This document shows, one piece after another, positions 1 through 64,000 of a stretch of 64,000 nucleotides of DNA. Source of the DNA: Bacteroidota bacterium (lineage in GTDB: Bacteria > Bacteroidota > JABWAT01); the NCBI GenBank assembly GCA_013360915.1, contig JABWAT010000002.1, positions 508,098-572,097 on the forward strand, given 5' to 3'. Position 1 is the first letter of the stretch, and the number at the start of each line of letters is the position of its first letter. The notes beneath the pieces are model-generated. The model made no database searches and had not been told where the DNA came from. It saw nothing but the letters and a program-made list of their open reading frames with translations. The translations under genes and the position numbers were made by a program.

Positions 1-2243
1 ATGAATTTAAAAAACGCCCACGGAAAAAAGGGCGTGCCGATGAGGCACCTGCTCCTTCAGAATCGGGTGCCGCCGGTCAGCAAAATCGTGGACCAAGGCC
101 CCAGAGACCGGATGGAACACGTCCGGAAGGTCAGCGCAACGATCCGAATCGTCCCCCGAGACCTCCCCGTCCGGGAGAAGTGAGACCGGCTCCTCAGGCC
201 TTTTCGCCAGCCGATGCCGCTAAAAAGGCAGCTGCGAAAGGGAAGGATCACAAGCCAAAAGAGGGCGAAGCAGCCACCGATAACCGTGATCTTGGCAAGA
301 AGAAGAAAATTAAAAAGGGCAAAGTGGTTGATATCTCGGTTGAAGATGTTAACCGGGCTATCCGGACCACGCTTGCGACCATGGAAGACACGGGTCCGAA
401 CGTCAGAAAATCAATCAAGAAACAAAAAAGACGTGATCGGGAAGCGGCTGAGGTTGAAAAACAGGAAGAAATCATCCGGAATTCATCCATTATCCGGGTA
501 ACCGATTTTGCCAGTGCCAATGAATTGGCTGGTCTGATGAGCGTTCCGGTAAACCAGGTTCTATCCAAGTGTCTTGAATTGGGCTTGTTTGTTTCCATTA
601 ACCAGCGCCTCGAAAAAGATCACATTGAACTGATTGCAGGCGATTTCGGATTCCAGGTTCAGTTCCAGGAAGAGTTTGCCGAGGATCTCTATGAATCGGT
701 GGATGACGATCCGGCCCTGCTGAAAACCCGTCCACCGGTGGTAACCATCATGGGACACGTCGATCATGGAAAAACCTCGCTGCTCGATTACATCCGTAAA
801 GCGAACGTGGTGGCAGGCGAGGCAGGCGGAATTACCCAGCACATTGGTGCTTATTCAGTTAAAATGCCCGATGACCGGATGATTACGTTCCTCGATACAC
901 CGGGTCACGAAGCATTTACTGCCATGCGTGCCCGTGGTGCGAAAGTAACCGACGTGGTCATTATCGTTATCGCAGCCGATGACAGCGTAATGCCGCAGAC
1001 AGTCGAAGCCATTAACCACGCTCAGGCAGCCGGTGTTCCGATGGTGTTTGCCATCAATAAAATCGATAAGCCCGGCGCCAATTCTGAACGGATTTATCAG
1101 CAGTTGTCTGAAAGAAACATTCTTGTTGAAGAATGGGGCGGAAAATATCAGGTAGCCAAAGTCTCTGCCAAATCGGGTGTTGGTGTGCCGGAACTGCTCG
1201 AAAAGGTATTGCTGGAAGCTGAAATTCTGGATCTGAAAGCCAATCCGGACCGGAAGGCGCAGGGAACCGTGGTTGAAGCCGAACTTGATAAAGGAAAAGG
1301 TACCATTGCCACCATTCTGGTTCAGAACGGAACCTTGCGGGTGGGCGATATTTTCCTCTGCGGTGCCACCTACGGACGGATAAGAGCTTTGCAGGATGAA
1401 CGTGGCAAGAAACTGAAATCGGCCGGACCGGCTACTCCTGCTCAGGTATTGGGATTTGATGAAGTGCCTCAGGCCGGTGATGTGCTGGTGGTAATGGATT
1501 CCGAAAAGGAAGCCCGCGACATCGCCACCCGCCGGATGGTTCTGAAACGCGAACAGGAACAGCGCAAAGCGCAGAAACACATGTCTCTGGATATGATTTC
1601 CCAGCGGATGAGTGAAGGATCGGTTCGTGATCTGAACATCATCGTCAAAGGGGACGTGGACGGATCGGTGGAAGCACTCTCTGACAGTCTCATGAAACTC
1701 TCGACCGGTGAAGTCCGCGTTCGGGTGATTCACAAAGCGGTCGGACCGATTACTGAATCGGATGTTCTGCTCGCTACCGCCTCTGATGCGGTGATCATCG
1801 GATTCCAGGTCAGACCTAATCTGAATGCCAAGAAACTGGCTCAGACCGAAGAGATTGATATCCGCCTGTACTCTATCATCTATGATGCCATCAATGAGGT
1901 CAAAGCGGCTCTGGAAGGAATGCTGTCACCTGACATTACTGAAGAAGTAACGGCCACGGTCGAGGTCAGGGAGACCTTCAAGATTTCCAGGATCGGTACC
2001 ATCGCAGGTTGTTACGTCCAGGATGGAAAGATCACCCGCGGCTCGAAAGTGCGGGTCGTTCGTGATGGCATAGTCGTCTATACCGGTGAACTCGATTCAC
2101 TGAAACGGTTTAAGGATGATGTGAAAGAGGTGGAAAAAGGCTACGAATGTGGTCTGTCTGTCCGCAATTTCAACGATATCAAAACAGGTGATATTGTTGA
2201 ATCCTTCCATCTGGTGGAAACCAAGCGAAAACTGGTTAACTAA
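1..2243 (+). CDS. infB: Translation initiation factor IF-2 (5' end outside window)
   Basis: GTPase that brings fMet-tRNA to the 30S subunit and promotes subunit joining. The frame is open from base 3 to the TAA at 2243, so the gene enters from the left and 746 residues are visible. The first ~60 are a Lys/Arg/Pro/Gly-rich linker typical of IF-2, so the GTG at 180 is internal and not the start. An IF2_N domain lies around 490-690. The GTPase domain shows G1 GHVDHGKT (from 753), G3 DTPGH (from 894), G4 NKID (near 1052) and a G5-like SAKSG. Beta-barrel domains II and IV and the C-terminal fMet-tRNA-binding part follow. rbfA lies downstream, as in many bacteria, but a strong terminator separates them here. 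Confidence 0.97.
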
Positions 2244-2264
2244 CCACCTGAATTGTGTGATCTT

Positions 2265-2297
2265 AAAACCGGACCCTCAACGGTCCGGTTTTTTTTT
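2265..2297 (+). terminator. Rho-independent terminator after infB
   Basis: An 11-bp GC-rich stem with no mismatch (2265-2275 with 2282-2292) encloses a 6-base loop, and a T run extends to 2297. It starts 21 bases after the infB stop. It should end or attenuate transcription before rbfA. Confidence 0.9.
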
Positions 2298-2364
2298 CTC
2301 TGCCGGGGATTCTTTCTCCCAAACCGACGTTGTAAATTTAAACAGAAGCCAGAGGGGCAGGACC

Positions 2365-2730
2365 ATGTCTCACCGTACTCAAAAAGTAGCCAGCCTGATC
2401 AAACAGGAAATCGGAAAACTCTTTACCAATGAGTTTGCCGACCTTTCACCCAATATGATCACCGTCACCCAGGTACGAATGTCTGATGATTTATCGGTTG
2501 CAAAAGTGTTTCTGAGTGTCTGGGGTCGTATTGAGGATGTGGATCTGACCTTTATCAGACTGGAAGAAAGAAAAAAAGACATCCGGTACGAACTCGCCAA
2601 ATCGATTAAAAACCACTTCAGAGTAATTCCTGAACTGATTTTCAGAAAGGATGACTCGCAGGAGTACTCACAAAAAATCGAGGCACTCTTCAAAAAGATA
2701 CATGAAGAGGAGCAGAACCGGCATTCATGA
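2365..2730 (+). CDS. rbfA: Ribosome-binding factor A
   Basis: Small KH-fold factor that binds immature 30S subunits and helps mature the 5' end of 16S rRNA. The 121-residue product begins MSHRTQKVASLI, matching the family N-terminus, and contains the central strand segment with the VSVWG-type motif. The open frame runs further upstream, but ATG 2365 is preceded by a purine-rich AGGGGCAGG sequence and gives the normal length. The stop overlaps the truB start (ATGA), implying translational coupling. The infB-rbfA-truB-ribF order is a conserved translation operon. Confidence 0.93.
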   Translation: MSHRTQKVASLIKQEIGKLFTNEFADLSPNMITVTQVRMSDDLSVAKVFLSVWGRIEDVDLTFIRLEERKKDIRYELAKSIKNHFRVIPELIFRKDDSQEYSQKIEALFKKIHEEEQNRHS

Positions 2731-3431
2731 TAGTGATGGGTTTTTCCAACTGGCCCGATGGCTGGTTTCTGGTCGATAAACCTGCCGGCTGGACGTCTTT
2801 TGATGTCGTCAATAAGCTCAGGCGTGCTCTGAGGGTCAAAAAGGCCGGTCATGCGGGCACTCTGGATCCGGCGGCTACTGGTCTGCTGATTCTTGCCACA
2901 GGAAAAAACACACGTCAGATCGAAACCGTTCAGGGATTGGATAAAACCTACACCGGTACCATCACGCTCGGTCAGACATCGGCTACTTACGATCAGGAGG
3001 GAGCACTGACTCCGTCTGGAGACCCCGGTACCGTTTCAGACCAGCAGATCCGGGATCAAATCGAATCGGCGTTCACGGGTACGATTCATCAGGTTCCTCC
3101 CATGTTCAGTGCACTCAAGCGGGATGGGAAAAAACTTTATGAACTGGCCCGCCAGGGAAAAACGATCACCTTAGAAGCAAGACCTGTTCAGATATCCCGA
3201 TTTGACTGGACCCGGCCCGTACCTGAACAGATTCACTTTGCCATCACCTGCTCCAAAGGAACTTACATCCGGTCCATCGCCCACGATCTGGGGTCTGCTC
3301 TCGGGTGTGGCGGTTATCTTTCTGATTTACGGAGAACTGCCATTGGTCCTTACCAGATCAGTGAGGCACTTGATATTGAAACAATCATTGCCCGGTTCCG
3401 GCAGGTGGCAGGAGAAGAAATTCCCACATGA
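2727..3431 (+). CDS. truB: tRNA pseudouridine(55) synthase
   Basis: Makes pseudouridine 55 in the T-loop of tRNAs. The 234-residue protein has the N-terminal KPAGWTSFD segment and the catalytic motif GTLDPAATG with the nucleophilic Asp at residue 47, followed by the KTYTG and RxGKK(L)YELAR segments of the family. It is shorter than E. coli TruB and ends without an obvious C-terminal PUA domain, as in many non-proteobacterial homologues. Start ATG 2727 overlaps the rbfA stop; ATG 2736 is an alternative three codons later. It overlaps ribF by four bases. Confidence 0.95.
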   Translation: MIVMGFSNWPDGWFLVDKPAGWTSFDVVNKLRRALRVKKAGHAGTLDPAATGLLILATGKNTRQIETVQGLDKTYTGTITLGQTSATYDQEGALTPSGDPGTVSDQQIRDQIESAFTGTIHQVPPMFSALKRDGKKLYELARQGKTITLEARPVQISRFDWTRPVPEQIHFAITCSKGTYIRSIAHDLGSALGCGGYLSDLRRTAIGPYQISEALDIETIIARFRQVAGEEIPT

Positions 3432-4381
3432 GTCATTCATCGCCTGTCATTTTCCACGGACTGGATGGATTCCCGTTTTCACCCAACCACTACCTGACCC
3501 TGGGTGCCTTTGACGGACTGCATCTGGGACACCGGCAGATTGTTGATCAGGTGGTGACGGCCGCCCGGTCCAATCATGGGGAATCGGTGCTGATTACCTT
3601 TGATCCGCATCCGCAGGAAGTTATTCAGAAGGGACCAGACCCCTTTTTCCTTCTTTCTACCCTTCCGGAGAAAATACAGGTCCTAAAACACACGGGTCTC
3701 GATAAAATTCTGGTTTTGCCGTTTACCCGGGATTTTTCAGAGCTTCCTCCTGAAGCCTTCATTAAAAATATCCTTGTCGGGCGGGTTGGCATGCGGAAAA
3801 TCTGGATCGGCTATGATCACGGGTTTGGTCGTGACCGGTCCGGTGGTATTGATCTGCTGAAACAACTGGGCCCTGAATGCGGCTTTACGGTTGAACAGGT
3901 GGGTGCCCATGAGGTAGGTTCGGTGGTGGTATCCAGCACCAAAATTAGAGAAGCAATCAGACACGGACAGGTCGAGCTGGCCACTGAAATGCTCGGATAT
4001 CCCTACACGGTTTCAGGTATCGTCAGCCGGGGAGAGGGAATTGGCCGCAAAATCGGTTTTCCGACAGCGAATATTTTTGTTGAGCATCCGAGGAAACTGA
4101 TCCCGCATGGCGGTGTGTACCACGTTGAACTGCTGATCGGGACCGACTGGCACCGGGGTGTGTGCAACATCGGTCAGCGCCCCACCTTTGATGGTCAGGA
4201 GCTCAGAATTGAAGTCCATCTGCTTCAGTTTCAATCGGATATCTATGGAATGCCGGTTTGTTTGCGGTTTCATCGCCGTTTGCGTGAGGAAAAAAAATTC
4301 CCATCGGTCGATGAACTGATCAGACAAATCACCAAAGATGTGGAAGAAGCAAATATTTTCTGGAATGGCTCCGGATGGTGA
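3428..4381 (+). CDS. ribF: Bifunctional riboflavin kinase / FAD synthetase
   Basis: Converts riboflavin to FMN and FMN to FAD. Length of 317 residues is normal for the bifunctional enzyme. The N-terminal nucleotidyltransferase domain has GAFDGLHLGH (residues 26-35, with the HxGH nucleotide-binding motif) and the later SSTKIR element. The C-terminal flavokinase domain has the GxGRxIGFPTAN motif around residue 200 and NIGxRPTFDG further on. The start overlaps the truB stop (ATGA), so it is part of the rbfA-truB-ribF operon. Confidence 0.96.
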   Translation: MSHSSPVIFHGLDGFPFSPNHYLTLGAFDGLHLGHRQIVDQVVTAARSNHGESVLITFDPHPQEVIQKGPDPFFLLSTLPEKIQVLKHTGLDKILVLPFTRDFSELPPEAFIKNILVGRVGMRKIWIGYDHGFGRDRSGGIDLLKQLGPECGFTVEQVGAHEVGSVVVSSTKIREAIRHGQVELATEMLGYPYTVSGIVSRGEGIGRKIGFPTANIFVEHPRKLIPHGGVYHVELLIGTDWHRGVCNIGQRPTFDGQELRIEVHLLQFQSDIYGMPVCLRFHRRLREEKKFPSVDELIRQITKDVEEANIFWNGSGW

Positions 4382-4408
4382 CATTCGGGAAGAAATCTTC
4401 TATTTTTA
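4378..4408 (+). promoter_or_regulatory. Possible Bacteroidota-type promoter for parAB
   Basis: A TATTTTTA element (4401-4408; consensus TAnnTTTG) lies exactly 20 bases after GTG, which is one mismatch from the TTG upstream element. The spacing is the same as in the better promoters of this window. A weak hairpin (4389-4400) with a T run overlaps it, so the sequence could also be a poor terminator for ribF. Confidence 0.3.
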
Positions 4409-4458
4409 CCACCCCCCACGATTATCAATTTATGTTCTGGCCTCTGTAAGGAATACGT

Positions 4459-5340
4459 ATGGGAAAAGTGATTGCTGTTGCCAACCAGAAGGGCGGGGTA
4501 GGAAAAACCACGACTTCAATAAATCTTGCCTCCTCTATTGCGGTGGCCGAGATTCCTGTTTTACTGATTGACATCGACCCTCAGGCCAATGCAACCAGTG
4601 GAATCGGCTTTCCAAAGGAGGAAATCGGGAATTCCATCTATGATGTGATCATCTCGAATGCAGATCCGCGTGAGTGCACCCTGAAAACTCAGATGCCCTT
4701 TCTGGATATTATTCCCTCGCACATTAACCTGGTGGGTGCTGAAATTGAAATGGTTGGAATGGATGAACCCCACAAAAACCTGCTCAAAGCACTGACTCCG
4801 CTTCGTCAGAAGTACAAATACATTATTATAGATGCCCCTCCCAGCCTGGGTCTGCTCACGCTGAACGCACTGACTGCTGCCGATTCGGTCCTGATTCCGG
4901 TTCAGTGCGAATATTTCGCTCTGGAGGGACTCAGCCAACTGATGAATACCATCAACCTGGTCAAAAAGGACCTGAATCCATCTCTGGATGTTGAGGGAGT
5001 TCTGCTGACCATGTTTGATGCCCGCACCAACCTTTCCCGGCAGGTGGCCGCCGAAGTGAAAAAGTATTTTGGTGAAAAGGTGTATGAATCCATCATTTTC
5101 CGGAATATCCGGATTGGTGAGGCACCCAGTTTTGGAAAACCACTGATTCTTTATGATGCCATGAGCCCGGGTACCGAAAATTATCTGGACCTTGCCAATG
5201 AAATCATGCGTAAGAACCGTGATACCTCCTTTACACGCCGGGTCAAAGCCTGGAATGATACCGATCAGGACAAACCGTTTTTTAAGGCCATCCTTCAGAA
5301 AAAAAATCAGATTGAAACGGTGACAGGAGATCGGGTATAG
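4459..5340 (+). CDS. parA: Chromosome-partitioning ATPase ParA (Soj)
   Basis: ATPase that binds DNA non-specifically and moves ParB-parS complexes during chromosome segregation. The 293-residue protein has the deviant Walker A box KGGVGKTT at residues 11-18, followed by [10 protein letters not shown] and the IIDAPPSLG Walker B-type segment. This is the short chromosomal ParA type, with no N-terminal DNA-binding domain. The sequence TAAGGAAT at 4447-4454 is a reasonable ribosome-binding site for ATG 4459. The stop shares one base with the parB start. Confidence 0.95.
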
Positions 5341-6257
5341 TGGCAAAACTTGCATTAGGCCGCGGGTTGGGTGCATTGTTACCCAGCGATGATGGCGAGA
5401 AAAAAGTCCAGCAGGTGGTGAAAGAAAAGTACCGGGTTGATGAAACGGTTATCAACACCCAGTTCATCACGGTTTCTTCCGACCTGATTGATCCGAACCC
5501 CTTTCAGCCAAGAACCGAATTTGATCCTGAGGCACTGGAGGAATTAAAGAATTCCATCATTGAGCATGGCATTATTCAGCCGCTGACCGTCCGGCAGAAG
5601 CCCAATGGCCGGTATGAACTGATTGCTGGCGAACGCAGGCTGAGAGCTTCGAGACTGGCCAGTCTCGGAACCGTTCCTGTTTATATTCTGGATATACGGA
5701 CAGACGAGGAAATGCTCGAACTGGCCATTATCGAGAACATTCAGCGCAAGGATCTGAATGCCATTGAGGTGGCTAACGGGTATCGTCGTCTCATGGAAGA
5801 ATGCCACCTGACCCAGGATGAAGTGGCTAAACGGGTTGGGAAGGACCGGACGACAGTTACGAACCTGCTCCGTCTTTTAAAACTCCCCGATTTTCTGCAG
5901 GAAGCCATTGTACATGGACAGATTTCCATGGGACATGCGCGCGCCATGCTGATGGTGAGTGACGACGATTTTCTTAAAGAACTGACTGAACGGATTATCC
6001 GTGAGGATCTTTCAGTCCGTGCGGTGGAGCGGCTGGTAAAAGCAGGACCGGTTCCTGTTAAAAAAGAGCCCAAACCAGTCAGAACTCCCGGATCGGCATC
6101 AGTTCAGGATGTTGAACGCCGGTTGAGGACGGTTTTATCCACCAAAGTGTCCGTACGGGAGAAAACAAAAGAGTCCGGGTCCATCACCATTGAATATTTC
6201 AGTCTGGATGAATTGGAACGGATTCTGGACCTCATTGAATCGGCACCGCATGAGTAA
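5340..6257 (+). CDS. parB: Chromosome-partitioning protein ParB (Spo0J)
   Basis: CTP-dependent clamp that loads at parS sites and spreads along DNA. Visible in order: a basic N-terminus (AKLALGRGLGALLP) expected to stimulate ParA, the ParB/Srx domain with GERRLRAS (residues 97-104), the ENIQRKDLN segment, an HTH near residues 160-182 (LTQDEVAKRVG...TTVTNLLRLLKLP), and a C-terminal dimerisation part. Start is GTG 5340, sharing a base with the parA stop. I found no good parS copy nearby. Confidence 0.95.
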   Translation: MAKLALGRGLGALLPSDDGEKKVQQVVKEKYRVDETVINTQFITVSSDLIDPNPFQPRTEFDPEALEELKNSIIEHGIIQPLTVRQKPNGRYELIAGERRLRASRLASLGTVPVYILDIRTDEEMLELAIIENIQRKDLNAIEVANGYRRLMEECHLTQDEVAKRVGKDRTTVTNLLRLLKLPDFLQEAIVHGQISMGHARAMLMVSDDDFLKELTERIIREDLSVRAVERLVKAGPVPVKKEPKPVRTPGSASVQDVERRLRTVLSTKVSVREKTKESGSITIEYFSLDELERILDLIESAPHE

Positions 6258-6783
6258 CCGGCTGATCCTGCTGTTCCTTCTGATCAGCGGACCCGTGTTT
6301 GCACAAACCACCAACGATACCCTTTTTACCGGTCAGGAATCCAAATCGCCTGGCGGTGCCATGCTGAGAAGCGCCATTCTTCCGGGTTGGGGCCAGATTT
6401 ACACGGGTTCTTATCTGAAAGCGCCCCTGGTGCTCGGAACGTTTGCCACATTCGGGGGAATTGCCTGGTGGTATCATGACCGCTATACAAAATATCAGAC
6501 CCTGACAAAAGAAGCTTATGCCGCTCCGGATCAGGAACTGGAAGGACGACCAGCCACCCTGTACCGGGCTTACAGAGAGTTTTACCGTGACGAACGGGAC
6601 CGGTATCTTTTCTATGTTTTCCTGACATACATGGTTAATATTGCCGATGCGTATGTCGAAGCCCATTTAGCCGATTTTGATGTCAGCGGAGATTTGTCGG
6701 TAAAGCCATTAAACTCCCCGCCTGACCGGGAATCTGGTCTTCAAACCCCTGGATATCAACTGACCTGGTCCCTGACCTTCTGA
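6250..6783 (+). CDS. DUF5683-type membrane protein
   Basis: Envelope protein of unknown function, 177 residues. ATG 6250 (overlapping the parB stop by eight bases) starts a clean signal peptide ending at AFAQ-like VFAQ. The next part has the SALLPGWGQ-type sequence (AILPGWGQIYTG) and two hydrophobic segments with several aromatic residues, matching the DUF5683 family found behind parAB in Bacteroidota and relatives. The frame extends upstream inside parB, but those residues are not plausible. Linked to parAB by overlap; a role in the segregation apparatus is not established. Confidence 0.75.
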   Translation: MSNRLILLFLLISGPVFAQTTNDTLFTGQESKSPGGAMLRSAILPGWGQIYTGSYLKAPLVLGTFATFGGIAWWYHDRYTKYQTLTKEAYAAPDQELEGRPATLYRAYREFYRDERDRYLFYVFLTYMVNIADAYVEAHLADFDVSGDLSVKPLNSPPDRESGLQTPGYQLTWSLTF

Positions 6784-6807
6784 CCCTTCAATTCCGGAAA
6801 ATCAATC

Positions 6808-8259
6808 ATGTACCGGTTAACCCCAATTGTTGAGAGTTTTATTGCAGACAGTGACACACCCGTCACTGTGTTTCTGAAACTCAGAGCGTATTATCGCCTG
6901 CCATTTTTATTTGAATCGGTTGAATCGGGAAACCGGATCGGCCGGTATTCATTTATTGGCATCGAACCCGTTTTTGAAGTAAAAAGTGACCATGAACGGG
7001 TTACGGTTGAACCAAAAGTTTCCTGGTTTTCACTTCCGTTGCCAGAGGGTAAACCCGTCGATCAGTTGCGGGCTTTGCTTGGCAGCTTTTCCACCAGTGT
7101 GGTTCCCGGCCTTCCCGGTTTTACCAGCGGATTGGTTGGACATTTTTCATATGAGTCCATTTCGCACACCGAACCTCATCTGGTGTTTTCAAATCCGTCA
7201 GATTACCCGTGCCCCCTTGTTCACCTGCTGGGTTTCGATACCCTCATCATTTTTGATAATGTGACCCGCCGGCTTCATCTGGTTTCAAATGTCTGGAGCC
7301 ATGACACAAACCCGATACCGGCCGACTATTCAGATGAATCGGCCGTTCGGCGCAAACTGGACCGGGTTCGAAATCAGATTCTGGATCTCCGGTGCCGGTT
7401 TCCTCAAAAGTCGGTTCCTTCCCATCCTGATTTTCATGCGGCTCCCGATGTTTTCAAAAACGGGGTGGAACAGACGAAATTTCACATCAGGGAAGGTGAT
7501 ATTTTCCAGTTGGTTCTTTCCAGACGTCTGTATTCCACCTATGAGGGGGACAGTTTTGAACTGTTCCGCGCTTTACGGGTGATCAATCCTTCTCCTTACC
7601 TGTTTTATCTCGATATGGGGAACGGGCTGACCGCGGTGGGATCCAGTCCAGAGGTCATGGTCAGAATCCGCGACCGTCAGGTGGAAGTCAGGCCGATTGC
7701 CGGTACCCGCCGCAGGGGAAAAACGGAGGCCGAAGACCTGGCCATTGAGCAGGAGCTGATGACAGATGAAAAGGAACTGGCCGAACACCTGATGCTGATC
7801 GATCTGGGTCGAAATGATGTGGGAAGAGTCAGCGAACCTGGTTCAGTCTCGGTTCCTGACCGGATGGTGATTGAACGGTACAGTCATGTGATGCATATCG
7901 TGAGCGGGGTGACCGGAAAGCTGAAAGCAGGAATGACTTCCATTGATGCGTTTTTCAGCTGCTTTCCTGCGGGAACGTTAACCGGTGCGCCGAAAATCAG
8001 AGCCATGCAGATCATTGAGGAACTGGAACCAGTCAGAAGAGGCATCTATGGAGGGGCCATCGGGTATCTCGATTTTAATGGTGGCATGGATACATGTATT
8101 GCCATCCGCACACTGGTTCGTCATGGAAATCAGTTGTTTTTACAGGCGGGTGCCGGAATTGTAAGTGATTCCACACCTGAAAGGGAATATCAGGAGACCC
8201 GTGAAAAACTAGAGGCGAACCTTTCCAGCCTGAATGTGGTCAGGGAGTTGCTGCCATGA
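6808..8259 (+). CDS. trpE: Anthranilate synthase component I
   Basis: Converts chorismate plus ammonia to anthranilate, the first step of tryptophan synthesis. The 483-residue protein has the N-terminal FLFESVESG...RYSFIG region that corresponds to the tryptophan feedback site of TrpE, favouring TrpE over PabB. The catalytic C-terminal domain shows [32 protein letters not shown] and [11 protein letters not shown]. It overlaps the glutaminase gene by ATGA, matching a two-subunit enzyme. No other trp genes are in the window. Confidence 0.93.
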
Positions 8260-8825
8260 TTTTGCTGATAGACAACTACGATAGTTTTACTTATAATCTT
8301 TATCAGTATCTCGCCGAACTGGGAGCCGACGTCAGGGTTATCAGAAATGACGACGTGCCGGCAGCAGAAATCCGGAATCTGAATCCGGCCGGAATTGTTC
8401 TTTCTCCCGGACCGGGGAATCCGAAAGAAGCTGGTATCACGCTTGAGGTGATTCGGTTGTATCATCAGCAGATACCGATCCTTGGAGTCTGTCTGGGTCA
8501 TCAGGCGATTGGAGAAGCCTTTGGCGGGACTGTTACCTACGCACCCACACTGATGCACGGAAAAACCAGCCAGATTCATCATGATGGAACCGGACTTTTT
8601 AAGGGACTGCCCAGTCCGTATCGTGCGACGCGGTACCATTCTCTGATGGTCAGCAGGGACCAATTGCCGGCCAGCCTGAGAGTGAATGCTGAAACAGAGG
8701 ATGGAGTGATCATGGGACTTGAACACCGGGAGTTTCCGGTTGCAGGGGTACAGTTCCATCCCGAATCCATTCTGACTGAGCATGGAAAACCCCTGCTGAA
8801 AAATTTTCTGGAGAAACTGAAGTGA
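8256..8825 (+). CDS. trpG: Anthranilate/aminodeoxychorismate synthase glutaminase
   Basis: Class I glutamine amidotransferase that delivers ammonia to TrpE; in many bacteria the same subunit also serves PabB in folate synthesis. The 189-residue protein starts [15 protein letters not shown], carries the nucleophile Cys79 in GVCLGHQ, and has the His/Glu pair in GVQFHPES near residue 168. It overlaps trpE upstream and a LOG-family gene downstream (GTGA), so all three are probably one transcript. Confidence 0.94.
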   Translation: MILLIDNYDSFTYNLYQYLAELGADVRVIRNDDVPAAEIRNLNPAGIVLSPGPGNPKEAGITLEVIRLYHQQIPILGVCLGHQAIGEAFGGTVTYAPTLMHGKTSQIHHDGTGLFKGLPSPYRATRYHSLMVSRDQLPASLRVNAETEDGVIMGLEHREFPVAGVQFHPESILTEHGKPLLKNFLEKLK

Positions 8826-9499
8826 AATCAATTCAATTCGATCCGGTCCGTTACACGCAGGATACCTGGCGGATATTCAGAATCATGGCCGAATTTACTG
8901 AAGGATTCGAAAAGCTGGGCAGCCTTGGACCGGCGGTTTCTATTTTCGGATCGGCCCGGACCAAACCGGGTGAATACTATTACGAAAAGGCTGTCCGGAT
9001 CGCCCATCTGCTGGCTGAAAAAGGATTTGCCATCATTACCGGTGGCGGCCCGGGAATTATGGAAGCCGGCAACAAGGGTGCAAAGGAAGCCAACGGAATC
9101 AGCGTAGGACTTAACATTGATCTGCCTCATGAGCAGCATCACAATGCCTATATCGACCGTCACATGCTTATTGAATTCGATTATTTCTTTGTGCGTAAAG
9201 TGATGTTTGTTAAATACGCCCAGGGCTTTGTCATGATGCCCGGCGGCTTTGGTACCATGGATGAGATGTTCGAGGCCATCACGCTGATTCAGACCCAAAA
9301 GATTAAACCCGTTCCCATTATCCTGGTTGGAACCGCATTTTGGGGAGGTCTGCTCGACTGGATCAAAACGGCCATGCTGGCCGATGGAAAAATTTCCCCG
9401 GAAGATTTGAATCTGTTTCATGTGACCGACAGTGAGGCCGAAGTCTGTGAAATCATCGAAAATTTTTACAAAGAGCAGGTATTCAGTCCCAATTTCTGA
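8822..9499 (+). CDS. LOG-family protein (TIGR00730), nucleotide 5'-monophosphate nucleosidase
   Basis: Rossmann-fold protein of the LOG/lysine-decarboxylase-like family; characterised members cleave the N-glycosidic bond of (cytokinin) nucleoside monophosphates or other purine nucleotides. The 225-residue sequence has SIFGSART, the GGGPGIMEAGNKGA motif and PGGFGTMDEMFE, where the family's catalytic Arg/Glu lie. GTG start 8822 overlaps the trpG stop. The true substrate cannot be told from sequence. Confidence 0.85.
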   Translation: MKSIQFDPVRYTQDTWRIFRIMAEFTEGFEKLGSLGPAVSIFGSARTKPGEYYYEKAVRIAHLLAEKGFAIITGGGPGIMEAGNKGAKEANGISVGLNIDLPHEQHHNAYIDRHMLIEFDYFFVRKVMFVKYAQGFVMMPGGFGTMDEMFEAITLIQTQKIKPVPIILVGTAFWGGLLDWIKTAMLADGKISPEDLNLFHVTDSEAEVCEIIENFYKEQVFSPNF

Positions 9500-9500
9500 T

Positions 9501-10577
9501 ATGGTCCCCATGATTCTGTTGCTTCTTTTTTTGGGCGGATGCCAGCCCTCTGCTCCTCAACCGGTTTCTGATCCGGCTCACATCAGCCATCAAACGGTGC
9601 TTCCTGCCTATCCCGATACCATGGTGGTTTGCGGGATTCGGTTGCCACTGGAGGATCCTGAAGTACGGGATCGGTTTGAAAGGGAATTCTATAACACCCT
9701 GCACAATGAAAATGTGTCACAGCAAACCATTGCTGCCGCCAATACCGTTTTTCCCATCATTCTTCCCATCATCAGAGAAGCGGGCTTACCCGAGGATCTG
9801 AAATACCTGGCCATTGCTGAATCCAACCTGCGCACCGCAGTCAGCGTGGCGGGGGCAACCGGTGTCTGGCAACTGATGGAACTGGTAGCCCGATCGGAAA
9901 ACCTCAAAATCAATTATTGGGTGGATGAGCGAAATCATCTGGAAAAATCGACCCGGGTGGCCATGACCTTTCTGAAACATCTCCACAAAAAATATGGTGA
10001 CTGGAATCTGGCCTTTGCTGCTTATAACGTCGGGGAAACCAACATCAATGACAACCTGAAGTTCCAGCATGTGAGACGGTTTTTTGATCTGTATCTGAAT
10101 GAAGAAACCAGCCGGTACATCTTCCGGATTTATGCGGCCAAGGCCGTATTTGAGGATCCGACGAAATATGGATTGCCGGCCTATGAGTTTAAAACCGACT
10201 CTTACCGCTATGTGACCATCAACGGGCCGGTGGAAAACCTGACAAAGCTGGCGCTGGAGCAGGGAACCAGTTACCGTCAGCTGAGAATTCTGAATCCCTG
10301 GATCCGGCGCAGGGGTCTGCCGGAAGGTACCTGGACGCTTGCCTTTCCTTCATCATCGGTTCCCGGATCCATTGATCTGGCCGGCTATGAATACACAAAA
10401 AATCCACCGGTCGGAACCACACCATCCGGAGTGGTCACCCACAAGGTAACCGATGGGGATACACTGCTTTCAATCGCCCTGGCCTATGATGTTGAAGTGA
10501 ATGAAATCAGACGATGGAATAATCTGAAGTCAGACATGATCATGGTGGGTCAGCAACTGAAAATCTACCTGAAATAA
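9501..10577 (+). CDS. Lytic transglycosylase lipoprotein, MltD-like, with LysM
   Basis: Predicted periplasmic, membrane-anchored enzyme that cleaves peptidoglycan glycan strands. ATG 9501 opens a short lipoprotein signal peptide ending in the lipobox LGGC. An SLT domain follows with the catalytic Glu in AIAESNLRTAVS, then GATGVWQLM and AAYNVGETNI. One LysM domain (about 45 residues, THKVTDGDTLLSIA...GQQLKIYLK) forms the C-terminus. Length is 358 residues. It starts two bases after the LOG gene ends. The open frame extends upstream, but that would bury the signal peptide. Confidence 0.9.
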   Translation: MVPMILLLLFLGGCQPSAPQPVSDPAHISHQTVLPAYPDTMVVCGIRLPLEDPEVRDRFEREFYNTLHNENVSQQTIAAANTVFPIILPIIREAGLPEDLKYLAIAESNLRTAVSVAGATGVWQLMELVARSENLKINYWVDERNHLEKSTRVAMTFLKHLHKKYGDWNLAFAAYNVGETNINDNLKFQHVRRFFDLYLNEETSRYIFRIYAAKAVFEDPTKYGLPAYEFKTDSYRYVTINGPVENLTKLALEQGTSYRQLRILNPWIRRRGLPEGTWTLAFPSSSVPGSIDLAGYEYTKNPPVGTTPSGVVTHKVTDGDTLLSIALAYDVEVNEIRRWNNLKSDMIMVGQQLKIYLK

Positions 10578-10580
10578 CTG

Positions 10581-10599
10581 CAGGCGGGAGCCTGTTTTT
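10581..10599 (+). terminator. Short terminator hairpin after the transglycosylase gene
   Basis: A 5-bp GC stem (CAGGC/GCCTG) with a GGGA loop is followed directly by five Ts. It begins four bases after the stop codon. The short stem makes it moderate in strength. Confidence 0.6.
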
Positions 10600-10661
10600 A
10601 TGTGGTTTTCTCCCTGATTCAGAGTAAATTACCAGACAATTCAGTCTCAGGCAGGTTACTC

Positions 10662-11753
10662 ATGACTCAGGTTCTCATCACCGGGTTTCCCGGATTTCTC
10701 GCAAGCCGTCTGATGGTCAGACTCACAGACTTTTACAACGGCTATCATTTCATCTGTCTGGTTCAGAAAAAATTTCTTCCGCAGGCCGAAAAGCTGCGTA
10801 CGGAATTGATGGCACAGCATCCTTCGCTGAATGGCCGTCTTGAACTGGTCACGGGAGACATCACCCTGCCCGATGCCGGATTGGAACCAGCAGTACTCGA
10901 CCGGGTGATCCAATCTGCAGAAGATGTCTGGCACCTGGCAGCCATTTATGATCTGGCCATTCCACGTGAACCGGCTTATCTGGTTAATACCGTGGGTACA
11001 GGCCTGATTGCCGGACTGGCTTCCCGGATGAAAAACCTGAAACATCTGTTTTATATTTCCACAGCCTACGTCAGCGGAAAACGCACTGGGACGATTTACG
11101 AAGAGGAATTATCGGCGGGTCAGTCATTCAGGAATCATTATGAAGAGACCAAGTATCTGGCTGAAGTCGAAATCAGAAAATTTCGTCACGATCTCCCATT
11201 AACCATTTTCAGGCCGGGTATTATTGTTGGCCATTCCCAGACCGGAGAAACCCAGAAATTTGACGGACCTTATTACGTCATTCAGGTTATGGACCGGTTG
11301 CCAAAGGGGTTTCTGATGACCCTGCTTGGCAGCGGGAATCATACTGTCAATCTTGTACCGGTCGATTATTGTATCGGAGCCATGGCCTGGCTGGCCACCC
11401 ATGCGGATTCAGCAGGAAAAGTCTATCATCTAACCGACCCGTCGCCCCTTACCCAGCTTGAAATCGCGCAATCCTTCAGCGATGCTCTCGGTAAAAACCT
11501 GCATTTTTTATCCGTTCCTTCCTGGCTGGCAAAAGGCGTGCTGAGTATCGGCCCTGTTGCCCAGCTGGCAGGCCTTCCATCTGTTCTGGTTGACTACTTC
11601 GACCATCCCCATCAGTATGATTGCACCAATACACTGGCCGGTCTGGAAGGATCCGGAATCCGGTGTCCCTCTTTCCGGGAAGTTTCACCGGTTCTTGTCC
11701 GGTACTTTCTTGAAAAGAAAAAAGAGTTTGCCACCCGTCAGGCATTATACTAG
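10662..11753 (+). CDS. SDR-family NAD(P)-binding reductase/epimerase
   Basis: Extended short-chain dehydrogenase of 363 residues. ATG 10662 gives a normal Rossmann start (MTQVLITGFPGFLASRL); the frame extends 20 codons upstream without similarity to the fold. The active-site Tyr-Lys pair is in YEETKYLAE, and the preceding STAYVSG resembles the NAD-binding domain of fatty acyl-CoA and thioester reductases rather than sugar epimerases. There is no acyl-carrier or second reductase domain, so substrate is unknown. The universal stress gene follows after eight bases. Confidence 0.8.
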   Translation: MTQVLITGFPGFLASRLMVRLTDFYNGYHFICLVQKKFLPQAEKLRTELMAQHPSLNGRLELVTGDITLPDAGLEPAVLDRVIQSAEDVWHLAAIYDLAIPREPAYLVNTVGTGLIAGLASRMKNLKHLFYISTAYVSGKRTGTIYEEELSAGQSFRNHYEETKYLAEVEIRKFRHDLPLTIFRPGIIVGHSQTGETQKFDGPYYVIQVMDRLPKGFLMTLLGSGNHTVNLVPVDYCIGAMAWLATHADSAGKVYHLTDPSPLTQLEIAQSFSDALGKNLHFLSVPSWLAKGVLSIGPVAQLAGLPSVLVDYFDHPHQYDCTNTLAGLEGSGIRCPSFREVSPVLVRYFLEKKKEFATRQALY

Positions 11754-11761
11754 GAGGCATT

Positions 11762-12616
11762 ATGAAATCCATTCTGGTACCTGTAGATTTTTCTGTCACA
11801 TCCGATCAGGTGGTCCGTGCCGCCACCCAACTGTCAAGGAAAACCGGCGCAGAATTGGTTCTTTTTCACTCGATTGAGGCGTTTCTGGCACCCCTCAGTT
11901 CAGATTTTACCGGACTTGAGCCATTGGCCTATCAGGAAATGATGGCTGCTTTGGGTGACCAGTACCAGAACCGGTTAAATGAAATGGCCGGCCAGATCCG
12001 GAAATCCGGTATTGAGGTTTCGGTGAGGATGTCGGTCGGACGGGCTCACCTGATGATTGCCGACGCTTCGTTATCCCTGCAGTCCGATCTGATTATGATC
12101 GGGAAAACCGGCCATACTCAATTGCATTATATCCTTCTGGGAAGCACCACTGAACGATTGCTTCGTGTAACGGGAACGCCGGTGCTGTCGGTCAGCCGTC
12201 AGGATGAAACGGCGCTGGAGTCGGTCCGGAAAATTGGTTTGCCTCTGGATATGTCAGAAGAATCGTTGCAGATACTGCCAGCCGCCGTTTCCTGGGCAAA
12301 GCAATGGGGAGCCACGCTCGAACTGATCCATGTGGATGTTCTGGGCAAATACATGAATGCAGACCGTGATTTTTTCCCTGACCTTGCCCTCCGGCATCCC
12401 CTTATTCAGGAGGTTTCATTTAAAAAGGTCATTCTCAACGGGGAAAAGGTGACCGACCTGCTTCTGGCTTATGGCAGAGAAAATGACATCGGACTTTGGA
12501 TGCAGACCAGTCAGGGCAGTGGCCATCTGACCTCGGTTCTGATTGGTTCCCGAGCCGAACATCTGATCAGACACTCTGAAAAACCGGTCTACACCCAACG
12601 GATTGTGAAGCGTTGA
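11762..12616 (+). CDS. Tandem universal stress protein (UspA family)
   Basis: Two Usp domains in one 284-residue chain. The first has the ATP-binding signature G-x2-G-x9-G-S/T in GKTGHTQLHYILLGST and ends with TPVLSVSR. The second, from about residue 155, keeps the fold but has a weaker nucleotide signature near its C-terminus (GSGHLTSVLIGSRAEHLI). A strong AGGAGG ribosome-binding site lies seven bases ahead of ATG 11762. Its stop overlaps the TTG start of the AddB-like gene. Confidence 0.88.
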   Translation: MKSILVPVDFSVTSDQVVRAATQLSRKTGAELVLFHSIEAFLAPLSSDFTGLEPLAYQEMMAALGDQYQNRLNEMAGQIRKSGIEVSVRMSVGRAHLMIADASLSLQSDLIMIGKTGHTQLHYILLGSTTERLLRVTGTPVLSVSRQDETALESVRKIGLPLDMSEESLQILPAAVSWAKQWGATLELIHVDVLGKYMNADRDFFPDLALRHPLIQEVSFKKVILNGEKVTDLLLAYGRENDIGLWMQTSQGSGHLTSVLIGSRAEHLIRHSEKPVYTQRIVKR

Positions 12617-15597
12617 CCCGGGCGATTCCTACCAATCCTGAGACATTTCCTCCGGAAAGTGTCCGCGGCCGGTATCTACTCACCGGCCTGTCCTGTGATC
12701 CGTTGTGGCAACGGGTGGCCTCATTGACCCGCTGGCCGGATGCAGACCGTTTATGTTTCGTCATTCCGAACTACCGGTACCGGACTTTCCTGGAACGTGA
12801 ATTGCTTCGGCTATCAGGCAAGCCCGGTGTGGTGTTGCCCGACATTCTTACCATCGATCAGGTTTGGGTGAATGAGGTTCTGAACCCGGATAACAGAAAA
12901 CTTGAAAGCGCAGATCAGCGGTCATGGCTGATCAGAAAAGCCATCCGCACGGCTGGAAAGGATTTAACCAGGACCTCACCGGCGGAAGGCTGGACCGAAC
13001 CGGTCAGTAAGACATTCCGGTTGCTGGATAGCGTTTCATCGGGTGGGTTGAACAGGAATTTTGAAGACCCGGTGATCAGGGATCTTTTTGGCAGCGATTC
13101 GGACCTGATGGGAAAGTTATGGCCCGTCTACCGTGAATTCCGGTCCATTCAAACCAGTCTGAGCCTGGTTTCCCGTGAACAGGTGAGCGATTATTTCATT
13201 TCCGGCCGGTCCTGGTCCAGCCGGTATGATGCTGTGGTGTTCTGTGGACTGGATGAATGGATTCCGGCTCATTGGGAGTATTTGACTCAGTTAACCTCAG
13301 AAGTACCACTGGTTATCTGGATGGATGATCTCAGTCATGATCTGCCTGAACAGAAACCCGATTGGTCCATTTTTCTTCCGGCTCATCAGCATGAGTCCTT
13401 TCCATCTCAGGAAGCTATTCCCCGTGAATTAACCGGGTTCCGGACTGCAAGAGAAGAGGTTGAATGGATGGCTGCCTCCATTCGTGAGTCCGGAGTGAGT
13501 CTGCACGATTGCTGTGTGGTGGTGCCCGATCCGGCTACTTACCATCCCTGGATTACCTTGATTTTCAGAGAGGCGGGGATTCCCTTTAATCTGTCGATTG
13601 GAACCCGGGTTTCCTCCACCCCGGTTGGACGTCTGGTTCACGATTGGTTACAGGTGGCAGTGGGTGAGGCCGGTTACCAGGAAATGAAGGCCTTCCTGCT
13701 TAATCCGATCATTGACCGGCCCGATCAGGTCAGATGGCTTGATGGCGTGATGGAGCTGCAACCGGAACCAACCCATCTGGATGAATGGTTGTCTGCGGAA
13801 TCATTCTCTGGAATCCGCAGGGATGAGTCTTTCTGGAAATCGGTTTCCGGACATGCAGAGGACTTGCGCAGGTGTACTCAATTTGCGGACTGGTGTCGTC
13901 AACTGGCCGATTGGCTTTCGTCCCTGATCCGGTTCAGGGAAGCAACGGATCGCCATCTGATGCCTTTCGAAGGCTGGCAGGCCTTCAATCTGATTCTCAA
14001 AACACTTGATCAACTTGCCGCCGAGCCCGGATGGGATTTGCTGCTCGACCGAACTGATTTTGCACCTTGTCTGAGGCAGCGGCTTATGACTGTTTCCAGC
14101 CGTCCGCCGGTCAGAGATGGGGTTCAGATTTTGGGTCCGATGGAAATTCAGGGGTACCGGTTCTCACAATTGTATCTCTGTGGTCTGAATCATCATTTCT
14201 TTCCCTCACGGGCCTCAACCGGAACCCTGATCAGTTTCCGCATGCTTGCCGGCGCCGATGAATATTTCATCCGGCAGTTTCTTAAAAGAGAGGAAGTCAG
14301 TTTTCAACGGGTGCTTAAAAACCCGGTGAATCAGGTGTATCTGACGGGTTCAGTGGCCACTGGCGACACACAATTTTTTCCTTCGGTTTATGTTCAGAAA
14401 ATGGGAATCCCAATTCTTCCGGGGGAGAAAACCACACCTGGAATCCGGGGAATCAGGCAGACTCTCATTGGTGCTGCAGACGAGGAAAACTGGCCGGTTT
14501 TCATCCGCGACCGCCGGGCGGCCGCAAGGCATCAGACTCTCGCAGGCAGTTGGATGTCACGGGATGGGTTGCTTTCCGACGCTGTTACCTTCTGGTGGCG
14601 TCCCGTTCTGAACCGGCTGCAGGCTGGCATGTCGGCTACGCGTCTGGACCGTTTTGGTCACTGCGGTCAATGGTTCTGGTATGAGGATGTGCTCCGTTTA
14701 AAGAATCCGGAATGGTATGATCCGGTAATGAATGCAGCGGAACGGGGCAAGGTGCTTCATGAAACCCTCAGGCGTTTTCTGGCCTCCCATCAGGGTGCCC
14801 CTGATCCGTATCGTCCCGATGAGGAGGTGTTGCTGGAACTCAGGGCTCATTTTTTGGAGTCATCCGAAAAAAGCTATCAGACCGGGCAGTTCATGCATGA
14901 ATCCGAAAAAAATTATATTCTGAACAGTCCATCCTCGCCGCTTGTTCATTACTGGCAATTGGAAAAAGCCCTCAGAACTGCCTTTCCACAAATGAGGACC
15001 CTTTACACAGAGCAGGCCTTTGGCAGACCCTCTTCCGATTCTTGGCCAGCCCTTACCCTGGGTGAATGGGTTTTTTCGGGGAGTATAGACCGGATTGATC
15101 AGATTGGGGATGAAGAACATTCAACCGGCATTGTTGATTATAAAACATCATCGAAAGATAAAACCGGTGACTTGATCGCTGAATTCCGAGCGTTTCAGTT
15201 GCTGATTTACACCCTTGCATCAGCTGGTCATGTACCACAGCCACGTTTTCTGACGAACCTGCTGCTGGGAGGGAAGCCAGCCGATCTTCAAACCCGCTTA
15301 CAACCCTGGCTGGGTTCACTGACTGATTTCAGAACCATAACCGGAAACCCAAGGGTGGGCGGAAAACTCACAAAAATGGTTCATCAGGAAGGACTGTCTG
15401 TTTTTACCGACCGATGGACAGAGGGGTTGACCAACACATTAACCCGGCTGGAACGTGGTGAGTTTCTTATGAATCAAACGGCGCATCATACTGGTGTAAC
15501 CGGGTGTCCCGATTATTGCGATTTCAGGCAGGTGTGCCGACGGGATCCCGACAGAACCGCCCTGCTTTCCTCCGAAATGACCGGGGGCGATGAATGA
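12613..15597 (+). CDS. addB: AddB-like PD-(D/E)XK nuclease of double-strand break repair
   Basis: Predicted partner of the following AddA-type helicase in processing DNA ends for recombination. The 994-residue protein begins at TTG 12613, overlapping the usp stop. The N-terminal helicase-like half has no Walker A box, so it is probably non-motor. The C-terminal nuclease has GSIDRID...GIVDYKT, with the catalytic Asp and Lys. Four cysteines in the arrangement that holds a 4Fe-4S cluster in AddB flank the nuclease: one in FGHCGQW near 14660 and three in CPDYCDFRQVC near 15506. Confidence 0.87.
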   Translation: MTRAIPTNPETFPPESVRGRYLLTGLSCDPLWQRVASLTRWPDADRLCFVIPNYRYRTFLERELLRLSGKPGVVLPDILTIDQVWVNEVLNPDNRKLESADQRSWLIRKAIRTAGKDLTRTSPAEGWTEPVSKTFRLLDSVSSGGLNRNFEDPVIRDLFGSDSDLMGKLWPVYREFRSIQTSLSLVSREQVSDYFISGRSWSSRYDAVVFCGLDEWIPAHWEYLTQLTSEVPLVIWMDDLSHDLPEQKPDWSIFLPAHQHESFPSQEAIPRELTGFRTAREEVEWMAASIRESGVSLHDCCVVVPDPATYHPWITLIFREAGIPFNLSIGTRVSSTPVGRLVHDWLQVAVGEAGYQEMKAFLLNPIIDRPDQVRWLDGVMELQPEPTHLDEWLSAESFSGIRRDESFWKSVSGHAEDLRRCTQFADWCRQLADWLSSLIRFREATDRHLMPFEGWQAFNLILKTLDQLAAEPGWDLLLDRTDFAPCLRQRLMTVSSRPPVRDGVQILGPMEIQGYRFSQLYLCGLNHHFFPSRASTGTLISFRMLAGADEYFIRQFLKREEVSFQRVLKNPVNQVYLTGSVATGDTQFFPSVYVQKMGIPILPGEKTTPGIRGIRQTLIGAADEENWPVFIRDRRAAARHQTLAGSWMSRDGLLSDAVTFWWRPVLNRLQAGMSATRLDRFGHCGQWFWYEDVLRLKNPEWYDPVMNAAERGKVLHETLRRFLASHQGAPDPYRPDEEVLLELRAHFLESSEKSYQTGQFMHESEKNYILNSPSSPLVHYWQLEKALRTAFPQMRTLYTEQAFGRPSSDSWPALTLGEWVFSGSIDRIDQIGDEEHSTGIVDYKTSSKDKTGDLIAEFRAFQLLIYTLASAGHVPQPRFLTNLLLGGKPADLQTRLQPWLGSLTDFRTITGNPRVGGKLTKMVHQEGLSVFTDRWTEGLTNTLTRLERGEFLMNQTAHHTGVTGCPDYCDFRQVCRRDPDRTALLSSEMTGGDE

Positions 15598-18500
15598 ACC
15601 AGTACAGCTGGCCGTGGCTTCAATCGGCTTCTGAAAGTCAGTTAGCAGGATTAGCCACCGAACAGAATCTCGTGGTGACTGCAGGGGCGGGCGCAGGAAA
15701 AACCAGCGTGCTCACCTCCCGGTATCTTCATCTGATTCTGAATGAAAAAGTACCGCCTGCCAGAATACTCGCGGTTACCTTTACCCGGAACGCAGCCGCC
15801 GAAATGAAATCCCGTATTGCTGCCGAGCTTCAAAGACTTTCCCGGTTGCCAGAGGGGGAGCTCCCCATGCGGCTGCTCGACTCGGTGGCCATGGCTGATA
15901 TTATCACGTTTGATTCACTTTTTCAGACTCTTCTGTCGGGTATCGGACCCCGGTTAGGTGCCAGTCCCTCTATCCGGATTATCGAAGCCTGGGAAAAAAC
16001 CAGTCTGATTCGGGATGTGAAAAACCGGTTTTATAACTGGGTGAATCAGTCCGGGACGACCGAAACAGTCTCAGGAATCAATGTGGAGGAATGCCGGGCC
16101 ATTATCAGAGACTGGATGAACTCGGCCGACTTTTCCTATCAGCTGAAGGAAGCTGAAAAACTGGCCTTTTACCCGGTGTCGAATCGTGACTTCTTTCTTT
16201 TCGGACTGGCCGCACAGCTTGGTTCCCGATGGTCGGTTGATTATTACCATTTTCTAAACCGGTTGGCTTCGGGTGATTTGTCTGAAGCAGCTACCAATGG
16301 AATCCGGATGGTAAATCCGGCACTTGGCCGGTATCTGGGTGATGACTATTTGATTGATCTTTCAGCAGAGTCTCCTGCCGATCTCATACGCGGAACGCAC
16401 AGGGCGCTGACGGGTCTGGGGCATTTATCCCAAAGTCCGTTGCTGGATGCAGAAAGCCGGGAGGCGGTCCTGGTTCTGGCAAGACTCCTTATCGGTGAAC
16501 CAGAGGCTGTTTTAGCGGAGATCCGGTCGGCTGGTCAGTTTTTTTATCAGCAATCGGTCATGGTGACCATTCTCCAAACCTGGTTCAGGGAAATGAAGAA
16601 TCAGAAAGGGGTCACCGAATTCCAGGATGTCCAGCATGATTTGTTTTATTTTCTGAAAGGGGAAAATCCGCAAACTGAAATCAGACATACCCTGGCCGAT
16701 TGGTATGATCATGTGCTGGTCGATGAATTTCAGGACACCAACTTTGATCAGTGGGAAATCCTTCGTCCCCTCATTTCCGATCCGGTTACCGGTCACCTGA
16801 AGCCAAAGGGTCTGTTTATTGTGGGTGATCCGAAACAATCCATTTTCAGATTCCGCGGTGCACAGGTTTCCATGTTCAGTGAGGTGACACAACGGGTGGT
16901 CGGTCAGGAATTTCCGGGAAAATCACTCCATCTGGCCGACAATTACCGTTCATTGCCCGTCATTCTGAATGTGGTTAACCGGGTTTTTGAAAGAACTTTT
17001 CAGGTAAATCCTGCCGGAGAACCGTTGCCGGGGCAGGTGCCCTTTGAACCCATGAAAGCCGGTTTGACGCCAGATTCTTTTGCAGGTGAAGTTCATTTGG
17101 TTATAACGCCTGCAGCCGACCGGATCTCACAGACTGTTTCTGAAATCACTCAGTGGCTTGAAAAAGCCAGTGCAGGTCAACTGGCGGGATTTGATCCTTC
17201 ACAAGACCGGCTGGCGGTTATTGCCAACCGGAACAAGACCCTTGATGACCTGGCTGCGGCGCTCCGGTCTTCCCGGGTTGCTTTCAGAAGGAGCAGGGAA
17301 GAAAATATCCTGAAACGACAGGAAGGCACCGATCTGGTTAACCTGCTTCACTGGCTTTCCGATCCGGATGATAACCAACAGTTTGTTGCGCTCTGGAGAA
17401 GTCCGTTTGTTCAGCTGTCAGATGAATGGTTGCTGCTCCTTTTCGATTCTGCAACAGGAAATCCGCCTGACTCGTTTTACCAGACCTTTATCCGCACCCG
17501 GTTTCCCGATGAATTGAAATCACGGTCAGAATCGGGCTTGTGGGACCTGAACCAAACCAGGCTGCCAGTCTGGATAGAAAGGGCGAAGAGCCTGACTCCT
17601 TCACAGATAGTCTGGGAAATATGCACAGATTCAGATGCCTGGACCGTCTGGTCGGCCATGCCGCAGGGTGAAGAGGTGATCAGAAACATCATGCGGATGC
17701 TGGGGGAAATGGGTGCGCTTGAAAGCCGTCAGACCGTCTCCCTTTCTTCGATGGCTGACCGCCTGTCGACCCTGAAGGAGGAAGATGAAGGAATGAACGA
17801 GGCCGGGTACCTGAAACCCGGTCAACCCGGAATCGACCTGCTTACGGTTCATAAAGCCAAAGGATTGACTTACCATTCCGTTCTGGTGTTGGATGATTTT
17901 TCTGCAAAGTCCTCGGGGAAAGGGCAATCATGGGTTCGGCATGATGAACTGGGATACGTCTTTAAGGGACTTTCTTCGGAAGGAAGCCGTGAATCGGGTT
18001 TTCCGCTTTTCAAACTGATCAGTCAGCGGTTGCAGCAGGATGATCAGGCCGAATCCAACCGGGTATTTTATGTTGCCATGACCCGGGCCACGCATTATCT
18101 CATGGTCATTGGTGAAGCAGAAAAGAAAAACCGGATGACTGCTGTGTGGGCGGTCTGCCAGGAGTCCGGCCTCCCTGATGGCGTCTTTATCCGGCAGTCG
18201 GGTCAAGGTCCTGAATCTTTCCCGGGGACCCCTTTTCTTCCCGGCCGACCAGATGGAATGGGTCCTTCGCAGTGGGAACAGTTGCGGTTATCATGGAAGT
18301 CATCTCCTCTTCAATCCGACTCGTGGTTCACCAACTTCACCGCCACTGGTCTGATGGCAGTTAATCAATGCGGAACCGCCTCCCGCTTAAAAAAAATAGC
18401 CATCAACCGTCGGTCGGGTTCCTCACGCGGGGCGGTTACCGGAACGGTGCTGCACCAGTTGCTGGCCATGGACCATTGGCCGGAAGAGGCTGATCGACGG

Positions 18501-19052
18501 GTGCTGGCCGATTCACTGTCTGAATCAGAATGGAAGGAAGTGCTGGCGGAGGCTGAACGGATCCGGTCTGGTGCGGAGTACCTGCATTGGTCCTCCTTAT
18601 CAAACCGTCATGAACTGTCCTTTTTTATTGAAGTGGGCGGGCGGTATCTGCAGGGATCGGTTGACTGGTTGGTTCTGGATGGAAGCAGGGGAGTGATCAT
18701 TGATTTTAAAAGCAATCAGATACGGACCACCATCGGGGACCTTTTTAAACAGTACGATCTGCAGTTTGATGTTTATACAGTGGCAGCCGCCTCGCTGTTT
18801 CCGGATCTGACAGAGTTTGAACAGGTGTTGTTTTCTACCAAAACCGGTCAGACTTTCCGTAAAATGGTCCAACGACGGGAAGTGGAGTCAATCAGACAAA
18901 ATCTGAGTCACTTTATTCACCGGATTGAAAAGGGAGAATTTGACCGCGATTATCGTGATATTGAGGCAGAATCCTGTCCGTCCTGCCCATTCCATTCATG
19001 GTGTTACCAGAAAGAAGACATTCAATCCATGCAGGTTTTAACCGATGACTGA
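15594..19052 (+). CDS. addA: AddA-like UvrD/RecB-family helicase-nuclease
   Basis: SF1 helicase with a C-terminal nuclease, 1152 residues, acting with AddB on DNA ends. Motif I is AGAGAGKT (residues 30-37), Ia AVTFTRNAAAEM, II VLVDEFQDTN, III GDPKQSIFRFRG, IV DNYRS, V VHKAKGLTYHSV and VI FYVAMTRATHY. The nuclease motif GSVDWLV...VIIDFKS lies near 18650-18715. The C-terminus has CPSCPFHSWC, and a lone Cys sits just before the nuclease domain, an arrangement like the AddB iron-sulphur cluster. ATGA overlap with addB and an 8-base overlap with the HD gene support one operon. Confidence 0.92.
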   Translation: MNQYSWPWLQSASESQLAGLATEQNLVVTAGAGAGKTSVLTSRYLHLILNEKVPPARILAVTFTRNAAAEMKSRIAAELQRLSRLPEGELPMRLLDSVAMADIITFDSLFQTLLSGIGPRLGASPSIRIIEAWEKTSLIRDVKNRFYNWVNQSGTTETVSGINVEECRAIIRDWMNSADFSYQLKEAEKLAFYPVSNRDFFLFGLAAQLGSRWSVDYYHFLNRLASGDLSEAATNGIRMVNPALGRYLGDDYLIDLSAESPADLIRGTHRALTGLGHLSQSPLLDAESREAVLVLARLLIGEPEAVLAEIRSAGQFFYQQSVMVTILQTWFREMKNQKGVTEFQDVQHDLFYFLKGENPQTEIRHTLADWYDHVLVDEFQDTNFDQWEILRPLISDPVTGHLKPKGLFIVGDPKQSIFRFRGAQVSMFSEVTQRVVGQEFPGKSLHLADNYRSLPVILNVVNRVFERTFQVNPAGEPLPGQVPFEPMKAGLTPDSFAGEVHLVITPAADRISQTVSEITQWLEKASAGQLAGFDPSQDRLAVIANRNKTLDDLAAALRSSRVAFRRSREENILKRQEGTDLVNLLHWLSDPDDNQQFVALWRSPFVQLSDEWLLLLFDSATGNPPDSFYQTFIRTRFPDELKSRSESGLWDLNQTRLPVWIERAKSLTPSQIVWEICTDSDAWTVWSAMPQGEEVIRNIMRMLGEMGALESRQTVSLSSMADRLSTLKEEDEGMNEAGYLKPGQPGIDLLTVHKAKGLTYHSVLVLDDFSAKSSGKGQSWVRHDELGYVFKGLSSEGSRESGFPLFKLISQRLQQDDQAESNRVFYVAMTRATHYLMVIGEAEKKNRMTAVWAVCQESGLPDGVFIRQSGQGPESFPGTPFLPGRPDGMGPSQWEQLRLSWKSSPLQSDSWFTNFTATGLMAVNQCGTASRLKKIAINRRSGSSRGAVTGTVLHQLLAMDHWPEEADRRVLADSLSESEWKEVLAEAERIRSGAEYLHWSSLSNRHELSFFIEVGGRYLQGSVDWLVLDGSRGVIIDFKSNQIRTTIGDLFKQYDLQFDVYTVAAASLFPDLTEFEQVLFSTKTGQTFRKMVQRREVESIRQNLSHFIHRIEKGEFDRDYRDIEAESCPSCPFHSWCYQKEDIQSMQVLTDD

Positions 19053-20505
19053 TCCATTCGATTTTCTGTTTGACCGCAGCCAGGGACATATCCGCATTCC
19101 CATCTGGGGACATATTCCCCTCGACAGAAAAGTCAGAAAACTGATTGGTCATCCTCATTTTTTCAGGTTACGCGGAATCAAACAGCTCAGTTTTGTTGAG
19201 TATGTCTTTCCCGGAGCCACTCATTCACGTTTTGAGCACTCACTGGGGGTCTGGTACCTGACCACGGTGATTTTTCAGAACCTGGTGAAAAATCCGGTGA
19301 ATCAGAATTCAGACGCTGCCCGGGCCTGTTTAATCCCAGAGAATATCCGGACCCTTCAGGCCGCTGCCTTGTTGCACGATCTCGGGCACTACCCGCATGC
19401 CCATTTACTTGAAAGCCAATCCTTCAGTCCTTCAGATCCGGAAGGCTTCCTGCACCATCAGGTACTTGCACGGGACATTATGAAGGAAAAAACCGATGGA
19501 GAATCCATTGAAGACATTCTTACCAATGAATGGCAGGTAAATCCAGAACGGGTCTTTGCAATTATCACCGGAGATAAATCGGCCGAACCTCTTGGCAAAA
19601 TTGTCTCTGGAATTCTCGATCCCGATAAAATGGATTATCTCATCCGCGATGCCCATCACTGTGCTGTGCCGTACGCCAGCGTCGATATCTGGCGCCTGAT
19701 CGAGTCTTTTGTGCTTGATTCCGAACGGAACCGGTTATCGGTATCCCCAAAGGGAATCGCCAGCTTTGAATCGCTCATGTTTTCGAAATACATGATGACC
19801 CGTCACATTTACTGGCATCATACGGTCAAAACCATGGGAACCATGCTCAAACGACTCATTCAGGATCTGTTGGATGAGGGCAGTCTGAAGCCCGGTGATC
19901 TGAAGCAGATTTTTTATGAATCAAATGATGAGCAGGTGCTGTCATCCATCCAGCAACTGACCTCGGGTTCTTCCGCTGGTTTTCTGACGCTTCTTGATCA
20001 GATCATAAAACGGAGACCATACAAAAAACTCCTGACCATCGGCTTTTCCCGCGGTACTCATGAAGCAGATCAGATAGCCGTGCCGGATGGCGTGATGGAT
20101 CACCGGTCCGAACGTTTTGGCAAGGTGCCGGCAACCGATGACCCCGTGATCAGGAGGCTGAACAACCTGAATCTGGATCCGGTGGCCCGTAAAGAAATGG
20201 AAGCTCATCTGGCCCGTGTGATCATGAAGAGAACAGGTTTGCAGGTTGAACCATTCGAGGTTTTGCTGGACCTGCCCGGGTTTCATACCATTTTTGAGTA
20301 CCGTGATCTGGATGAATTGCGTATCTGGAATCCGCAGACAGGTGTCTTTGATCCCTTTGTTGGTACTCCATTGACAGTTTTTCAACCGGATTGGATCTCA
20401 CGGCTGGAAACATCAGCCCGCCAGATTCAGATTCTTGTTCATCCCCGTCTGGCCGGATTGCGTAACCAGAACTGGTCCTTTCTCAGGGAGGAACTGTTCA
20501 GGTGA
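19045..20505 (+). CDS. HD-domain phosphohydrolase (dNTPase/SAMHD1-like)
   Basis: Metal-dependent phosphohydrolase of 486 residues. The family signature TRFEHSLGV-type segment (SRFEHSLGVWYL), the HD pair in ALLHDLGHYPHAH, and the DPDKMDYLIRDAHH segment with the last metal-binding Asp are present. These features match the deoxynucleotide triphosphohydrolase/SAMHD1-like branch, but substrate was not established. Its ATG lies inside the end of addA, so it is likely co-expressed with the repair nuclease. Confidence 0.82.
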   Translation: MTDPFDFLFDRSQGHIRIPIWGHIPLDRKVRKLIGHPHFFRLRGIKQLSFVEYVFPGATHSRFEHSLGVWYLTTVIFQNLVKNPVNQNSDAARACLIPENIRTLQAAALLHDLGHYPHAHLLESQSFSPSDPEGFLHHQVLARDIMKEKTDGESIEDILTNEWQVNPERVFAIITGDKSAEPLGKIVSGILDPDKMDYLIRDAHHCAVPYASVDIWRLIESFVLDSERNRLSVSPKGIASFESLMFSKYMMTRHIYWHHTVKTMGTMLKRLIQDLLDEGSLKPGDLKQIFYESNDEQVLSSIQQLTSGSSAGFLTLLDQIIKRRPYKKLLTIGFSRGTHEADQIAVPDGVMDHRSERFGKVPATDDPVIRRLNNLNLDPVARKEMEAHLARVIMKRTGLQVEPFEVLLDLPGFHTIFEYRDLDELRIWNPQTGVFDPFVGTPLTVFQPDWISRLETSARQIQILVHPRLAGLRNQNWSFLREELFR

Positions 20506-21059
20506 AAGGTAGACTGGTAGGACTGATTATGCTCGCGGCCACCTCGGCTTACGGACAGTTTCCTTACCCGGATACGGCAACAGCCCCGCTGCCCGAAAAA
20601 ATCATCGAAATGAAAAGTCACCGGCTCGCCCAATTCACCTGGTCGGCCATCCGCGCAGCGAATCCGTCTTTTGCTCTGATCAATGAAGGGGGAGTGTACC
20701 AGATCGGCTATTCTTCACAGTGGGCCTATATGGTGGGAAAGACCGGAAACGTCAAGGTGTTTGGTGAGTATACCTGGGTTCCTGAACGATTTATTCCTCA
20801 TCTCTTTCATGCAGGCATTCAGACCGATATTGTCACATTCGTTGAACCAGGTCTGATATTCACCAACCGGTATGGGTTTACTCCCGGGATCGGGTTGTTT
20901 ACCGATTTCCGGGATTATGGTTTGTCAGTCGAATATGCGGCCTGGTATGACCTGATTCAGTATACCCGGTTTTTTGCCCGTTACCGGTTTAATTTCTGGA
21001 TTTCACAATCCAGTATCGGGTATCAGGATTTTGCTTTCGGACTGGGCTTACCCCTTTAA
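20502..21059 (+). CDS. Secreted protein of unknown function, possible outer-membrane barrel
   Basis: Not recognised. GTG 20502 overlaps the HD gene stop. The 185-residue product has a signal peptide (hydrophobic LVGLIMLAATSAYGQ) and then alternating aromatic and glycine-rich segments (GYSSQWAYMVG, VFGEYTW, FARYRFNFWI) ending in Leu, as in small beta-barrel proteins. Its 3' end overlaps the convergent gene by 12 bases. Confidence 0.65.
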   Translation: MKGRLVGLIMLAATSAYGQFPYPDTATAPLPEKIIEMKSHRLAQFTWSAIRAANPSFALINEGGVYQIGYSSQWAYMVGKTGNVKVFGEYTWVPERFIPHLFHAGIQTDIVTFVEPGLIFTNRYGFTPGIGLFTDFRDYGLSVEYAAWYDLIQYTRFFARYRFNFWISQSSIGYQDFAFGLGLPL

Positions 21060-21392
21060 TTTCGCGGCTTCCGGTCCGACGATTTCAGCCAGCAACTCCT
21101 TGTAACTTCCCAGCATGAGCTTGTAAAGAAGTTTTTTGAAGAAACCAGCCGAGGCCATGGTGGCCACAAAATGCTTTTTCGTCTGAATCATGACTTCCCT
21201 GAGGTATTTGGTTTCCATCGGATTCAGGGTGATATCGGCCTTTTTAGGGGCATCTTCCACCTTTTTCAGCAAAGTCTGAAGAAATGCTTTCTGCTGCCGG
21301 GCCTGAGGACTCTTCGGCATCTGGCTGATGCCATCCTTCAGTAATTTAACCAGTAGCTTGCGGGAGGATTTGGAAAGTTTGATCTTTTTCAT
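21048..21392 (-). CDS. Small basic helical protein of unknown function
   Basis: Not recognised. From ATG at 21392 the product has 114 residues, is rich in Lys and Leu, and is predicted to be mostly alpha-helical with no signal peptide or membrane segment. The frame extends to 21497, but that would run into the start of the opposite exonuclease gene, and a promoter-like sequence sits at 21430-21461. Monocistronic between two rightward genes. Confidence 0.65.
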   Translation of the reverse strand: MKKIKLSKSSRKLLVKLLKDGISQMPKSPQARQQKAFLQTLLKKVEDAPKKADITLNPMETKYLREVMIQTKKHFVATMASAGFFKKLLYKLMLGSYKELLAEIVGPEAAKLKG

Positions 21393-21429
21393 AGTTTCAT
21401 TCGATGGTGGAAGAGCGGTAAAAGGCCCG

Positions 21430-21461
21430 CAAAAATAACCCCATTGGTGTAATAATTCAAA
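21430..21461 (-). promoter_or_regulatory. Bacteroidota-type promoter for the small helical protein
   Basis: Read on the minus strand: TTTG, exactly 20 bases, then TATTTTTG. This fits the Bacteroidota sigma-A pattern (TTTG ... TAnnTTTG) at all fixed positions. The expected transcription start is near 21424, giving a leader of about 30 bases. Confidence 0.65.
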
Positions 21462-21474
21462 GTGTAAAGGCCGA

Positions 21475-22149
21475 ATGATGAGCTCTTTGGTTGTCATTGA
21501 TATTGAAACCGCTGGTGTTCCCTGGGAGTCGATGTCAGAAGAGGAACAGGCCTACCTTCTTAAAAATTGTAAAACCGAAGAGGAAATACAGGCAGAGAAG
21601 GATAAAACCGGGTTGTATCCGCTGACCGGGCAGGTTGTTTCGGTGGCGCTCTACAATCCCGATACCGGTCATGGTCAGGTTCTTGTTCTTGAATCGGGAA
21701 ATGCAGAAACCATCAGTTCAGCCGATTCCGATGGATTCACCTACCACGTACATGATGAAAAGTCCATGATTTCCTCGTTCTGGACTTTGGTCCGTTCCTT
21801 TGATACGGTGGTCACGTTTAACGGAAGGAATTTTGATATTCCATTTCTTCTGTTCAGGTCAATGGTTCATGGATTGAAACCTAGCCGGAATCTCATGCCT
21901 GCACGATTTCAATTGAGGGATCATCTCGATCTCATGGAAATTCTGACCTTTTTCGGATCCACCAGGCGGTTCAGCCTCGATTTTTACTGCCGGCGATTGG
22001 GAATTCCCAGCCCGAAAACCTCGGTTTCCGGCGAACAGGTTCCCATGCTGTTCGCTGCAGGTGATCTGATGAGCATTGCACGGTATAACAAACAGGATGT
22101 CATTGCCACGGCGCAATTGTTCCGGATGGTACAGTCCGTATATTTATGA
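21475..22149 (+). CDS. DEDDy 3'-5' exonuclease, PolB exonuclease-like
   Basis: Stand-alone proofreading-type exonuclease of 224 residues. ExoI motif VVIDIETAG gives the first Asp/Glu, ExoII is VVTFNGRNFDIPFL, and ExoIII is YNKQDVIAT, the Tyr-x3-Asp form of the DEDDy group. This resembles the predicted 3'-5' exonucleases related to the PolB exonuclease domain. Two ATGs are adjacent (21475 and 21478). The stop overlaps the acylphosphatase start (ATGA). Confidence 0.85.
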   Translation: MMSSLVVIDIETAGVPWESMSEEEQAYLLKNCKTEEEIQAEKDKTGLYPLTGQVVSVALYNPDTGHGQVLVLESGNAETISSADSDGFTYHVHDEKSMISSFWTLVRSFDTVVTFNGRNFDIPFLLFRSMVHGLKPSRNLMPARFQLRDHLDLMEILTFFGSTRRFSLDFYCRRLGIPSPKTSVSGEQVPMLFAAGDLMSIARYNKQDVIATAQLFRMVQSVYL

Positions 22150-22418
22150 TCACGGTCAGATGGGAAATAACCGGTCGTGTTCAGGGCGTCGGTTTCCGGT
22201 ATTTTGTCAGGGACCGGGCTGGGAAATTCAGGCTGACAGGTACAGTTTGTAACTGTCCGGATGGCTCGGTTGAAGTGGTGGTGCAGGGATTGCGTGAGGA
22301 ACTGGACCAGTTCAGGGACGTCATAAAAAAAGGGAATGGCCTTTGCCGTGTGGATCGGCTGGTAGAATACCCGGCTGATTACGCCGGACCTTTTCAGACT
22401 TTTGAAATTATCAGATAA
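22146..22418 (+). CDS. acyP: Acylphosphatase
   Basis: Hydrolyses acyl phosphates such as carbamoyl phosphate or 1,3-bisphosphoglycerate. The 90-residue protein carries the GRVQGVGFRYFVRDRA signature with the catalytic Arg, and NCPDGSVEVVVQG with the catalytic Asn (residue 36-37 region). Length is typical. It overlaps the exonuclease stop by four bases. Confidence 0.93.
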   Translation: MITVRWEITGRVQGVGFRYFVRDRAGKFRLTGTVCNCPDGSVEVVVQGLREELDQFRDVIKKGNGLCRVDRLVEYPADYAGPFQTFEIIR

Positions 22419-22430
22419 GGATTATCAGAC

Positions 22431-22721
22431 ATGTCACAGAATAATGGAAACGAACTGGTAGATAAGATTATCATTGCCTCCCTGGCCTTTTTGGGTGGTG
22501 TGGCAGTCGGAATGCTGTTTGCACCCAAGAGTGGTAAAGAAAACCGTCAGTGGGTGAAAGATCAGGCCCGCAAAATGGGAGCAACAGCCTCTGAACTGGG
22601 AAAAAAGGCTGGTGAAAAGTTCAGTCACGTGGTGGATAAAATGAGCGGAACTCCTCAGCAACCAGTTTCCGCCTTTGACGATGAGTCGACGATTTACAAC
22701 GAACCGGACCGTAAATCCTGA
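22431..22721 (+). CDS. YtxH-domain small membrane protein
   Basis: 96 residues with one N-terminal membrane segment (IIIASLAFLGGVAVGMLFAP) followed by the KSGKENR-type motif typical of YtxH/gas-vesicle-GvpP-like stress proteins, then a charged helical tail. Members are often stress-induced; the molecular role is unclear. AAGGAT upstream acts as a ribosome-binding site. Its 3' end overlaps the convergent rlmB by 28 bases. Confidence 0.8.
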   Translation: MSQNNGNELVDKIIIASLAFLGGVAVGMLFAPKSGKENRQWVKDQARKMGATASELGKKAGEKFSHVVDKMSGTPQQPVSAFDDESTIYNEPDRKS

Positions 22722-23464
22722 GATTGCCGCCGGAACACTTCGTAAAACAGAATTCCTGCAGCAACCGATGCATTCAGTGAATTCACCCTTCCTGATTGGG
22801 GAATGGCAATGACATCGTCGCAGTGAGTCCGCACCAGCGGTCTCATTCCTTTTCCCTCACTGCCGATGACCAGAGCCACCGGACTGTTGAACCGGGTGGC
22901 CGGGGAAAGGATGGTTCCATCGGCTTCCAATCCGTAAACCCAGAATCCGCCCGTTTTCAATGATTCGATGGTTTGTACCAGATTGGTTACCCTGATCACC
23001 GGCACATGAAAAACAGCCCCCGCACTTGCCTTGACGGCGGTACCGCTCAGCGGGGCTGAATGCCGGCTTGGAATGATAATGCCTTCGATACCAAATACCT
23101 CTGCTGACCGGATTATCGCTCCGAGATTCTGCGGATCTTCAATTTCATCCAGGATGGCGACCGAACGGGGATTGGTTTCCAGAAAATCGTCCAGAGAGAG
23201 AATGCGGACCGGTGACAGAATGGCAAAAATCCCCTGATGGGCCACCTGATCAAGACCGGCTTTTTTGAACTTATCCGGAGTGGCTTGCACCACCGGGATT
23301 TTCGCTTTTTTCGCCAGCGGAAAGATTTCGGACATGAACCTGGGCGGATGAACCGACTGGTAGTAGATTTTTTCGAAACCACGACCGGATCGCAATGCTT
23401 CCAGAATTGAATTTTTACCGAAAATCAGCTGTCCGGGATCGTGGCCGTGTGGTTTATGATCCAT
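22694..23464 (-). CDS. rlmB: 23S rRNA 2'-O-ribose methyltransferase, RlmB-like (SpoU family)
   Basis: SPOUT methyltransferase, probably modifying G2251 in the 23S rRNA P-loop; TrmH-family assignment is firm, the exact target less so. The 256-residue chain has the N-terminal substrate-binding domain (GKNSILEAL) and the SPOUT knot motifs ILDEIEDPQNLGAIIRSAE, LVIGSEGKGM and IPQSGRVNSLNASVA. Last gene of the leftward ptsN-hisS-glutaredoxin-rlmB run, overlapping its upstream neighbour by 11 bases. Confidence 0.9.
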   Translation of the reverse strand: MDHKPHGHDPGQLIFGKNSILEALRSGRGFEKIYYQSVHPPRFMSEIFPLAKKAKIPVVQATPDKFKKAGLDQVAHQGIFAILSPVRILSLDDFLETNPRSVAILDEIEDPQNLGAIIRSAEVFGIEGIIIPSRHSAPLSGTAVKASAGAVFHVPVIRVTNLVQTIESLKTGGFWVYGLEADGTILSPATRFNSPVALVIGSEGKGMRPLVRTHCDDVIAIPQSGRVNSLNASVAAGILFYEVFRRQSQDLRSGSL

Positions 23465-23711
23465 GATTCCTCAGTATGGTAAGAATTGCCATTTCATCCA
23501 TCCGCCCCCAGGCAACTGTTTTCCCGTTGTGTTGCAGAACAGGGAACTGAGTCTTGAATTCGGTGTAAAGCGGATCCCCGGATTTGAGTTTTGTTTCAAT
23601 CAGAAGAAAGCCGTGCGAGCGCTGAAGGGAATTCAGCATCTGAACCGCTTCGGTGCAGAGCTTGCAATTGGAGGTGCTGTAAAGGATAAATACCTGGGTT
23701 GATGAAGGCAT
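23454..23711 (-). CDS. Glutaredoxin-like protein with CxxC motif
   Basis: Small thioredoxin-fold protein of 85 residues with the redox motif CKLC in YSTSNCKLC near the N-terminus and a cis-Pro segment QFPVLQHNG. This matches the glutaredoxin-like DUF836 group. Its start codon overlaps the hisS stop by one base. Confidence 0.8.
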   Translation of the reverse strand: MPSSTQVFILYSTSNCKLCTEAVQMLNSLQRSHGFLLIETKLKSGDPLYTEFKTQFPVLQHNGKTVAWGRMDEMAILTILRNHGS

Positions 23712-24976
23712 TACTTCTCACGCCGGATGGCCTGGACCCACTCCTGAACGGGAAGAACCTGTTCAGTGCCGGTCTGCATGTTCTTCAGCCTGAATTGGCC
23801 ACTGGAGAGTTCCTGACTTCCGATAACAACCACAAACCGGCTGCCAAGGCGGTCCGCTTCCCGCAACTGGGCTTTCAAGCTGCGGTTCATCAGGTCGTAC
23901 TCCACAGACAGCCCTTCGGTCCGCAAGGTGTCAATGACAGATGCCGCCGCCATTCTGGCTTCCCGATCGAGCAAAGCGATATACAGGTCGGGGACCGGAG
24001 CCACCCAGCCCGGATTCAGTTTCAGTTCTTCCAGAATGATGAACAACCGCTCAAGACCAATGGCGAATCCAACCGAAGGAGTTGGCTTACCACCCAATTG
24101 ACTCACAAGCAGGTCATAACGGCCTCCGCCACCTACCGCATTCTGAGATCCGAGATCATTACTGGTAACCTCGAATGCCGTTTTTGTATAATAATCCAGT
24201 CCGCGAACCAGCCGGTCATCAATCACATACGCAATATTCAGTGCGTTTAACAAGGACTGAAGGGTTTCAAAGTGGGTGCGGCAGTCTTCATTCAGGTAGT
24301 CAAGAATGCTGGGTGCCCCTTTGGCCAAGGTCTGGCAAACCTGTGATTTACAATCCAGAATCCGCATCGGATTATTTTCCAGACGCCCCTGACAAGTGGG
24401 ACACAACTGGTCCTTTACCGGGGTGAAAAATGTTCGCAGGGCCTCACGGTAAACAGGCCGGCATTGCTCATCACCAACACTGTTGATCCGCAAAGTCAGA
24501 TTGGTGAGCCCGAAGGCAGCCAGCGTTCTGATCATCAGTGCAATTACTTCAGCATCAGCGGCCGGACCTTCAGCCGACACACATTCCACGCCCCACTGAT
24601 GAAACTGCCGCAAGCGTCCCTTCTGAACATTTTCGGCTCGGAACATCGGCCCAATATAGAAGAGTTTCTGGACACCGCCATCCTGATCGAGCCGGTGTTG
24701 AATGAAGGACCGCATGACACTGGCAGTCATTTCAGGGCGAAGGGTCAGCGAATTGCCGCCCCGGTCCGGGAAAGTGTACATTTCCTTGCTGACGATATCG
24801 GTCAGTTCACCGATGCCGCGGGAAAACAAAGCGGTTGATTCAAATATGGGGGTACGGATTTCCCTGAATCCGAATCGGGAAGATTGGCTCCTGATCAATG
24901 CTTCGGCAAACTGCCAGCGAAAAGATTCACCGGGAAGCAGATCATTGGTGCCTTTAATGGTACGAATGATTTCCAT
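23711..24976 (-). CDS. hisS: Histidyl-tRNA synthetase
   Basis: Class II synthetase of 421 residues. The N-terminus IRTIKGTNDLLP, motif 2 with the RAENVQKGR segment, the histidine-A box LVRGLDYYT, the AVGGGGRYDLL box and motif 3 GFAIGLERL are present. The C-terminal anticodon-binding domain closes the chain. It overlaps both the glutaredoxin-like gene and ptsN by one base, so all are probably co-transcribed. Confidence 0.96.
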   Translation of the reverse strand: MEIIRTIKGTNDLLPGESFRWQFAEALIRSQSSRFGFREIRTPIFESTALFSRGIGELTDIVSKEMYTFPDRGGNSLTLRPEMTASVMRSFIQHRLDQDGGVQKLFYIGPMFRAENVQKGRLRQFHQWGVECVSAEGPAADAEVIALMIRTLAAFGLTNLTLRINSVGDEQCRPVYREALRTFFTPVKDQLCPTCQGRLENNPMRILDCKSQVCQTLAKGAPSILDYLNEDCRTHFETLQSLLNALNIAYVIDDRLVRGLDYYTKTAFEVTSNDLGSQNAVGGGGRYDLLVSQLGGKPTPSVGFAIGLERLFIILEELKLNPGWVAPVPDLYIALLDREARMAAASVIDTLRTEGLSVEYDLMNRSLKAQLREADRLGSRFVVVIGSQELSSGQFRLKNMQTGTEQVLPVQEWVQAIRREK

Positions 24977-25446
24977 CAGATTTCAGGATATTGGTCTTCT
25001 TCTTCCCTGAGAAGCTTATACAGATCATCAGCCGATTCAGACAGTTGTAATTTGTGTCTGAACTCATCTTTGTTCATCAGCCGGCTGATTCGGGAAAGAA
25101 GTTTAATGTGCATGTTTACCATGGTGTCACGTGCGGCCAGCAACACGATCAGCCGGACTGGTTCACCATCAAGCGACTGAAAATCAATGGGGGTTTTTAA
25201 CAGCGCAAGTGAAATGGCAATGTCGGTGACCCCGTCACTTTTCCCGTGGGGAATTGCAAAACCCTTTCCCACACCGGTCGACATCTGCTTTTCCCGTTCA
25301 AATACACTGAGCCTGACTTTTTCTATGTCGGTCACAACCGGATGCCCGTCCAGAACCTGAATCAATGCATTGATTGCATCGGTTTTATCGGTAACATCAA
25401 GGTGATGGAGAATGTGGTGAGCCTGGAGCAGGCTGGTGAGTTTCAT
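24976..25446 (-). CDS. ptsN: PTS EIIA-type (PtsN-like) phosphoacceptor protein
   Basis: EIIA-Ntr/fructose-family domain, 156 residues from ATG at 25446. The phosphoacceptor His is in AIPHGKSDGV, within the family's GVG-x-GFAIPHG context. Nothing is fused to it, so it is more likely a regulatory EIIA than a sugar-transport component; no permease, HPr or EI gene is in the window. A good promoter lies at 25480-25510 and the gene heads the hisS operon. The frame extends a further 12 codons upstream, which would overlap that promoter. Confidence 0.85.
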   Translation of the reverse strand: MKLTSLLQAHHILHHLDVTDKTDAINALIQVLDGHPVVTDIEKVRLSVFEREKQMSTGVGKGFAIPHGKSDGVTDIAISLALLKTPIDFQSLDGEPVRLIVLLAARDTMVNMHIKLLSRISRLMNKDEFRHKLQLSESADDLYKLLREEEDQYPEI

Positions 25447-25479
25447 AGTGGGACGCTGCTTACCATAAAAAAGGACCTG

Positions 25480-25510
25480 CAAAAATAGACCGCTTTTGCA
25501 TTAAAATCAA
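25480..25510 (-). promoter_or_regulatory. Bacteroidota-type promoter for ptsN-hisS operon
   Basis: On the minus strand: TTG, exactly 20 bases, then TATTTTTG, fitting the TTG-N20-TAnnTTTG pattern seen elsewhere in the window. Expected transcription start is near 25473, about 27 bases before the ptsN ATG. Confidence 0.65.
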
Positions 25511-25618
25511 CGAAGATTAAATATGTGCTAAATAGTTGAAAAATAATAACTTAAGTTCGTGCAGAATTTTTATTGACAAGGGTTGATTACCAAAAGTAAC
25601 AAAACTATCTTAGGCTCC

Positions 25619-26404
25619 ATGGAAAAATTTATAAAGGTTCGTCTCCTCTCATGGGGCCGCGTGCTGGGATGGTTGGTCCTGATTGCCGGGAGCCTGTTGC
25701 TTGCCGGAAACTATGTCATCATGCCCTTGTATGTGAATAGCCGTGACATTGTAAAAGTTCCCGATGTGATGGGTAAATCCATAGACTCCGTCCGGAGTGA
25801 TTTTGAAGTCCTTGGGTTGGTTCCGGTCGTGTCGGTTGGTCCGTTTGACCCGAAGGCGAACCCGAACACGGTTTATTTCCAGAATCCGCTTGCCGGCACT
25901 GAAGTCAAGTATGGTCGGAATATCTACCTGACCGTTACCGCAGCCGAACCAAAAAAGGTGCAGGTACCTGCCATGCGGGATAAATCGGAAAGAGAAGCCA
26001 TCATTCTGCTCGAAAAAAACCGTCTCCGCAAAGGCGGGATCATTTACCAGATCAGTGATCAGGTCCCTGAAAACATCGTGATCGGACAGTCCGTACCCGC
26101 TGGAAGGGAAGTAAACGAAGGTACCCTGATTACTCTGACCGTATCGCGTGGATCTGTAAAAGCCTTTATTGACATGCCCGATCTGACCACCCTGTCCTTA
26201 ACCGAGGCACAGAAAATCCTGGTGAAGAACGGATTGACTCTTGGAACGGTGATTAACCAGTTCAATGAGGAGTTGCTGCCGGGTACGGTGATCGATCAGT
26301 TTCCTAAAAAAGGTGAAAAAGCAGCAGTTGGAAGGTCGGTTGATTTATGGATCACCACCCGGAATAAAAACGAGGATTCCAGGAATGGCTCTCAGCGGGA
26401 TTGA
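25619..26404 (+). CDS. PASTA-domain membrane protein
   Basis: Single-pass membrane protein of 261 residues: a short cytoplasmic N-terminus, one membrane segment (about residues 15-36), then three PASTA repeats of about 65-70 residues (starting VKVPDVMGKS, VQVPAMRDKS and IDMPDLTTLS). PASTA domains bind cell-wall fragments or scaffold division proteins. No kinase or transpeptidase domain is attached, unlike PknB or PBP2x. ATG 25619 is preferred over an upstream TTG. The gene overlaps rpe by 20 bases. Confidence 0.85.
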   Translation: MEKFIKVRLLSWGRVLGWLVLIAGSLLLAGNYVIMPLYVNSRDIVKVPDVMGKSIDSVRSDFEVLGLVPVVSVGPFDPKANPNTVYFQNPLAGTEVKYGRNIYLTVTAAEPKKVQVPAMRDKSEREAIILLEKNRLRKGGIIYQISDQVPENIVIGQSVPAGREVNEGTLITLTVSRGSVKAFIDMPDLTTLSLTEAQKILVKNGLTLGTVINQFNEELLPGTVIDQFPKKGEKAAVGRSVDLWITTRNKNEDSRNGSQRD

Positions 26405-27083
26405 ACAACCGGTATTGATTGCTCCAAGCATTCTGTCCGCCGATTTCGGAAGACTGGCAGACCAGCTGACGGCCTGTGAAAAGGGAGGAGCCGACTGGAT
26501 TCATTGCGATGTGATGGATGGGCACTTTGTCCCGAATATCACCTTTGGCCCCTTTATTGTTGAAGCGGCTAAAAAATCGGTTTCCCTTCCATTGGATGTC
26601 CATCTGATGATTGAAAACCCCGATTTATACATTCCTGATTTCGTGAAAGCGGGTGCCTCCTGGATCACTGTTCATCAGGAAACAGTGCCTCATCTGCACC
26701 GGACCGTGCAACTGATTCGTTCACTCGGAGTCCATCCGGGTGTTTCCGTTAATCCGGCTACCCCAGTGTCGGTGCTCGAGGAAATCCTTCCTTACATCGA
26801 TATGGTTCTGATTATGTCGGTCAATCCGGGATTCGGGGGTCAAAAATTCATCGATACCAGTCTGAAGAAAATTCAGAAGCTCAGGAAAATGGCAGAACAT
26901 CTGAATCCTGCACTCCTGATCGAAGTGGATGGAGGCGTATCTCCGGAGACTGCCTTGCCGATTGTGAAGTCCGGCGCCAATATTCTGGTGGCAGGATCAG
27001 CCGTTTTCCGCTATCCCGATCCGGCAGATGGAATCAGAAAGCTCAGAGAGTCGCTCGAGGAAAGAAAGGCATCATTGCTGTGA
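26385..27083 (+). CDS. rpe: Ribulose-phosphate 3-epimerase
   Basis: Interconverts ribulose-5-phosphate and xylulose-5-phosphate in the pentose phosphate pathway. The 232-residue TIM barrel shows IAPSILSADF, HCDVMDGHFVPN and DVHLMIENP with the catalytic Asp and metal-binding His residues, MSVNPGFGGQKF, and EVDGGVSPET. ATG 26385 gives the family's normal N-terminus although the frame is open further upstream inside the PASTA gene. Confidence 0.95.
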   Translation: MALSGIEQPVLIAPSILSADFGRLADQLTACEKGGADWIHCDVMDGHFVPNITFGPFIVEAAKKSVSLPLDVHLMIENPDLYIPDFVKAGASWITVHQETVPHLHRTVQLIRSLGVHPGVSVNPATPVSVLEEILPYIDMVLIMSVNPGFGGQKFIDTSLKKIQKLRKMAEHLNPALLIEVDGGVSPETALPIVKSGANILVAGSAVFRYPDPADGIRKLRESLEERKASLL

Positions 27084-28438
27084 AAAAGATACTTTTTATT
27101 GATGATGACCCGAATTTACTGACCCTGTTGTCTCATTTCTTTACCAAAACCGGGTACCAGACCCGTACGGTACAGGATCCGGCCCTGGTCAGTGAGGAAG
27201 TGGCTGCATTTTACCCGCATGTGATTTGTCTCGATATCAACATGCCCGGGAAGGATGGAATTACCATTCTGCGGGAAATCAAAGCTGAATTTCCCACCAT
27301 TCCGGTGATCATGGTTACAGCCAATGCCACACTGGAACCAGCAATTGAAAGTCTGCGGGCAGGTGCTTTTCATTATATCAGAAAACCCATAAACCGGGAA
27401 GAACTATCCAGCACCATCGACCAGGCACTTGAGGTTCAGCAGTTGAAAGTGGAAGTGGCCCGGCTGAAACGGGCAAGTCCGGATGAACCCGGCCTGGATT
27501 CACTCATTGGCCTGTCACCAGCCTTTGATAAACTGCGTCAGCAACTCTCCAGACTGGCACGTGTTCCCGAAGCACCTGTCTTAATTACAGGTGAGACAGG
27601 GACCGGGAAAAGTTTTCTGGCCCGGATTCTCCATACCATTACTGAAGATACCGCCAGGAACAACTTTGTCGAGGTGAATGCAGGGGCGATTCCTTCGACC
27701 CTGTTCGAATCTGAATTGTTCGGATACATGAAAGGGGCCTTTACCGATGCCCGCCGTGACAAGATCGGTCTGATTGAAGAAGCAAAAGACGGTACCCTGT
27801 TTTTGGATGAAATCGACAGCGTGCCGCTTGGAGTCCAGTCGAAACTATTGTCCTTTCTGGAAACCAAAAAAACCCGCAGGGTAGGCGGATTGAAAGACTT
27901 ATCGGTTACCACCCGTGTGGTCGTTGCCACCAATGCCGATCTCGTGAAGAAATGCGAAGCCGGAGAGTTCAGGGATGACCTGTACTACCGGATCAATGTG
28001 ATAAATCTTCGCATGCCTGCACTCCGAGAGGTTTCTGATGACATCCCCCGGATTGCCAGACACATTCTGCGCGATGCTGGGCAGCGGTTTGGAAAGCCTG
28101 GTCTTCACCTGACCGATGAAGCCGCCGACACTCTGAAGGCCTATCATTTTCCGGGTAACGTGAGGGAATTGCGTAACATTTTGGAACGGGCCATTATTTT
28201 CAGCGCGGGTAGCGCCATTACACCGGCCGACCTGGGAATGGATGCCGGACCGGTTCAGAAACGAAAAACCGGTGCCACCTTTACGGTTTCCAAATTGCTG
28301 AGTTTTGAGGAACTGGAAAAGGAATACATCTCCTATATTCTTGAATATCATGCCAAATCCTATCAGGAAGCAGCCCGGATTCTGAATATTTCAGCCAAGA
28401 ATCTGTGGGAAAAACGCAAAAAATACAATTTTGAATAA
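27080..28438 (+). CDS. NtrC-family sigma-54-dependent response regulator
   Basis: Three-domain activator of 452 residues. The receiver is canonical: acidic pair at residues 8-9, phosphoacceptor Asp52, Thr80, Lys102. The AAA+ domain has Walker A GETGTGKS (171-178) and Walker B GTLFLDEID. The sigma-54-contacting loop reads GAFTDA (219-224) instead of GAFTGA. A Fis-type HTH (SYQEAARILNISAKNLWEKRKKY) ends the protein. GTG start overlaps the rpe stop. No histidine kinase is adjacent; the cognate kinase is unknown. Confidence 0.92.
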   Translation: MKKILFIDDDPNLLTLLSHFFTKTGYQTRTVQDPALVSEEVAAFYPHVICLDINMPGKDGITILREIKAEFPTIPVIMVTANATLEPAIESLRAGAFHYIRKPINREELSSTIDQALEVQQLKVEVARLKRASPDEPGLDSLIGLSPAFDKLRQQLSRLARVPEAPVLITGETGTGKSFLARILHTITEDTARNNFVEVNAGAIPSTLFESELFGYMKGAFTDARRDKIGLIEEAKDGTLFLDEIDSVPLGVQSKLLSFLETKKTRRVGGLKDLSVTTRVVVATNADLVKKCEAGEFRDDLYYRINVINLRMPALREVSDDIPRIARHILRDAGQRFGKPGLHLTDEAADTLKAYHFPGNVRELRNILERAIIFSAGSAITPADLGMDAGPVQKRKTGATFTVSKLLSFEELEKEYISYILEYHAKSYQEAARILNISAKNLWEKRKKYNFE

Positions 28439-28450
28439 GAAGGCCCTCTG

Positions 28451-29401
28451 ATGAACCGCATACTGATAGTTGATCCGAATCCGGTTGCTCTGAAGCAATT
28501 GAACATGCAATTAACGGCTGAGGGCTTCGAAACGATGATTTTCGAAAAGGCCATCGATGCCTTGCAGGCAGCCGAACGGTTTATGCCCGACGTCATCATG
28601 TCCGAGGTGGACATGCCCGAGGTAAACGGATTTCAGTTTCTGGAATCCATCAGGAAAATTGAAAGACTGATCAAAATTCCCTTCGTTTTCTGCAGTTACC
28701 AGGCCGATACCAATACCAAGATTAAAGCGTTCGAGTCCACGGCCGATGAGTTCATTGCAAAGCCCTTCGAATTCAGGGACATGCTCGTCCGCCTCAATCT
28801 TCAGATCAAACTGCGGAAGGACCCGAACTTTTCGGGTGACAACCTCTACTCGGGAGAGTTGCGCCAGAAACCGCTCCGGTCGGTATTTGAATCCATTCAT
28901 AATCGACGGCAAAGTGGTCTGTTGCGGATTGTACACAACGGAGAAACCTCTTTTGTCGGATTCAAGGATGGCGAAATTGTTTATTCCAAATCGATTAACC
29001 GCATCGGAAAACAAGCCATTTATTATCTGTTCAGCCTCCAGGGAGGGAAGTTCAAATTCGATGAAGGGGATAAGCTGCCGGTCCGGAATGTTCTGGATTC
29101 CTATGCCTTGCTGAATGCCTATGGTGAAAAGGTAAATGAAATCACCAGCAAATTGTTTCCCCGTTACTATTCCACCACCCGCATCAAATACGTGGATCCG
29201 GAACTGATCATGCAGCTGGCTGCCTCGACCGACCTGAAAGATTCAAATCTGGCCAAACTGCTCGAAACGTGTCATACGGTGCACAAAGTGGTCAATTACA
29301 CCGAATATGGGGTGCTGGAAGTGCTTCGTCTGATGCAGGGTTTCATTGCTGATAAGCAATTGGTGATTGAAAATGCCGAAATGGCCGGCAAGCAACCCTG
29401 A
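28451..29401 (+). CDS. Pseudo-receiver plus DUF4388 (PATAN-like) protein
   Basis: 316 residues. The N-terminal 120 form a receiver-like domain in which the phosphoacceptor position is Glu52 (SEVDMPEVNG) and the second acidic-pair residue is Pro9, while Ser82 and Lys104 are kept; it is probably not phosphorylated in the usual way. From about residue 135 a DUF4388 domain follows (SGELRQKPLRSVFES, GFKDGEIVYS, GGKFKFDEGD), then a C-terminal helical region. DUF4388 proteins often act in gliding or signalling networks. It lies 12 bases after the sigma-54 regulator and is likely co-transcribed. Confidence 0.82.
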   Translation: MNRILIVDPNPVALKQLNMQLTAEGFETMIFEKAIDALQAAERFMPDVIMSEVDMPEVNGFQFLESIRKIERLIKIPFVFCSYQADTNTKIKAFESTADEFIAKPFEFRDMLVRLNLQIKLRKDPNFSGDNLYSGELRQKPLRSVFESIHNRRQSGLLRIVHNGETSFVGFKDGEIVYSKSINRIGKQAIYYLFSLQGGKFKFDEGDKLPVRNVLDSYALLNAYGEKVNEITSKLFPRYYSTTRIKYVDPELIMQLAASTDLKDSNLAKLLETCHTVHKVVNYTEYGVLEVLRLMQGFIADKQLVIENAEMAGKQP

Positions 29402-29427
29402 AGTGCCTATTTTTAGCAAAAGGACTA

Positions 29428-29458
29428 TTGCGCAGGACAATAATTAACTGTATCTTTG
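29428..29458 (+). promoter_or_regulatory. Bacteroidota-type promoter for the tRNA cluster
   Basis: TTG (29428-29430), exactly 20 bases, then TATCTTTG (29451-29458), matching TTG-N20-TAnnTTTG. Transcription would begin about 10-15 bases before tRNA-Gly, which starts at 29477. Confidence 0.7.
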
Positions 29459-29476
29459 TATCCACTTTTTAAATAA

Positions 29477-29549
29477 GCGGGAATAGCTCAGTTGGTAGAG
29501 CGCAACCTTGCCAAGGTTGATGTCGCGAGTTCAAGTCTCGTTTCCCGCT
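29477..29549 (+). tRNA. tRNA-Gly (GCC)
   Basis: Cloverleaf with a 7-bp acceptor stem GCGGGAA/TTCCCGC, D arm, anticodon stem CAACC/GGTTG around loop TTGCCAA (anticodon GCC), and T arm with GTTCAAG. The CCA end is not encoded. Confidence 0.97.
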
Positions 29550-29590
29550 CAACACTGTGTTCTAAAGCAAAACTGGTAACAGACTGCATT

Positions 29591-29619
29591 GAAAAATCCC
29601 GATTAATGCGGGATTTTTC
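29591..29619 (+). terminator. Hairpin terminator between tRNA-Gly and tRNA-Cys
   Basis: An 11-bp uninterrupted inverted repeat (29591-29601 with 29609-29619) has a 7-base loop. The five Ts form part of the 3' arm, so it could stop transcription in either direction. If active, tRNA-Cys and later genes need read-through or a second promoter. Confidence 0.65.
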
Positions 29620-29644
29620 GTTTATGCAATAACACAGGGCGTCT

Positions 29645-29717
29645 GGCGACGTACCCAAGTGGCTAAGGGAGAAGTCTGCAAAACTTTCATTCGGCGGTTC
29701 GAATCCGCCCGTCGCCT
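29645..29717 (+). tRNA. tRNA-Cys (GCA)
   Basis: Acceptor stem GGCGACG/CGTCGCC, anticodon loop CTGCAAA (anticodon GCA) closed by a stem with one G-T pair, and T loop GTTCGAATC. CCA is not encoded. Confidence 0.95.
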
Positions 29718-29736
29718 CTTTGTCGGGTTTCGGTTC

Positions 29737-29822
29737 GCCGGGATGTTGGAACTGGTAGACAAGAGGGACTTAAAATCCCTTGACCTTAAAAGGTCGTGCG
29801 GGTTCGATTCCCGCTCCCGGCA
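29737..29822 (+). tRNA. tRNA-Leu (TAA)
   Basis: Acceptor stem GCCGGGA/TCCCGGC, anticodon stem AGGGA/TCCCT around CTTAAAA (anticodon TAA), a long variable arm (GACCTT...AGGTC) as expected for a class II tRNA, and T loop GTTCGATTC. Confidence 0.96.
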
Positions 29823-29935
29823 CGTTTACACATTTTTTACAGCAGTTCAGGTTCTTAAGCTTGTCTGATTCACCTGGCTGTGCAGATTATCCAAAGAAAT
29901 CAGGACTCATTTCTGACAGGTTTATACCAGTCGTC

Positions 29936-30009
<74 letters not shown>

Positions 30010-30027
30010 CGGCTGTTTTTTATTGCC

Positions 30028-31965
30028 ATGAATACCATCCGTATAACATTACCAGACTCATCGGTCCGGGAGTATGCAGCCGGCACAACCGGTCTTGAGA
30101 TTGCTGCATCCATTTCACGCAGTCTCGAGAAAGATGCGCTTGCCATCGAGGTGAACGGATCCATCAGGGATCTGAACCTTCCTATTGATGCCGATGCTTC
30201 TATCCGACTGATCACCTTCGATTCCGATGAAGGTCACGATGTGTATTGGCATTCGAGCAGCCACATCATGGCACAGGCCATTGAGGAATTGTACCCGGGC
30301 ACCCGTTTCGGTGCAGGACCGGCCATCGAAAACGGGTTTTATTACGATGTGGATTCTCCGCATGCGTTTACTCCCGAGGATTTCCCGCTTATCGAAAATA
30401 AGATGAAGGAAATTGCTGCCCGCAACCTGTCCATTCAACGGCAGGAACTGGCAAAGGCCGATGCAATCGGTTATTTCAAGTCCAAACGGACCGATCCGTA
30501 CAAAGTCGAGATTCTCGAATCCACCATCAGCGATGATGCGGTGGTTTCCATTTATCATCAGGGTGATTTTTCCGATTTATGTACAGGTCCGCACCTGCCA
30601 TTCACCAGCCGGTTAAAGGCGGTGAAGGTGATGTCTGTTTCTTCCTCCTACTGGCGCGGCGATGCCAGTCGTCAGGTCATGCAGCGGATTTATGCGGTTT
30701 CCTTCCCGAAACAAACTCAGCTGGATGAATACCTGAATCAGCTTGAAGAAGCCAAAAAGCGGGACCATAAAAAGCTTGGTAAGCAGCTTCAGTTGTTTTT
30801 ATTCAGTCCGATGGTGGGACGCGGATTGCCGGTGTGGCTTCCGAACGGTACGCTGGTCCGCCGCACTCTTGAAGCATTCCTGCGCGATGAATTGCTCAAA
30901 CGAGGCTACGTCGAAGTTATTACTCCCCATATCGGGAACCTGGACATGTACCGCACCAGCGGGCACTATCCGTACTATTCCGATTCCCAGTTTGCACCGA
31001 TGGATGTGGAAGACGAGCAGTATTTGCTGAAACCCATGAACTGCCCCCATCACCACCAGATCTACTCCAGCCAGCCACGGTCCTACCGTGATCTTCCGCT
31101 TCGTCTGGCCGAGTTCGGAACGGTGTACCGGTATGAACAGTCGGGTGAGTTGAACGGACTTTCCCGTGTACGGGGATTCACTCAGGACGATGCGCACATT
31201 TACTGCACCCATGATCAGCTGAAAGCGGAGCTGATCAATGCGATTGAATTGACTCAGCTGGTTTTCCACACATTCAACATGCCGGTTAAAACCAGACTGT
31301 CTTTCCGCGATCCGGCTAATCAGACCAAATATGCCGGTTCTCCCGAAATGTGGGATCAGGCCGAAAAGGAAATTCTGGAAGTCGCCCAGACCATGGGACT
31401 CGACTATTTCATCGGAATTGGCGAAGCCGCCTTCTACGGACCCAAATTCGATTTCATCGTCCGTGATGCAATCGGAAGAAAATGGCAGTTGGGAACGGTT
31501 CAGGTAGACTATGTCATGCCTGAGCGATTCGATCTCGAATTTGTTAATTCTGAAAACACCCGTGACCGTCCGGTGGTGATTCACCGTGCTCCGTTTGGCT
31601 CCATGGAACGCTTTCTGAGCATCCTGATTGAACATTTTGCAGGGAACTTCCCCTTGTGGCTCGCTCCGCTGCAGGTAGCCGTACTTCCGATCTCAGATCA
31701 GGTGGCCGGTTATGCTGAATCGGTGGCTGACCAGTTACGGAATGCCGGACTCAGAGTTAAAACCGATCACCGTAACGAGAAAATCGGGTATAAAATCAGG
31801 GATTGGGAAACTCAGAAAGTGCCAGTAATGCTGATTTGCGGTCAGAAAGAAGCCGATGACGGGCAGGTGTCGGTACGCCGCCACGGGAAAGGTGATCTGG
31901 GATCACAGCCTGTCGATGGGGTGATTGCCAGCCTTCTGGCCGAAGTTACCTCAAAAGCAATGTAA
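30028..31965 (+). CDS. thrS: Threonyl-tRNA synthetase
   Basis: Class II synthetase of 645 residues. Domains in order: N-terminal TGS (about 1-65), editing domain with HSSSHIMAQAIEELYP (HxxxH zinc-site type) and the CTGPHLP segment, catalytic core with MNCPHHH, RVRGFTQDDAH and the motif 3 GSMERF, and C-terminal anticodon-binding domain (LPISDQVAGYA). ATG 30028 gives the standard TGS start. No Shine-Dalgarno is visible between it and tRNA-Val. First protein gene of thrS-infC-rpmI-rplT-pheST. Confidence 0.97.
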   Translation: MNTIRITLPDSSVREYAAGTTGLEIAASISRSLEKDALAIEVNGSIRDLNLPIDADASIRLITFDSDEGHDVYWHSSSHIMAQAIEELYPGTRFGAGPAIENGFYYDVDSPHAFTPEDFPLIENKMKEIAARNLSIQRQELAKADAIGYFKSKRTDPYKVEILESTISDDAVVSIYHQGDFSDLCTGPHLPFTSRLKAVKVMSVSSSYWRGDASRQVMQRIYAVSFPKQTQLDEYLNQLEEAKKRDHKKLGKQLQLFLFSPMVGRGLPVWLPNGTLVRRTLEAFLRDELLKRGYVEVITPHIGNLDMYRTSGHYPYYSDSQFAPMDVEDEQYLLKPMNCPHHHQIYSSQPRSYRDLPLRLAEFGTVYRYEQSGELNGLSRVRGFTQDDAHIYCTHDQLKAELINAIELTQLVFHTFNMPVKTRLSFRDPANQTKYAGSPEMWDQAEKEILEVAQTMGLDYFIGIGEAAFYGPKFDFIVRDAIGRKWQLGTVQVDYVMPERFDLEFVNSENTRDRPVVIHRAPFGSMERFLSILIEHFAGNFPLWLAPLQVAVLPISDQVAGYAESVADQLRNAGLRVKTDHRNEKIGYKIRDWETQKVPVMLICGQKEADDGQVSVRRHGKGDLGSQPVDGVIASLLAEVTSKAM

Positions 31966-31985
31966 TAATCGAAAGGACATGAACA

Positions 31986-32516
31986 ATTAGCGGACAAGTA
32001 AAGGCTGAAAAAATCCGTGTGAACGGAGAAATCCGCGCTAAGACCGTGCGGGTCGTCGATCCGGATGGTCAACACGGAATCTACCCGATCAGGGAAGCCA
32101 TTGCCATGGCTGAATCCAAAGGGATGGATCTGGTTGAAATCTCCCCCAATGCAGAACCACCAGTCTGCAAAATAACCGACTTCGGTAAGTATCGGTATGA
32201 ACTGACGAAGAAGGAAAAGATTGCCAAGAAGAAACAGGCAGTCGTGGTGGTCAAAGAGGTTCGGTTTCATATCAACACCGATGTTCATGATTTTGACTTC
32301 AAAACGAAGCATGCCATCCGGTTTCTTGAAGAAGGAAACAAAGTCAAAGGATCGGTGTACTTTAAAGGCCGTGAGATCACGTATCAGGATCAGGGCCGTG
32401 AAATTCTGGACCGTTTCATTTCAAGACTGGACGACTTCGGAAAAGTCGAACAGGAACCAAAAATGGAAGGCCGGTCAATGACGGTGATGATTTCACCGGA
32501 AAAGAAAAAGAAATAA
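31986..32516 (+). CDS. infC: Translation initiation factor IF-3, predicted AUU start
   Basis: Prevents premature 50S joining and checks start codons. The 176-residue product has the IF-3 N domain (NGEIRAKTVRVVDPDG, DLVEISPNAEPPVCKI) and C domain (EVRFHINTDVHDF). A TGA at 31980 closes the frame upstream, so the start lies between 31983 and 32019. ATT 31986 sits eight bases after GAAAGGA and supplies the usual 12-residue N-terminal extension; GTG 32019 lacks a well-placed ribosome-binding site and would truncate it. An AUU start allows IF-3 to repress its own synthesis, as in E. coli. Confidence 0.93.
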   Translation: MSGQVKAEKIRVNGEIRAKTVRVVDPDGQHGIYPIREAIAMAESKGMDLVEISPNAEPPVCKITDFGKYRYELTKKEKIAKKKQAVVVVKEVRFHINTDVHDFDFKTKHAIRFLEEGNKVKGSVYFKGREITYQDQGREILDRFISRLDDFGKVEQEPKMEGRSMTVMISPEKKKK

Positions 32517-32535
32517 ATAAACCAACGAGGTAAGT

Positions 32536-32730
32536 ATGCCTAAGATCAAAACAAATAAAAGTGCCAAGAAGCGGTTTAAACTGACCGGCACCGGAGAAGT
32601 GGTCCGGGGAAAATCATTCGCCCGTCACATTCTCACCAGTAAATCACGGAAAAGAAAACGGTCACTGCGTAAAGTCGTGGTAATGGCTGCTGTCGATCAG
32701 CCACGCGTAAAACGCATGTTAGGAATGTAA
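32536..32730 (+). CDS. rpmI: 50S ribosomal protein L35
   Basis: 64-residue, very basic protein beginning [20 protein letters not shown], the L35 signature, with [13 protein letters not shown] in the middle. Placed between infC and rplT as in most bacteria. A purine-rich AACGAGGTAAGT sequence precedes the ATG. Confidence 0.97.
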
Positions 32731-32746
32731 GAGAAGGAGTTTACCC

Positions 32747-33094
32747 ATGCCACGTTCACAAAATAAAGTTGCTTCGCATCGTCGCCGGAAACGGATTATA
32801 GAACAGGCTTCCGGTTATTTCGGACGCCGGAACAGCGTTTACACGGTCGCTAAAAATGCGGTTGAAAAAGGTCTTACCTATGCTTTCCGGGACCGTCGGG
32901 TCCGGAAACGGGATTTCCGTAATCTGTGGATCACCCGTATCAATGCGGCTGCTCATCAGAACGGCACCTCTTACAGCCGGCTTATTCATGCCATGACTCA
33001 GAAGAATATCACGATCAACCGGAAATCACTGGCCGACCTGGCAGTGAACAATCCGGAAGCCTTTGCTGCCATCGTAAAAGAAGCATTAGCCTGA
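32747..33094 (+). CDS. rplT: 50S ribosomal protein L20
   Basis: 115-residue L20 with a long basic N-terminal helix ([21 protein letters not shown]) and the globular C-terminus ending in [18 protein letters not shown] upstream is a strong ribosome-binding site. In other bacteria L20 represses this operon by binding the leader; no such site was identified here. Confidence 0.97.
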
Positions 33095-33112
33095 TCAATC
33101 AATTCAACCTGG

Positions 33113-33157
33113 AAAGGGGATTGTCGGTTTGATTTCAGGCCGGTAATCCCTTTTTTT
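33113..33157 (+). terminator. Terminator/attenuator hairpin between rplT and pheS
   Basis: A 10-bp outer stem with one G-T pair (33113-33122 with 33145-33154) holds a partly paired inner region, and a run of seven Ts spans 33151-33157. The pheS ATG is only six bases after the T run, so no separate promoter fits between them. Confidence 0.75.
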
Positions 33158-33163
33158 ATTCCT

Positions 33164-34171
33164 ATGCAAGACCAGATACTCGATATTGAAAAACAAGTAA
33201 CCGCTGGTGCCGCCGCCCTGTCCAGTCAGGAGGCCATCGAATCATTCCGGATTCAGTTCCTCGGGCGGAAAGGAAAAATCAGTGAGCTGTTCGATCAGCT
33301 TCCCAACGTTCCCAAAGAAGAACGGGGAAACATCGGGAAAAAGCTCAACCAACTGAAAAATGAAGCCCAGCGATTGCTCGATCAGGCCAGTGATCGCCTG
33401 AAACAGACAACGGGCTCTCAGCCTGCCTATGATGTAACCCTGCCGGGTACTCCTCTCACCTTCGGAAAGCTTCATCCGATTTCGGTGGTGATGAATGAAA
33501 TGATTGATATTTTCCGTTTCCTTGGGTTTTCAGTCGAAAACGGACCCGAACTGGAACATGACTTTTACAATTTTGAAGCTCTGAATTTCGAAGCAGATCA
33601 CCCAGCACGGGACATGCAGGATACCTTTTTTATCGACAAGGATGTTCTTCTGCGCACCCATACGTCTCCTGTTCAGATACGGCTGATGGAAAAAAAGAAA
33701 CCTCCCATCCGTTCTATCATGCCCGGAAGGGTCTACCGCAATGAGGCGGTTTCAGCCAGAAGCTATTGCGTCTTTCATCAGCTGGAAGGTTTACTGGTTG
33801 ATGAACAGGTATCCATGGTGGATCTGAAATCCATTCTTCTTGCTTTCAGCAGAGAATTTTTCGGACCAAATACGAAGATCAAACTGAGACCATCGTTCTT
33901 TCCATTTACAGAACCCTCCGCCGAGGTTGATGTTTCCTGTCACCTTTGCCACGGCAAAGGATGCCGGGTTTGCAAGCATTCCGGATGGCTCGAAATTCTC
34001 GGTTGCGGAATGGTGGATCCGAATGTGTTCAAATCATGCGGAATCGATCCCGAGCACTATACCGGTTATGCATTCGGTATGGGCATTGAACGAATCACCA
34101 TGATGCGTTACGGTGTCGATGATATCCGCTTATTATACGATAACAATACTCGGTTTTTACAACAATTCTGA
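33164..34171 (+). CDS. pheS: Phenylalanyl-tRNA synthetase alpha subunit
   Basis: Catalytic subunit of 335 residues. An N-terminal coiled-coil arm (about 1-85) precedes the class II core, with the family segment HPIS...FRFLGF, motif 2 GRVYRNEAV, the CHLCHGKGCRVCK region usual in this family, and the motif 3 segment GYAFGMGIERITMMRYG. No Shine-Dalgarno is visible before ATG 33164. The pheT ATG follows after one base. Confidence 0.96.
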   Translation: MQDQILDIEKQVTAGAAALSSQEAIESFRIQFLGRKGKISELFDQLPNVPKEERGNIGKKLNQLKNEAQRLLDQASDRLKQTTGSQPAYDVTLPGTPLTFGKLHPISVVMNEMIDIFRFLGFSVENGPELEHDFYNFEALNFEADHPARDMQDTFFIDKDVLLRTHTSPVQIRLMEKKKPPIRSIMPGRVYRNEAVSARSYCVFHQLEGLLVDEQVSMVDLKSILLAFSREFFGPNTKIKLRPSFFPFTEPSAEVDVSCHLCHGKGCRVCKHSGWLEILGCGMVDPNVFKSCGIDPEHYTGYAFGMGIERITMMRYGVDDIRLLYDNNTRFLQQF

Positions 34172-34172
34172 T

Positions 34173-36587
34173 ATGAAAATAATCTACAGCTGGTTAAGGG
34201 AATTTGTCGAATTTGACTGGACTCCTGAAGAACTTGCTTCCAGGCTGACACTGGCCGGATTGGAAGTAGAGGGAATTGAAAACCATTCACCCGGCTTTTC
34301 CGGTGTGATCACCGGTAAGGTACTTCACCGCGATAAGCACCCGAATGCCGATAAACTGAGTGTCTGCAGCGTGGACCTCGGCGATGGCTTGCCCGTCAGG
34401 ATTGTCTGCGGTGCTCCGAATGTACAGGCCGGTCAGATGGTTCCCGTTGCCGTACCCGGCTCAAAACTTCCCGGTGGTCTGTCCATCGGCAAAGCCACCA
34501 TCCGCGGAGTGGAATCCTCGGGAATGATCTGTTCCCGCTCAGAACTCGGACTTGAGGAAGGCAAATCACCCGGAATCTGGGTGTTGCCGGAAAACACTAA
34601 ACCGGGTCTCGATCTGGTGACCCTCCTGGGTTTAAAAACCGACTATGTGCTCGAAGTGGCCATTACCGCCAACCGCGGCGACTGTCTGAGCCATCTGGGA
34701 ATTGCACGCGAAGTATCGGCCCTGACCGGTAATCCGGTCCGGATCCCGGACACCCAGATTTCCCCCGACTTTTATCTGAAGGAAACCTCAGATCCGTACA
34801 TCAGCATAGAACTGGCCGCACCAGCTGCCTGCCCGGTCTATGTGGGCTGGTATCTCGATGGGGTCCGGCCGGTGGCCTCACCCGATTGGATGCAACGCCG
34901 ACTGCAGTTAATGGGACTGAGACCGCGTAATATTCTGGTGGATGCCACCAATTATGTGATGATGGAATGTGGACAGCCCCTTCATGCCTTCGACTACTCC
35001 ACGATCCAAAGCCGGAAAATCAAAGTATTTGAAACCGGGAAAACCCGTTTTACCACCCTTGATTCAAAGGAAAGGGAATTGCCGGACCGGGCCTTGATGA
35101 TTGGTGATGACTCCCGGGCCGTTGCACTGGCTGGTATTATGGGAGGTGAAAATTCGGAAGTGACCGATTCAACCCGGACCGTCCTGCTTGAATCAGCGTG
35201 GTTTCATCCGGCAAGCATCAGGCGCACCGCCAAACGATTAGGGGTTTCCACCGATAGCAGTTACCGCTTCGAACGTGGCATTGATACCCATCTTCAGGAA
35301 TATGCTGCCAAGCGTGCAGCCAAGCTGATGGTCGAAGTAACCGGCGGCAAATTGGCCCTGAAACCCGTGGTTGCCACCAGCCACCCTCCGGTTCAGAATG
35401 AACTGGTGGTCCGTTTTCAGCAGGTAAAACGAATTCTGGGAATTGAAATCCCGAAAGAGCGTATACACAGTATTCTCGAAAACCTTGGTTTCGTTCTCAT
35501 TGGTGAATCGGCTACGCAGATGATGGTCCGGATTCCCACCCATCGCCCCGACATTACCCGGGAGATCGATGTGATTGAGGAACTCATCAGGATCCATGGT
35601 TTTCAGCATATTCCCGAATCGGGGACCGTCACCACCTTCTTTAACAGTGAAACCTCCAAGGAACACGACCGGAATAACCGGATTAAGTTCATTCTTTGCG
35701 GGGCCGGCTTTCAGGAAGTGATATGCAATTCGATGATTTCCCGTCCCGAATCGGACCTGATTACCACGGATAGTGTGGAAATCCTGAACCCGCAAAGCGA
35801 GGATATGAAAACCCTCAGACCATCCATGATTCCGGGGTTGCTTCAGGTAATCCGGCGAAATCAGAACATGGGCGTACCCAATCTTCGACTGTTCGAATTC
35901 GGCAGAACTTTTCTGAAAACAGAATCGGATCGTTATAAACGGTTACCCGGATATACCGAAAACCGCATTCTGGCCATTGCGCTGACGGGTGATTTTCTGG
36001 AACAGAACTGGAATCAACCGGTTCGTAAATCATCCTTCTTTGACCTGAAATCGGTTGTGATGTCGGTAACCGGCCTTTGGCACCTTCAACAGTCCCTTCA
36101 GGCTGAGCCACAGGCCGATTCGGTTTATTCGAATGGAATGGTCTTACTTGCCAATGGGAAAAGAGTGGCATCGTTGGGCGAGCTTCGACCAGAACTCACC
36201 GGATTCTATGACTGCCGGAACCCGGTTTATGTGGCAGAAATCTATCTGGATCTGCTGGATGATCTTTCTCGACTCACACCCCGATACCGTGAATTACCCC
36301 GGTTCCTTCCTGTTGAAAAAGATCTGGCCTTCTGGGTGGATAAAACGGTCCCGGCCGACAAACTGATCGCCACAATCCGCGAAAGTGAACGAGACTGGAT
36401 TCAGGATGTCAGGGTTTTTGATGTGTTTGAAGCAAAAGGGGAAAATTCCGGCCGGCGGTCGGTTGCCTTCCGCATCACACTTCAGAACCTGGACCGGACA
36501 TTTACCGACGAAGACATCAACGCCTGGATCCAAAAGGTTAAAAAGGGAATGGAAACGGCACATCAGGCCGAACTGAGGGGTGTATGA
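34173..36587 (+). CDS. pheT: Phenylalanyl-tRNA synthetase beta subunit
   Basis: 804 residues. Domains in order: B1, tRNA-binding OB fold (about 40-150, VCGAPNVQAGQMVPVAVPG), B3/B4 editing domain, B5 helix-turn-helix-like domain, the class II-like core and the C-terminal ferredoxin-fold anticodon-binding domain. ATG 34173 starts MKIIYSWLREFV, typical of PheT; the open frame upstream lies within pheS. Its stop overlaps the next start (ATGA). Confidence 0.96.
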   Translation: MKIIYSWLREFVEFDWTPEELASRLTLAGLEVEGIENHSPGFSGVITGKVLHRDKHPNADKLSVCSVDLGDGLPVRIVCGAPNVQAGQMVPVAVPGSKLPGGLSIGKATIRGVESSGMICSRSELGLEEGKSPGIWVLPENTKPGLDLVTLLGLKTDYVLEVAITANRGDCLSHLGIAREVSALTGNPVRIPDTQISPDFYLKETSDPYISIELAAPAACPVYVGWYLDGVRPVASPDWMQRRLQLMGLRPRNILVDATNYVMMECGQPLHAFDYSTIQSRKIKVFETGKTRFTTLDSKERELPDRALMIGDDSRAVALAGIMGGENSEVTDSTRTVLLESAWFHPASIRRTAKRLGVSTDSSYRFERGIDTHLQEYAAKRAAKLMVEVTGGKLALKPVVATSHPPVQNELVVRFQQVKRILGIEIPKERIHSILENLGFVLIGESATQMMVRIPTHRPDITREIDVIEELIRIHGFQHIPESGTVTTFFNSETSKEHDRNNRIKFILCGAGFQEVICNSMISRPESDLITTDSVEILNPQSEDMKTLRPSMIPGLLQVIRRNQNMGVPNLRLFEFGRTFLKTESDRYKRLPGYTENRILAIALTGDFLEQNWNQPVRKSSFFDLKSVVMSVTGLWHLQQSLQAEPQADSVYSNGMVLLANGKRVASLGELRPELTGFYDCRNPVYVAEIYLDLLDDLSRLTPRYRELPRFLPVEKDLAFWVDKTVPADKLIATIRESERDWIQDVRVFDVFEAKGENSGRRSVAFRITLQNLDRTFTDEDINAWIQKVKKGMETAHQAELRGV

Positions 36588-36850
36588 TTGAGCTGGAAAA
36601 CCTTCGTAAACTATGGGATCATCTCTATCAGATCGAGCAGCGGCTTCAGCAAAAATCGGCTGAAATTGAACGGCTCACCCACCTGAACATGCAGCTGGAA
36701 GAAAAACTGCGTGCCAAGGAATCCGATCTGAGCCAGGCCCGAATGTTATTTGAGTCGAGTCAGCAAAGCTTTCAGACCGAAAAGCAGGAAATTGAAAGTC
36801 AGGTGAAATCCCTGATCAACCGAATCGATCAGCTTACCGGAGAGAAATGA
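36584..36850 (+). CDS. Short coiled-coil protein preceding zapA
   Basis: Not recognised by specific motif. 88 residues, almost entirely one predicted coiled coil with regular hydrophobic spacing (LWDHLYQIEQRL, IERLTHLNMQLEEKL, IESQVKSLINRIDQL), no membrane segment. It overlaps pheT and zapA by four bases each. Size and architecture resemble the division protein ZapB, which works with ZapA in enterobacteria, but homology is not shown. Confidence 0.75.
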   Translation: MIELENLRKLWDHLYQIEQRLQQKSAEIERLTHLNMQLEEKLRAKESDLSQARMLFESSQQSFQTEKQEIESQVKSLINRIDQLTGEK

Positions 36851-37131
36851 CGATGGAAACGGTGAAAGTGAGAATTTTCGATACGGAATATACCCTGAAA
36901 GGGGATGATCCGGCGTTGATTTACCGGTGTGCCGAGCAGGTTGACCGGTTGATGAATGAGCTTCACAAGGGAAGAAGTGACCGTCCGGTTCTTGCTCTGG
37001 CGATTTTAACGGCCCTCAACCTGGCAGAGTCACTGGAAGCCGAACGGAAGAAATCGGCAGATCCGGATGGATTTGCTCAGAGCGAAGTAACCCGGATGAT
37101 TGACTTTACCGATAAGTTGTTACAATCCTGA
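36847..37131 (+). CDS. zapA: Cell-division protein ZapA
   Basis: FtsZ-ring stabiliser, 94 residues. The N-terminal fold VKVRIFDTEYTLKGDDP and the following helix (AEQVDRLMNELHK, LAILTALNLAESL) are typical of ZapA. ATG 36847 overlaps the preceding stop; ATG 36853 is an alternative. The position between pheT and a structured RNA matches the common pheT-zapA-ssrS arrangement. Confidence 0.9.
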   Translation: MTMETVKVRIFDTEYTLKGDDPALIYRCAEQVDRLMNELHKGRSDRPVLALAILTALNLAESLEAERKKSADPDGFAQSEVTRMIDFTDKLLQS

Positions 37132-37145
37132 TTTTTTACGATAAT
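37117..37145 (+). promoter_or_regulatory. Candidate promoter of the zapA-downstream RNA
   Basis: TTGTTA (37117-37122), 17 bases, then GATAAT (37140-37145). This is a good fit to the general sigma-70 pattern, with an expected start near 37152, where the RNA's closing stem begins. The upstream element lies inside the end of zapA. It does not match the TAnnTTTG pattern of the other promoters. Confidence 0.4.
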
Positions 37146-37151
37146 AGAAAA

Positions 37152-37396
37152 GTCCGCACCTGCTATTGGCCACGAGATAATAAGAATCTGACAATTTATT
37201 GTCTGCAGGGGTCACCGTTCTGTTCATGTAATGCAGGCCTCAACCGTCTGACGGTTTCGTTTCACCGGATGCCTTAAGTGGCTGGAACCGGCGGCAAAAA
37301 ACGAACAGTGGAAGCAAGAAGTGAAAAGGCCGATCCCACCGTGTCATGAAATGAGATTCTTCATTTCCTCTCAATAGCAGTGTTGCGGCGCTTTTT
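37152..37396 (+). ncRNA. ssrS: Structured RNA downstream of zapA, candidate 6S RNA
   Basis: The 264-base gap after zapA has no gene. Its ends pair into a long closing stem: 37154-37158 with 37384-37388, and nine perfect pairs 37160-37168 with 37372-37380. A T run (37392-37397) follows, so the RNA is read on the plus strand. Internal hairpins are at 37190-37203, 37242-37256 and 37348-37367. A GCCTTAAG-containing segment at 37271-37278 recalls 6S RNA. zapA-ssrS adjacency is widely conserved. At about 240 bases it is longer than E. coli 6S (184), so the assignment is likely but unproven. Confidence 0.5.
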
Positions 37397-38292
37397 TAAT
37401 GTCCCGAAATCACCTTCAGATGTTTTTCCAGAATACCCACCGAAATTTCTCTGGCGCTTCTTGTGATAATTTCACCATCTGCATGAATGGTCAGATCCTC
37501 GGGACTCCAGATTTTACCATCAGCCGTTAACAATCTTTTCACTTCCGGTTCACCCAGATGGGTTCCCTTGATGACTTTGGGAAAGATGTTAAAAACGCGG
37601 TTTTTCCTGACATCAGATATGATTGTCGTGTGGAAAAGTCCGTCATCAATCAGGGCACCCGGTGTGAGATGAAAAATGCCTCCTGCATGGGTCCCGTTTC
37701 CAAACGTCATCAGAAACAACGGAAAGTGCATGTCCTGACCGCTGGCAGATAGCCGGATGGTGGGTTCCCGGTAGGTGACCAGAGTGGTCATCACGGAAAG
37801 CACGTAAGAAAATTTCCCGAGATATTTTATCCGGTTTGCCCGTGCTGCAACCAGGGCATCAAACCCGATTCCGATGTTATTGACGAAATACCGCCTGGCA
37901 GAATTGGTTTCTACCAACCCCACATCGACTGCCTTCACTTCATAACGGAACAACTGATCGAGCGCAGTCAGCGGATTGGCCGGATCCATCCGGAGCATTT
38001 TAATAAAATCGTTACCGGTTCCGCATGGAATGACTCCGAACCGGACAGGCAGATCCCATATACCATTTAATACTTCATTCACCGTGCCATCACCGCCAAC
38101 CGCAATGATAACCTCTGCTTCAGCCGCGGCCTTCCTGGCCAGGTGAGTGGCTTCTCCGGTTGCTGACGTATATAAAAAGGTGGATTGCAGGCCTCTTTGA
38201 CGGGCATCTGCTTCAAGAAGCTGACCGTAGGCTTTCCCTTTTCCTGAACCGGCATTGGGATTAACGATAAAGGCAAGTTTCGATCCCGTCAT
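37396..38292 (-). CDS. Diacylglycerol/lipid kinase family protein (YegS/DgkB-like)
   Basis: Phosphorylates a lipid such as diacylglycerol or phosphatidylglycerol at the membrane face. 298 residues. The N-terminal catalytic domain has VNPNAGSGKG and the nucleotide-binding signature GGDGTVNEV, then PCGTGNDF. The C-terminal beta-sandwich domain follows. The stop codon overlaps the T run that ends the opposing RNA. Its start overlaps the U32 gene stop by four bases. Confidence 0.88.
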   Translation of the reverse strand: MTGSKLAFIVNPNAGSGKGKAYGQLLEADARQRGLQSTFLYTSATGEATHLARKAAAEAEVIIAVGGDGTVNEVLNGIWDLPVRFGVIPCGTGNDFIKMLRMDPANPLTALDQLFRYEVKAVDVGLVETNSARRYFVNNIGIGFDALVAARANRIKYLGKFSYVLSVMTTLVTYREPTIRLSASGQDMHFPLFLMTFGNGTHAGGIFHLTPGALIDDGLFHTTIISDVRKNRVFNIFPKVIKGTHLGEPEVKRLLTADGKIWSPEDLTIHADGEIITRSAREISVGILEKHLKVISGH

Positions 38293-39518
38293 TCCGATTT
38301 ATCTCCCTTTGAATCCATGATCCAGGCATAGATCTGATCACCCGGGTGAAAATTCAGACCGGCATCGGGTGTCACCAGCGTTCCCTGAATGGCTTCTTGC
38401 TGATCTTCTTTCCAGTTCAGGTCGAAAAAGGCCACGCCGGTATGAACCGAGTTCAGTACCACTTTTTCATGCCGCAAGGCATTGCGTGCTTCGATTTTCA
38501 AGGAAACCGATCCGGGCACTCCCGGGGTAGTCACCATTTTTCCAATGTATTCCTTGTGCCAGGCTGACTGATTTGAAGGACCTGCTGACCAGGCCGATTC
38601 TCCCGGAATGTCCAGATAAAATCCGGATGAAAATCCCCGGTTAAACACGGTTCCCAGTTGCTCCATCCAGTTTTGGATGCGGTCGGGTGTGAAGCGGTCT
38701 TCCATGACGGCATCAATGGCCTGTCGGTACACCCCGGTGACCACCTGAACGTATTCAGGGCTTCGTTTTCGTCCTTCAATTTTAAGCGAGTGAACGCCTG
38801 AGGCAATCAGTTGGTCAAGAAAGGGAAGCGCACATAAATCGCTGGGTGACATGATGGAGTCTTCACCGATGATGAGCTGGTCTCCGGTTTCGGTATCAGT
38901 AGCGGTGACTTCATACGTCCGTCGGCAGGGCTGAATGCAATCACCGCGATTGGCTGAGTGATTAAACAACTCATGACTCATAAAACAGCGACCCGAAACG
39001 GCTACACACATGGCCCCATGAACAAAAACTTCGATTTCGAGTGAACTTTTCTCACGGATTTGCCGAAGGTCTTCAAGAGAGCACTCCCGTGCGAGTACCA
39101 CCCGTTTGGCTCCCAGTTTTTCCGCCAGCCTGATTCCGGCTGAATTGGAAACAGAACCCTGTGTGGAAATGGCAAAGGGAACACCCAATTCCTGACACAA
39201 ATCAATCACTCCCCAGTCCCAAGCAATCACCATGTCGGTCTTTGCCTCTCCGGCCTGTATGAGCAACTGACGTAAATCATCCAGCTCATTTTCATAAACG
39301 ATGGTGTTGACAGTCAGATAGGCTTTGACGCCAGCCTCATGGCAACGATTGACCATGGGAACCAGATCATCAGGACTGAAATTGCGTGCTCTTGCCCGCA
39401 TGTTGAATTGGGAGGAACCAAAATAGATGGCATCCGCTCCGGCATGAATGGCCGTCTGCAGATGAATCAGGTTTCCTGCAGGAGCCATCAGTTCTGGTGA
39501 AAATGACTTCGATTTCAT
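38289..39518 (-). CDS. U32 family protein, TrhP/YegQ-like tRNA hydroxylation factor
   Basis: U32 proteins were first called peptidases; the YegQ/TrhP branch acts in hydroxylation of uridine 34 in tRNA. About 409 residues from ATG 39518 (TTG 39527 is possible). The barrel starts LMAPAGNLIHLQTAIHAGADAIYFG. The U32 signature with four cysteines is present: HGAMCVAVSGRCFMS and GDCIQPCRR, probably binding an iron-sulphur cluster, followed by SLKIEGRKRSPEYV. The TrhP assignment is by similarity only. Confidence 0.82.
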   Translation of the reverse strand: MKSKSFSPELMAPAGNLIHLQTAIHAGADAIYFGSSQFNMRARARNFSPDDLVPMVNRCHEAGVKAYLTVNTIVYENELDDLRQLLIQAGEAKTDMVIAWDWGVIDLCQELGVPFAISTQGSVSNSAGIRLAEKLGAKRVVLARECSLEDLRQIREKSSLEIEVFVHGAMCVAVSGRCFMSHELFNHSANRGDCIQPCRRTYEVTATDTETGDQLIIGEDSIMSPSDLCALPFLDQLIASGVHSLKIEGRKRSPEYVQVVTGVYRQAIDAVMEDRFTPDRIQNWMEQLGTVFNRGFSSGFYLDIPGESAWSAGPSNQSAWHKEYIGKMVTTPGVPGSVSLKIEARNALRHEKVVLNSVHTGVAFFDLNWKEDQQEAIQGTLVTPDAGLNFHPGDQIYAWIMDSKGDKSE

Positions 39519-39573
39519 ATCCGGCAAACATACTGTTATTTTGGTTCATTCTGAAAAACAGCCAGATTCATCC

Positions 39574-42500
39574 ATGATAAAACCCATACTGACCCTTCTC
39601 CTGATGGCGCTTGCCACCGGATTCATACAACGTCCGGAAGCCTGGTCTCAGGAAATCAACTCCTATACCCATGATGAATGGACCACCGATGATGGGTTGC
39701 CCCAAAACACCATCCTCAGTGTTATACAGAGTCATTCTGGCTATATATGGCTGGGAACGTATGAAGGATTGGTCCGGTATAACGGGACCTCTTTTACCGT
39801 CTTCGATTCGAGAAATACACCCGCACTTACCAATCATGCCATTATCTCCCTTCTCGAAACCACCGATTCCACCATCTGGATCGGTACACGTTCCGGACTC
39901 TTCTCATTAAAAAATCAGGAAATCGGCCTTCCTGATTTTTCACAACGGACACAAGGCCGGTTTATCAGGTCCCTGGCAATGGGCCAGGACAATGAGTTGT
40001 GGGTGGGAACCGATAATGGACTGCTTCAGATCAGGAATGGCAATGTGAAAGAGTACCGGTTGTCTGATGGCCTGATCAGCGAGACCATTACTGCACTGAC
40101 AACCGGCCCTGATGGTTCTGTCTGGATAGGGACCCCTTTGGGCCTGATCCGGCTCTCTGACGGACAGTTTTTTACCTATGGACTTCGCGAAGGACTCCCA
40201 TCTCTTTATATACGATCACTGGTGACCGACCAGAACCAGACGGTTTGGGTGGGAACGAGCAATGGATTGGCAAGGATCATCGATCGTGAAATTGAAAAAG
40301 CACCTCCCGGACTGGCACCAGAAAACCCGGTTATCACCTCCCTCATGTCCGACCGCGAAGGTGGCCTATGGATCGGAACAGATGAAGGCGTCTACCGGTT
40401 TAATGCGGGTCTGCAGTCTTCTTTTACCACGGCTGATGGTTTGTCTTCCAATCGGGTCAGGTCCCTGTTTCAGGACAGGGAAGGCACGATGTGGGTGGGT
40501 ACCAATGTGGGGTTGAATACCCTTAGACGAGGTCGGTTTACCGTGTTAACCTCGGCTAAAGGATTATCGGATGATTACACACGGACTGTTTATGAGGCCC
40601 CGGATGGTTGGGTTTGGATCGGAACCAGCAGCGGTCTGAATGCCTGGAATCCAGCAGATAACAAGATCAGGCAACAGTTTCAGGGATTACCGGTCACAGA
40701 GGTTTTATCAGTGGCCTCTGATGAACAGGGTCAGCTTTGGGTGGGAACCGCCGGAAAAGGGTTGTACAAAGGCCGGGCTGGTGTGTTTAGTCCGGTTGTT
40801 TATTCATCCGATCAGAATGGGTCGGTCATCCGTGCATTGTTGCCATCGTCCAATGGAGGTATGTGGATTGGCTCAACCCGCGGATTGTATCATTACCGGA
40901 ATGGTCAGGTCAGTTTGTTTACGAACCGGAATGGAACGTCGAACAACTTTATTCTCTCATTGGCCTATGAAGCGTCAGGAGCTCTTCTGGTTGGTACATC
41001 CAATGGACTGAACAGACTGAATCCGGATGGCCAGATCGACATGATCAGGTTACCCGGGGGAGGATTGATGAGCAATGTTTTCTCCATTTATCCCGAGGCT
41101 GATTCTCTGGTCTGGATAGGGACTGATGCCGGCTTGTATCTATTAAAAGCGGAAAAGGTGTTCAGGATAACGACCCGGGAGGGACTTTTCGACGATGTGG
41201 CGTTTCAGATTCTGGATGATGCACAGGGCAATTTATGGATGACCTGTAACAAAGGAATCTACTCGGTTTCCAGACAGCAGCTGCTCGATCTGGTGGATGG
41301 AAGACGCAAATCGGTTGAATCACAGGCCTACGGAAAAACCGATGGTCTTAAAACGAGCCAGTGCAACGGAAGTTCCCAGCCGGCTGGTTGGCGGACCCGT
41401 GATGGCAGACTGCTGTTTCCCACCGCACGGGGGATGGCCATCCTGAATCCGGCCGAAAAACCAACCATAAACACCACACCTCCGCCGGTTGTCCTCGAAT
41501 CCATTCTGTCCTATAACCTGCCAATGGCGGTCAGTCAGCGGGTTGAACTATCACCAGGTATCAAGCGATTCGAATTTCAGTTTGCAGTGCTGTCTTTTAT
41601 CGAGCCGGAAAAGGTTCAGTGCCGGTACCGGTTATTTGGTTATGACGATGATTGGATCGATGCCCGCAACCTCAGACAGGCCACCTATACCAACCTGCCT
41701 CCCGGGCGTTACCGGTTTCAGGTGATTGCAGCCAATAACGATGGGTATTGGAATGATGATGGCGCTTCGGTGGATCTCTATGTGGAACCTCTGTTTTACC
41801 AGACAAGTTGGTTCTGGATCATTCTGGTCGGATTTTTCGGACTATTACTGACAGGTGGGCACTTTTACCGGATTTCGAGCCTGAAAAATTCGGAGCGCCG
41901 GCTGGCGGTGCTGGTGAATGAGCGGACACGTGATATTGTGGCAGAAAAGCAGCGGAGTGATGAAGCACGGGAGTCGCTCCGTGAAAAATCGGATGCATTG
42001 CAAGTTGCTCTGACCCGATTGCAGCAAACCCAGTTTCAGTTAATTCAAAATGAGAAAATGGCGTCGCTGGGACAATTGACGGCTGGTCTTGCCCACGAAC
42101 TTAATAATCCGATGAATTACATCCTGTCTGCACTGGTTCCGCTGAAACGGGATTTCGATCTGCTGACCAGTCTGGTCAATGATGCGCGTCAGCTGCCCAT
42201 TCCGGGCCTGGCCGATGCACTCCATCTTCACGATTATGATGAAATCCTGAAAGAAATCCCTGTCCTTTTGTCGGGAATTCAGGATGGAGCTAAAAGAACA
42301 GAAGCCATTGTATCGGGATTCAGACGATTTGCACGTCCGGAAGAAGATACTCCCAAAAAGACCAGTATAGCAGATTGTTTCGAAACCACTTTGTCGGTTA
42401 TCGGGGGCAGATTATCGCCTTCTGTCCTTATTGTAAAGGATTTTAAGCCGGTTCCTTTGGTGGATTGCTTTCCCGGACAGATCAATCAGGTGATTTTCAA

Positions 42501-42801
42501 CCTGATTTCAAATGCTGAGGACGCCATGCCCCACGGAGGTCTGTTAACACTGTCGATTTCTCCGAAGGATGAAAACACGGTTCAATTTTCAGTTGCCGAT
42601 ACCGGTGAGGGAATTCCTGAGGAATCGGTTAAGAAGATTTTTGAACCATTTTACTCGACCCGTCAGGTGGGCAAGGGAAGCGGATTGGGGTTGTTTGTGG
42701 TTTACGGTATTGTCAATGCTCACCATGGTACCATCTCGGTGGAATCGTCGCCGGGTGAGGGAAGTTGCTTTTCGGTGACTTTGCCGGTCAGAATGCAATA
42801 A
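39574..42801 (+). CDS. Sensor histidine kinase with periplasmic Reg_prop/Y_Y_Y region
   Basis: Membrane sensor of 1075 residues. Signal peptide (about 1-28), then some 13-14 Reg_prop repeats of the W-x-G-T/S-x-x-G-L type from about 39690 to 41250 forming predicted beta-propellers, a Y_Y_Y domain (about 41500-41790), one membrane segment (41810-41860), a coiled linker, a phosphoacceptor His841 in LAHELNNP, and an ATPase domain with NAEDAMPHG, DTGEGIP and GKGSGLGL. Unlike hybrid HTCS regulators it has no receiver or AraC domain. No response regulator is adjacent. ATG 39574 is chosen for the signal peptide. Confidence 0.92.
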   Translation: MIKPILTLLLMALATGFIQRPEAWSQEINSYTHDEWTTDDGLPQNTILSVIQSHSGYIWLGTYEGLVRYNGTSFTVFDSRNTPALTNHAIISLLETTDSTIWIGTRSGLFSLKNQEIGLPDFSQRTQGRFIRSLAMGQDNELWVGTDNGLLQIRNGNVKEYRLSDGLISETITALTTGPDGSVWIGTPLGLIRLSDGQFFTYGLREGLPSLYIRSLVTDQNQTVWVGTSNGLARIIDREIEKAPPGLAPENPVITSLMSDREGGLWIGTDEGVYRFNAGLQSSFTTADGLSSNRVRSLFQDREGTMWVGTNVGLNTLRRGRFTVLTSAKGLSDDYTRTVYEAPDGWVWIGTSSGLNAWNPADNKIRQQFQGLPVTEVLSVASDEQGQLWVGTAGKGLYKGRAGVFSPVVYSSDQNGSVIRALLPSSNGGMWIGSTRGLYHYRNGQVSLFTNRNGTSNNFILSLAYEASGALLVGTSNGLNRLNPDGQIDMIRLPGGGLMSNVFSIYPEADSLVWIGTDAGLYLLKAEKVFRITTREGLFDDVAFQILDDAQGNLWMTCNKGIYSVSRQQLLDLVDGRRKSVESQAYGKTDGLKTSQCNGSSQPAGWRTRDGRLLFPTARGMAILNPAEKPTINTTPPPVVLESILSYNLPMAVSQRVELSPGIKRFEFQFAVLSFIEPEKVQCRYRLFGYDDDWIDARNLRQATYTNLPPGRYRFQVIAANNDGYWNDDGASVDLYVEPLFYQTSWFWIILVGFFGLLLTGGHFYRISSLKNSERRLAVLVNERTRDIVAEKQRSDEARESLREKSDALQVALTRLQQTQFQLIQNEKMASLGQLTAGLAHELNNPMNYILSALVPLKRDFDLLTSLVNDARQLPIPGLADALHLHDYDEILKEIPVLLSGIQDGAKRTEAIVSGFRRFARPEEDTPKKTSIADCFETTLSVIGGRLSPSVLIVKDFKPVPLVDCFPGQINQVIFNLISNAEDAMPHGGLLTLSISPKDENTVQFSVADTGEGIPEESVKKIFEPFYSTRQVGKGSGLGLFVVYGIVNAHHGTISVESSPGEGSCFSVTLPVRMQ

Positions 42802-42802
42802 A

Positions 42803-42832
42803 AAAGGGGACCCTCATCGAGGAATCCCCTTT
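42803..42832. terminator. Bidirectional terminator between convergent genes
   Basis: Eight perfect outer pairs (AAAGGGGA 42803-42810 with TCCCCTTT 42825-42832) enclose a second 4-bp stem (CCTC/GAGG). A/T runs on both flanks let it serve the kinase gene on one strand and the TPR gene on the other. Confidence 0.8.
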
Positions 42833-42853
42833 AATACCAACAGGTCAATCAGA

Positions 42854-43561
42854 TCAGTTAAGTGATTTTGCCTGATACAAGGCCAGCAATTTGTCGGCAT
42901 CCCGTGTGTAGGCAGCGTCCTTGTAATTTTCTTTCAGATCGGTCAGAAAATCGATGGCGTTCGAGTATTCGCCGGCCTCTGCCGCGGTCAGTGCGGCCAG
43001 ATACAGGTACCGGGGAGTCAGAAGCGGATTTCCAGCCTTTTCAGCAGCCTTGCTGTATAAATCAGAGGCTTTTGCAGGTTCTTTCTGGTGCTCATAGACG
43101 GCAGCCATGCCACCTAAAGCGGCTGCTTCCAGATGCGGGCTTTTTGAGGAGACCATATCAAAGTATTCAAATGCCTGCTCGTAATTGCCAAGTTCCATAT
43201 TGGCCTTACCGGCATAGAACGCAGCAATGGAGCCGCTTGAAGTACCCGAAAAGTCATCTGCAATGGCTGCTAAGCCAACCGATGCATTGGTGGAATCACC
43301 ATTTAATGCCTTTTCCCATTGCTGGGTAGCAACCATGGGATACACTTTAGCCAGCAGATCGGCTGCTTCTTCTTCCTGGCTGCTCTTTAAAAAGGCCCAG
43401 GAAATACTTCCGATAATGACCAGCAAAAGTGCTGCTCCGGCAATCAGAACGGTCCGCTCATTTTTATAATACCAGCCCATGAACCGTGTATAGGCGGTCA
43501 CCAGATTATCTTCCCGGATTTCTTTTTGTGAAACTTTGACCGGTTTCTTTGCTTTCAGCAT
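42854..43561 (-). CDS. Single-pass membrane protein with TPR repeats (YfgM/TPR_21-like)
   Basis: 235 residues: a basic cytoplasmic N-terminus, one membrane segment (about 40-60, TVLIAGAALLLVIIGSISWAFL), then an extracytoplasmic TPR-like region of five or so helical hairpins (SIAAFYAGKANMELGNYEQAFEYFD and following). This layout resembles YfgM-type proteins, which in proteobacteria work with periplasmic chaperones. Assignment of function is tentative. Confidence 0.8.
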   Translation of the reverse strand: MLKAKKPVKVSQKEIREDNLVTAYTRFMGWYYKNERTVLIAGAALLLVIIGSISWAFLKSSQEEEAADLLAKVYPMVATQQWEKALNGDSTNASVGLAAIADDFSGTSSGSIAAFYAGKANMELGNYEQAFEYFDMVSSKSPHLEAAALGGMAAVYEHQKEPAKASDLYSKAAEKAGNPLLTPRYLYLAALTAAEAGEYSNAIDFLTDLKENYKDAAYTRDADKLLALYQAKSLN

Positions 43562-43600
43562 AATCGAACTATAACTCCTGATAAAAAACAGACTTACAAT

Positions 43601-44485
43601 TTACGAATAAATTTCATGGTTTGCACTTGCCAGTGTGTTCTTCATCAGCATGGCAATGGTCATGGGCCCGACTCCACCGGGAACAGGCGTTATCGCAGAG
43701 GCCAATGGGAAGCATCCTTCATAATCAACATCACCGGTTAGCCGGTAGCCTGATGCCTTTGTGGGATCGGGAATGCGGTTCATTCCGACATCAATGATAA
43801 CCACTCCCGGCTTGATCATGTCGGGGGTGACTGCATTCACGGCGCCGGCGGCAACCACCAGAATATCGGCCTGCCTGGTAAATTGCCCCATGTTCTTCGT
43901 ACCGGTGTGGCAGATGGTGACGGTTGCATTGCCTTTTTTGCTTTTTTGAAGTAACAGATTGGCCATGGGCTTGCCCACAATGTTGCTGCGGCCAATGACC
44001 ACGGCATGTTTCCCGTCGGGCCGGTTTCCGCTTCGGTCGAGCATTTCAAGAATTCCAGCTGGCGTGCAGGGAACGAAGCAGGGATCTCCTGTCACCAATT
44101 TCCCGGCATTAATCGGGTGAAATCCATCAACATCCTTCCGGTAATCGATGGTTTCAATCACCTTCTGCGGATTAATATGGGCTGGCAACGGCATCTGAAC
44201 CAGAATGCCATCCACCTCTGGGTGCTGATTGTAGAACCGCACGCGATCAAGCAAGTCCTTTTCTGAAACCTCCGCAGGAAGGTGATCACTGAAACTGATA
44301 ATGCCCAGTTCGGCGCAGGTTTTTATTTTTGAACCCACATAAGCCTTCGAGGCAGGGTTTTCTCCAACCAGAATGACGGCAAGACCGGGTGCCCGAAGAC
44401 CCGCTGACATCCGCCTTTCAATCCCAAGGGAAACTTCCTGTTTAATATCCTGTGAAATCTGTTTTCCGTCAATCACCTGTGTCAC
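43601..44485 (-). CDS. folD: Methylenetetrahydrofolate dehydrogenase/cyclohydrolase
   Basis: Bifunctional one-carbon enzyme, 294 residues. Substrate-site segment LVGENPASKAYVGSKIKTC contains the catalytic Tyr and Lys. ILVQMPLPAHI and DVDGFHPINAGKL follow, then the NADP-binding VVIGRSNIVGKPMANLL and the closing TPVPGGVGPMTIAML. One base separates it from the upstream phosphodiesterase gene, so they are co-transcribed. Confidence 0.96.
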   Translation of the reverse strand: MTQVIDGKQISQDIKQEVSLGIERRMSAGLRAPGLAVILVGENPASKAYVGSKIKTCAELGIISFSDHLPAEVSEKDLLDRVRFYNQHPEVDGILVQMPLPAHINPQKVIETIDYRKDVDGFHPINAGKLVTGDPCFVPCTPAGILEMLDRSGNRPDGKHAVVIGRSNIVGKPMANLLLQKSKKGNATVTICHTGTKNMGQFTRQADILVVAAGAVNAVTPDMIKPGVVIIDVGMNRIPDPTKASGYRLTGDVDYEGCFPLASAITPVPGGVGPMTIAMLMKNTLASANHEIYS

Positions 44486-44486
44486 T

Positions 44487-45284
44487 TTAAAACTCCGGAA
44501 AAAACAAACGATCGATTTTTGAAGCCTTACCGGTCATGACATCGGCCCTGATGATTACCGAGGCGAAATGCAGATCCTCTGTGGCCGGCTCATATTTGGA
44601 GGGCGAACCCAGAACAAAACGGCGTAAGGCCGCTTCCTTTTTCATGCCAATGACTGAATCATAAGGCCCCGTCATTCCGATATCTGAAATATAGGCTGTT
44701 CCTTCCGGCAGAATCCGGTTATCAGCCGTTGGGGTGTGGGTATGTGTGCCCACAACCGCACCCACCTTTCCATTCAGATACCAACCCATCGAAATTTTCT
44801 CCGCGCTGGCATCGGCATGAAAATCCACAATGATCAGCCGGGTTTCCTGCTTCATCTTGTCAATGATCCAATCGGAGGTTTTAAACGGACAGTCGATGGG
44901 ATACATGTAAGTCCGTCCCTGCAGATTCAGGACGCCGATTTTTCCTTTCCCATTGGGAATGTCATAGATTCCATAACCGTAACCCGGATTTCCTTTCGGG
45001 TAGTTCAGCGGCCGCAACAGGCGTTTATCTGATTGCCAGTAAGGGAAGATTTTGTGCTTGTCAAATGAATGGTTGCCGCCGGTAATGACATGTACACCTG
45101 CCTGATACAACCGGGAGATCATCTCTTCGTTAAGTCCGCGTCCTTCATGGAGATTCTCGCCGTTGGCGATCACAAAATCGATACGGTGTTGCTGAACAAA
45201 GCCGGGAAGAAGTCTTTCAACCGTGGTCAATCCCTGTTCGGCAATCACATCGCCGATAACCATGATCGTAATTTCAGTATTCAA
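44487..45284 (-). CDS. YmdB-family metallophosphoesterase (TIGR00282)
   Basis: 265 residues. Family motifs with metal ligands are VIGDVIAEQG, VIANGENLHEGRG, TGGNHSFDKH and GTHTHTPTADNRILP. B. subtilis YmdB hydrolyses cyclic nucleotides and influences biofilm formation, usually next to rny; here the neighbour is folD. TTG 45284 overlaps the upstream stop (TTGA) and lies behind an AAGGAA ribosome-binding site; the frame is open further upstream but would deeply overlap the neighbour. Confidence 0.9.
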   Translation of the reverse strand: MNTEITIMVIGDVIAEQGLTTVERLLPGFVQQHRIDFVIANGENLHEGRGLNEEMISRLYQAGVHVITGGNHSFDKHKIFPYWQSDKRLLRPLNYPKGNPGYGYGIYDIPNGKGKIGVLNLQGRTYMYPIDCPFKTSDWIIDKMKQETRLIIVDFHADASAEKISMGWYLNGKVGAVVGTHTHTPTADNRILPEGTAYISDIGMTGPYDSVIGMKKEAALRRFVLGSPSKYEPATEDLHFASVIIRADVMTGKASKIDRLFFPEF

Positions 45285-46057
45285 TTGGTTGTTCCTTCCC
45301 CGGAAACCGGTAAAATGGTACCCTGATTCCACTTCTGATTGAATTCCGCAGTCAGAAGGGCGATGGTGTTGGTGTCATGAATTTCGAATCCGGAATGGGG
45401 CTGCTCGCCATACACCAAAGGGTATGCGTACAAAATCACCACCGGATCATTTAATCGGTGTCCGATAAAATAGGAAGATTCAGGAATGTGATGGTCACGT
45501 ACAATTCTGACCTGAAGTTTCTGATAAATCTCCGCTTCCATCCCGCCGGCTGTTGCTTTCTTAATCAGCGTATGCAACCGTTCCATCCGTTTCCGCTGGC
45601 GTTCCTGTTCGGCTGGGGTAACTCCATCGAACAATAAAATTCTGATCCGTTTCAGTCCACCCGACCTGAAGTTGTCAGAAAACAGGGAGAGTAGCTCATC
45701 ACTGGCCAGGGTCAGCGGGGGATTGAACATGAAAAAGTCGCGGTTGAATCCGGTCCAGACCATTTCATCCCTTGGGTTGTCGATCAGTCTGATTCTGGAA
45801 AGATTGTTTCTGGTTTCGGTGTGAATCAGGTTAATCATGTCATGGTTCTGATTCAATCCCGACTCAATCCGGTCCAGACGGGAGGAAAGCTGCCAGTTCT
45901 GTACCACGCTGTAGAAGATATACAGGCAAATGATCACAAAGAACACACCCACCAGGTTTTCATCCTCAATCAGACCCATTGAATGAAGGACGAGGGTACC
46001 GACGGCCCCGATTCCCCAGAGAATGGTTGAAAGGTGAGTTAACAGGCGGGGCATCAT
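45281..46057 (-). CDS. Membrane-anchored protein of unknown function
   Basis: Not recognised. 258 residues. Two hydrophobic segments near the N-terminus (about 10-28 and 36-53) are followed by a short coiled helix and a soluble domain of about 180 residues. A charged helix, ERQRKRMERLHTLIKKA, and strand segments such as VRIVRDHHIPESSYFIGHRLNDPVVILY are visible. The latter loosely recalls the end of a phospholipase D-like domain, but no HKD motif is present. A good promoter precedes it, and it heads the operon with the YmdB-like gene and folD. Confidence 0.65.
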   Translation of the reverse strand: MMPRLLTHLSTILWGIGAVGTLVLHSMGLIEDENLVGVFFVIICLYIFYSVVQNWQLSSRLDRIESGLNQNHDMINLIHTETRNNLSRIRLIDNPRDEMVWTGFNRDFFMFNPPLTLASDELLSLFSDNFRSGGLKRIRILLFDGVTPAEQERQRKRMERLHTLIKKATAGGMEAEIYQKLQVRIVRDHHIPESSYFIGHRLNDPVVILYAYPLVYGEQPHSGFEIHDTNTIALLTAEFNQKWNQGTILPVSGEGTTN

Positions 46058-46077
46058 GAAGAGGTTACCTTAAATGT

Positions 46078-46109
46078 TAAAATTACCAAGCTGGCAGGAC
46101 ATCATCAAA
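46078..46109 (-). promoter_or_regulatory. Bacteroidota-type promoter for the 46057-43601 operon
   Basis: On the minus strand: TTTG, exactly 20 bases, then TAATTTTA, seven of eight positions of TAnnTTTG counting free bases. Expected start is near 46071, about 14 bases before the ATG at 46057. Confidence 0.55.
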
Positions 46110-46149
46110 TCAGGATCCGCCGGCAGGCCAGAAAAGAAAAATCAGGGTT

Positions 46150-46692
46150 TCAGGGAGTGGGTCCGGTGACCGGGGTATTCCGTGTGAAGGAAACCGTCTG
46201 ACCCGTGGTGATTTCATACGTTTCACAGAACCCGCCTCTGACTTCCAGAACCTGCCGGGCAGGCTGGTCTGAGGAATATCGTTCGGTTGAAAAGGGCTGT
46301 GTGTAAGAATGAATCGTCACAATTTTTCCAGCCGAGTTTATGAAAATCATATCGAGGGTTGAGGGTGTGTTTTTCATCCAGAACGTCTGAATCATATCAT
46401 ACGGAAACAGGAACAGCATACCCTGGGTATCGGGCAACGGATCCCGGTACATCAACCCCTGTGCCCTGGACTGATCATTTTCTGCGATTTCAATCTGGAG
46501 TCGGGCCCGTTCCCGACCGGTTTCATCAGTGATGACCAATTGGCCATCATGCCGGAAAGGGATGGTTTTGACTGCCTCGGTGCGTGGTGTTGAAATGCGG
46601 GAGGAAAAATTCCCGCTCATGTATAGCAGCAGGGAGGCTACAGCCAGCAGAATGAGGACTGCCAGAATCCATTTTTTCCGGAATATTTGCAT
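46150..46692 (-). CDS. DUF192 family membrane-anchored protein
   Basis: 180 residues with one N-terminal membrane segment (about 8-26) and a DUF192 domain. The family motif is visible as RAQGLMYRDPLPDTQGMLFLFP, split around MQTFWMKNTPSTLDMIFI and VLEVRGGFCETYEI. Function of DUF192 is not settled. A TATCTTTG element on the minus strand at 46722-46729 fits a promoter position for it. Confidence 0.85.
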   Translation of the reverse strand: MQIFRKKWILAVLILLAVASLLLYMSGNFSSRISTPRTEAVKTIPFRHDGQLVITDETGRERARLQIEIAENDQSRAQGLMYRDPLPDTQGMLFLFPYDMIQTFWMKNTPSTLDMIFINSAGKIVTIHSYTQPFSTERYSSDQPARQVLEVRGGFCETYEITTGQTVSFTRNTPVTGPTP

Positions 46693-46743
46693 ACGATGCT
46701 TTCAGTTTCGACTTTCTTGTGCAAAGATAACGAAAGGCATCTG

Positions 46744-47601
46744 TTGGAAAGAACCTCCATTTTCAGACAGGCAGCACTCTGGCTGGCACTGACACGACCA
46801 CTGAACCTATCTCTGGCGCTTCTGTCTGTGATTGTGGTAAGCTGGTTGGTGGGACTGAACGACCTGTTTCTTATCTGGTCATCGTCCTTTTCCGTTCTGA
46901 TGATAACGGCGGCGGGAAACATGCTGAACGATGTTAAGGACATTGAAACAGACCGTATCAACCGTCCGGGGCGCCCATTAGTCAGTAACAGGCTGCCATT
47001 GGGCCTGGTCAGCATGGTCTGGAAACTGATGATGTCTGCTGGTCTGGTGGTTTCAGCGGTATTCCTTCCTGCAGAAGCCACGGGGCTGGCCTTGCTGAAC
47101 GCCTTTCTTCTCATTTGGTATTCATCCGGACTGAAAGGAACTCCGCTGATCGGAAATCTGGTGGTTTCCTGGTTGCTGGCGTCTGTTTTTCTCTTTACCG
47201 GGCTGGTGGCCGGCGCCTGGACGGAAACGCTATATCCGGCTCTGGTCGTTTTTTGTTTCTCTTTGCCCCGGGAACTTGCCAAAGATGCCTGTGATGAGCC
47301 AGGTGACCGATTGGCTGGTTTTGGCACGTTTCCTGTCCGGATGGGATTGCCGCTGACCAGAATTATTCTATTCGTGTTAGTATTGGTAGCCGCTTTCAGC
47401 GGACTGGTCCCTGTCTGGTCAGGTGCATGGGGAACGGGCTTTCTGTACTTGTACCTGATGGTGGTGGTCCCCGTTATGATTTTCATTCTGATTCTTGTTG
47501 GACGGGCGTCATTACCGTCCCATTTCCGCCTGCCTGCCAGTCTGTTAAAGGTGGTGATCGTGCCTGCATTGGCTGCCTTGATCGCCGGGAAACTATGGTA
47601 A
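46744..47601 (+). CDS. UbiA-family prenyltransferase
   Basis: Integral membrane enzyme of about 285 residues with roughly nine membrane segments. The first Asp-rich motif, NDVKDIETDRINRPGRPL, binds the prenyl diphosphate; a second motif is in REL-AKDACDEPGDR. This resembles the geranylgeranylglycerol-phosphate/digeranylgeranyl type and related quinone enzymes in Bacteroidota; substrate unknown. I prefer TTG 46744 (behind GAAAGG) because the ATG 46696 would be only three bases from the divergent DUF192 start and inside its promoter, but that ATG remains possible. Confidence 0.82.
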   Translation: MERTSIFRQAALWLALTRPLNLSLALLSVIVVSWLVGLNDLFLIWSSSFSVLMITAAGNMLNDVKDIETDRINRPGRPLVSNRLPLGLVSMVWKLMMSAGLVVSAVFLPAEATGLALLNAFLLIWYSSGLKGTPLIGNLVVSWLLASVFLFTGLVAGAWTETLYPALVVFCFSLPRELAKDACDEPGDRLAGFGTFPVRMGLPLTRIILFVLVLVAAFSGLVPVWSGAWGTGFLYLYLMVVVPVMIFILILVGRASLPSHFRLPASLLKVVIVPALAALIAGKLW

Positions 47602-47656
47602 GGTGGAAAGGACAACCGATTTAGGTTACCTTTGCAGAAAATAACAGGAACCCGTT

Positions 47657-49060
47657 GTGCCTTCAGACGATTTGAATGCCTCGCGGCGACGCCGGCAGGA
47701 TCCGCCACAGAAGAAAGAATTTGACCGTCATCTCGACAGACTTCTCGAGAACGGTGCGCTCACCTTTGATCCGGACCTGATCGAGGAAATGCTCGAGTTT
47801 TACATGGAGCACGACTATTTCATCGAAGCCCTTCACATTGTAAACAAGGTTCTGGAAACCTCTCCCGGCAATTCAGATTTCACCGCACGCCGTGGTGTGT
47901 TGCTCAATGACACCGGACAGTGGGAAGAAGCACTCGAGTGCTTCAATTCTGCGCTGGTTTTTAATCCTTCCGATCCTGAATTGCTTATTAACAAGGGAAT
48001 TTGCCTCGATAACCTCGGAAGTTATGAGGAGGCGCTTTCCTGCTTTATGCATGCCCTTGATCTGGATCCGGGAAATCCGGATGTCTATTTCAACCTCGGA
48101 ATCATTCATGAAAAAATGGAGGCCTGGGAAAAAGCAGTTGGGTATTTTAAACAATGCCTTGAACTGAATCCGGTTCATCGGGATGCCTCCTTCGAGCTCG
48201 GATATTGTTACGATATGATTGGTGAGAGTGCTCGTTCAGTCGAGTACTATGAAAAACAACTGGATACCGATCCGTACAATTTCAACGCCTGGTATAACCT
48301 CGGTATTGCTTTCAGCAAGCAGGAGCAGTTTGAGTCGGCGCTCCATGCATTCGACATGTCGCTGGCCATCCATGACGATTTTTCCCCCGCGCTTTTCAAC
48401 AAGGCCAACACGCTGGTCAAAATCGGTCAGTTTGCCGAATCGGTTGAAGTCTATGATGAATACCTGAAACTGGAACCGGAGGATCATGCTGCCCGGCAGA
48501 ACCTGGCAGGTGCCCTGATGGAAACAGGCAAACACAACCGGGCAATCTCTCTGCTGAAAGAAGTTCTTTCTGCAGAACCGGATAACGCCGATGCCTATTA
48601 TGCACTGGGATGCGCCCATGATGGTCTGGAACGATATATCGAAGCCTTGAATGCATTTCAGATGGCTTCCAGACTGGAACCTGCCAATCCCGATTTTATC
48701 TATGCCATTGCGGACTCTCTTTACAATCTCGGCCGGGTGGAGGAGTCACTTCCATTTTACAAACGGGTGGTCAGTGTCGATTCCACCAACCATCAGGCCT
48801 GGTTTGACCTGGCTGAAACAGCTTTTGAACTGGAATTGAACAGAGAAGCAGAGAAGGCCGTAAAAATGGCCGTCATCCAGAATAGTTCAGATTACAATTA
48901 CCGCATTCTTGCGGCTCAGATTTATTTTTCACTGGATGACAATGAAAAAGCCTGGGAACACCTCCGCCAGGCAGGCCGGATTGATCCGATCAGGATCCAG
49001 TCCTTAATTGACCAGTTGCCCGGCTTGTTTGGTGATGACTTCCGTTCCAGATTAGTCTGA
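47657..49060 (+). CDS. Tetratricopeptide repeat protein
   Basis: 467 residues, no signal or membrane segment. About eleven consecutive 34-residue TPRs run from residue 40 to 440, with clear consensus units such as AWYNLGIAFSKQEQFESALHAFD and AYYALGCAHDGLERYIEALNAFQ. An Arg-rich N-terminus (SRRRRQDPP) precedes them. Probably a protein-interaction scaffold. Start is GTG 47657, and a TACCTTTG promoter-like element lies at 47627-47634. aroE starts two bases after its stop. Confidence 0.88.
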   Translation: MPSDDLNASRRRRQDPPQKKEFDRHLDRLLENGALTFDPDLIEEMLEFYMEHDYFIEALHIVNKVLETSPGNSDFTARRGVLLNDTGQWEEALECFNSALVFNPSDPELLINKGICLDNLGSYEEALSCFMHALDLDPGNPDVYFNLGIIHEKMEAWEKAVGYFKQCLELNPVHRDASFELGYCYDMIGESARSVEYYEKQLDTDPYNFNAWYNLGIAFSKQEQFESALHAFDMSLAIHDDFSPALFNKANTLVKIGQFAESVEVYDEYLKLEPEDHAARQNLAGALMETGKHNRAISLLKEVLSAEPDNADAYYALGCAHDGLERYIEALNAFQMASRLEPANPDFIYAIADSLYNLGRVEESLPFYKRVVSVDSTNHQAWFDLAETAFELELNREAEKAVKMAVIQNSSDYNYRILAAQIYFSLDDNEKAWEHLRQAGRIDPIRIQSLIDQLPGLFGDDFRSRLV

Positions 49061-49062
49061 GT

Positions 49063-49905
49063 ATGGTCATTACCGTTCAGGAGTTCCTCGCGCTCTGCGA
49101 ACCGGATCAAGGTCCGATGCTCCTTGGAGTGGTCGGCAATCCCATCTCACATACCCGATCACCCCGTATCCAATCGCTTTTTGCCCGTGAAGCCAAATTG
49201 AACATGGACTATGTTGCCATTCAGGCTGCCGATCCGGCAGAGGTTCATCGGTTGCTCGAGGCTACCCAAACGGTTTCCCGATGCAGGGGATTCAACCTGA
49301 CCATCCCGTTTAAAGAGGTCTTGCTTTCGTACCATCCTGATTCTCTGACCATCAGAATCGGGGCCGGTAATACGGTGGTGAAGAGAAACAACCGCTGGGA
49401 ATCCACCAACACCGATTGGCAGGGTTTTCTGGCTCCGCTTTCAGGAAGGACCCTCCGGACGGCCTGCGTTCTCGGCTGGGGGGGCTCGGCACGCGCGGTG
49501 GTATATGCCTTGCAATCGGTTGGCTGTCAGGTGACTGTCATTTCCCGCCGGGATTGTCAGATTCCGGGGATACCGGTACTTCAATCGGACTACGAGTCTC
49601 CGATGATCGGGTTTTCAACTCCGGATCTGATTGTGAATACCACTCCGGTCGGCATGGCAGGTACCGGTTCAACCTTTAATCCGGATTTCCTATACTCATT
49701 GGGCAAACCGGTTCTGGCTTATGATCTCATTTACCGTCCGGCTGTGACCCCCTTCCTGGAACATTTCCGGTCGGTCGGATCTGAAACAGTGAATGGCGCC
49801 CCCATGCTTGTCGGGCAGGCTGCCTCTGCTTTTTACCACTGGTTTGGCATTCAACCTTCCGTGGAAGTGTGTCAACAGGCCATTTCGGACCTGATCGACG
49901 GATGA
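49063..49905 (+). CDS. aroE: Shikimate dehydrogenase
   Basis: Reduces 3-dehydroshikimate with NADPH in aromatic amino-acid synthesis. 280 residues. The substrate-binding part has VVGNPISHTRSP, catalytic Lys in LTIPFKE, and NTDWQGF with the catalytic Asp. The nucleotide-binding glycine loop is GWGGSARAVVYAL, followed by NTTPVGM. The usual GAVNT segment reads GAGNT. Its stop overlaps the next start. Confidence 0.94.
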   Translation: MVITVQEFLALCEPDQGPMLLGVVGNPISHTRSPRIQSLFAREAKLNMDYVAIQAADPAEVHRLLEATQTVSRCRGFNLTIPFKEVLLSYHPDSLTIRIGAGNTVVKRNNRWESTNTDWQGFLAPLSGRTLRTACVLGWGGSARAVVYALQSVGCQVTVISRRDCQIPGIPVLQSDYESPMIGFSTPDLIVNTTPVGMAGTGSTFNPDFLYSLGKPVLAYDLIYRPAVTPFLEHFRSVGSETVNGAPMLVGQAASAFYHWFGIQPSVEVCQQAISDLIDG

Positions 49906-50975
49906 TCACACTGATTCTGGCAGCTGTATTGCAGGTTTTTCTGGATGGCTATACCCTCCGGTTCGGGATGTTTCCAAGTGACAAGGCGGGTCAGAATGTC
50001 TGGATTGAACAGGTCATTGCCGGCATTGACACCACCGCCGACTGGACCGATTGGCAACGAGTCCGGATAGGATTTTCGGTGGCCGCGATGGTGGCAGGAT
50101 CTGATACCTCCCATCTTCATTCACTGGCCGGTCAGTTATGGGAAAAGCAGGGAATTCCCGTGCTTTGGGTTGACTCACCGCAGGAATACCCGGTCCCGCT
50201 GGTTCCCGTCGAAGAACCCTTGTTTGGTGTATCCTTTTTCCGCATCGGTTCCCACCGGTACTACGACTTTATTCAAAGTCACTTTTTTAAACTGGCACGC
50301 AGAACGGTGACCATCCGCGAATCGGAAGAGAACCGGAATCCGGGCAGACCGCTCCGATTGCTTGAAAAACCCCCGGCTGTGATTCCGGATCCGGTTAGCC
50401 GGTTGGCCGAATGGTCCTGGAACGGTCAGTCGTTTTCGTTAATCATTCGCTCGGACCGGAACCTGATCAGTTTTTACAGAAGCCTTCCGGTGATGGATTT
50501 CCGGTATGCGTTGAATTTCAGGTTTACAGCCGGAGATGAAAGACAATGGCTGGCCGATTTGCACCAGCTGTTTAAAAAGGAAGGGCTTGATGAATACCAG
50601 ATTGCCGAGAGCCTCAGACAGCTGATTCTTCAGGTATTTCCTTATCAGGATGACCGGTCCCTGTATGGCCGTGAACACCTTTCCTGGCCACCGGAATTGT
50701 TTTTTGCGGAAGGATCTGATTGCGAAGACCGGTCCATTCTTCTTGCATTGCTTCTGATGAATCTGACACACCTGCCCGTTTATCTGGCTGATTTTCCTGA
50801 CCATGTGAGTGTATTGATCCGTGCACCAGAAACCTGGAATGGAGATGTCTATTTCATAGATAATCAACCATATATCTATCTTGATCCGACTTATTACGAT
50901 GCCCCTTTTGGTGAAATCCCCGATCTTGTCCGGGGTCTGACTCCTGATGTACTGAAACCACAACCTTACCTATGA
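49902..50975 (+). CDS. Transglutaminase-like cysteine protease-fold protein
   Basis: 357 residues with an N-terminal signal-like segment (LILAAVLQVFLDG). The C-terminal 110 residues carry a Cys-His-Asp arrangement of the transglutaminase-like superfamily: Cys in GSDCEDRSILLALLL, His in DFPDHVSVL, Asp in YIYLDPTYYD. The N-terminal 230 residues are unrecognised and mostly beta. ATG 49902 overlaps the aroE stop; the upstream frame lies in aroE. Likely periplasmic; substrate unknown. Confidence 0.75.
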   Translation: MITLILAAVLQVFLDGYTLRFGMFPSDKAGQNVWIEQVIAGIDTTADWTDWQRVRIGFSVAAMVAGSDTSHLHSLAGQLWEKQGIPVLWVDSPQEYPVPLVPVEEPLFGVSFFRIGSHRYYDFIQSHFFKLARRTVTIRESEENRNPGRPLRLLEKPPAVIPDPVSRLAEWSWNGQSFSLIIRSDRNLISFYRSLPVMDFRYALNFRFTAGDERQWLADLHQLFKKEGLDEYQIAESLRQLILQVFPYQDDRSLYGREHLSWPPELFFAEGSDCEDRSILLALLLMNLTHLPVYLADFPDHVSVLIRAPETWNGDVYFIDNQPYIYLDPTYYDAPFGEIPDLVRGLTPDVLKPQPYL

Positions 50976-51727
50976 ATCTGTCACATCCCGGTATACGACC
51001 TGTTTATTTCCGTTCATCCCTTCATTCGGTTGTGGCCGGTATTTCGACCCGTTTGGGCGGGTTCAGTCAACCTCCGTTTCATTCATTTAACCTGGGAAGG
51101 TCGGCGGGAGAAGATCTTGGTGTGGTCAGTAAAAACCGTGAGTTGTATGCGGGTTTTTTTGGGGTGAATACCCGGCAGATGGTATTTGGTTACCAATGTC
51201 ATGGCACCTCTATTGCAGAATCTGATTGCGGCCAGGAAATACCAGATACCGATGGTTTTATGACCCGTCAACCCGGTGTTCTTCTGAATGTCTCTGTGGC
51301 AGACTGCTTTCCGGTTTGGTTTTATGATCCTTCCACGGGTTCTGTGGCTGTGAATCATTGTGGATGGCGCGGAACGGTCGGCGGCATCCAGGTTCAGCAG
51401 CTGAACCGTTTCCGGCAGATGGGTTCTGATTTATCGGCTGTTGAAGTGATTATCGGCCCCGGTATCCGGTCCTGTCATTTCCAGGTAAGGGAGGATATTG
51501 TTAATCAGTTTCCGGTTTGGTCGGTCACTGCCGGGCCGGAACCTGGCACCTGGATGGTGGATTTACCATCTATCATCCGGCGATCACTGACCGAGGCCGG
51601 ATTGCAGAACCACCAGATTGAGGATCTGAATGAATGCACAGCCTGCATGACCGACCGGTATTACTCGTTCCGTGCGGAAAAGGGAGTTACCGGCCGGATG
51701 ATGGCAGGGATTATGATCAGGTCTTAG
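50972..51727 (+). CDS. pgeF: Peptidoglycan editing factor/purine nucleoside phosphorylase, laccase-domain family
   Basis: YfiH/DUF152 family, 251 residues. Members include enzymes removing L-Ser-containing errors from peptidoglycan precursors and purine nucleoside phosphorylases. Metal-ligand motifs are GYQCHGTSI (His), VADCFPVWFYD (Cys) and VNHCGWRGTVGG (His), with IGPGIRSCHFQV. It overlaps the preceding stop (ATGA) and its 3' end overlaps convergent tnaA by 11 bases. Confidence 0.9.
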   Translation: MNLSHPGIRPVYFRSSLHSVVAGISTRLGGFSQPPFHSFNLGRSAGEDLGVVSKNRELYAGFFGVNTRQMVFGYQCHGTSIAESDCGQEIPDTDGFMTRQPGVLLNVSVADCFPVWFYDPSTGSVAVNHCGWRGTVGGIQVQQLNRFRQMGSDLSAVEVIIGPGIRSCHFQVREDIVNQFPVWSVTAGPEPGTWMVDLPSIIRRSLTEAGLQNHQIEDLNECTACMTDRYYSFRAEKGVTGRMMAGIMIRS

Positions 51728-53102
51728 TCTGCAACGGACGCAGACGGGCAGTGAAATGCCGTAAAACCGGTGCTTCGTACTCCAATTGCAATCCCCGTAC
51801 TGCCTCACGGTTCTGATACAGCGAAATCAGGGCTTCGGCCACGTAGGTCATGTGCATGGTGGTATAGACCCGTCGGGGAATGGCCAATCGGACCAGATCC
51901 AGTCTGGGCACCAATTCCTGTCCGGTAGCCGGGTCTTTCTTCCCGAACATTAGCGTCCCGATTTCCACCGTTCTGATTCCGAACTGCCGGTACAACTCAA
52001 CGACCAGAACCTGACCGGGAAAGTTTACCGGAGGAATGTGCGGATAAAAATGCCTCGCATCCACATAAACGGCATGACCACCGGCTGGCTGAATAACTGC
52101 AATTCCGGCCTGAGTGAGCAGATCAGCCAGATATTCCACCTGACTGGTCCGGTAGGCAAGGTAATTTTCATCCAGTACCTCGGTCAATCCAATCGCTATG
52201 GCCTCAAGATCCCGTCCGGCCAAACCGCCATAGGTGGGGAATCCTTCAATCAGGATCAGTAGGTTGGTGATCTGGCGGGCCAGTTGAGTATCATTCAAAG
52301 CCAGAAATCCGCCCATGTTGACCAATCCGTCCTTTTTAGCCGACATGGTGCATCCATCTGCATGAGAGAACATTTCCTGTGCGATCGATTCAATGCTCCG
52401 GTTGGCATATCCGGGTTCCCGTTTCTTGATAAACCAGGCATTCTCGGCAAAACGGCAGGCATCCAGAATCAGGGGCACTCCATACCGGTTCAGCAACTCC
52501 CGCACCTGGCGGATGTTTTCCATGGAAACGGGTTGTCCGCCGCCTGAGTTGTTGGTGATGGTGAGCATGCAGACCGGAATCCGTTCTTTACCATATTTTT
52601 TAAGGGCGGATTCCAGTTTTCCCAGATCCATGTTTCCTTTAAATGGGTGCAGATTACCTGGTTCATACGCTTCATCGATGACCAGATCGAGGGCAGTGGC
52701 TTTGTGAATTTCAATATTGGCCCGTGTGGTATCGAAATGACTGTTCGAAGGAATGATGCTGGTCTCATTGCATAGTGTTGAGAATAATAGGTTCTCAGCA
52801 ACCCGGCCCTGATGGGTGGGAATGATATGAGTAAAACCGGTTAGAGAACGCACCACCGATTCAAACCGGAAGAAGCTGCGGCTTCCCGCATAGGCCTCAT
52901 CTCCTACCATGAGACCTGCCCACTGGCGGTCACTCATGGCACTGGTTCCGCTGTCGGTCAGCAGATCAATAAAGATGGAATCCGATGGGATTGAGAACAG
53001 GTTGTTACCGGCAGTAAGAAGCAATTCATCTCTTTCTTCACGGGTGGTCATCCGGATCGGTTCCACTACCTTGATTTTGAAAGGTTCGGCAGGAAATTTC
53101 AT
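51717..53102 (-). CDS. tnaA: Tryptophanase (beta-eliminating lyase)
   Basis: PLP enzyme splitting tryptophan to indole, pyruvate and ammonia. 461 residues. FIDLLTDSGTSAMS, GDEAYAGSRSF, PTHQGR and SAKKDGLVNMGG with the PLP Lys place it in the tryptophanase/tyrosine phenol-lyase family. Two positions favour tryptophanase: Ile in VEIG, where tyrosine phenol-lyase has Arg, and His in VLRHFTARL, where it has Phe. The region before ATG 53102 holds no recognisable TnaC-type leader peptide. Divergent from the glycogen-debranching gene. Confidence 0.88.
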   Translation of the reverse strand: MKFPAEPFKIKVVEPIRMTTREERDELLLTAGNNLFSIPSDSIFIDLLTDSGTSAMSDRQWAGLMVGDEAYAGSRSFFRFESVVRSLTGFTHIIPTHQGRVAENLLFSTLCNETSIIPSNSHFDTTRANIEIHKATALDLVIDEAYEPGNLHPFKGNMDLGKLESALKKYGKERIPVCMLTITNNSGGGQPVSMENIRQVRELLNRYGVPLILDACRFAENAWFIKKREPGYANRSIESIAQEMFSHADGCTMSAKKDGLVNMGGFLALNDTQLARQITNLLILIEGFPTYGGLAGRDLEAIAIGLTEVLDENYLAYRTSQVEYLADLLTQAGIAVIQPAGGHAVYVDARHFYPHIPPVNFPGQVLVVELYRQFGIRTVEIGTLMFGKKDPATGQELVPRLDLVRLAIPRRVYTTMHMTYVAEALISLYQNREAVRGLQLEYEAPVLRHFTARLRPLQTKT

Positions 53103-53178
53103 GTGGGTCCTTTTCTGTGTTGGTCAGTTGCAAGTTATCAAAAAAAAGACAAATTGGTTAAGTACCCGACTGATGCGC

Positions 53179-53209
53179 TTGCGGGACTGGGATGAGGGTT
53201 GTACCTTGA
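53179..53209 (+). promoter_or_regulatory. Bacteroidota-type promoter for the debranching enzyme
   Basis: TTG (53179-53181), exactly 20 bases, then TACCTTGA (53202-53209), a degenerate form of TAnnTTTG. The transcript would start about ten bases before the ATG at 53228. Confidence 0.45.
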
Positions 53210-53227
53210 TATCCTGAGAAAAAACCT

Positions 53228-55318
53228 ATGAAGTCCCGGAAAAGAAAAACCGACCCATTGAAGTATATCGGATCCGATTTTGAAATTTCAAGAGGGCATC
53301 CGCTTCCGCTGGGTGCCAGTATTCAGCGGGGAGGTATCAACTTTTCGGTCTACTCCAAACATGCCACACAGGTCACTCTGGTGGTGATCAATCCGGAAAC
53401 TCAGGAGATTCAGTATGAATTTCCTTTCAATGAGGAGTACAACCGGACCGGTGATATCTGGCATTTGTTTGTCAAAGACCTGGATGTCAATATCGGGTAC
53501 GGATTCCGGATGGAACGGAAGCATAACCGATACCCGCACATTCACCGGTTTAATGAAGAGTTTGTTTTGCAGGATCCGTATGCCAGAGCACTGGCCGGGG
53601 GTCATGTCTGGAATACCCATCACAAAAAATCCCGGTTTTCGGTAATCTCAAATGATGAGTATGACTGGAAAACCGACCGTCCCCTGAACATTCCTCTCAG
53701 AGATACCATCATCTATGAACTCCATGTCAGAGGCTTTACCGCTCACCCTTCTTCAAAAGTGAAGGACAAGGGTACCTTTTCCGGATTAAAGGAGAAGATA
53801 CCCTACCTGAAGGATCTTGGAATCACAGCAGTTGAATTATTGCCGGTCACCGAGTTTGAAGAAAATGACGATTTTGAGCGGTATGATCCTGTTAATGGAA
53901 GCCGGTTGGTGAATTTCTGGGGTTACAGCCCCATTTCTTTCTTTGCTCCCAAAGCCGCTTATGCAGCAACCGGCGCTTCCCGGGGACAGGTGAGAGAATT
54001 CAAGGACATGGTAAAGGCCTTTCATGCAGCGGGAATTGAGGTGTTCCTGGATGTCGTTTTTAATCACACCGCAGAGGGCAATGAACTCGGTCCAACCTTT
54101 AACTTCAGGGGACTTGATAACGCCACATATTACATTATTGATCCGGTAACCGGTAAATACCACAATTATTCAGGTTGTGGAAATACCATGAACTGTAACC
54201 ATCCCTTTGTCAGGGACTTTATTCTGGATTGCCTCCGTTATTGGGTGACCGAAATGAAGGTTGATGGATTCCGGTTTGATCTGGCCAGTATTTTGGGGAG
54301 AGATACCGACGGGACTGTGTTAAATAACCCTCCGTTACTGGAACGGATCGCCGCCGACCCGGTTCTGTCTAAAACCAAAATCATTGCCGAAGCATGGGAT
54401 GCCGCCGGGCTGTATCAGGTTGGATCTTTCCCTCACTGGCACCGGTGGGCCGAATGGAACGGCAAATTCAGAGATGACATCCGGCGGTTTGTGAAAGGAG
54501 ATCCCGGACTGGCAGGAGAAATTGCGGCCCGCCTGACGGGTAGTGCCGATTTATATGAAAAATCGGGTCGGGCACCCTACGATAGCATCAATTTTATTAC
54601 CAGCCACGATGGTTTCACGATGGCAGATCTGGTTTCCTACAACCGGAAATACAACGAACCAAATGGAGAGAATAATCAGGATGGGTCCAATGACAACCAC
54701 AGCTGGAATTGCGGGGAAGAAGGACCTACCGAGGATCAGCCCATAAGAGAACTCCGGTTCAGACAGATCAAAAACCTGGCCACATTACTGATGGCTTCAA
54801 ACGGGGTCCCGATGTTACTCGCTGGCGATGAATTTGGCCGGACTCAGCAGGGAAATAATAATGCCTATTGCCATGATAACGAAATCAGTTGGGTTAACTG
54901 GCGGCTAAAATCAGAAAACAGCGGGCTGTTCCGGTTCTTTAAACTTCTGATAGCCTTCCGGAAAGCCAACCCCATCCTTCGGCGCGAACGCTTCGATGAG
55001 TACGATATTATCTGGCATGGCTTTAATTTATACGAACCCGATTGGTCAGAAGATGCCCGATGGATTTCGGTTCATTTTTCGGGTGCCAGATATCCTGAAC
55101 TCGAGGGTTGCAAACATATACAGCTGATCGCCAATGCTCATTGGGAACCGCATACTTTTGCCTTACCCAAACTTGTAGGTAAAACATGGTATGTAAAGGT
55201 GAACACGGCCAATGAGTCACCTGCAGATATCTGTTCGGATGGGAAGGAAACAGCCGCTGAGAATCAGGAACGTATTGAGGTGGCTCCGCGTTCAGTCCTG
55301 ATCCTGACCGGACTCTGA
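53228..55318 (+). CDS. glgX: Glycogen debranching enzyme GlgX (isoamylase-type, GH13)
   Basis: Hydrolyses alpha-1,6 branches of glycogen or limit dextrin. 696 residues. An N-terminal CBM48 (PLPLGASIQRGGINFSVYSKHA) precedes the catalytic barrel with DVVFNHTAEGNE, nucleophile Asp in DGFRFDLASILGRD, acid/base Glu in IIAEAWDAAGLYQVG, and FITSHDGFTMADLVSYN. NYSGCGNTMNCNHP is typical of the GlgX/TreX group. A C-terminal beta domain closes it. The 3' end overlaps the opposite lipoprotein gene by 27 bases. Confidence 0.93.
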   Translation: MKSRKRKTDPLKYIGSDFEISRGHPLPLGASIQRGGINFSVYSKHATQVTLVVINPETQEIQYEFPFNEEYNRTGDIWHLFVKDLDVNIGYGFRMERKHNRYPHIHRFNEEFVLQDPYARALAGGHVWNTHHKKSRFSVISNDEYDWKTDRPLNIPLRDTIIYELHVRGFTAHPSSKVKDKGTFSGLKEKIPYLKDLGITAVELLPVTEFEENDDFERYDPVNGSRLVNFWGYSPISFFAPKAAYAATGASRGQVREFKDMVKAFHAAGIEVFLDVVFNHTAEGNELGPTFNFRGLDNATYYIIDPVTGKYHNYSGCGNTMNCNHPFVRDFILDCLRYWVTEMKVDGFRFDLASILGRDTDGTVLNNPPLLERIAADPVLSKTKIIAEAWDAAGLYQVGSFPHWHRWAEWNGKFRDDIRRFVKGDPGLAGEIAARLTGSADLYEKSGRAPYDSINFITSHDGFTMADLVSYNRKYNEPNGENNQDGSNDNHSWNCGEEGPTEDQPIRELRFRQIKNLATLLMASNGVPMLLAGDEFGRTQQGNNNAYCHDNEISWVNWRLKSENSGLFRFFKLLIAFRKANPILRRERFDEYDIIWHGFNLYEPDWSEDARWISVHFSGARYPELEGCKHIQLIANAHWEPHTFALPKLVGKTWYVKVNTANESPADICSDGKETAAENQERIEVAPRSVLILTGL

Positions 55319-55630
55319 GCCATTGCCGGCTACCACTGCTCCCGAGGCAATTTCATTGTTTAAATGGTCCAGGACTCTAACCAGATAAATACCGGGAACC
55401 ACCAGATTTCCTCTGTCATCCTTCTTATCCCATTCATAAATCAGAATGCCCCTCTCAAGAGTATCGGTTCGGATGAGCGTGTGATAGGAATTGGAAATCT
55501 CTGCCCGGGTGATGGTGGTTAATGAAGTCGGACGGGGAAGTTTGAAAACAAGGGTGGTGCTGAGTGAACCTGATTCTTGACAACCAGTCAGAATAAGAAG
55601 AACTACAAAAGTGGTCAGTAACTTTTTCAT
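55292..55630 (-). CDS. Small lipoprotein with FlgD-Ig-like segment
   Basis: 112 residues. Lipoprotein signal peptide with lipobox LTGC at about residues 14-17. The remaining domain ends with IYEWDKKDDRGNLVVPGIYLVRV, a form seen in FlgD-type Ig folds used as C-terminal modules in the FCB group. Start overlaps the end of the upstream barrel-like gene by four bases. Confidence 0.75.
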   Translation of the reverse strand: MKKLLTTFVVLLILTGCQESGSLSTTLVFKLPRPTSLTTITRAEISNSYHTLIRTDTLERGILIYEWDKKDDRGNLVVPGIYLVRVLDHLNNEIASGAVVAGNGSESGQDQD

Positions 55631-56412
55631 AGCGTGAGTCCCACAACCAGTGAAACATATAACATTTCAAATGAAGGCTGATATCCATCAGATGATTTGC
55701 CTGAGGCAGGCTTCTTTTTGATATCTCTGGAAATATGAAACTGATACCCGGGGCGGACTTCGAAATAGCCGATTTTGTTCTCAAAATACCGGCCCACCAT
55801 GACTGATACGCCGGCCACTCTGCCCTCAATGTTCAGTATATCCTTGATGATTTTCTCGGAACCGTTTGTTTTGTAACTCAATGCCTCCCGGCGGGTATCG
55901 TTTACCCATCCGAAAAAGCCTCCAAAACCGTAATTGAGCTCCGAATTTTTAACTGAAACCGAAAAGAGTCGTTCCAGATGGATACTGACGGTTTGCAAGC
56001 GATGTTCGATCAGAAAATCGCCCGTTCCGCTTTCCTGGAAAAAATTGAATGAATTAAAGAAACCTTCCATGCCGGAAGATTTTGAATTGATCAGTTCTGA
56101 CCGGATGGAAAGCCGGAGACGCAGACCGGTATCCCGGTTAAAGACGGAGGTTCCAAAATGAAACGATGGTCCGGCAGACAGATCTGATCCGTCGAGATCG
56201 TACTGTTTATCCAGTGTTTCCAGAAGTTTGTCATCCTGACCGAAGGAATACTGGCTGTAGCCGAGCCCTCCCTCAATCTGGATCAGCAGATCCCGGCCTG
56301 ATTCAAGCGGAATGGTCCGCTTCTGGATCTGTGTAACGGCCTGTTGGGGAATAATCATCAGTAAAACAAGGGCAATCACCAGAAAATACAAGGAGCGATG
56401 TAAAGACATCAT
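55627..56412 (-). CDS. Outer-membrane beta-barrel-like protein
   Basis: Not assigned to a named family. 261 residues with a signal peptide (LYFLVIALVLLMIIPQQAVTQ), then alternating amphipathic strands (LRLRLSIRSEL, LNYGFGGFFGWV, YFEVRPGYQFHIS) and the closing segment VSLVVGLTL that fits an outer-membrane barrel terminus. Co-transcribed with the following lipoprotein gene. Confidence 0.7.
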   Translation of the reverse strand: MMSLHRSLYFLVIALVLLMIIPQQAVTQIQKRTIPLESGRDLLIQIEGGLGYSQYSFGQDDKLLETLDKQYDLDGSDLSAGPSFHFGTSVFNRDTGLRLRLSIRSELINSKSSGMEGFFNSFNFFQESGTGDFLIEHRLQTVSIHLERLFSVSVKNSELNYGFGGFFGWVNDTRREALSYKTNGSEKIIKDILNIEGRVAGVSVMVGRYFENKIGYFEVRPGYQFHISRDIKKKPASGKSSDGYQPSFEMLYVSLVVGLTL

Positions 56413-56433
56413 CAGTTCATCCTTTCAAGGTAC

Positions 56434-57870
56434 TCAGGAACGGGTCATAACAACGATTGACTCTATATGCCAGGTATGCGGAAACATATCCACCGGTTGA
56501 ACAGGTCCGGGCAGATACCTGGCTTCTCTCAGGATGGACATGTCCCGTGCCTGTGTCACCGGATTACATGAAATATATATAATCCGATCCGCTCCAAGTG
56601 AGGGCAATTTCCGTGTCAGTGCATCCGGAAGACCGGCACGCGGAGGATCGACCACTACAATATCGGGTTGCCCGTACTGAACGGACCAGCTATCCAACTC
56701 GTCAAACTGCTTCGACAAATCACCACAGAAAAAGTCAGCGTTGGTGATCCCGTTCAACCGGGCATTTTCCTTCGCATTTTCAACAGCTTCTGGTCTGATC
56801 TCCATTCCAACCACCTTTCTGACTGAACGGGCAGCGAGCAGGCCAATGGTGCCCGGCCCGCAAAACAGGTCATACAAATGGTCGTTCCCGGTTAGCTGGG
56901 CCATCCTGAAAGCGGTTTCAAACAATTTTTCAGCCTGATACGTGTTTGTCTGGAAAAAAGATTCCGGATGAATCCTGAAACGGATTCCACCCAGCATTTC
57001 TTCCAGATGATCTTTTCCTGCCAGAATCCGGGTTCCTTCTCCCCGGGGAACGGGCCCCGGTCCGGAATGGGTGATCTGAATCAGACTGGTAATTTCTGGA
57101 AAATGGGCGGTTAACCGGGTAGCCAGTCGATCCAGCAATGCCCTGTCATCAACCGTTGTGACCAGAATGACCATCAAATCGGCGGTGTGTGCTGCCTGTC
57201 TGATAATCAGGGATCTCCAGAAGCCGTGATGCGATTTTATGGACCAGGGCAGAAAACCCGAGTCCAGGGAAAAAGCTTTAATTTCTTCTAGCAGCCGGTT
57301 GGCAACGGGGGATTGTAACAGGCAATGATCAATATCCACTATCTTATCAAATCGCCCGGGCACATGAAGTCCAAGGGCAAAATTCGAAGGTTTTTCACTC
57401 AGTCCGGCTGTTTCGCTGGTAAGCAACCAACGGTTATCAGAAAAAGTGAAATCCATTTTATTACGGTACCCCGTTTCCCGCGGAGAACCGAGAGTTGGGA
57501 GAACCGTCAGATCTTTGAAACCGCCGATACGCTGCATGGCATCCATGACGTGTTCGCGTTTGGCTTCAAGCTGATGTGAATACCCGAAATGCTGCCATTT
57601 ACAGCCTCCGCAAGTACCAAAATGATGGCAACCCGGCTCTGTCCTTCCGGGGCCTGCAGAAACCACATCCACCAATCTGGCTTCCGCATAGGTTCCCTTT
57701 ACTTTTTGTATCTGAATCGAAACCACGTCACCGGGTATTCCACCATTCACAAAGAGGACAAACTCGTTGTACCGGGCAATGCTTTTTCCTTCCAGACCCG
57801 TCCGCTCAATGGTGACCTGAAGCATTTCACCACGCCGGACCGGCAATTCTCTGGCTGTTTCCTTTGACAT
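56434..57870 (-). CDS. rlmD: Class I SAM-dependent (uracil-5-)-methyltransferase, TrmA/RlmD family
   Basis: Makes m5U in 23S rRNA or tRNA; which target is uncertain. 478 residues. An N-terminal TRAM domain (about 12-70) precedes an iron-sulphur-type cysteine set CHHFGTCGGCKWQH plus a later Cys in DIDHCLLQ. The methyltransferase part has LYDLFCGPGTIGL, VVVDPPRAG and the catalytic Cys in YISCNPVTQARD. Divergent from the P-loop gene across a 103-base AT-rich gap. Confidence 0.9.
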   Translation of the reverse strand: MSKETARELPVRRGEMLQVTIERTGLEGKSIARYNEFVLFVNGGIPGDVVSIQIQKVKGTYAEARLVDVVSAGPGRTEPGCHHFGTCGGCKWQHFGYSHQLEAKREHVMDAMQRIGGFKDLTVLPTLGSPRETGYRNKMDFTFSDNRWLLTSETAGLSEKPSNFALGLHVPGRFDKIVDIDHCLLQSPVANRLLEEIKAFSLDSGFLPWSIKSHHGFWRSLIIRQAAHTADLMVILVTTVDDRALLDRLATRLTAHFPEITSLIQITHSGPGPVPRGEGTRILAGKDHLEEMLGGIRFRIHPESFFQTNTYQAEKLFETAFRMAQLTGNDHLYDLFCGPGTIGLLAARSVRKVVGMEIRPEAVENAKENARLNGITNADFFCGDLSKQFDELDSWSVQYGQPDIVVVDPPRAGLPDALTRKLPSLGADRIIYISCNPVTQARDMSILREARYLPGPVQPVDMFPHTWHIESIVVMTRS

Positions 57871-57973
57871 TTGGTAATTGTAACGGATTGAATTAAATTA
57901 AGTAATTGATTTTGCTTAACATAAATAAGCATTTTTAAAAGTAGTCACGCGGCACGAAAGAGTAAACCAACCG

Positions 57974-58558
57974 TTGCAAAACATATACCCGGAACCAATC
58001 GGAATCCCTGGTACCCTGGTCCGGTTTTCTGCCGGATCGGTGGCCTTAACCGGACTTCCCGGAACTGGGAAAACAACTCTCGGGTATCTGTTGTGTCAGG
58101 AAACCGGTGTTTTGGTATCAGACGGTCGTCTGCATGTAACAATGACAGATGGACTGATGGCTCATCCGCCCTTTAACCCGCACTTTCATTTCGGGTTTCC
58201 GCCCATGTTGCCGGGGCTGATTCATGGGGAACCGGAATCAATTGTTGATCAGGAATCCGGAAAACTGATCACCCTGGTTAATCCGGATTGTTCTGATACC
58301 GGGCTTCCAGCGAAAATTACCGATCTGTTCTGGCTCGAAAGGACCGGGTTGAAACAGCCCACCATTCTTCGGGCCTCGGTAACCGAATTATCCTCATTAC
58401 TGAGGCAGAATCGGTACCCGATTCCTGATCAGGGGTTAGAAGGCTGCCGGTTATTCAGGCTCCGGATTCCGGGTGATCCCGGTGCTTTCAGAAAAGCCGC
58501 CAAACAGATTGGTTCTGAAATGAAGGCACTGCATCTCATTCAACCAACCTCAATATAA
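57974..58558 (+). CDS. HPr-kinase-like P-loop protein
   Basis: 194 residues starting at TTG 57974; there is no good ATG. Walker A GLPGTGKTT is at residues 27-35 and is followed by LVSDGRLHV, a layout resembling the C-terminal catalytic domain of HPr kinase/phosphorylase (P-loop then an Asp-bearing strand). The N-terminal HPrK domain and its signature sequence are absent, so similarity is partial. The rest, including DLFWLERTG and a C-terminal helix, is unrecognised. A HAD-like gene follows after nine bases. Confidence 0.6.
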   Translation: MQNIYPEPIGIPGTLVRFSAGSVALTGLPGTGKTTLGYLLCQETGVLVSDGRLHVTMTDGLMAHPPFNPHFHFGFPPMLPGLIHGEPESIVDQESGKLITLVNPDCSDTGLPAKITDLFWLERTGLKQPTILRASVTELSSLLRQNRYPIPDQGLEGCRLFRLRIPGDPGAFRKAAKQIGSEMKALHLIQPTSI

Positions 58559-58567
58559 AGGTCTCAC

Positions 58568-59290
58568 ATGATTCGTGGTGTTTTATACAGTCTCAATGCC
58601 CTGATGGGTGAGTCCTATGAAGATGAGGAATTTCTTGACACTCCTGTGCGAATCCGGCGACGCGAATGTCCTGAACTGCGCGCCTTTATCGGTCCGCACA
58701 AGTGGCGGACCCGGGTGCTTGAAGACATCCGGCTGCGTGTAAAAAGCGAGGTTCTGGCCGGGAAACCCCGCAATGAATATCCAGATATACTTAAACTGAT
58801 AAGGAATGTCCTGTCTCATCATTCAGACAAACCGGTTCCGGATGATCTTCCAGAAAAAGTGTTGAGGATTCTTGACCGGTTCTCTGGTTTTACCTTTTCA
58901 GATCTGACCATGCGGGTCATTCAGGAAGTGTACCGTCGGAATTATGTGCAGGCCATTGTGGCGAACAGTATCATACCTGCCCGTTTTTATTCAGATCACT
59001 TCACTCAGTCCGGCGTCAGCCGGTTTTTCGAGGCCATTATTACCAGCTCGGATCTGGAAGTCGCCAAACCCGATCCTGCCATTTTCGAATTTGCTCTTGA
59101 AGCCCTGCAGTTCAAGGCAGAAGAGCTTATTTTTGTGGCTGATTCGCTTGAAACAGATGTGATGGGCGGGGTTCAGATGGGAATCCGTACCATCCTGCTG
59201 AACCGATACACCCGCATTCCGGTCGTTCCACGTGGTGTGGAAGTGGTTCAGGATTTCAGGCAGCTTATTGCAAAATTACAACCTCTATAA
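58568..59290 (+). CDS. HAD-superfamily protein lacking catalytic aspartates
   Basis: 240 residues with the HAD-IA fold order, but motif I reads GVLYSLNAL: the nucleophile Asp is Ser8 and the acid/base Asp is Asn10. Motif II Ser134, motif III Lys167 (in KPDPAIF) and motif IV Asp192/Asp197 ([11 protein letters not shown]) are kept. Without Asp8 the phosphohydrolase reaction is not expected, so it is probably a binding or regulatory pseudoenzyme. It sits between the P-loop gene and deoC. Confidence 0.82.
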
Positions 59291-59297
59291 TTTGCCC

Positions 59298-60182
59298 ATG
59301 GAAAATCAATCAAAACTGATCGAAAAGGTCATTCTGTCCGTCGTCCGTGAGGATACACGCCAGAAATCGGAACCTGTTAAATGTCACGATACCCTGTATG
59401 GAACCTGTGTACATGGCTGGGATTGCCCATCGCACAAGGCGCAGGCCGTCAACCGGATTATTGAGGCAGGTGCATGCCGGGTTGGCAACTCCATCGGAAG
59501 CTGTGATGTGATCCCGGCTGTAGCCCGGATGATAGATCACACCCTTCTTAAACCGGAGGCCACAGAAAAGGACGTAAGGCAGTTGTGCAAGGAGGCTGCA
59601 CAATATCAGTTTGCATCAGTCTGCATTAATCCCGGTTGGATCCCGCTGGCTGCTTCCATGTTGCGTGATACAAAGGTGGATGTGTGTACAGTGATCGGAT
59701 TTCCATTGGGAGCTACCAGCACGAAAGCCAAACGTGAAGAGACCCGTATTGCCATCGAAGAAGGCGCCACCGAAGTGGACATGGTTATTAATGTGGGTTG
59801 GCTGAAATCAGGATTGACCGATGCCGTTGAGGATGATATACGGGCGGTTGTTGAACAGGCCGCCTGTAACCACGTGCTGACCAAAGTGATTCTGGAAACC
59901 TGTCTGCTGACCGACGAGGAAAAAGTAATTGCCTGTATTCTGTCGAAAAATGCAGGAGCTCATTTTGTGAAAACCTCCACCGGTTTTAGCAAAGGCGGAG
60001 CAACTGTGCAGGACATTGCCCTGATGCGTCAGGTTGTGGGTCCGATGATGGGTGTTAAAGCATCGGGCGGAGTACGCTCCTGGGAAGATGCCGAGAAGAT
60101 GATCGCCTCCGGTGCAAACCGCATCGGTGCAAGTGCCTCTGTAGCCATCGTGAAACATGAAACCAGTAAAAGTACTTATTAG
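59298..60182 (+). CDS. deoC: Deoxyribose-phosphate aldolase with N-terminal extension
   Basis: Cleaves 2-deoxyribose-5-phosphate to glyceraldehyde-3-phosphate and acetaldehyde. 294 residues from ATG 59298. The TIM-barrel core starts near residue 78 ([12 protein letters not shown]), has [14 protein letters not shown] with the catalytic Asp, Schiff-base Lys in [13 protein letters not shown] and Lys in [10 protein letters not shown]. Before it lies an extra segment of about 75 residues with five Cys (29, 37, 43, 60, 69), absent from E. coli DeoC. The 3' end overlaps the SPOR gene by 26 bases. Confidence 0.92.
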
Positions 60183-60654
60183 TCTGCTGCTTCCGGCAGT
60201 CATTTCCTGCGGTAGCACCCCTCAGGGAACCGGACCAGCATCGGGAGGAGCAAAGGTCACTGCGGCAGCCAACCCGCTCGATACTTTACGCTGGAACCTG
60301 ACCCGAACGCCTTTTGAACCCAGAATGACTCCGAAAATTATCGGACCCAACCTGTCCGATGAATGGCTCAGAATTCAGACGGATACCACAGAATCGGCCG
60401 GTGAGGAGACTCTCCTTGGCAGCAGGGGATTCAGAATTCAGGTTTTTGCAAAACCGGACAGGGCATTGGCTGAACAGGTTCTGATGGAAGCCCGGCTGAT
60501 TTCCGGGTTACCTGCTTATTTGTCCTATCAGGCTCCTAATTATATCGTCAGGATTGGGAATTTTCCCAATGAGGCCCGTGCGCGTGCCAGTCTGGAATCA
60601 CTGGAAAACCGATACCCGAATGGCACCGTGGTGCCGGATTTTATAGAAAAATAG
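60157..60654 (+). CDS. SPOR-domain lipoprotein
   Basis: 165 residues. Signal peptide with lipobox ISCG near residue 18. A disordered linker is followed by a SPOR domain in the C-terminal 75 residues ([40 protein letters not shown]). SPOR domains bind denuded peptidoglycan at division sites. Its ATG lies inside deoC. Confidence 0.85.
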
Positions 60655-60663
60655 GTTTCAGGT

Positions 60664-61068
60664 TTATTTAGGACCCGCAACCGTACTCATCAGGTCCCCT
60701 GCAGGTTCATACCGTATCTGCTCAAATTGTACATCAGGAAAACCCTCTTGCAGGGAACTGGCCCAGAAAAGTCCAACCACCGACCGGGTGGCTGGTTTCA
60801 GTGTAATCTGGCTCTGATGACGGTCTGATTGTACGGATGGAATCAGATATAACGTGAACCAGACCCGTTGACCGGATTCATTTTTCACTTCAACATAATA
60901 GCCGGTTCTTTTTCCATCCTCCGATGGTTTTGCCGTTGATAACCGGTATTGTAATTGAGAATGCCCCTGTACGACCTGCCATCCGGACCATTTGGATTGG
61001 CCCGAAACCGGGGAAGAGCTGATAAGTGAGGTCAGGCAAATAATAACTGGAATAAGGTAAGTTTTCAT
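60664..61068 (-). CDS. Small secreted protein of unknown function
   Basis: Not recognised. 134 residues with a signal peptide (LIPVIICLTSLISSSPVSGQ). The mature part is a single beta-rich domain (YYVEVKNESGQRVWFTLYL, SQITLKPATRSVVGLFWA). ATG 61068 is chosen for the signal peptide; the frame extends further upstream. A TATTTTTG element lies upstream on the minus strand without a well-spaced partner. Confidence 0.65.
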   Translation of the reverse strand: MKTYLIPVIICLTSLISSSPVSGQSKWSGWQVVQGHSQLQYRLSTAKPSEDGKRTGYYVEVKNESGQRVWFTLYLIPSVQSDRHQSQITLKPATRSVVGLFWASSLQEGFPDVQFEQIRYEPAGDLMSTVAGPK

Positions 61069-61179
61069 AGATGGCCTTTTACTCGGTAAACAAAAATAAT
61101 TACTGCAATCGCCGATAATTACAATACAAATATAGTGCATTATCCAATAATATATTAATAAATAAAGTCATCGTTTGTA

Positions 61180-63198
61180 ATGGAATATAAACTGACCACC
61201 GAATTTATTCCCTCGGGTGACCAGCCCAGGGCCATTGAAGAATTAACCAATGGATACAGGAATGGGGAAAAATTTCAGACGCTTCTGGGGGTGACCGGAA
61301 GCGGGAAAACCTTCACCATGGCCAATGTCATCAGGAATCTTGGTAAACCCACGCTTATTCTGACCCATAACAAAACGCTTGCAGCACAATTGTATGGTGA
61401 ATTCAAACAGTTCTTTGCTGAAAATGCCGTTGAGTTTTTTATCTCCTATTACGACTACTATCAACCAGAAGCGTACATTCCGACCACGGACCTCTACATT
61501 GAAAAGGACATGTCCATCAATGATGAAATTGACCGTCTTCGGCTGAAAGCGACCAGTTCCTTACTCAGCGGGCGGCAGGATGTCATCATCGTTTCGTCAG
61601 TGTCCTGTATCTATGGTATCGGTGCCCCTGATGCCTATCTGCAGCAATTGGTCGAGATTAAAACCGGTCAGACTCTGTACCGGAAACCGTTTCTTGATTC
61701 GCTGGTAAACATCCATTATGTCAGAAACGATGCCGACTTTAAACGGGGTACCTTCCGGGTGAGGGGCGAGGTGATCGATGTATTCCCGGCCTATGAGGAA
61801 TTTGCCTACCGGATTCATTTTTTCGACAACGAAATCGAGAAAATTCAGATTCTGGATCCGTTACTGAATCAGGTCACCGGAAAAGTTGATGAAGTGGCTT
61901 TGTTTCCCGCCAAACACTTTGTGACGGACAGGGAAACCCTGAACGAGGCGCTGCTTGATATTGAAGCTGAATTGACCTGGAGACTGAATATTCTGCGAAC
62001 GGAAGGCCGGTTCCTGGAAGCCAAACGACTCGAGGAGCGAACCCGTTTCGATATGGAAATGATCAGGGAAATCGGCTATTGTTCCGGTATCGAGAACTAT
62101 TCAAGACACCTGGCCAGAAGAAAGGAAGGGGAAAGACCTTCGGTCCTCCTCGATTATTTCCCCAAGGATTATCTGCTGATTATTGACGAAAGCCACCAGA
62201 CCATTCCACAGATTCATGGTATGTACGGTGGGGATCGGTCAAGAAAACTGAACCTGGTTGAATATGGATTCCGCCTTCCTTCCGCGCTGGATAACCGTCC
62301 GATGCGTTTCGAGGAATTCAGAGGCATGCTGAATCAGGTGCTTTTTGTATCGGCTACTCCGGCCGCCTGGGAATTGGAACAGTGCCAGGGTGTGGTGATT
62401 GAGCAGATTATACGCCCGACCGGACTTCTGGATCCTGAAATTGATGTGAGACCTGTGAAAAACCAGATTGATGATCTTCTTGCTGAAATACGTGAACGGG
62501 TCAGAAGGGAAGAACGGGTTCTGGTAACCACCCTGACCAAGCGAATGTCTGAAGATTTAACCGAGTACCTTTCCAACCTATCTGTGAGAGTGCGGTATCT
62601 GCATTCCGATATTGATTCACTTGAACGGGTGGAAATCTTGCGTGGCCTCCGGCTGGCCGAATTTGATGTTCTGGTGGGAATAAATCTGCTCAGGGAAGGT
62701 CTCGATTTGCCAGAAGTGTCACTGGTGGCCATTCTGGATGCTGACAAGGAGGGATTTCTCCGGTCTGAAACCTCCCTGATTCAGGTTGCAGGCCGTGCGG
62801 CCCGGAATGAGAATGGTAAAGTGATCCTTTATGCAGATACCATCACCGGATCCATGGAACGCATGATGGCTGAAACCAGAAGACGTCGTGAGATGCAGAT
62901 AGAATGGAATCAGGCGAACGGAATTGTTCCTAAAACGGTACTGAAAAGCAGGGAACAGATTCTGCAGTCCACGGCCATCGCCGATATCCGGGCAAAACAG
63001 GAACAGCGGATTTACACCGAAGACACGGTCAACATGGTTGCTGCAGATCCATTGGTCAGTTATCTGGCCCCTGATAAACTGGAAAAACTGATCTCCCGGC
63101 TCAGAAACGAAATGAAACAGGCCGCCAAGGACCTTGAATTTGAGCGCGCAGCCGAGATCCGTGATGAAATCGACCGGCTCCAGAAAGTGAAGAAATAG
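61180..63198 (+). CDS. uvrB: Excinuclease ABC subunit B
   Basis: Damage-verification helicase of nucleotide excision repair, 672 residues. Walker A GVTGSGKTFTMANV, the beta-hairpin region with YYDYYQPEAYIP, DEXX-type LLIIDESHQT, motif V/VI segments NLLREGLDLPEVSLV and QVAGRAARNENGKVILYAD, and the C-terminal UVR domain (EKLISRLRNEMKQAAKDLEFERAAEIRDEI) are present. The AT-rich 110-base region upstream probably holds its promoter, but no clear match to the local consensus was found. Confidence 0.97.
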   Translation: MEYKLTTEFIPSGDQPRAIEELTNGYRNGEKFQTLLGVTGSGKTFTMANVIRNLGKPTLILTHNKTLAAQLYGEFKQFFAENAVEFFISYYDYYQPEAYIPTTDLYIEKDMSINDEIDRLRLKATSSLLSGRQDVIIVSSVSCIYGIGAPDAYLQQLVEIKTGQTLYRKPFLDSLVNIHYVRNDADFKRGTFRVRGEVIDVFPAYEEFAYRIHFFDNEIEKIQILDPLLNQVTGKVDEVALFPAKHFVTDRETLNEALLDIEAELTWRLNILRTEGRFLEAKRLEERTRFDMEMIREIGYCSGIENYSRHLARRKEGERPSVLLDYFPKDYLLIIDESHQTIPQIHGMYGGDRSRKLNLVEYGFRLPSALDNRPMRFEEFRGMLNQVLFVSATPAAWELEQCQGVVIEQIIRPTGLLDPEIDVRPVKNQIDDLLAEIRERVRREERVLVTTLTKRMSEDLTEYLSNLSVRVRYLHSDIDSLERVEILRGLRLAEFDVLVGINLLREGLDLPEVSLVAILDADKEGFLRSETSLIQVAGRAARNENGKVILYADTITGSMERMMAETRRRREMQIEWNQANGIVPKTVLKSREQILQSTAIADIRAKQEQRIYTEDTVNMVAADPLVSYLAPDKLEKLISRLRNEMKQAAKDLEFERAAEIRDEIDRLQKVKK

Positions 63199-63230
63199 AG
63201 GCGGCTTTCTTTCTGCCTGCACAGAAATGA

Positions 63231-63455
63231 TTACCGGCCTTCCTGATCTCCATCTGGCACATACTCCAGCAAATCCCCCGGCTGACAGTTCAGTGCCCGG
63301 CAGATGGCTTCCAGAGTGCTGAACCGGATGGCTTTCGCCTTTCCGGTTTTCAGAATGGATAAATTGGCCAGAGTGATATCCACCCGGGTGGACAATTCAT
63401 TCAATGACATTTTCCTTTTTGCCATCATAACATCCAGATTTACAATGATCGCCAT
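63231..63455 (-). CDS. XRE/YozG-like HTH transcriptional regulator
   Basis: 74 residues from ATG 63455 (GTG 63461 possible). HTH region MSLNELSTRVDITLANLSILKTGKAKAIRFSTL and the tail ICRALNCQPGDLLEY are typical of the small Cro/CI proteins that accompany DUF2975 genes. It immediately follows the DUF2975 gene and probably regulates that pair. Confidence 0.88.
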   Translation of the reverse strand: MAIIVNLDVMMAKRKMSLNELSTRVDITLANLSILKTGKAKAIRFSTLEAICRALNCQPGDLLEYVPDGDQEGR

Positions 63456-63457
63456 GA

Positions 63458-63985
63458 TCACACCGTCGCATCTGTTTCGGATTGTAAGTCGGTTCCACGC
63501 TGATAAATAATGGCAAGCAAATAGATTATACCTGCAAAGAACAGCATTTCAAAGGCATTCCATGATAGGGGAACAGTCAGCCCTTTTTTGTTTAGGGAGT
63601 CATGGAACTGATTCGCCAGAATGGCGACTATCCCGGTCCCGAACGCATAATAACTGATTCTGGAAAACAGGAGCGTCAGTGTTTCGCTGAACGGTCGGTT
63701 CAGGTCCAGCACGTTGAATACACGGGTGAGCAAAAAGGCAATCATGGCCTGAAGGGCATGAATGGTAACCAGAAAGGAAACCACACAGATATACAGCCAG
63801 AGATGATAATCGGCGATTGGTTTCAGATTTAATCCTTCATAAAGATCGCTTGCAGCAACCGGATTGACCCACAGACTGATGGAGAAGGAAGTCAGAATGG
63901 CTCCGGTTTTGATACACAATCCGATGAAAATAACCCAGGAAAGAACGTGAAGGGCTTTAAAAACCCATTGGCTTGCAGTGGTCAT
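63458..63985 (-). CDS. DUF2975 family membrane protein
   Basis: 175 residues with four membrane segments (about 12-30, 62-88, 108-128, 142-162), no known enzymatic motif. The conserved pairing with a small XRE regulator fits the DUF2975/YozG module found in many bacteria. AAGGAG precedes the ATG at 63985, at the right edge of the window, so upstream control sequences are not visible. Confidence 0.85.
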   Translation of the reverse strand: MTTASQWVFKALHVLSWVIFIGLCIKTGAILTSFSISLWVNPVAASDLYEGLNLKPIADYHLWLYICVVSFLVTIHALQAMIAFLLTRVFNVLDLNRPFSETLTLLFSRISYYAFGTGIVAILANQFHDSLNKKGLTVPLSWNAFEMLFFAGIIYLLAIIYQRGTDLQSETDATV

Positions 63986-64000
63986 GCGAGTAACTCCTTG

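Follow-up and report, generated by a model that had tools for sequence, protein, structure and literature searches.

6S RNA is thought to park RNA polymerase as growth slows. In the E. coli K-12 annotation, its gene (ssrS) follows zapA, the same order as at the locus described here. One study describes the zapA-ssrS neighborhood in Proteobacteria and notes that ssrS annotation is inconsistent, conceivably through sequence divergence (PMC7641849). For Bacteroidetes, another report gives 6S-Flavo (RF01685) as a 6S-type RNA (PMC2864571, Table 1 and conclusions), and a third describes the detection by RNA sequencing of a 6S RNA in Bacteroides thetaiotaomicron, with evidence for product RNA (pRNA) (PMC7366714). 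A literature search returned no paper pairing "6S RNA" with "green sulfur bacteria," which is no proof of absence.

A 6S RNA gene downstream of zapA

The window analyzed here is a 64,000-nucleotide stretch of a Bacteroidota genome (GCA_013360915.1, contig JABWAT010000002.1). According to its open reading frame (ORF) list, zapA and a convergent YegS/DAGK-type lipid kinase gene are separated by 264 bases, the gap in which the initial annotation had placed a structured RNA. Sequence comparison identifies this gap as a 6S RNA gene, divergent in sequence and an ordinary member of its class at the usual zapA-adjacent place. As a whole, the evidence is best explained if the gap encodes the organism's single 6S RNA (ssrS), of ∼240 to 246 bases, and we regard this reading as nearly certain. 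The main features are as follows.

36847-37131, plus strand: zapA, the upstream neighbor (ORF; Pfam PF05164 [ZapA], 44.2 bits, E = 2.4e-11)
37152-37397, plus strand: predicted 6S RNA gene (full-length match at 37153-37389 to R1, a clade-built covariance model; full-length but weak match to RF00013)
37396-38292, minus strand: YegS/DAGK-type lipid kinase gene, ending at 37396 (ORF and Pfam)

Both ends of the RNA gene are estimates: it is taken to start ∼7 bases past the GATAAT hexamer and to stop at the T run. This analysis establishes homology, structure, position, single copy, and promoter conservation.

Homology searches

At gathering thresholds, an Rfam search of the whole window returned four tRNAs only, and 6S was not called. 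At relaxed thresholds, RF00013 (6S) was one of two Rfam matches in the region, aligning over its full length (model positions 1 to 187) to 37154-37392 on the plus strand with 12.2 bits (E = 6.3). The Rfam 6S check named in the initial annotation thus yielded a full-length match but a score below the gathering cutoff of 46.4 bits. We consider this match suggestive rather than proof; Rfam by itself decides nothing here. For the four loci of the window's family (L001 to L004), 6S was absent from the Rfam matches listed at an E value of ≤10.

Relatives behaved similarly. RF00013 matched in 18 of 60 genomes at an E value of ≤10, with one above the cutoff (G038, 47.1 bits), and in 61 of 296 genomes at an E value of ≤0.1, with none above it. 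G015 came near the cutoff (42.3 bits) and G006 scored 38.3 bits; the matches in G038, G015, G006, and G031 lie directly 3' of zapA. Because nearly all relatives also missed the cutoff, we attribute the window's low score to a limitation of RF00013 for this clade rather than to the RNA itself. Matches in G004 and G030 (contig 52) and a second match in G011 were treated as chance (E = 2.7 to 8.6). Identity with 6S-Flavo was likewise rejected, as RF01685 had no match in the window's genome (G000) at an E value of ≤10, was unlisted for the window region, and gave chance-level matches in two of the three family relatives.

The covariance model R1 draws on 14 RNAs of other families of the same phylum, with none from the window's family. 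R1 matched the window at 37153-37389 on the plus strand along its entire length (1 to 221 of 221; 86.3 bits, E = 5.3e-21), its sole match there at an E value of ≤10, and the next best match across the whole genome scored 10.9 bits (E = 4.8). A model built from relatives, as the initial annotation had proposed as a check, recovers the window RNA in full. The training set includes the G038 sequence; because this member passes the RF00013 cutoff, the group as a whole is taken to be 6S, and the window has full-length homology to a sequence that Rfam itself accepts.

The initial annotation had allowed for either a divergent 6S RNA or another RNA class. The zapA locus might carry a different structured RNA that took the place of 6S and resembles it in rod shape only, and the window's RF00013 score, far under the cutoff, and its length beyond the 183 bases of the E. 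coli RNA would fit such a replacement. We consider this very unlikely, since sequences of the same alignable group reach the RF00013 cutoff (G038) or approach it (G015) across the full model and carry the window's conserved elements, and R1 finds no better 6S candidate elsewhere in the genome. These shared full-length RF00013 matches largely refute a separate class, and none is needed. Nor does the size of ∼240 bases, earlier regarded as large for 6S, set the window apart from its clade, where the RNA spans 196 to 262 bases in the 22 stretches measured, out of 23 tried, from the window, its family, and relatives (L021 did not match the measuring motif, and its coordinates were entered by hand; L044, L045, and L034 were printed only at this step).

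In a draw of genomes from the phylum, R1 matched 84 of 148 at an E value of ≤0.01, at one place each; this count includes training genomes, and its lowest three matches (E = 0.0015 to 0.0098) may be chance. Loci L035 to L037 gave no R1 match. On E. coli, the best of 52 R1 matches, all at chance level, falls inside ssrS but scores just 3.7 bits (E = 0.25); the group is therefore connected to E. coli 6S through intermediates. The Rfam 6S cutoff passes over almost all 6S-like genes in this part of the phylum, genes of the kind that the clade-built model retrieves. This is of use for annotation and is not surprising biology.

Structure and covariation

The predicted RNA forms a long rod, with the following elements.

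37154-37168, plus strand: closing stem, 5' side, pairing within 37372-37388
37182-37189, plus strand: helix P2, 5' side (AAGAATCT), pairing with 37354-37361 (AGATTCTT)
37190-37207, plus strand: central bubble, 5' side, flanked by P2 and P3 and unpaired in the family consensus
37208-37213, plus strand: helix P3 (GGGGTC), pairing with 37332-37337 (GATCCC); covarying
37223-37239, plus strand: helices P4 and P5, 5' side, with the conserved TGCAGGCC element; pairing within 37310-37325
37240-37309, plus strand: apical arm, variable in length and sequence among families, with a CCTTAAGTGG hairpin in the window's family
37307-37319, plus strand: conserved CAGTGGAAGCAAG element on the 3' side of the apical arm
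37338-37353, plus strand: central bubble, 3' side, by family consensus
37372-37397, plus strand: closing stem, 3' side, with the T run at 37392-37397

The paired ends described in the initial annotation, of 5 and 9 bp, were both located (37154-37158 with 37384-37388 and 37160-37168 with 37372-37380). Within the window's 5' bubble strand, 37190-37203 could form a small GACAA/TTGTC hairpin that is not kept in other family members. Blocks common to the window and its relatives are CCGCACC, AAGAAYC, GGG, TGCAGGCCTC, TGGAAGCA, CCCACCGTG, GRTTCTT, and GCGG. In named genomes, the pattern TGCAGGCCTCA-N40-70-CAGTGGAAGCA was found at six loci, all in metagenome-assembled genomes titled Bacteroidetes/Bacteroidota, Kapaibacterium, Chlorobiaceae, or Ignavibacteriae.

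Folding of the single sequence gave z = -2.24 on the plus strand (5 of 200 shuffles as good) and z = -1.95 on the opposite strand, so the strands are poorly separated. That the RNA lies far beyond chance follows from comparison with relatives, not from this fold. On the 14 training sequences, the R1 structure (27 pairs) is 96.0% paired, and 10 of the 27 pairs changed on both sides versus 4.0 when shuffled (0 of 500 as high), a count that excludes two lone pairs (columns 241-260 and 286-291). Its covariation score of 0.289, versus 0.154 when shuffled (0 of 500 reach this), loses at least two thirds of its value on sliding; because the structure was derived from the same alignment, part of this covariation arises by construction. 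Helices derived from the window were 75.9% paired on 18 sequences (17 distinct), with a covariation score of 0.231 versus 0.138 (0 of 500) and 18 pairs changed on both sides versus 13.5 in shuffles (11 of 500 reach this).

The initial annotation held that a closing stem lacking compensatory changes among relatives would speak against the RNA. Within the window's family (four sequences, of which two do not differ in this region), one closing-stem pair changes from A-U to G-C, and P3 and P4 also covary. Compensatory changes thus accompany the long rod, with its closing stem, its central bubble, and its apical arm. Between families, the outer 9-bp stem aligns only weakly: in the 18 sequences, 48.8% of its cells are paired, and the alignment there is poor.

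Promoter and 3' end

Two further elements flank the RNA.

37117-37145, plus strand: probable promoter, TTGTTA (37117-37122), a 17-base spacer, and GATAAT (37140-37145)
37392-37397, plus strand: T run, seen in the sequence

As the initial annotation had noted, the TTGTTA hexamer begins inside zapA. The pattern TTGYTA-N17-GATAWT keeps identical spacing in all four family genomes, with most spacer bases differing (spacers were counted by eye). Since the first hexamer sits in zapA codons, its own conservation is not independent evidence. A match to the promoter pattern is not special in itself, as a scan found 2 versus 0.9 (standard deviation, 1.0) in shuffles.

Regarding the terminator proposed earlier, the plus-strand T run is present, and a terminator scan of the region found no standard hairpin; the T run is preceded by the long-range closing stem of the RNA itself. 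On another reading, the gap has no function of its own and holds the 3' untranslated structure or the terminator of a neighboring gene, either zapA or the convergent lipid kinase. In favor of this reading, the stop codon of the kinase gene abuts the T run, and folding beats shuffled sequences by only a modest margin on either strand. The internal conserved elements, the helix covariation, and an R1 match far above terminator size nevertheless make this explanation exceedingly improbable, as does the change of downstream neighbor described below.

Genomic neighborhood in relatives

Among 41 genomes searched, zapA was found in 18. Of 29 loci searched, 18 were zapA loci, and in 17 of these R1 matched just downstream in the zapA orientation; 5 of the 17 matches come from training genomes, and that at L014 is partial. 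Together with the order in E. coli K-12 and the description for Proteobacteria (PMC7641849), this places the RNA in the usual 6S neighborhood. The single zapA locus without an R1 match was L010 (G017), where RNase Y occurs shortly after zapA on the same contig.

The gene following the RNA is the convergent lipid kinase in all four family genomes, whereas in 13 of 13 other-family loci examined it is a plus-strand frame resembling RNase Y, confirmed by TIGR03319 for G006 and G038. Because an RNase Y-like frame follows in these loci, the RNA is independent of its kinase neighbor, which argues further against a 3' structure of the kinase gene. TIGR03319 had no match in any of the four window-family genomes; in this family (L001 to L004), the lipid kinase stands in place of RNase Y behind the 6S gene. 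We also note a small coiled-coil ORF (36584-36850) between pheT and zapA that is ZapB-like by position; its Pfam ZapB score of 17.3 bits is below the cutoff of 31.5 and stands among many coiled-coil matches.

Proposed function

From homology, we infer that the window RNA is transcribed, binds polymerase, and serves in pRNA synthesis. A promoter of its own, where zapA ends, would drive transcription, which would finish at the closing stem and T run. The RNA folds into a long rod, and the bubble separating P2 from P3 resembles an open promoter. The housekeeping sigma-RNA polymerase would bind it when growth slows, as with 6S elsewhere, and release would occur when polymerase copies a short pRNA from the bubble. 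The pRNA template is likely the 5' bubble edge adjoining P2, near 37189, a placement that we take to hold by analogy with E. coli 6S. The apical arm, with its conserved internal loop formed by TGCAGGCCTC and CAGTGGAAGCAAG and the CCTTAAGTGG hairpin conserved in the window's family, might constitute a second functional domain beyond the promoter-mimicking bubble, such as a protein-binding site; we consider this unlikely. The previously unannotated gap is settled as a gene for a housekeeping regulatory RNA, a correct and ordinary finding.

Comparison with known 6S RNAs

Among described Bacteroidetes RNAs, 6S-Flavo is likewise 6S type (PMC2864571) but differs in that its model finds no counterpart in the window's genome. 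The B. thetaiotaomicron 6S RNA belongs to the same broad phylum (PMC7366714). Relative to E. coli ssrS, the window RNA is ∼55 bases longer, has its own clade's conserved TGCAGGCCTC and CAGTGGAAGCAAG blocks, and is not followed by fau; relative to RF00013, it differs in scoring far below the family's cutoff. In other respects, it resembles both: it immediately follows zapA in the same orientation, aligns to the full-length model, and shares the closing stem and central bubble, and, as in RF00013, a conserved GC..GCC/GGAAGC element lies near the apical arm.

Follow-up and report, generated by a model that had tools for sequence, protein, structure and literature searches.

Bacterial pseudoenzymes of the HAD fold are, to our knowledge, rarely described, and a literature search for HAD pseudophosphatases gave one paper, on Entamoeba. 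Described proteins closest to the one considered here are family IA hydrolases: YjjG/YfnB (TIGR02254), CTE7 (TIGR02253), PH0459 (1x42), 3qnm and NANP/HDHD4. HAD phosphotransferases use the aspartate of motif I (PMC7614388; established knowledge). Plant ITPK4 has an N-terminal HAD-like domain for which neither phosphatase nor dehalogenase activity has been reported (PMC7614388).

In the 64,000-nucleotide stretch of DNA analysed here (the window), a gene for a HAD protein devoid of both motif I aspartates (pseudo-HAD) lies between a gene for a P-loop protein resembling HPr kinase (HprK-like protein) and deoC. The pseudo-HAD shares its fold, cap position and motif III Lys with the hydrolases listed above, and their acidic motif IV is found in the members from the GTDB family of the window genome (f1). 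Motif I, which is D-x-D in family IA hydrolases, reads S-x-N/S in f1 and S-x-D in a second branch, while the Ser/Thr of motif II is absent from the window protein. As in plant ITPK4, where a HAD fold is joined to a kinase-type protein (PMC7614388), the pseudo-HAD stands beside such a protein. The ITPK4 domain is, however, of plant origin, capless, fused to an ATP-grasp kinase and not related to the pseudo-HAD subfamily.

HPr kinase (HprK/P) is a serine kinase by family, normally phosphorylating a serine, which in HPr is Ser46. The L. casei enzyme carries an adjacent pair of aspartates, D178-D179 (PMC1885854). The HprK-like protein has the P-loop, the catalytic-Asp strand and the predicted fold in common with HprK/P (PF07475, TIGR00679; 1jb1, 1ko7, 1knx), whereas it has no N-terminal domain and no EIRGxGI signature, and its second Asp is replaced by Gly.

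DeoC proteins of the kind encoded here are known in sugar phosphate utilizing (SPU) microcompartments (PMC4207490). With these systems the window genome shares DeoC, a PduS-like protein and genes for BMC shell proteins; unlike them, the window operon is without a shell gene and no PduL was found, so that encapsulation of DeoC is at most a possibility here.

Gene organization and selection

The locus comprises the following genes (window coordinates):

56434-57870, divergent to the block: 23S rRNA methyltransferase type gene, upstream neighbour of the hprK-like gene
57974..58558, + strand: hprK-like gene, 194 aa, TTG start, Walker A GLPGTGKTT
58568..59290, + strand: pseudo-HAD gene, 240 aa, HAD family IA, 9-bp gap to the hprK-like gene
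59298..60182, + strand: deoC, ATG start, 7-bp gap after the pseudo-HAD stop
60157..60654, + strand: SPOR-domain protein gene, lipoprotein-like signal, overlapping the end of deoC and closing the conserved block

The last four genes, all in one direction, form a tight conserved operon. The block is present in all four sequenced f1 genomes (the window genome and G001-G003, the MAGs of loci L031-L033), flanked alike in each by the methyltransferase and uvrB genes. A scan for promoters and terminators gave no signal clearly above shuffled sequences. The initial annotation had placed the hprK-like and pseudo-HAD genes ahead of deoC, which was borne out by a TIGR00126 equivalog score of 291 bits (cut-off 117) for the product of the gene directly downstream. 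Both reading frames are open in all genomes carrying them, and dN/dS for the closest f1 pair was 0.12 (HprK-like), 0.09 (HAD) and 0.02 (deoC). Given the first two values, the hprK-like and pseudo-HAD genes are real, functional and under purifying selection.

A HAD protein without the motif I aspartates

The best profile matches of the pseudo-HAD were HAD_2 (1.2e-14, Pfam), YjjG (6e-20) and CTE7 (1.3e-19), which assigns it to the family IA hydrolases; subfamily scores lay far below the cut-offs, and the matches covered mostly the C-terminal half. The predicted fold, a low-confidence model (mean pLDDT 67), is a HAD core with a family IA C1 cap (Foldseek E 5.8e-11 to 2w4m).

Motif I of the window protein reads Y-S8-L-N10-A-L, confirming that Ser8 and Asn10 stand in place of both aspartates as initially annotated. 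Motifs II to IV had been described as kept, which holds for Lys167 of motif III and for Asp192 and Asp197 of motif IV, all invariant across the f1 proteins. It does not hold for motif II, where the window protein has Ala132 at the Ser/Thr position and its three f1 orthologues have Ser. With the nucleophile gone, the protein is very probably a pseudoenzyme.

A second branch with the same serine

A profile built from the f1 proteins found one full-length relative outside f1 (G124, E 5e-26). After this sequence was added, the pseudo-HAD was recovered from 11 genomes of the same order, in families f26, f5 and f49, and from none of the ~85 genomes of f8, a large family of that order. The order apparently represents basal Chlorobiales, f8 being inferred to be Chlorobiaceae.

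In all 11 second-branch proteins motif I reads F-S-L-D, the nucleophile being Ser and the second Asp kept. The remaining motif losses differ from those in f1: motif II is Ala or Gly, and the first motif IV Asp (D192) is Ser or Thr. Across both branches, Ser8, Lys167 and Asp197 are invariant (15 of 15 proteins, 4 from f1 and 11 from the second branch). Conservation of Asn10, looked for together with that of Ser8, was not found: Asn at position 10 is confined to the window protein, the other f1 proteins having Ser there and the second branch Asp. Ser8 is encoded by AGY in most genes and by TCT in one, so it is the residue and not the codon that has been kept. The nearest catalytic HADs all carry the motif I Asp. 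A search of 394 phylum genomes found no orthologue with an intact DxD, which would have pointed to local mutation, and the nearest relatives all have Ser8; a merely local change in motif I was rejected on these grounds.

A joint profile, built from 14 of the 15 pseudo-HADs, gave 294-361 bits for all 15 in a search of the phylum (303 bits for G287, which lay outside the model), no other sequence exceeding 82 bits. Profile-profile comparison of f1 with the second branch aligned 232 columns, motif I among them (E 1.2e-27). In trees, the best topologies grouped both branches. Support depended on the choice of rows and columns and reached 95/83, falling to 58/70 when long rows and the columns of motif I were taken out. 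A single origin of the two branches is likely.

The second-branch genes stand in another context, in which a yacP-like NYN gene, the pseudo-HAD gene and often a chorismate mutase gene are followed by mltG/yceG. This order was seen, for instance, at L077 1035-2737 and L073 856-3356. At the second-branch loci read, neither a short hprK-like gene nor an adjacent deoC was present.

By these comparisons, the loss in motif I is no local event but marks a previously unlabelled family of HAD pseudoenzymes in Bacteroidota/Chlorobiales-type genomes. Replacement of the nucleophile by one invariant residue in two lineages would mean that a dead fold was selected for a non-catalytic job. Since all members carry the same Ser, binding or regulation is the probable reason for the protein's retention, and the family lends itself to testing whether a phosphatase fold has become a sensor or scaffold.

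The HprK-like protein

The HprK-like protein corresponds to the catalytic domain of HprK/P only, with Walker A at residues 27-34 and a length of 194-196 aa in the family. The window protein matched no Pfam family above cut-off and was not matched by TIGR00679. One orthologue passed the Hpr_kinase_C gathering score (35.4 versus 33.3 bits; Pfam PF07475), and two scored 35.9 and 22.2 bits with TIGR00679, of which the cut-off is 240. The three f1 orthologues are 22-23% identical to the window protein, as against 44-46% for the pseudo-HAD; the hprK-like gene evolves fast.

When a four-sequence profile was compared with the PDB, HprK structures ranked first (1jb1, E 2.9e-6). The profile was aligned to 1jb1 residues 25-79, placing the P-loop in its HprK context, and the likeness in sequence ended after ~55 residues. 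The AlphaFold model, of low confidence (pLDDT 62, poor at residues 56-112), matched HprK/P first and then PEP carboxykinase, which we take to be two members of one fold group. The initial description of a P-loop protein resembling the catalytic part of HPr kinase is thus sustained by the orthologue's Pfam score, the PDB ranking and the predicted fold. The P-loop and Asp50 are invariant in all four f1 proteins. Asp50 aligns with HprK D178, and Gly51 replaces D179, again in all four.

Full-length matches among 394 phylum genomes were confined to the four f1 genomes (243-340 bits). The next-best match reached 33 bits over the P-loop region only, and matches below the four f1 ones were to the P-loop region, mostly within HprK frames of 340-400 aa. 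A canonical HprK is encoded elsewhere in the window genome (G000:C1:743948, 343 aa, 'MEIRGVGIIDI', TIGR00679 359.6 bits). Because this complete enzyme is present, the HprK-like protein was rejected as the HPr kinase of the organism; without an N-terminal domain, and without the EIRGxGI signature that can be read in the canonical protein, it is by sequence a degenerate HprK-fold paralogue.

Association of the two genes

The hprK-like and pseudo-HAD genes are adjacent in all four f1 genomes. The kinase-HAD pair put forward in the initial annotation stands to that extent and does not extend further: both genes co-occur throughout f1, and the 11 second-branch genomes hold the pseudo-HAD gene alone, with other neighbours and no short hprK-like gene. 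A general kinase-HAD pair was therefore not supported. The presence of the pseudo-HAD without the short kinase argues that the pseudo-HAD family is older than, and independent of, the pairing, the HprK-like partner appearing to be an invention of f1 alone. Within f1, a functional pair has somewhat less than an even chance, and phospho-sensing by the two proteins is possible. A degenerate HprK domain acting as neighbour of a pseudo-HAD would give HprK-like proteins a place outside PTS regulation.

DeoC and microcompartment genes

Each f1 genome gave a single DeoC match, the deoC of the window being the only one found in its genome. The f1 proteins carry a conserved N-terminal extension of ~75 aa, which has a helix-like start with a conserved LxEKxIxSxxxD-like sequence, followed in the window protein by a C-x7-C-x5-C segment. 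The hydrophobic moment of this start was not significant relative to shuffled sequences, and an encapsulation peptide on DeoC is suggestive only. Extensions like those of f1 were found in other families (G006, G010, G014, G018). Genomes with this extension sometimes carry BMC genes on the same contig, 8 kb away in G018. In G006, a SPOR-domain-like gene directly follows deoC without the HprK-like/pseudo-HAD pair (L063 3356-4870).

BMC shell genes occur in all four f1 genomes. The window genome encodes four BMC domains and a PduS-like protein, with the shell genes at two places:

G000:C4:14259-14774 (L115 ~9260-9775): BMC shell gene
G000:C11:36953-37462 (L116 8924-9640): BMC shell gene

One of the two is a double-domain gene beside the PduS-like gene. 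A PduL-type phosphotransacylase was searched for and not found, and the metabolosome of the window lineage would appear to be incomplete or scattered.

In the order of the second branch, pseudo-HAD and deoC occur together in 9 genomes and both are absent from nearly all f8 genomes, the exceptions being G279, G287, G337 and G251. This co-distribution mostly reflects one phylogenetic split, and as evidence for a link it is weak. A single BMC shell gene (L062 1397-1672) lies 2.6 kb from the pseudo-HAD gene in G124. This proximity was taken as coincidence, since none of the other second-branch loci read shows it and G086 has the pseudo-HAD without a BMC gene.

Proposed function and alternatives

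We infer that the pseudo-HAD would no longer hydrolyse phosphoesters and that the residues left in its pocket (Lys167, Asp192/Asp197) would still let it bind another protein or a phosphorylated ligand. In f1, together with the HprK-like protein as ATP/GTP-binding partner, it could serve the DeoC pathway as a module for regulation or assembly. This pathway breaks down deoxyribose 5-phosphate and may be connected with the microcompartment for which the genome carries shell genes. That a non-catalytic HAD binding a phospholigand or protein and an NTP-binding protein of HprK fold tune DeoC-linked metabolism is proposed tentatively. The operon order, the 7-9 bp gaps and the presence of the block in every f1 genome are in favour, as are the predicted HAD and HprK/PEPCK folds and the invariance of Walker A and D50. 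Evidence to the contrary is that the second-branch pseudo-HAD lies beside neither deoC nor a short kinase; that the hprK-like gene evolves fast, with Gly for the second HprK Asp and a poor model over residues 56-112; and that no PduL-type enzyme was found and the helix-like start of DeoC is not significantly amphipathic. A bolder version is considered unlikely: in a family of HAD pseudophosphatases with the nucleophile Asp fixed as Ser, one branch would have recruited a degenerate NTPase of HPr-kinase fold, yielding a phospho-ligand-gated regulator of deoxyribose-phosphate breakdown, possibly phosphorylated at Ser8.

Equally likely as the DeoC module, and held just as tentatively, is that the pseudo-HAD stands alone, as a pseudoenzyme whose old and separate role, that of a protein scaffold or ligand sensor, has nothing to do with deoxyribose. 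Its placement in f1 would then result from operon shuffling, with no joint action with the HprK-like protein. The gene order of the second branch (yacP, pseudo-HAD, often chorismate mutase, mltG), with neither a short hprK-like gene nor a nearby deoC, agrees with this, and so do the adjacency of deoC and the SPOR gene without the pair in G006 and the far lower conservation of the HprK-like protein (22-23% versus 44-46% identity). Incidental placement is harder to reconcile with the strict adjacency in all four f1 genomes despite their deep divergence, and with gaps of 9 and 7 bp in the window.

Whether acting within the DeoC module or separately, a non-catalytic protein is preferred to one still catalytic with another nucleophile or a non-hydrolytic chemistry. 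The latter is quite unlikely: Lys167, Asp192 and Asp197 are kept in f1 and the rest of the fold is intact, yet HAD phosphotransferases use the motif I Asp (PMC7614388) and the second branch has also lost the first motif IV Asp (to Ser or Thr), with Ala or Gly in motif II.

It is very unlikely that Ser8 is a phospho-acceptor, phosphorylated by the HprK-like protein, the phosphoserine imitating the phospho-aspartyl intermediate that active HADs form and so acting as a switch. The invariance of Ser8 in 15 of 15 proteins while position 10 varies among D, N and S, and that of D50, aligned to HprK D178, would fit such a role. It is weakened by the second branch, in which Ser8 is present but a short HprK-like protein is not, by the lack of the second Asp in the HprK-like protein of f1, and by the position of Ser8, which would sit at the bottom of the HAD pocket beneath the cap.

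Chance or decay, that is a degenerating HAD pseudogene beside an unrelated ATPase, is hardly credible and largely refuted: the HprK-like protein is divergent and has a TTG start, but the frames are open in all genomes, dN/dS is about 0.1 and residues are invariant across two branches.

Small secreted proteins near the block

At 55292-56412 of the window, between glgX and the methyltransferase gene, two small secreted proteins (lipoprotein-like, beta-rich) are encoded. The sister MAGs carry this pair too, either once or as two copies in tandem (L031-L033).
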